Assembly (NCBI GenBank): GCA_023259315.1
Contig: JAHFQL010000040.1
Coordinates: 1-10,092 of the forward strand
Length of the DNA: 10,092 bases
Origin: Candidatus Woesearchaeota archaeon
Lineage (GTDB): Archaea; Nanoarchaeota; Nanoarchaeia; Woesearchaeales; GW2011-AR4
Direction of reading: 5' to 3'
Shown: piece by piece, positions 1 through 10,092 of the stretch
Layout: every line of letters starts with the position of its first letter
How positions within the stretch are numbered: position 1 is the stretch's first letter
Translations under genes and position numbers: made by a program
Notes under the pieces: generated by a model
Databases searched by the model: none
Seen by the model: the letters and a program-made list of their open reading frames with translations, nothing else
Told to the model about the DNA's origin: nothing

Positions 1-14
1 TATCTTTCACAAAC

Positions 15-22
15 TTTATAAA
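15..22 (+). promoter_or_regulatory. TATA box of the dxs cluster
   Basis: TTTATAAA lies about 40 bases before the dxs ATG. Archaeal transcription usually begins about 25 bases after the centre of the TATA box, which gives a start near 44 and a short leader. This is a motif reading only; no BRE was confirmed. Confidence 0.5.
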
Positions 23-46
23 CCTAACAACAACTTCGATAATTAA

Positions 47-53
47 GGGGTGG
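47..53 (+). promoter_or_regulatory. Ribosome binding site of dxs
   Basis: GGGGTGG ends four bases before the ATG at 58 and partly matches the Shine-Dalgarno core GGAGGTG. It supports the chosen start. It is one of few recognisable Shine-Dalgarno sites here; most other first genes have a TATA box so close that leaderless translation is likely. Confidence 0.45.
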
Positions 54-57
54 TTTA

Positions 58-1947
58 ATGCAGCAAGCTCAAGACCATTTAGAGAAATATGTAATTCTCA
101 ATAAAATTGACTCTCCCAAAGACTTGAAGAATCTGAGCAAAGAAAATCTAAAGCAGCTTGCACAGGAAATAAGGGAAAAAATTCTTGAAGTTGTTTCAAA
201 AAATGGCGGTCATTTAGGCGGTCCTTTAGGTGCAGTCGAGCTTTCTATTGCTGTGCATTATATTTTTAATGCTCCTCATGACAAGATTGTGATAGATACA
301 GGTCATCAGAGTTATCCCCACAAGCTATTAACAGGAAGAAGAGATAATTTTCACACCTTAAGGCAATATAAAGGCGTTTGCGGTTTCTGCAATATAACAG
401 AATCAGAATATGATGTATTTGGCGCAGGTCACGCTTCAACAGCAATATCAGCAGCATTGGGCATGGCAAAAGCAAGAGACTACAAAAAGGAAAATCACAA
501 AGTCATTGCAATTGTTGGCGATGGCGCTTTGACAGCTGGCTTGGCTTTTGAAGGTTTGAATAATTTAGGTGCTGAAAAGACAAATATGTTGATTATTCTA
601 AATGACAACCGCATGTCAATATCTCCAAACGTTGGAGCGATTTCAAATTATCTGAACAAGATTGTTTTGAAGCAAGGCTATTTCAAATTAAGAAAAACAA
701 CAAAGGAAATACTGAATAAAATCCCGGGCATAGGCGAAGAAGAAATTGACAGAGTTTTCAAAGCACAGGAAAGGCTAAGGACAATCTCCAGCGAAGGCAT
801 TTTCTTTAAAAGCTTGGGATTCCAGTATTTTGGCCCCATAGACGGCCATAATATTGACGAAATGATCACAGCATTTCAGAACATAAAAGATTTGAAAGGG
901 CCTGTCTTGCTGCATATAAAAACTGAGAAAGGAAAGGGATACGCATTTGCAGAAAAAGACATTGACAAGCTTCATGGAATGCCGCCTTTTGACCCAATAA
1001 ACGGTCAAAAATATGTAACAACAACCAAGGTGACATACACAGATGCGTTCTCAAATGCTCTGATAAGAATATCAGAAGAAAATGAAAGAATTGTTGCCAT
1101 AACAGCTGCGATGAAGGCAGGCACTGGCTTAAATCATTTTGAGAAGCATTTTCCCGAAAGAACAATTGATGTTGGGATTGCAGAGCAGCACGCGGTTACA
1201 TTTGCTGCAGGCCTTGCAATTGCAGGCATGAAACCGGTCTGCGCAATTTATTCAACCTTCTTGCAGCGAGCCTATGATCAGATAATCCATGATGTTTGCC
1301 TGCAGAATCTGCCTGTAATATTTGCATTAGACAGGGCAGGTTTAGTCGGGGATGATGGCCCAACCCACAATGGGCCCTTTGATATTGTTTACTTAAGGGC
1401 AATTCCTAACATAACCATAATGGTTCCAAAAGATGAAAATGAACTGCAACACATGCTTTACACCGCAACTTTTATTGAAGGACCTTCAAGCCTGAGATTT
1501 CCAAGAGGCGCTGGTATTGGAACAGGGCTTGACTCAGAATTTAAAAAATTGGAATTAGGCAAAGGAGAAATTCTGAGAGAGGGAGATGATTTATTGATTT
1601 TGGGTGTAGGCCCTATATTGTATGATGCAATAAGCGCTATCGATGAACTTAAAGTAAACGCTACTGTGATTAATGCAAGATTTGTAAAGCCGCTTGATAG
1701 TGATTTGATAATTAAATATGCGCAAAAGATTGGGAAGGTGATGACTCTTGAGGAAGGCAGCATCAATGGCGGCTTTGGCTCTTCAATCTTGGAATTGCTT
1801 GAAGACAAAGGCATAAAAGCAGATGTAAAAAGGGTTGGAATTCCAGACGAGTTTATAGAGCATGGCAAGCCGGACATTCAAAAGAAATTGGCTGGCATAG
1901 ACAAGGAAAGCATAAAGATGGCAATTAACAATTTGATGAACATATGA
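58..1947 (+). CDS. dxs: 1-deoxy-D-xylulose-5-phosphate synthase
   Basis: This enzyme condenses pyruvate with glyceraldehyde 3-phosphate, using thiamine diphosphate (TPP), to give DXP, the first step of the MEP isoprenoid pathway. At 629 aa it has the full family length. In order one sees a GGHLGG motif (51-56), TGHQSYPHK (81-89), GHAS (124-127), the TPP/Mg signature GDGALTAG (154-161) ending in the NDN of 182-184, and YFGPIDGH (257-264). The pyrimidine-domain motif DVGIAEQHAVT (371-381) contains the catalytic Glu at about 376, and GDDGPTHNGP (431-440) follows. The C-terminal transketolase domain runs from about 490 to 629. These motifs separate DXS from ordinary transketolase. The ATG is supported by a Shine-Dalgarno site and an upstream TATA box. 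The stop overlaps the next start (ATGA), which indicates an operon. DXS is bacterial in character; in this archaeal setting lateral transfer is inferred. Confidence 0.96.
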   Translation: MQQAQDHLEKYVILNKIDSPKDLKNLSKENLKQLAQEIREKILEVVSKNGGHLGGPLGAVELSIAVHYIFNAPHDKIVIDTGHQSYPHKLLTGRRDNFHTLRQYKGVCGFCNITESEYDVFGAGHASTAISAALGMAKARDYKKENHKVIAIVGDGALTAGLAFEGLNNLGAEKTNMLIILNDNRMSISPNVGAISNYLNKIVLKQGYFKLRKTTKEILNKIPGIGEEEIDRVFKAQERLRTISSEGIFFKSLGFQYFGPIDGHNIDEMITAFQNIKDLKGPVLLHIKTEKGKGYAFAEKDIDKLHGMPPFDPINGQKYVTTTKVTYTDAFSNALIRISEENERIVAITAAMKAGTGLNHFEKHFPERTIDVGIAEQHAVTFAAGLAIAGMKPVCAIYSTFLQRAYDQIIHDVCLQNLPVIFALDRAGLVGDDGPTHNGPFDIVYLRAIPNITIMVPKDENELQHMLYTATFIEGPSSLRFPRGAGIGTGLDSEFKKLELGKGEILREGDDLLILGVGPILYDAISAIDELKVNATVINARFVKPLDSDLIIKYAQKIGKVMTLEEGSINGGFGSSILELLEDKGIKADVKRVGIPDEFIEHGKPDIQKKLAGIDKESIKMAINNLMNI

Positions 1948-2171
1948 ATAAAAAAATTATCTATAGTTGGATTGTTGTAATCGTCGCAGTATTTTGGTTG
2001 ATAAGGAATTTAAGGTCAATGTGCGTGGATTACAATGATAAACCTGGTAAGTGTGGATGGTGGATAGGGAATAATTTTCTTTTCAGTGGAGAAGTATACC
2101 ATTACATCCTGATTTTATCTCCAATAATAATAGGAATAATACTCACTTACATCTTAATCAAAAATAAATAA
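1944..2171 (+). CDS. Small two-helix membrane protein, unknown function
   Basis: This is a 75-aa protein of no family I recognise. It has two hydrophobic segments, about residues 5-20 and 51-72. They are joined by a polar stretch with two cysteines (27 and 37), a WW pair (39-40) and several glycines. Both ends are lysine-rich, so the two termini probably face the cytoplasm and the cysteine loop faces outside, where the cysteines could form a disulfide. Its ATG overlaps the dxs stop codon (ATGA), so it is probably co-translated with dxs. Nothing in the sequence links it to isoprenoid chemistry beyond position. The overlap and a clean open frame make it a likely real gene. Confidence 0.7.
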   Translation: MNKKIIYSWIVVIVAVFWLIRNLRSMCVDYNDKPGKCGWWIGNNFLFSGEVYHYILILSPIIIGIILTYILIKNK

Positions 2172-2182
2172 TATTTAAAAAA

Positions 2183-2452
2183 ATGGAAGAAAATGCCAGT
2201 AAAATAAAAAAAGAAAAATGCCCACATCTCAAGGAAATCAAAATTACAATCTCCAAAAAAACTAAATGTGAAGTATGCAATGAAATAAATCATTTGCGCG
2301 TTTGCGCCTCATGCGGTTTTGTTGGCTGCTGCGAATCAAGCAATGCGCATGACACGGAACATTTTAAAAAAACAAATCATCCGATTATAAGAACAATACA
2401 TACAAATTACAATTTCACCTGGTGCTATAAATGCAATTCATATCTTGTATAA
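2183..2452 (+). CDS. Stand-alone UBP-type zinc finger protein
   Basis: This 89-aa protein is almost entirely one UBP-type zinc finger (zf-UBP). The ligand pattern is complete: C13 and H15, C29 and C32, C41 and C44, C49, then H56, H60 and H66. The diagnostic core reads LRVCASCGFVGCC (38-50), followed by HPIIRT (66-71). In eukaryotes this fold in deubiquitinases, HDAC6 and BRAP binds the C-terminal diglycine of ubiquitin. Small single-domain versions exist in bacteria and archaea and their role is unknown. The usual WCY near the end is present at 80-82 and is followed by an extra cysteine, giving C81-x2-C84. The gene lies 11 bases after the membrane protein gene and one base before ispG, so it is probably co-transcribed with dxs and ispG. 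No direct functional link can be read from the sequence. Confidence 0.88.
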   Translation: MEENASKIKKEKCPHLKEIKITISKKTKCEVCNEINHLRVCASCGFVGCCESSNAHDTEHFKKTNHPIIRTIHTNYNFTWCYKCNSYLV

Positions 2453-2453
2453 A

Positions 2454-3524
2454 ATGATTCAAAACAATATTATTAGAAGAAAATCAAGGAAAGTAAAAGT
2501 TGGCAAATTATTCATAGGTGGTGATGCCCCGATCCCAATCCAGTCAATGACAACAACAGATACAACCGATGTCAAGGCAACTGTTGAACAAATTCATGGA
2601 CTAGAAGAAGTTGGATGTGATATAATCAGAGTTTCTGCTCCCACAATGGATGCTGCACAAGCTCTGAAGGAGATAAAAGAAAATATAAACATTCCATTGG
2701 TCGTTGACATTCATTTTGACTACAGGATTGCTTTGGAAGCTGTCAAGTATGTCGACAAGCTTAGGATTAATCCCGGCAATATTGGCAACCCGGATAAAGT
2801 GCAGCAAGTTGTCAAGGCATGCAAAGATTATTCTGTGCCTATGAGAATTGGCGTAAACCTTGGATCTCTTGAAAGAGACTTGTATGATAAGTATGGTTAT
2901 GCGCCAGAGGCAATGGCAGAGAGCGCAATGAGGCATGTTAAGATTCTTGAGGACTTGGATTTTTATAATATGATTGTCTCATTAAAAGCTTCCGATGTTC
3001 CTAGGATGGTGAAGGCTTACAGGTTGTTTGCAGCCCAGACTGATTATCCACTTCATTTGGGTGTTACAGAAGCAGGCTCAAAATTGCCAGGCGCTGTCAA
3101 GTCGGCAATGGGCATGGGCATGCTGCTCTCAGAAGGCATAGGCGACACAATCCGGGTTTCTTTGTCAGAGGATCCAAGAGAAGAGGTCAAAGTAGCAAAA
3201 CAGATTTTGCGCTCTTTGGGCTTGAGAAATGACGGCGTTCAAGTTACTTCCTGCCCGACATGCGCAAGAACCCACATTGATGTGATAAAAATAGTTGAAG
3301 AACTTGAAAGCGAAACTGAAAAGATAAAAAAGCCAATTCATGTTGCTGTAATGGGCTGCGCAGTCAATGGCCCCGGCGAATCAAGAAAAGCAGACCTTGG
3401 AATTGTTGGAGCGCCAGGAAATCATTTGCTTTACAAGAACGGACAGATTGTGAAAAGAATTAACGATTCAGAAATAAAAGAAGTTCTTTTGAAAGAGATA
3501 AATGAGATTGCAAATGGGAATTAG
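2454..3524 (+). CDS. ispG: 4-hydroxy-3-methylbut-2-enyl diphosphate synthase
   Basis: IspG (GcpE) is a [4Fe-4S] enzyme that reductively opens methylerythritol cyclodiphosphate to HMBPP, the sixth step of the MEP pathway. With the ATG at 2454 it is 356 aa, the usual length of the bacterial two-domain form. The TIM-barrel half begins with RRKSRKVKVG and holds PIPIQSMTTTDT, VVDIHFDYR and LRINPGNIG. The C-terminal iron-sulfur half has SCPTCART with C267 and C270, then MGCAVNGPGES with C302 and the catalytic Glu 309. All three cluster ligands are present. An upstream in-frame TTG at 2445 lies inside the preceding gene and is a poorer start than the ATG, which follows that gene's TAA after one base. 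The plant/protozoan insert domain is absent. Electron donors and the other MEP enzymes are not in the window. Confidence 0.95.
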   Translation: MIQNNIIRRKSRKVKVGKLFIGGDAPIPIQSMTTTDTTDVKATVEQIHGLEEVGCDIIRVSAPTMDAAQALKEIKENINIPLVVDIHFDYRIALEAVKYVDKLRINPGNIGNPDKVQQVVKACKDYSVPMRIGVNLGSLERDLYDKYGYAPEAMAESAMRHVKILEDLDFYNMIVSLKASDVPRMVKAYRLFAAQTDYPLHLGVTEAGSKLPGAVKSAMGMGMLLSEGIGDTIRVSLSEDPREEVKVAKQILRSLGLRNDGVQVTSCPTCARTHIDVIKIVEELESETEKIKKPIHVAVMGCAVNGPGESRKADLGIVGAPGNHLLYKNGQIVKRINDSEIKEVLLKEINEIANGN

Positions 3525-3550
3525 GATGAGATGAATAGAAATAAATTTTA

Positions 3551-3784
3551 TTATAATTTCTTTAAAATTTCTCTACCCCTATTTGTTATAGACACGTGAA
3601 AATATGGTTTTCCATTTGTTTCATGTTTGTTTAACTTTTCAATTGTAATTGCTCCAAAAATTTCTAGTTCTTTGCAATTCAATAAAATAGAACGATAACT
3701 AGTATTAACATTTCTTTCCAATTCAGCAAAAGTACGAGAACTCCAAATACCATCTAGCCAATTTAGAGAGCCACCAGCGCACAA
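3551..3784 (-). pseudogene. Winged-helix DNA-binding protein, probably lacking its 5' end
   Basis: The protein reads as a winged helix-turn-helix domain. Helices cover about residues 17-41 (TFAELERNVNTSYRSI, then CKELE). A short strand and a wing follow (44-68, with NGKPYFHVSITNRG), and the end is the usual REILKKL. This pattern is typical of small archaeal ArsR/MarR-like regulators. The only available start in frame is a TTG at 3782-3784, and the frame is closed by a stop at 3803-3805. The first helix expected before TFAEL is replaced by an unconvincing MCAGGSLNWLDGIW. The coding part therefore seems to begin abruptly near 3760-3780. It runs convergent to ispG with a 26-base gap. It could instead be an intact short regulator using the TTG start. 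Confidence 0.5.
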
Positions 3785-4100
3785 AGACGGTTTCAGACCA
3801 GATTATTTAATTGGGTTAACGGATAATCATCAATTAAGTTTTGATTATGTTCCTAGTGCTAGAGAACAGGATGGTTACGAAATTAAAGAGTTAGTGGTTG
3901 TTAATGGAAAAACCAATATTGTTTTGGCAAAAGGAAGAGAAGAAATAAAATTTGAATTACATCTTTCTAGTGCAATCGCAAGAAATAATGCTTCTTTGAT
4001 TTGTACAAAATTACAAGAAATACCATTCAAAGCTTATAGAGATTTAGTTGGAGAGAGATATGTAAAAGTTCTTCAAAAAACAAGATATGTTCATCCATGA
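3783..4100 (+). pseudogene. 5'-truncated open frame of unknown family
   Basis: The frame is open from 3699 to the TGA at 4098, but the first usable start is a GTG at 3894, which would give 68 aa. The translation looks like protein well before that GTG, from about 3783 (KDGFRPDYLIGLTDNH onward), and yields a mixed alpha/beta chain of about 105 residues ending in KTRYVHP. No ATG, GTG or TTG lies between 3699 and 3893, so the natural 5' end appears to be missing. I do not recognise the family. Its left edge coincides with the broken 5' end of the winged-helix gene on the other strand, which suggests one rearrangement cut both genes, or a misassembly joined two fragments. Confidence 0.4.
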
Positions 4101-4142
4101 GTTAGCAAAATTCAATTTTTATGATTAATCTTTATCAAATTT

Positions 4143-4271
4143 TTAAGTTCGTCTAATAATTTTCAAAATTCTAGTCTCAGTATCCCTTATCACTCTTTGC
4201 CCTTTCGCATAATTCTCCGTATTGCACTCAAAAATTATGTTTCTATTTTCAGCTTCGCATATAATAAAATT
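4143..4271 (-). pseudogene. Possible gene remnant without a start codon
   Basis: A 42-codon stretch on the minus strand has protein-like composition (ICEAENRNIIFEC, then KGQRVIRDTETRILKIIRR). It is bounded by stops at both ends and has no ATG, GTG or TTG near its beginning. It is in the same frame as the 156-aa gene upstream but separated from it by three stops. It may be the 3' remnant of a decayed gene or chance. The rest of 4101-4304 shows only AT-rich sequence. Confidence 0.2.
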
Positions 4272-4304
4272 TTATAAAAACGTTTTGCAGAATTATCTGA
4301 AATT

Positions 4305-4775
4305 TCACTGTTCTTCCTTCTCTTCATTTATTATCTTCTTGACAAAAAATATGAAAGTTCTTGTCTTATCATAATTCTGTTTTAATGTGTCTATATTGAC
4401 TTCAACCACCTCTCCTTTGTCAATAGTCGCAATCATTGTAACATGCCTTCTGAATTCCTCCCTTTTTGTGTATTCAGCCTTGCTCAACTTCCTCAGCATC
4501 AAGTAAAAATTTATGTATTCTATTAAATCAATATTTTCAGGAAAAGTTTTCCTTAGCAAATCACATCTCAATCCGGCATTTGTTGGTATCGCCGTTATCA
4601 ATTTTTTTTCTTTTGCATATTTAAGCAATGACTCCAAACCATATCCTATGCAGTTTATCAGCCGATCAATTACGTGCTTTATAACATCAACTGTTCTTGT
4701 ATATTTCAAGCTCACCCAGAACAAGTGGTCAACTCTCTTTAATTCCTGAACCGCCAGATCAAAAGATTCCTTCAT
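4305..4775 (-). CDS. Unknown helical protein, third gene of the Sec61-beta/NAC set
   Basis: This 156-aa protein is not one I recognise. The sequence suggests a mostly helical N-terminal two-thirds (about residues 1-110). It contains an amphipathic stretch around TVDVIKHVIDRLINCIGYGLESLLKY and a basic patch at KREEFRRH (about 103-110). A short strand-like end with VEVNIDTL follows, then a charged tail (NEEKEEQ). No signal peptide or membrane helix is evident. The helical region resembles HEPN/DUF86-type bundles in general character, but the R-x4-6-H motif of HEPN nucleases is not convincingly present, so I do not assign that family. The ATG at 4775 lies seven bases after the NAC stop, so the gene is probably translated from the same message as Sec61-beta and NAC. 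Confidence 0.75.
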   Translation of the reverse strand: MKESFDLAVQELKRVDHLFWVSLKYTRTVDVIKHVIDRLINCIGYGLESLLKYAKEKKLITAIPTNAGLRCDLLRKTFPENIDLIEYINFYLMLRKLSKAEYTKREEFRRHVTMIATIDKGEVVEVNIDTLKQNYDKTRTFIFFVKKIINEEKEEQ

Positions 4776-4782
4776 ATTAGAA

Positions 4783-5124
4783 TTATTTGTTTTGTAATTT
4801 TAATATTGCCTGTGCAAGATTTCCGTTGCTTTCCTCAAGCGCTTGCAGTGCTTCTTCCCTTGTGCAATTTGTCTGTTCCATTACCGTTGACATGTCCTCC
4901 TTGTTGATTTCTGTTTTGCTTTCTTTTTCTACCTCAGTAGCGTCGCCGACAATCTGGAATGTTTCCTGTCCCATCATGTTAACTCTGCTGACTTGGGGAT
5001 TTTTGATGACCAAATCTTTGTCATGCATCTTGATTATGACCAACTCGGCATCCATCTCTTCCTGCTTTATGCCAAGCCTTTTCATGGCTTTTTGCATCTC
5101 TCGAGGGTTCATTCCTGGAAACAT
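4783..5124 (-). CDS. nac: Nascent polypeptide-associated complex protein (archaeal NAC)
   Basis: Archaeal NAC is a homodimer related to the eukaryotic alpha subunit. It binds near the ribosomal exit tunnel and contacts emerging chains. The 113-aa length is typical. The N-terminus reads FPGMNPREMQKAMKRLGIK (2-20), a family hallmark. The NAC barrel covers about 26-66, with LVIKNPQVSRVNMMGQETFQI (38-58). A UBA domain follows at about 74-113, with CTREEALQALEESNGNLAQAI (87-107). The start lies four bases after the Sec61-beta stop, so the two genes share a transcript. Both products work at the exit of the ribosome, which makes the pairing functionally sensible. Confidence 0.95.
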   Translation of the reverse strand: MFPGMNPREMQKAMKRLGIKQEEMDAELVIIKMHDKDLVIKNPQVSRVNMMGQETFQIVGDATEVEKESKTEINKEDMSTVMEQTNCTREEALQALEESNGNLAQAILKLQNK

Positions 5125-5128
5125 GAAC

Positions 5129-5305
5129 TCACCTTATTCCAAGAAGACTGTTGCCCCATGTGTAAAGAAATATCATGATTACTATAACCACAACACACAG
5201 CACGATAATGTGGCCTGGCTTGAACTTGATTTTGCTTTCATACTCGTCAAAATACCTCACTAAGCCGCCCATGCCGGATGGCATTGAAATTTTGTCTTGC
5301 GCCAT
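5129..5305 (-). CDS. Preprotein translocase subunit Sec61-beta (SecG-type)
   Basis: This 58-aa protein is the small beta subunit of the archaeal SecYE-beta translocon, a tail-anchored membrane protein. The translation begins MAQDKISMPSGMGGLVRYFD, and the PSGMGGLVRYFDEYE pattern is the family signature. KIKFKPGHI follows, then one membrane helix at about residues 33-49 (VLCVVVIVIMIF) and a short tail. The length matches archaeal Sec61-beta. The TATA-like ATATTTAAAATAA sits about 23 bases before the ATG, so the message may be leaderless. It is the first gene of a set with NAC four bases downstream. I am confident despite the small size because the motif, topology and promoter agree. Confidence 0.93.
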   Translation of the reverse strand: MAQDKISMPSGMGGLVRYFDEYESKIKFKPGHIIVLCVVVIVIMIFLYTWGNSLLGIR

Positions 5306-5320
5306 TTTGTTTTTAACCTT

Positions 5321-5333
5321 TTATTTTAAATAT
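5321..5333 (-). promoter_or_regulatory. TATA box of the Sec61-beta/NAC set
   Basis: On the minus strand the bases read ATATTTAAAATAA, centred about 23 bases before the Sec61-beta ATG. This spacing puts the transcription start at or very near the initiation codon, a leaderless arrangement. Confidence 0.55.
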
Positions 5334-5345
5334 GCCGATTAGCAT

Positions 5346-5672
5346 CTATTTTTCTATTTTGATTTCAGATTCAAAATTTTTGTGAAAGATGGTCCCTTTT
5401 TGTTTTGATGATATTTGCTTGCCTTGTAATGAGGCTGCACTGGCTTTCCACCACATTGGAATAGTTTCCACAAAACCCCAAGCAACAATGACAAAAAATA
5501 TCACAGATGGATATATTATCCATGATGAATTTTTATAAGATACCCCCAGGTAAAAATATATAACTCCTGAAACAATCAACAAACTCAGGTAAACGATCCA
5601 ATTTTTCCTATCCAATGTATATGTTCGCTGATTTTCTTCTTTGTATTTGATAATAAAACCCATTGTACTCAT
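5346..5672 (-). CDS. Small membrane protein, unknown function
   Basis: The protein has 108 aa from the first ATG, or 105 aa from a second ATG at 5663 (MGFIIKYKEENQ). Two membrane helices are visible, about residues 26-43 (WIVYLSLLIVSGVIYFYL) and 50-68 (SWIIYPSVIFFVIVAWGF). The N-terminus is charged, and the C-terminal tail is polar and lysine-rich (KQISSKQKGTIFHK) and likely cytoplasmic. A TATA-like stretch at 5686-5693 predicts a transcript start close to 5663, so the second ATG may be the true leaderless start. No family is recognised. The gene begins about 20 bases past the 3' end of the RNase P RNA and may be read from its own promoter. Confidence 0.65.
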   Translation of the reverse strand: MSTMGFIIKYKEENQRTYTLDRKNWIVYLSLLIVSGVIYFYLGVSYKNSSWIIYPSVIFFVIVAWGFVETIPMWWKASAASLQGKQISSKQKGTIFHKNFESEIKIEK

Positions 5673-5685
5673 CCAGATACTAAAA

Positions 5686-5693
5686 TATTAAAT
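5686..5693 (-). promoter_or_regulatory. TATA-like element of the 108-aa membrane protein gene
   Basis: The minus strand reads TTTAATAT about 26 bases before the second in-frame ATG at 5663. It sits right after the 3' end of the RNase P RNA and its T-rich character could also help end that transcript. Confidence 0.35.
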
Positions 5694-5694
5694 T

Positions 5695-6066
5695 GGCGGG
5701 GTCAGAGTAAGCCACCTTTTGTCAGGCCCTTGTGCAACAATGAGATTTGCATTTTCTCGTTGCGATGGCCTGCCTTAGCATTAAACTAAGCGTGCTGGAA
5801 TGCATTTTTGCATTCACTGACTTGCACCAGCCAGGGCTCACCGTTTCACCCATTCTGTAAAAACGTCGATTGGTCACTCAGTTCCCTCGCAGGAACCTTC
5901 GCGAATTTCATCCTTCATCACAGTGGTCTCGTTTCTGAGTGGTTGCCCTCTATTGCTAGAGCTCACTTCCGTGAGTAGCTGCCAAATTGCTAACCGATTT
6001 CCCGATTAAGTGGGTGGACTTTCCTCAGCGATAAAGCATTGCCGAAGCTAAGTACTAACCCCTGCC
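5695..6066 (-). ncRNA. rnpB: RNase P RNA
   Basis: This is the catalytic RNA of RNase P, which trims the 5' leaders of pre-tRNAs. On the minus strand the 5' conserved region reads GAGGAAAGTCCACC, the first strand of helix P4. The 3' partner region reads ACAAAAGGTGGCTTACT. Between them lies GGGTGAAACGGTGAGCCC followed by GGTGCAAG, another conserved stretch. The ends pair into P1: GGCAGGGGT at the 5' end with ACCCCGCC at the 3' end, leaving one bulged A, so I set the ends at 6066 and 5695 (about 372 nt). Internal hairpins are clear: a seven-pair stem GAATGCA/TGCATTC with four loop bases at 5798-5815, and CTTAG/CTAAG at 5774-5790. The size and parts fit an archaeal type A RNA. No protein-coding reading explains this stretch. 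Confidence 0.95.
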
Positions 6067-6088
6067 ATAAAATAGTATAGAAAGTGCC

Positions 6089-6097
6089 TATTTAAAA
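6089..6097 (-). promoter_or_regulatory. TATA box of the RNase P RNA gene
   Basis: The minus strand reads TTTTAAATA centred about 27 bases before the inferred RNA 5' end at 6066, the expected archaeal spacing. This independently supports the 5' end deduced from the P1 pairing. Confidence 0.6.
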
Positions 6098-6373
6098 TTA
6101 TCTCTTTTTCTTTCTTATTTCTTCCCTAAGGCCCTTGATTTCATCTAGTTGCTCAAGCAATATGCCCTCTTTTATGTCTTCTCCAATAGCAAGCAATATT
6201 ATGAATATTACCATCAAAAGCCATAGGAATACTGTCTGCAGGAATCCCCAGCTTACCTTGTAGTCTTCTGCTGCAAAAATCTTGTTTATGAAGAAATATC
6301 CCATAATAAGAACTAAAAATCCCACCACTAACAGTAATTTCTCGAATATGCTCGTATGCCTCTTTTTTTCCAT
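6098..6373 (-). CDS. Small membrane protein with charged C-terminal tail
   Basis: This 91-aa protein has two membrane helices, about residues 12-30 (LLLVVGFLVLIMGYFFI) and 42-62 (WGFLQTVFLWLLMVIFIILLA). A strongly charged helical tail follows (about 63-91, EQLDEIKGLREEIRKKKR) that could form a short coiled coil on the cytoplasmic side. I recognise no family. A TATA-like ATATATAAA overlaps the stop codon of the upstream methyltransferase gene and gives a leader of roughly 12 bases. The stop codon adjoins the RNase P RNA promoter. An overlapping frame of 76 codons in the same place (6153-6383) lacks any such features and is taken as a shadow. Confidence 0.7.
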   Translation of the reverse strand: MEKKRHTSIFEKLLLVVGFLVLIMGYFFINKIFAAEDYKVSWGFLQTVFLWLLMVIFIILLAIGEDIKEGILLEQLDEIKGLREEIRKKKR

Positions 6374-6406
6374 AATTTACCAATCAACAGCCATTTGAAT
6401 AGTAGA

Positions 6407-6415
6407 TTTATATAT
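6407..6415 (-). promoter_or_regulatory. TATA box of the 91-aa membrane protein gene
   Basis: The minus strand reads ATATATAAA. It overlaps the final codons and stop of the upstream methyltransferase gene and lies about 38 bases before the downstream ATG, which predicts a short leader. Confidence 0.4.
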
Positions 6416-7538
6416 TTTTCTTTTTAAGTATCAGGATTGCAAGCTTTTGCTCGCCGCTCCATAAATCCTTCTCTTTAAACACATCAAAATTATGGCTTGA
6501 GGCATGCTTTTTAACCAAATCCGGCATTCTTGCAATCAGGCCAATCGTGCCATTTTTTTTCAAAATGTACTCGCTTTGATAGAAGAACTCATTGTATATC
6601 TTGTCAAGATTGGCATTCTTTGATATTGGAAGATTTGTTATTATTTTGTCAACACTCTCTTTCTTGAACTTGATGTCGAGCCATTCCAATTCTACCCTGC
6701 TGAAATTTATTTCTTTGTCAACACCAGCAATCTTGGCATTTTTCTTCGAGTAGTCAACATACTTGAATAAATGGTCAAAGGCATATATCTCCGCTTTGAT
6801 TTTTTTGGCAATCTTTTTGTCAGTATTCCTAAAGAATTTCTCGAAATCCACACCAATATCAAGTTTAAGGAAGGCAAACCTGTCTTTTTTGAAATAATTG
6901 CATGGAAAGCCAGTTGCAAAGAACGCAGTTTCAATTGCAACAATGCCGTCTCTTGAAAAAGGATCCAAAATAATGTCATTTTTCTCAAAGCCGCTTTCCC
7001 TAATCAGCGCGTAAGCGATTGTGCCCCTCAAGGAGCTTGGATGAAGAAAAATTTTATAAGGCCTTTTGTTAAGCTCAAAGCCCGCAAAATCAATGCCGAT
7101 ATAGCAATTGTCATTGATTATGTAAACTAAAAAAATGATATCATAGTCTTTAATATCCAAAGTAATTTTATTTTTGTATTTGCTTGAAATCAACATTGCG
7201 AACTCCTTCTCAACATCAACACTTTTAAAATTGTGGTTTCCATGCCTTACGCACTCAACCTTGAATTTTTTATTTTTGATTATCCATTTAATTAATTCCA
7301 ATTTGCCAATGGCATTTTCAAGATCATTAAAAAAATCCTTAAATTCAAAATTATCAATCAAATACATAACCCTGTCTGCAGACTGGGATTTGTAGCATAG
7401 CATGCACAAATCTTCAAAACTTTTGCATTCAAAAACAACGCAGGAATCTTGAATCTCGCATTTGCCATCGGTCAATTCCTTTATCTCTGTGCTTGCATAT
7501 TTTTCAATGCCCTTTGATGTTATAACCAGCCCTTTCAT
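6408..7538 (-). CDS. THUMP-domain RNA methyltransferase, Trm14/TrmN-like
   Basis: This protein (376 aa) has the layout of the Trm14/TrmN/RlmL group, SAM-dependent enzymes that usually make N2-methylguanosine in tRNA or rRNA. The N-terminal ferredoxin-like and THUMP region spans about 1-155, starting with GLVITSKGIEKYASTEI and ending in IGIDFAGFELNKRPYK. The linker LHPSSLRGTIAYALI (165-179) is typical. A Rossmann methyltransferase domain follows, with motif I as DPFSRDGIVAIE (192-203), an acidic motif II at IYAFD (251-255) and motif IV as TNLPISKN (301-308). The usual forms are DPFCGSGT and (D/N)PP(Y/F)G, so glycine in motif I and the second Pro and the aromatic of motif IV are changed. Activity or substrate may differ. 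The ATG has a TATA box 27 bases upstream and is divergent from the PIN gene. Confidence 0.87.
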   Translation of the reverse strand: MKGLVITSKGIEKYASTEIKELTDGKCEIQDSCVVFECKSFEDLCMLCYKSQSADRVMYLIDNFEFKDFFNDLENAIGKLELIKWIIKNKKFKVECVRHGNHNFKSVDVEKEFAMLISSKYKNKITLDIKDYDIIFLVYIINDNCYIGIDFAGFELNKRPYKIFLHPSSLRGTIAYALIRESGFEKNDIILDPFSRDGIVAIETAFFATGFPCNYFKKDRFAFLKLDIGVDFEKFFRNTDKKIAKKIKAEIYAFDHLFKYVDYSKKNAKIAGVDKEINFSRVELEWLDIKFKKESVDKIITNLPISKNANLDKIYNEFFYQSEYILKKNGTIGLIARMPDLVKKHASSHNFDVFKEKDLWSGEQKLAILILKKKNI

Positions 7539-7559
7539 ATGTAAAAAAGTAATGCTATT

Positions 7560-7570
7560 GTTTTAAAAAC
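7560..7570 (-). promoter_or_regulatory. TATA box of the THUMP methyltransferase gene
   Basis: The minus strand reads GTTTTTAAAAC, centred about 27 bases before the ATG at 7538. This predicts a leaderless message. The region is a divergent promoter shared with the PIN/rpo7 cluster on the other strand. Confidence 0.5.
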
Positions 7571-7603
7571 ATTTTCAATATAAAATGATGGTTTTATAAT
7601 TGC

Positions 7604-7618
7604 ATATAAATATATAAA
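7604..7618 (+). promoter_or_regulatory. TATA box of the PIN/rpo7 cluster
   Basis: ATATAAATATATAAA lies about 30 bases before the ATG at 7641, giving a transcript start within a few bases of the initiation codon. Confidence 0.55.
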
Positions 7619-7640
7619 TGAATAACTTTAACTGGCTCAG

Positions 7641-8039
7641 ATGAAAAAAATAATCATAGACACCAATTTTTTGATGATACCATGGCAGTTCAAGGTAGAC
7701 ATATTCTCGGAATTCGACAGAATATGCGATTTTAATTATGCTTTATTCATTTATAATGGATCAATTGACGAATTAAGGAACATAATATCGGCTTCAAAGG
7801 GAAAAGACAAAAAGGCTGCTCAATTTGCATTGAAACTCATAAAATTGAAAAATATAATAGTTTTGAAATCGGAAAAAAAAGATGTTGATTCTTTGATTCT
7901 GAAAAATTCAGATGACAGTACAATAATAGCAACCCAGGACGCCATTCTTAAGAAAAAACTGCTTGAAAAAGGTAACTCAATAATCATATTGAGGCAGAAA
8001 AAATACCTTCAATTAATTGAAAGAAAGATTTATAAATAA
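7641..8039 (+). CDS. PIN-domain protein, Fcf1/VapC9-like
   Basis: This is a single PIN domain, a Mg2+-dependent RNase fold, of 132 aa. The first strand reads KKIIIDTNFLMIP with the catalytic D7 and N9. E44 lies in GSIDELRNI, and acidic residues follow at D91/D92 and D100 in NSDDSTIIATQD. The end, GNSIIILRQKKYL, is the last strand typical of the archaeal group related to Fcf1/Utp23, which are rRNA-processing proteins in eukaryotes. The protein is not paired with an antitoxin gene; instead it precedes rpo7, the conserved archaeal position for this PIN protein. A role in rRNA or RNA processing is therefore more likely than toxin-antitoxin function. The gap to rpo7 is 58 bases and holds a possible second promoter. 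Confidence 0.87.
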   Translation: MKKIIIDTNFLMIPWQFKVDIFSEFDRICDFNYALFIYNGSIDELRNIISASKGKDKKAAQFALKLIKLKNIIVLKSEKKDVDSLILKNSDDSTIIATQDAILKKKLLEKGNSIIILRQKKYLQLIERKIYK

Positions 8040-8043
8040 AACC

Positions 8044-8076
8044 CTTATCCTATAAGATATTGACTAGTCGAAGTCA
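8044..8076 (+). promoter_or_regulatory. Candidate promoter and inverted repeats before rpo7
   Basis: CTATAAGATA (about 8050-8059) could be a TATA box about 43 bases before the rpo7 ATG. It overlaps an inverted repeat CTTAT/ATAAG (8044-8056). Immediately after it comes TGACT/AGTCA (8061-8065 and 8072-8076), with the palindrome GACTAGTC at 8062-8069. These could form an operator or be chance in AT-rich DNA. They may allow rpo7 to be transcribed apart from the PIN gene. Confidence 0.3.
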
Positions 8077-8097
8077 TTTAAAAAATACAGGTTTAAA

Positions 8098-8703
8098 ATG
8101 TTCTATAAAGTAGAATTAAAAGATCACATAAGGGTGCCCCCTAACTTGTTTAATTTGCCTTTAGAGGGTGCCGTAATTAAAAGGATAAAAACCAAATACA
8201 ATGGGTTTATCTCAAAAGATTTGGGTATTGTGATAGATGTATCCCAAATGAAGGATATTGGCGATGGAATCATAATACCCGGTGATGGGGCGTCTTACTA
8301 TGACGTGACATTCGAGCTTTTGACTTACAAACCAGAGATGCAGGAGATTGTTGTTGGCAAGATAAAGGACATAGCTGAATTCGGCGCCTTCATAAACATA
8401 GGACCTATAGATGGCATGATTCACATTTCGCAAACCATGGATGATTTTGTAAGTTTCAGCAAAGACAAGACACTTGCAGGCAAGGAATCAAAAAGAGTCC
8501 TAAAAGTCGGGGATACTTGCAGGGCAAGAATCATAGCAGTTTCTTTCAAGGACGTTTTGAACCCAAAACTTGGATTAACAATGAGGCAACAGGGCTTGGG
8601 AAGATTTGACTGGATTAATGAAGATGCAGAGGGCAAAGCTACAAAGAAGGAAGAAAAGGAAACCAAGGAGAAAGAACCCAAAGATAAAAAGGAGAAGAAA
8701 TAA
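8098..8703 (+). CDS. rpo7: DNA-directed RNA polymerase subunit Rpo7 (RpoE', Rpb7)
   Basis: Rpo7 forms the stalk of the archaeal RNA polymerase with Rpo4 and helps in open-complex formation and RNA binding. The protein has 201 aa. Residues 1-77 match the N-terminal tip domain (MFYKVELKDHIRVPPNLF, then GDGASYYDVTFELLTYKP). Residues about 80-165 are an S1-type OB fold with VGKIKDIAEFGAFINIGPIDG and HISQ. The LGLTMRQQGLGRFDWI segment (158-173) is a family hallmark. A tail of about 25 residues (177-201), made almost only of Lys and Glu, extends past the core and is longer than in many archaea. It is probably disordered. The spt4 ATG follows two bases after the stop. A role in transcription fits the ribosomal neighbours. 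Confidence 0.96.
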   Translation: MFYKVELKDHIRVPPNLFNLPLEGAVIKRIKTKYNGFISKDLGIVIDVSQMKDIGDGIIIPGDGASYYDVTFELLTYKPEMQEIVVGKIKDIAEFGAFINIGPIDGMIHISQTMDDFVSFSKDKTLAGKESKRVLKVGDTCRARIIAVSFKDVLNPKLGLTMRQQGLGRFDWINEDAEGKATKKEEKETKEKEPKDKKEKK

Positions 8704-8705
8704 AA

Positions 8706-8891
8706 ATGAAAAAGAAGGTTTGTAAGAAATGCAAGATTTTTGTTGAAGGCAACGAGTGCCCTGTATGCAAGTCCAGCCAGTTCTCAACAAACTGGCAGGG
8801 AAGATTGAACATAATTGATGCAGGCAAGTCCATAATTGCGGAAAAAATAAACATAAAATCAAAGGGCGAGTACGCCATTAAAGTAAGGTAA
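8706..8891 (+). CDS. spt4: Transcription elongation factor Spt4 (RpoE'')
   Basis: Archaeal Spt4 is a small zinc ribbon protein that pairs with Spt5 to make the polymerase processive. At 61 aa it is of normal size. The ligands are C6-x2-C9 (CKKC) and C18-x2-C21 (CPVC). The remainder reads as the family expects, with SSQFSTNWQGRLNIIDA (23-39) and a short C-terminal strand pair. It lies two bases after rpo7 and four bases before the S24e gene, in the usual archaeal order. Spt5 is not in the window. The small size and clear motifs make alternatives unlikely. Confidence 0.93.
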   Translation: MKKKVCKKCKIFVEGNECPVCKSSQFSTNWQGRLNIIDAGKSIIAEKINIKSKGEYAIKVR

Positions 8892-8895
8892 CTAT

Positions 8896-9192
8896 ATGCA
8901 AGTTAACATCGTTCAAAAAAAAGAAGAGCCTTTATTGTCAAGGACAATGCTCAAAGCTGATATTGAGTTTGAAAAATCCACACCATCGTATGCGGAAGTT
9001 ACTTCTGTACTTGCAACCGCTCTTAAATCAGATGAAAAATTGATTGCGATAAAGCACATCTATAATTCATTTGGCAGCAGAAAAGCCCAGGTCATTGCTT
9101 ACTTATACTTAGATGAAAATAAAAAGCAGTTTATCGAGCCAAAAATAAAAGAAGGCAAAAAAGAAAAGGCCAAAGCCCAAGATAAGAAATAA
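8896..9192 (+). CDS. rps24e: Small-subunit ribosomal protein S24e
   Basis: S24e is an archaeal/eukaryotic protein of the 30S subunit with no bacterial counterpart. The 98-aa chain reads QKKEEPLLSRTMLKADIEFE near the start, where the NPLL.R of the family appears as EPLLSR. It continues with TPSYAEVTSVLATAL (29-43) and IKHIYNSFGSRKAQVIAYLY (53-72), where the IxxxFG pattern is diagnostic. A lysine-rich tail (about 81-98) follows. It sits four bases after spt4 and 17 bases before the S27ae gene, with no clear Shine-Dalgarno site. Confidence 0.94.
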   Translation: MQVNIVQKKEEPLLSRTMLKADIEFEKSTPSYAEVTSVLATALKSDEKLIAIKHIYNSFGSRKAQVIAYLYLDENKKQFIEPKIKEGKKEKAKAQDKK

Positions 9193-9209
9193 AAATTTTA
9201 AATAAAAAA

Positions 9210-9395
9210 ATGGCAGCACCTAAAGCGCAAAAGAAGAAGTCAGGAATATGGGACCTTTACGAAAAGAAATCCGATAAGATAGAAAGAAAAAACAAGTCCT
9301 GCCCTAAATGCGGCTCTGGCGTGTTTATGGCAAAGCATTCTAACAGATGGACATGCGGTTCGTGTCGCTATTGCGAATTCATTACAAGTAAATAA
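9210..9395 (+). CDS. rps27ae: Small-subunit ribosomal protein S27ae
   Basis: S27ae is a zinc-binding protein of the archaeal 30S subunit, the partner fused to ubiquitin in eukaryotes. The 61-aa chain has a basic N-terminus (APKAQKKKSGIWDLYE) and a zinc ribbon with C31-x2-C34 (CPKC) and C49-x2-C52 (CGSC). GSGVFMAKHSNRWTCG between them is the family pattern. C55 is an extra cysteine (RYCEF, where most archaea have YTEF or a similar non-cysteine). It is the last gene of the conserved cluster. The KEOPS genes that often follow it in archaea are not present; a convergent gene comes next. Confidence 0.95.
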   Translation: MAAPKAQKKKSGIWDLYEKKSDKIERKNKSCPKCGSGVFMAKHSNRWTCGSCRYCEFITSK

Positions 9396-9552
9396 ATTAA
9401 CTATGATTCTATTATCTATAACTTGTTTCTATTGCTGACCACTGGACAAAAAAGCACTGGACATCTCCCGACGTGAAGTATTTAAACTACTAAATTCAAC
9501 TAATTCTGAATCGGAAAATATAGTTAAAGTGCCACGAAAAAATTGAATATAA
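9396..9552. other. Convergent intergenic gap with a short start-less open frame
   Basis: The gap separates the S27ae gene from the convergent coiled-coil gene. A plus-strand frame is open from 9439 to the TGA at 9544, 35 codons, and contains ISRREVFKLLNS, but no start codon is near its beginning. A nine-base direct repeat CACTGGACA occurs at 9440-9448 and 9455-9463. I see no tRNA, C/D-box RNA or clear terminator hairpin here; T-rich stretches may end transcription. Confidence 0.3.
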
Positions 9553-10092
9553 TTACCCCCTTCCAAATTTCTGAAAAACCAACAAATCCTCCGTGGTTAG
9601 TTTCTGCCGCTTTCTTAACTTCTCATTAACAGCTTCTTCCTTGGATTTTAGGAAGGATTCCTCTTCCTGTCTTCTCTTCTCCCTTTTGTCAAGATGAATC
9701 TTATCCAGCTGCGATTTGGCATCATTCATTAATTTTAATTTTTCCTTCAGTTGAGAGTTGACTTCATGGAACTGCTTTTTGAGTTCAGAGAATTTTTTAA
9801 AAGATTCTTCTTCCAGCACTTTATTTGAGTCTATTTCTGCCGAAAGTTTCAGAATTTCTTCATGCAGCACTTGGCTTTGTTTAGCTTTTTCTTGGATTAG
9901 ATTGTGTTCTTCATTGGCCTCTTTTTTCATATTCTTGATTGCATCTAGAACTTTTTTTATTTTCATATTGGATTCTTCAAGAATTCTAACTCTTTCATAA
10001 TCTTTTTTCAGTTCCTTAATTTTTTTCATCAGTTCCTTTTCCTTTTCAAAAGAAACAGTGTCGGTCTCTATCTTGAATTCCAGCTTTTCCAT
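9553..10092 (-). CDS. Coiled-coil protein, COG1340-like (5' part beyond window)
   Basis: The visible 179 residues are almost wholly heptad-patterned, Lys/Glu-rich coiled coil with no membrane segment or cysteine. Two landmarks fit the archaeal coiled-coil family COG1340. One is the LEFKIETDTVSFEKEKELMKKIKELKK region, which in the family corresponds to a mid-protein LExxxxT..L..E.E..L...I..L pattern. The other is the C-terminal KLTTEDLLVFQKFG. Because the first landmark is normally internal, the Met at the window edge is probably not the true start and the gene should extend past base 10092. Function is unknown; an SMC-like or scaffolding role has been proposed only by resemblance. The stop lies in a convergent gap facing the S27ae gene. 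Confidence 0.75.
   Translation of the reverse strand: MEKLEFKIETDTVSFEKEKELMKKIKELKKDYERVRILEESNMKIKKVLDAIKNMKKEANEEHNLIQEKAKQSQVLHEEILKLSAEIDSNKVLEEESFKKFSELKKQFHEVNSQLKEKLKLMNDAKSQLDKIHLDKREKRRQEEESFLKSKEEAVNEKLRKRQKLTTEDLLVFQKFGRG

Follow-up and report, generated by a model that had tools for sequence, protein, structure and literature searches.

Features of the locus

The window (the whole stretch of DNA analysed, 10,092 nucleotides) carries two genes of the MEP pathway of isoprenoid synthesis together with archaeal genes of transcription, translation and protein export. Its features are as follows.

11..24, + strand: archaeal-type BRE/TATA element (AAACTTTATAAACC), with its TATA some 43 bases upstream of the dxs start
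58..1947, + strand: dxs, 1-deoxy-D-xylulose-5-phosphate synthase, 629 aa (TIGR00204, 846 bits)
1944..2171, + strand: short hydrophobic ORF of 75 aa that may not be a gene (no Pfam match)
2183..2452, + strand: small zf-UBP zinc-finger protein, 89 aa (PF02148, E 2e-13)
2454..3524, + strand: ispG (gcpE), HMBPP synthase, 356 aa (NF001540, 501 bits; solved relatives)
3525..4304, no strand: stretch of about 0.8 kb without counterpart in the relatives' loci compared, in which two ORFs abut near 3785
4305..4775, - strand: conserved ORF, 156 aa (no Pfam match; 84-85% identical to the ORF that G007 and G008 have at this position)
4783..5124, - strand: NAC, nascent polypeptide-associated complex protein (TIGR00264; order shared with G007 and G008)
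5129..5305, - strand: Sec61-beta (PF03911; order shared with G007 and G008)
6408..7538, - strand: THUMP methyltransferase, Trm14-like (NF040721, 186 bits, below the cut-off of 280)
7641..8039, + strand: PIN_9 domain protein (PF18477)
8098..8703, + strand: rpo7 (rpoE') (NF006333, 226 bits)
8706..8891, + strand: spt4 (NF041664, 84 bits)
8896..9192, + strand: rps24e (PF01282)
9210..9395, + strand: rps27ae (PF01599)
9553..10092, - strand: DUF7121-like coiled-coil protein at the contig end (27.8 bits, cut-off 29)

The family cut-offs are 466 bits for DXS (TIGR00204) and 345 bits for IspG (NF001540), and the Pfam E-values are 5e-117 and 3e-151 respectively. The closest other protein to DXS is 83% identical, and IspG shares 92% identity with its nearest relatives. 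The IspG frame (2445-3524, + strand) is open from a TTG at 2445, and the ATG at 2454 is the likely start because the resulting 356 aa matches most of the relatives among the top matches listed. In order to assess the active sites we aligned both proteins with solved enzymes and found all of the residues that we take to be catalytic in DXS (H52, GDGA from 154, E376 and H437) and those that we take to bind the cluster or act in catalysis in IspG (C270, C273, C305 and E312; 359-aa numbering). Both proteins are predicted, from their sequences, to be active enzymes. A previous sequence-only reading had placed full-length DXS and IspG, with their key catalytic and cluster-binding residues, on one contig with archaeal rpo7, spt4, rps24e, rps27ae, NAC and Sec61-beta; gene calls and family scores agree with this, the residues are present on alignment with the solved enzymes and the family matches of the archaeal neighbours hold.

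The gap between dxs and ispG contains two small ORFs that the earlier reading had left unnamed, the 75-aa hydrophobic ORF, which overlaps the dxs stop, and the zf-UBP gene, which also sits between dxs and ispG in the related loci L002 and L005. The copies of the DUF7121-like gene that lie inside relatives' contigs encode 292-298 aa.

Upstream of dxs, a TATA element similar to that of the window is found in 11 of the 12 regions compared (window included), the exception being L010. As these sequences are related, their agreement is a sign of conservation and not independent proof, and the element probably serves as a promoter.

Placement of dxs and ispG and the MEP pathway in relatives

Where they are named, the closest listed DXS and IspG proteins come from Woesearchaeota or Nanoarchaeota (or Nanoarchaeia), apart from a single one that bears the label Nomurabacteria. 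The placement of DXS among Woesearchaeota is by best hits only. For IspG a tree puts the window beside P0001, P0002 and L001, within 22 Woesearchaeota-type rows and apart from the bacteria, with moderate support (88/86) and with only 7 bacterial rows, on long branches; the IspG part of the tree check proposed earlier thus came out as grouping with Woesearchaeota. The homologue search with the outlying L010 IspG returned no bacterial sister group, those of its listed matches that carry a name all being Woesearchaeota or Nanoarchaeota. The MEP genes were presumably taken up from a bacterium, a claim for which we draw not on this IspG tree but on published trees, excerpts of which have ispG and dxr pointing to Firmicutes (PMC8421398). 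Since relatives share an ispDF fusion (seen in L001 and L007), a trait of most of subgroup J as that source describes it in part, the archaeon of this contig probably belongs to subgroup J.

Among the 12 relatives' genomes searched, ispC is present in all, ispH in 10 (it was not found in G004 or in G001, the closest genome, whose operon contig ends inside ispE) and HMG-CoA reductase, by which alone the mevalonate pathway was represented, in none; the ispH and reductase counts come from relatives' genomes without completeness figures, the window being known from its contig alone. The whole run dxs-ispG-ispC-ispDF-ispE-ispH is found on 6 of the 12 relatives' loci, and in G009 and G012 it is split across two contigs. 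Archaeal ribosomal or RNA polymerase genes share the MEP contig in 9 of the 12. The suggestion that a bacterial-type MEP pathway stands in place of mevalonate is therefore supported for the clade, as the relatives have the remaining MEP genes and lack HMG-CoA reductase, and those genes are likely to be present in the window's own cell. Across 145 genomes of the order, ispH scored over the cut-off in 35 and HMG-CoA reductase in 9, with both in one; 102 show neither. Absence of mevalonate is thus widespread in the order and is not necessarily a consequence of having the MEP pathway.

Gene order and alternative explanations

The relatives' gene order, a composite of several loci, runs from the counterpart of the ORF at 4305 through NAC, Sec61-beta, Trm14, PIN_9, Rpo7, Spt4, S24e, S27ae and DUF7121, and continues with P1, L10, L1, dxs, ispG, ispC, ispDF, ispE, ispH and S15. 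The window differs in that dxs-ispG lies at its head, upstream of the rpo7 cluster, with no ispC after ispG; ispC, ispH and the other ispC-H genes are absent from its contig. Between the two parts, within 3525-4304, an ORF at 3551-3784 (- strand) has a winged-helix-like match under the Pfam cut-off and another at about 3786-4100 (+ strand) has no start at its head. This stretch is a rearrangement scar, an insertion or a false join, and dxs-ispG was either relocated or falsely joined.

One reading of such a junction is that bacterial dxs-ispG has been falsely joined to an archaeal fragment, and the block does stand where no compared relative has dxs-ispG and does adjoin the 0.8 kb without counterpart and its abutting ORFs. 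This we consider extremely improbable, as IspG is 92% identical to that of relatives and groups beside named Woesearchaeota, the dxs-ispG half carries the relatives' TATA box and on 9 of the 12 other loci the contig of the MEP genes also bears archaeal genes for ribosomal proteins or RNA polymerase. The G+C content drops to about 0.30 around 3500-4500, and the ranges of the two sides overlap (0.30-0.45 and 0.29-0.43), so composition does not point to two organisms. Since the part with dxs and ispG is of Woesearchaeota type in its own right, both pieces would belong to this clade even if the join were false. A false join between pieces of one Woesearchaeota genome, or of this genome and a sister one, which would make the gene order an artefact and leave the origin of the genes unaffected, is a serious possibility, to which we give somewhat less than even weight: it would account for the unusual position of dxs-ispG and the lack of ispC behind it, yet a real relocation would look identical, and no direct repeat of more than 30 bases occurs in the window among those listed (20 of 27 families). 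As to function, the lack of ispC and ispH on the contig would also suit a DXS that serves only thiamine or pyridoxal supply, with IspG a remnant, but dxs and ispG are intact and highly conserved and the relatives' other MEP genes adjoin dxs-ispG, which makes this hardly credible.

We therefore regard it as very probable that this is a Woesearchaeota contig to which dxs and ispG are native, and that a bacterial-type MEP pathway was acquired, kept, brought under archaeal transcription and now stands in for a missing mevalonate pathway. DXS would condense pyruvate and glyceraldehyde 3-phosphate to DXP, which IspC, the IspDF fusion, IspE, IspG and IspH would carry on to IPP and DMAPP, with ispC, ispDF, ispE and ispH known from relatives and not from the window's contig. 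The archaeal machinery would transcribe dxs-ispG from the TATA-box promoter, and the pathway would substitute for the absent mevalonate route.

Possible uses of IPP and DMAPP

With trans-prenyl synthase and GGGPS both apparently lacking, the relatives sharpen the question of the fate of IPP. A supply of archaeal ether lipids by the pathway, by way of GGGPS, appears unlikely, and decidedly so. In its favour, the L010 operon continues with genes for a trans-prenyl synthase and for a UbiA prenyltransferase. Against this route, a trans-prenyl synthase was found in none of the window's ten closest genomes and GGGPS (PF01884) scored over the cut-off in none of 12 relatives (one weak match), while in the order 16 of 145 genomes match, 4 of them over the cut-off, every match covering just a portion of the barrel (best E 3e-7), and four archaeal controls all match in the same search. 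As far as family searches reach, the ten closest genomes have no credible GGGPS.

A cis-prenyltransferase is present in 8 of these ten, in G005 only as a divergent kind, and its neighbours (integrase, methylase and RecJ) give no hint of its product; the alignment used 7 of 13 rows (G012, G007, G008, G003, G002, G005 and the second copy of G010). We can offer only as a tentative and rather unlikely proposal that the window's own sub-clade has a reduced isoprenoid metabolism lacking trans-prenyl synthase and GGGPS, in which IPP and DMAPP reach a cis-prenyltransferase that uses DMAPP or a scavenged primer as its starter and makes a polyprenyl carrier for glycans, the membrane lipids being host-derived or of bacterial type. 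Perhaps the MEP pathway then feeds only polyprenyl carriers, and such an archaeon would make isoprenoids but not isoprenoid membrane lipids.

Comparison with known systems

Replacement of mevalonate by the MEP pathway in Woesearchaeota has already been published, according to excerpts of PMC8204110, PMC8421398 and PMC10936187, the first describing a clade of 52 genomes and the second subgroups F and J. The window is one further member of this Woesearchaeota MEP clade, and its relatives supply an argument from promoter and neighbourhood against contamination. Compared with what the excerpts of PMC8204110 and PMC8421398 describe, the enzymes are the same and the relatives have their MEP genes together, an ispDF fusion and no HMG-CoA reductase, whereas the window's ispG is not followed by ispC and its dxs-ispG lies upstream of the rpo7 cluster.

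The bacterial enzymes IspG (3noy) and DXS (2o1s) are homologous to those of the window over nearly the whole length and share the residues that we take to form the active sites and bind the cluster, whereas the window's genes lie on an archaeal contig with an archaeal-type promoter motif and archaeal neighbours. The archaeal mevalonate pathways (the archaea-type and its variants), as covered in part of a 2024 survey (PMC11052028), would be expected to give the same output of IPP and DMAPP, but the MEP enzymes are not homologous to theirs and HMG-CoA reductase is absent from the 12 relatives searched. An archaeal MEP pathway in place of mevalonate breaks the textbook split between the domains. 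The 2024 survey, in the part excerpted, still has the MEP pathway almost absent in archaea.

DXS and IspG among archaeal neighbours

The window carries two enzymes of the MEP pathway, the bacterial-type isoprenoid route, in the following arrangement:

58-1947: dxs, full length, family score far over the curated cut-off
Between dxs and ispG: hydrophobic ORF of 75 aa
2183-2452: small zf-UBP zinc finger gene, between dxs and ispG
2454-3524 (frame open from 2445): ispG, full length, family score far over the curated cut-off

The residues that serve as catalytic residues or iron-sulphur ligands in DXS and IspG are in place, and much of what the remaining contig encodes is plainly archaeal. The curated family scores, the residues and the archaeal neighbours confirm the sequence-only reading that full-length DXS and IspG with their key residues lie on an archaeal contig. 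Some other members also have a zf-UBP gene in the dxs-ispG gap (locus L002, 7725-8009; locus L005, 3291-3563).

We compared the window with 12 Woesearchaeota-type loci (L001-L011 and L019, from genomes G001-G012), whose genes were labelled by BLAST against the proteins of L007 and of the window. MEP genes share one contig with archaeal ribosomal or RNA polymerase genes in nine of the 12 (L001, L002, L003, L006, L007, L008, L009, L010 and L019), while the stretch examined of L004, L005 and L011 contains none of the latter. Six of these nine (L002, L006, L007, L008, L010 and L019) have the order rpo7, spt4, S24e, S27ae, DUF7121, P1, L10, L1 and then dxs-ispG, with some pieces detected by tblastn only (P1 in L008, S27ae in L010, spt4 in L010 and L019) and spt4 lacking a gene call in the rpo7 run of L006. 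PIN_9 lies upstream of the run in 5/6 loci, L002 starting at rpo7. Wherever the contig continues, dxs-ispG is followed by ispC, ispDF, ispE and ispH, and in several cases by S15. Upstream of dxs, the motif TTTATAAA or TTTATATA stands behind A-rich sequence, 29-45 bases 5' of the called start, in 11 of 12 regions, which reflects conservation and not eleven independent events because the sequences are related. The 12 regions include the window and leave out L011, where no dxs was found; L010 is the only one to lack the motif. This combination is what a BRE/TATA box of archaea typically looks like. Judged from sequence, the MEP genes of the window are not contamination.

From 4305 to its end the window is colinear with G007 and G008 (the 4305 ORF, NAC, Sec61-beta, the 6098 ORF, Trm14 and PIN_9, into the rpo7 run), except for the 5346 ORF, which has no match in these two genomes. 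However, dxs-ispG lies downstream of the colinear block in G007 and G008 and upstream of it in the window. The approximately 0.8 kb after ispG (3525-4304) has no counterpart in the relatives' loci compared; two ORFs meet inside it, near 3785, and the plus-strand one of the pair has no start at its head. The placement may be a real relocation or a false join within the clade, and the origin of dxs and ispG is the same in either case.

Kinship of IspG and DXS

Most rows among the best 120 of 8000 scored IspG and the best 120 of 7998 scored DXS homologues are nameless; the legible names are all Woesearchaeota, Nanoarchaeota or Nanoarchaeia, with one exception, a Nomurabacteria label among the DXS. 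In an IspG tree of 29 rows the window's protein sits beside the related proteins P0001 and P0002 and that of L001, inside Woesearchaeota-type rows, which are separated from seven bacteria by one branch with moderate support (88/86); long branches among those bacteria make the tree unfit for naming a donor. For the outlying IspG of L010, legible names among the 120 relatives listed are likewise only Woesearchaeota or Nanoarchaeota, which suggests an old family of varied members in this lineage. L004 is a Nomurabacteria-labelled contig with dxs-ispG-ispC-ispDF (701-6040); its IspG falls among the Woesearchaeota in the tree, and an archaeal-type TATA box precedes its dxs. The label or the bin is probably wrong.

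The MEP pathway, probably in place of mevalonate

That the MEP pathway might replace mevalonate is supported for the clade from the relatives' genomes (completeness not given): ispC is found in 12/12, ispH in 10/12 (not in G001 or G004) and HMG-CoA reductase, our mevalonate marker, in 0/12. Curated models identified Dxr, an IspD-IspF fusion, IspE and IspH in L007, the fusion scoring under the bifunctional-model cut-off and over those for ispD and ispF. The whole MEP run is present on six loci (L002, L003, L006, L007, L008 and L010) and is spread over two contigs in G009 and in G012, where ispG is divided between contig ends. IspDF of L006 (10441-11632) is called as two frames, in contrast to the single fused frame of L001 and L007, and is either a split gene or a frameshift. 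A nucleotidyltransferase and a HEPN gene lie between ispG and ispC in L007 (11850-12856), and a pair resembling them by eye lies between dxs and ispG in L009 (5213-5898).

Across 145 genomes of the order Woesearchaeales, ispH had matches in 36 (35 over cut-off) and HMG-CoA reductase was found in nine; 102 had neither. The single genome with both, G021, is either a mixed bin or a carrier of both pathways.

Users of IPP and DMAPP

The archaeal ether-lipid enzyme GGGPS was over cut-off in 0/12 relatives' genomes, with one weak match, and had matches in 16/145 order genomes, four over cut-off and each covering only part of the barrel; on these matches GGGPS is not credible in the genomes searched. 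Trans-prenyl synthase (PF00348) occurs in 62/145 order mates, but the window's ten closest genomes (G001-G009 and G012; IspG 84-92% identical to the window's) gave no match, and 11 of the 35 order mates with ispH lack it, the other 24 having it. Such an enzyme may exist in the closest genomes beyond the reach of PF00348, a model positive in 14/14 control genomes and in both outlying genomes (G010 and G011), or it may possibly have been lost with missing contigs; G004, one of the ten, is a small bin of doubtful label.

Cis-prenyltransferase (PF01255) was found in 8/10 closest genomes (not in G004 or G006), in 34/35 order mates with ispH and in 119/145 overall (118 over cut-off). The eight include G005, whose match is of a divergent, lower-scoring kind only (76 bits), and the main kind is thus present in 7/10. 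Among the seven readable rows of an alignment of 13 copies, the LDGNRR motif, presumably catalytic, is kept in G012, G007, G008, G003 and G002 and absent from G005 and the second copy of G010. UbiA was over cut-off in 58/145 order mates and in 21/35 with ispH; G001, the only one of the ten covered by this search, has none. Of the enzymes covered here (GGGPS, trans-prenyl synthase, cis-prenyltransferase and, in G001, UbiA), cis-prenyltransferase is thus the sole IPP user that we could see in the window's sub-clade.

In L029 (G053:C30) and L030 (G136:C117), two loci of order genomes, IspH and trans-prenyl synthase read as one unbroken frame of 631 and 553 aa; among the 10 papers listed of 17 matching in our literature search, no title or abstract opening describes such a fusion.

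Comparison with published surveys

The available text of PMC11052028 calls the MEP pathway almost absent in archaea, and that of PMC10936187 reports that Woesearchaeota and Nanoarchaeota from oxygen-deficient zones have it. In the text available to us, PMC8204110 describes 52 Woesearchaeota genomes with the pathway, which form a monophyletic clade and whose MEP genes are co-located and close to UbiA, and credits an earlier survey to a 2018 paper. The corresponding text of PMC8421398 restricts it to subgroups F and J, without GGGPS and DGGGPS, with ispDF fused and with ispG and dxr closest to Firmicutes. A MEP pathway in place of mevalonate was thus already known in a Woesearchaeota clade; the observation is confirmed, the reading for the clade is supported, and the remaining interest rests on what the pathway feeds. 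Neither PMC8421398 nor PMC8204110 uses the terms polyprenyl, farnesyl or undecaprenyl in its main text (supplements aside), and therefore a missing trans-prenyl synthase is not discussed there under such names. The nine order genomes with HMG-CoA reductase seem to disagree with the statement in the available text of PMC8421398 that MEP is the sole such pathway in Woesearchaeota, the two samples being different.
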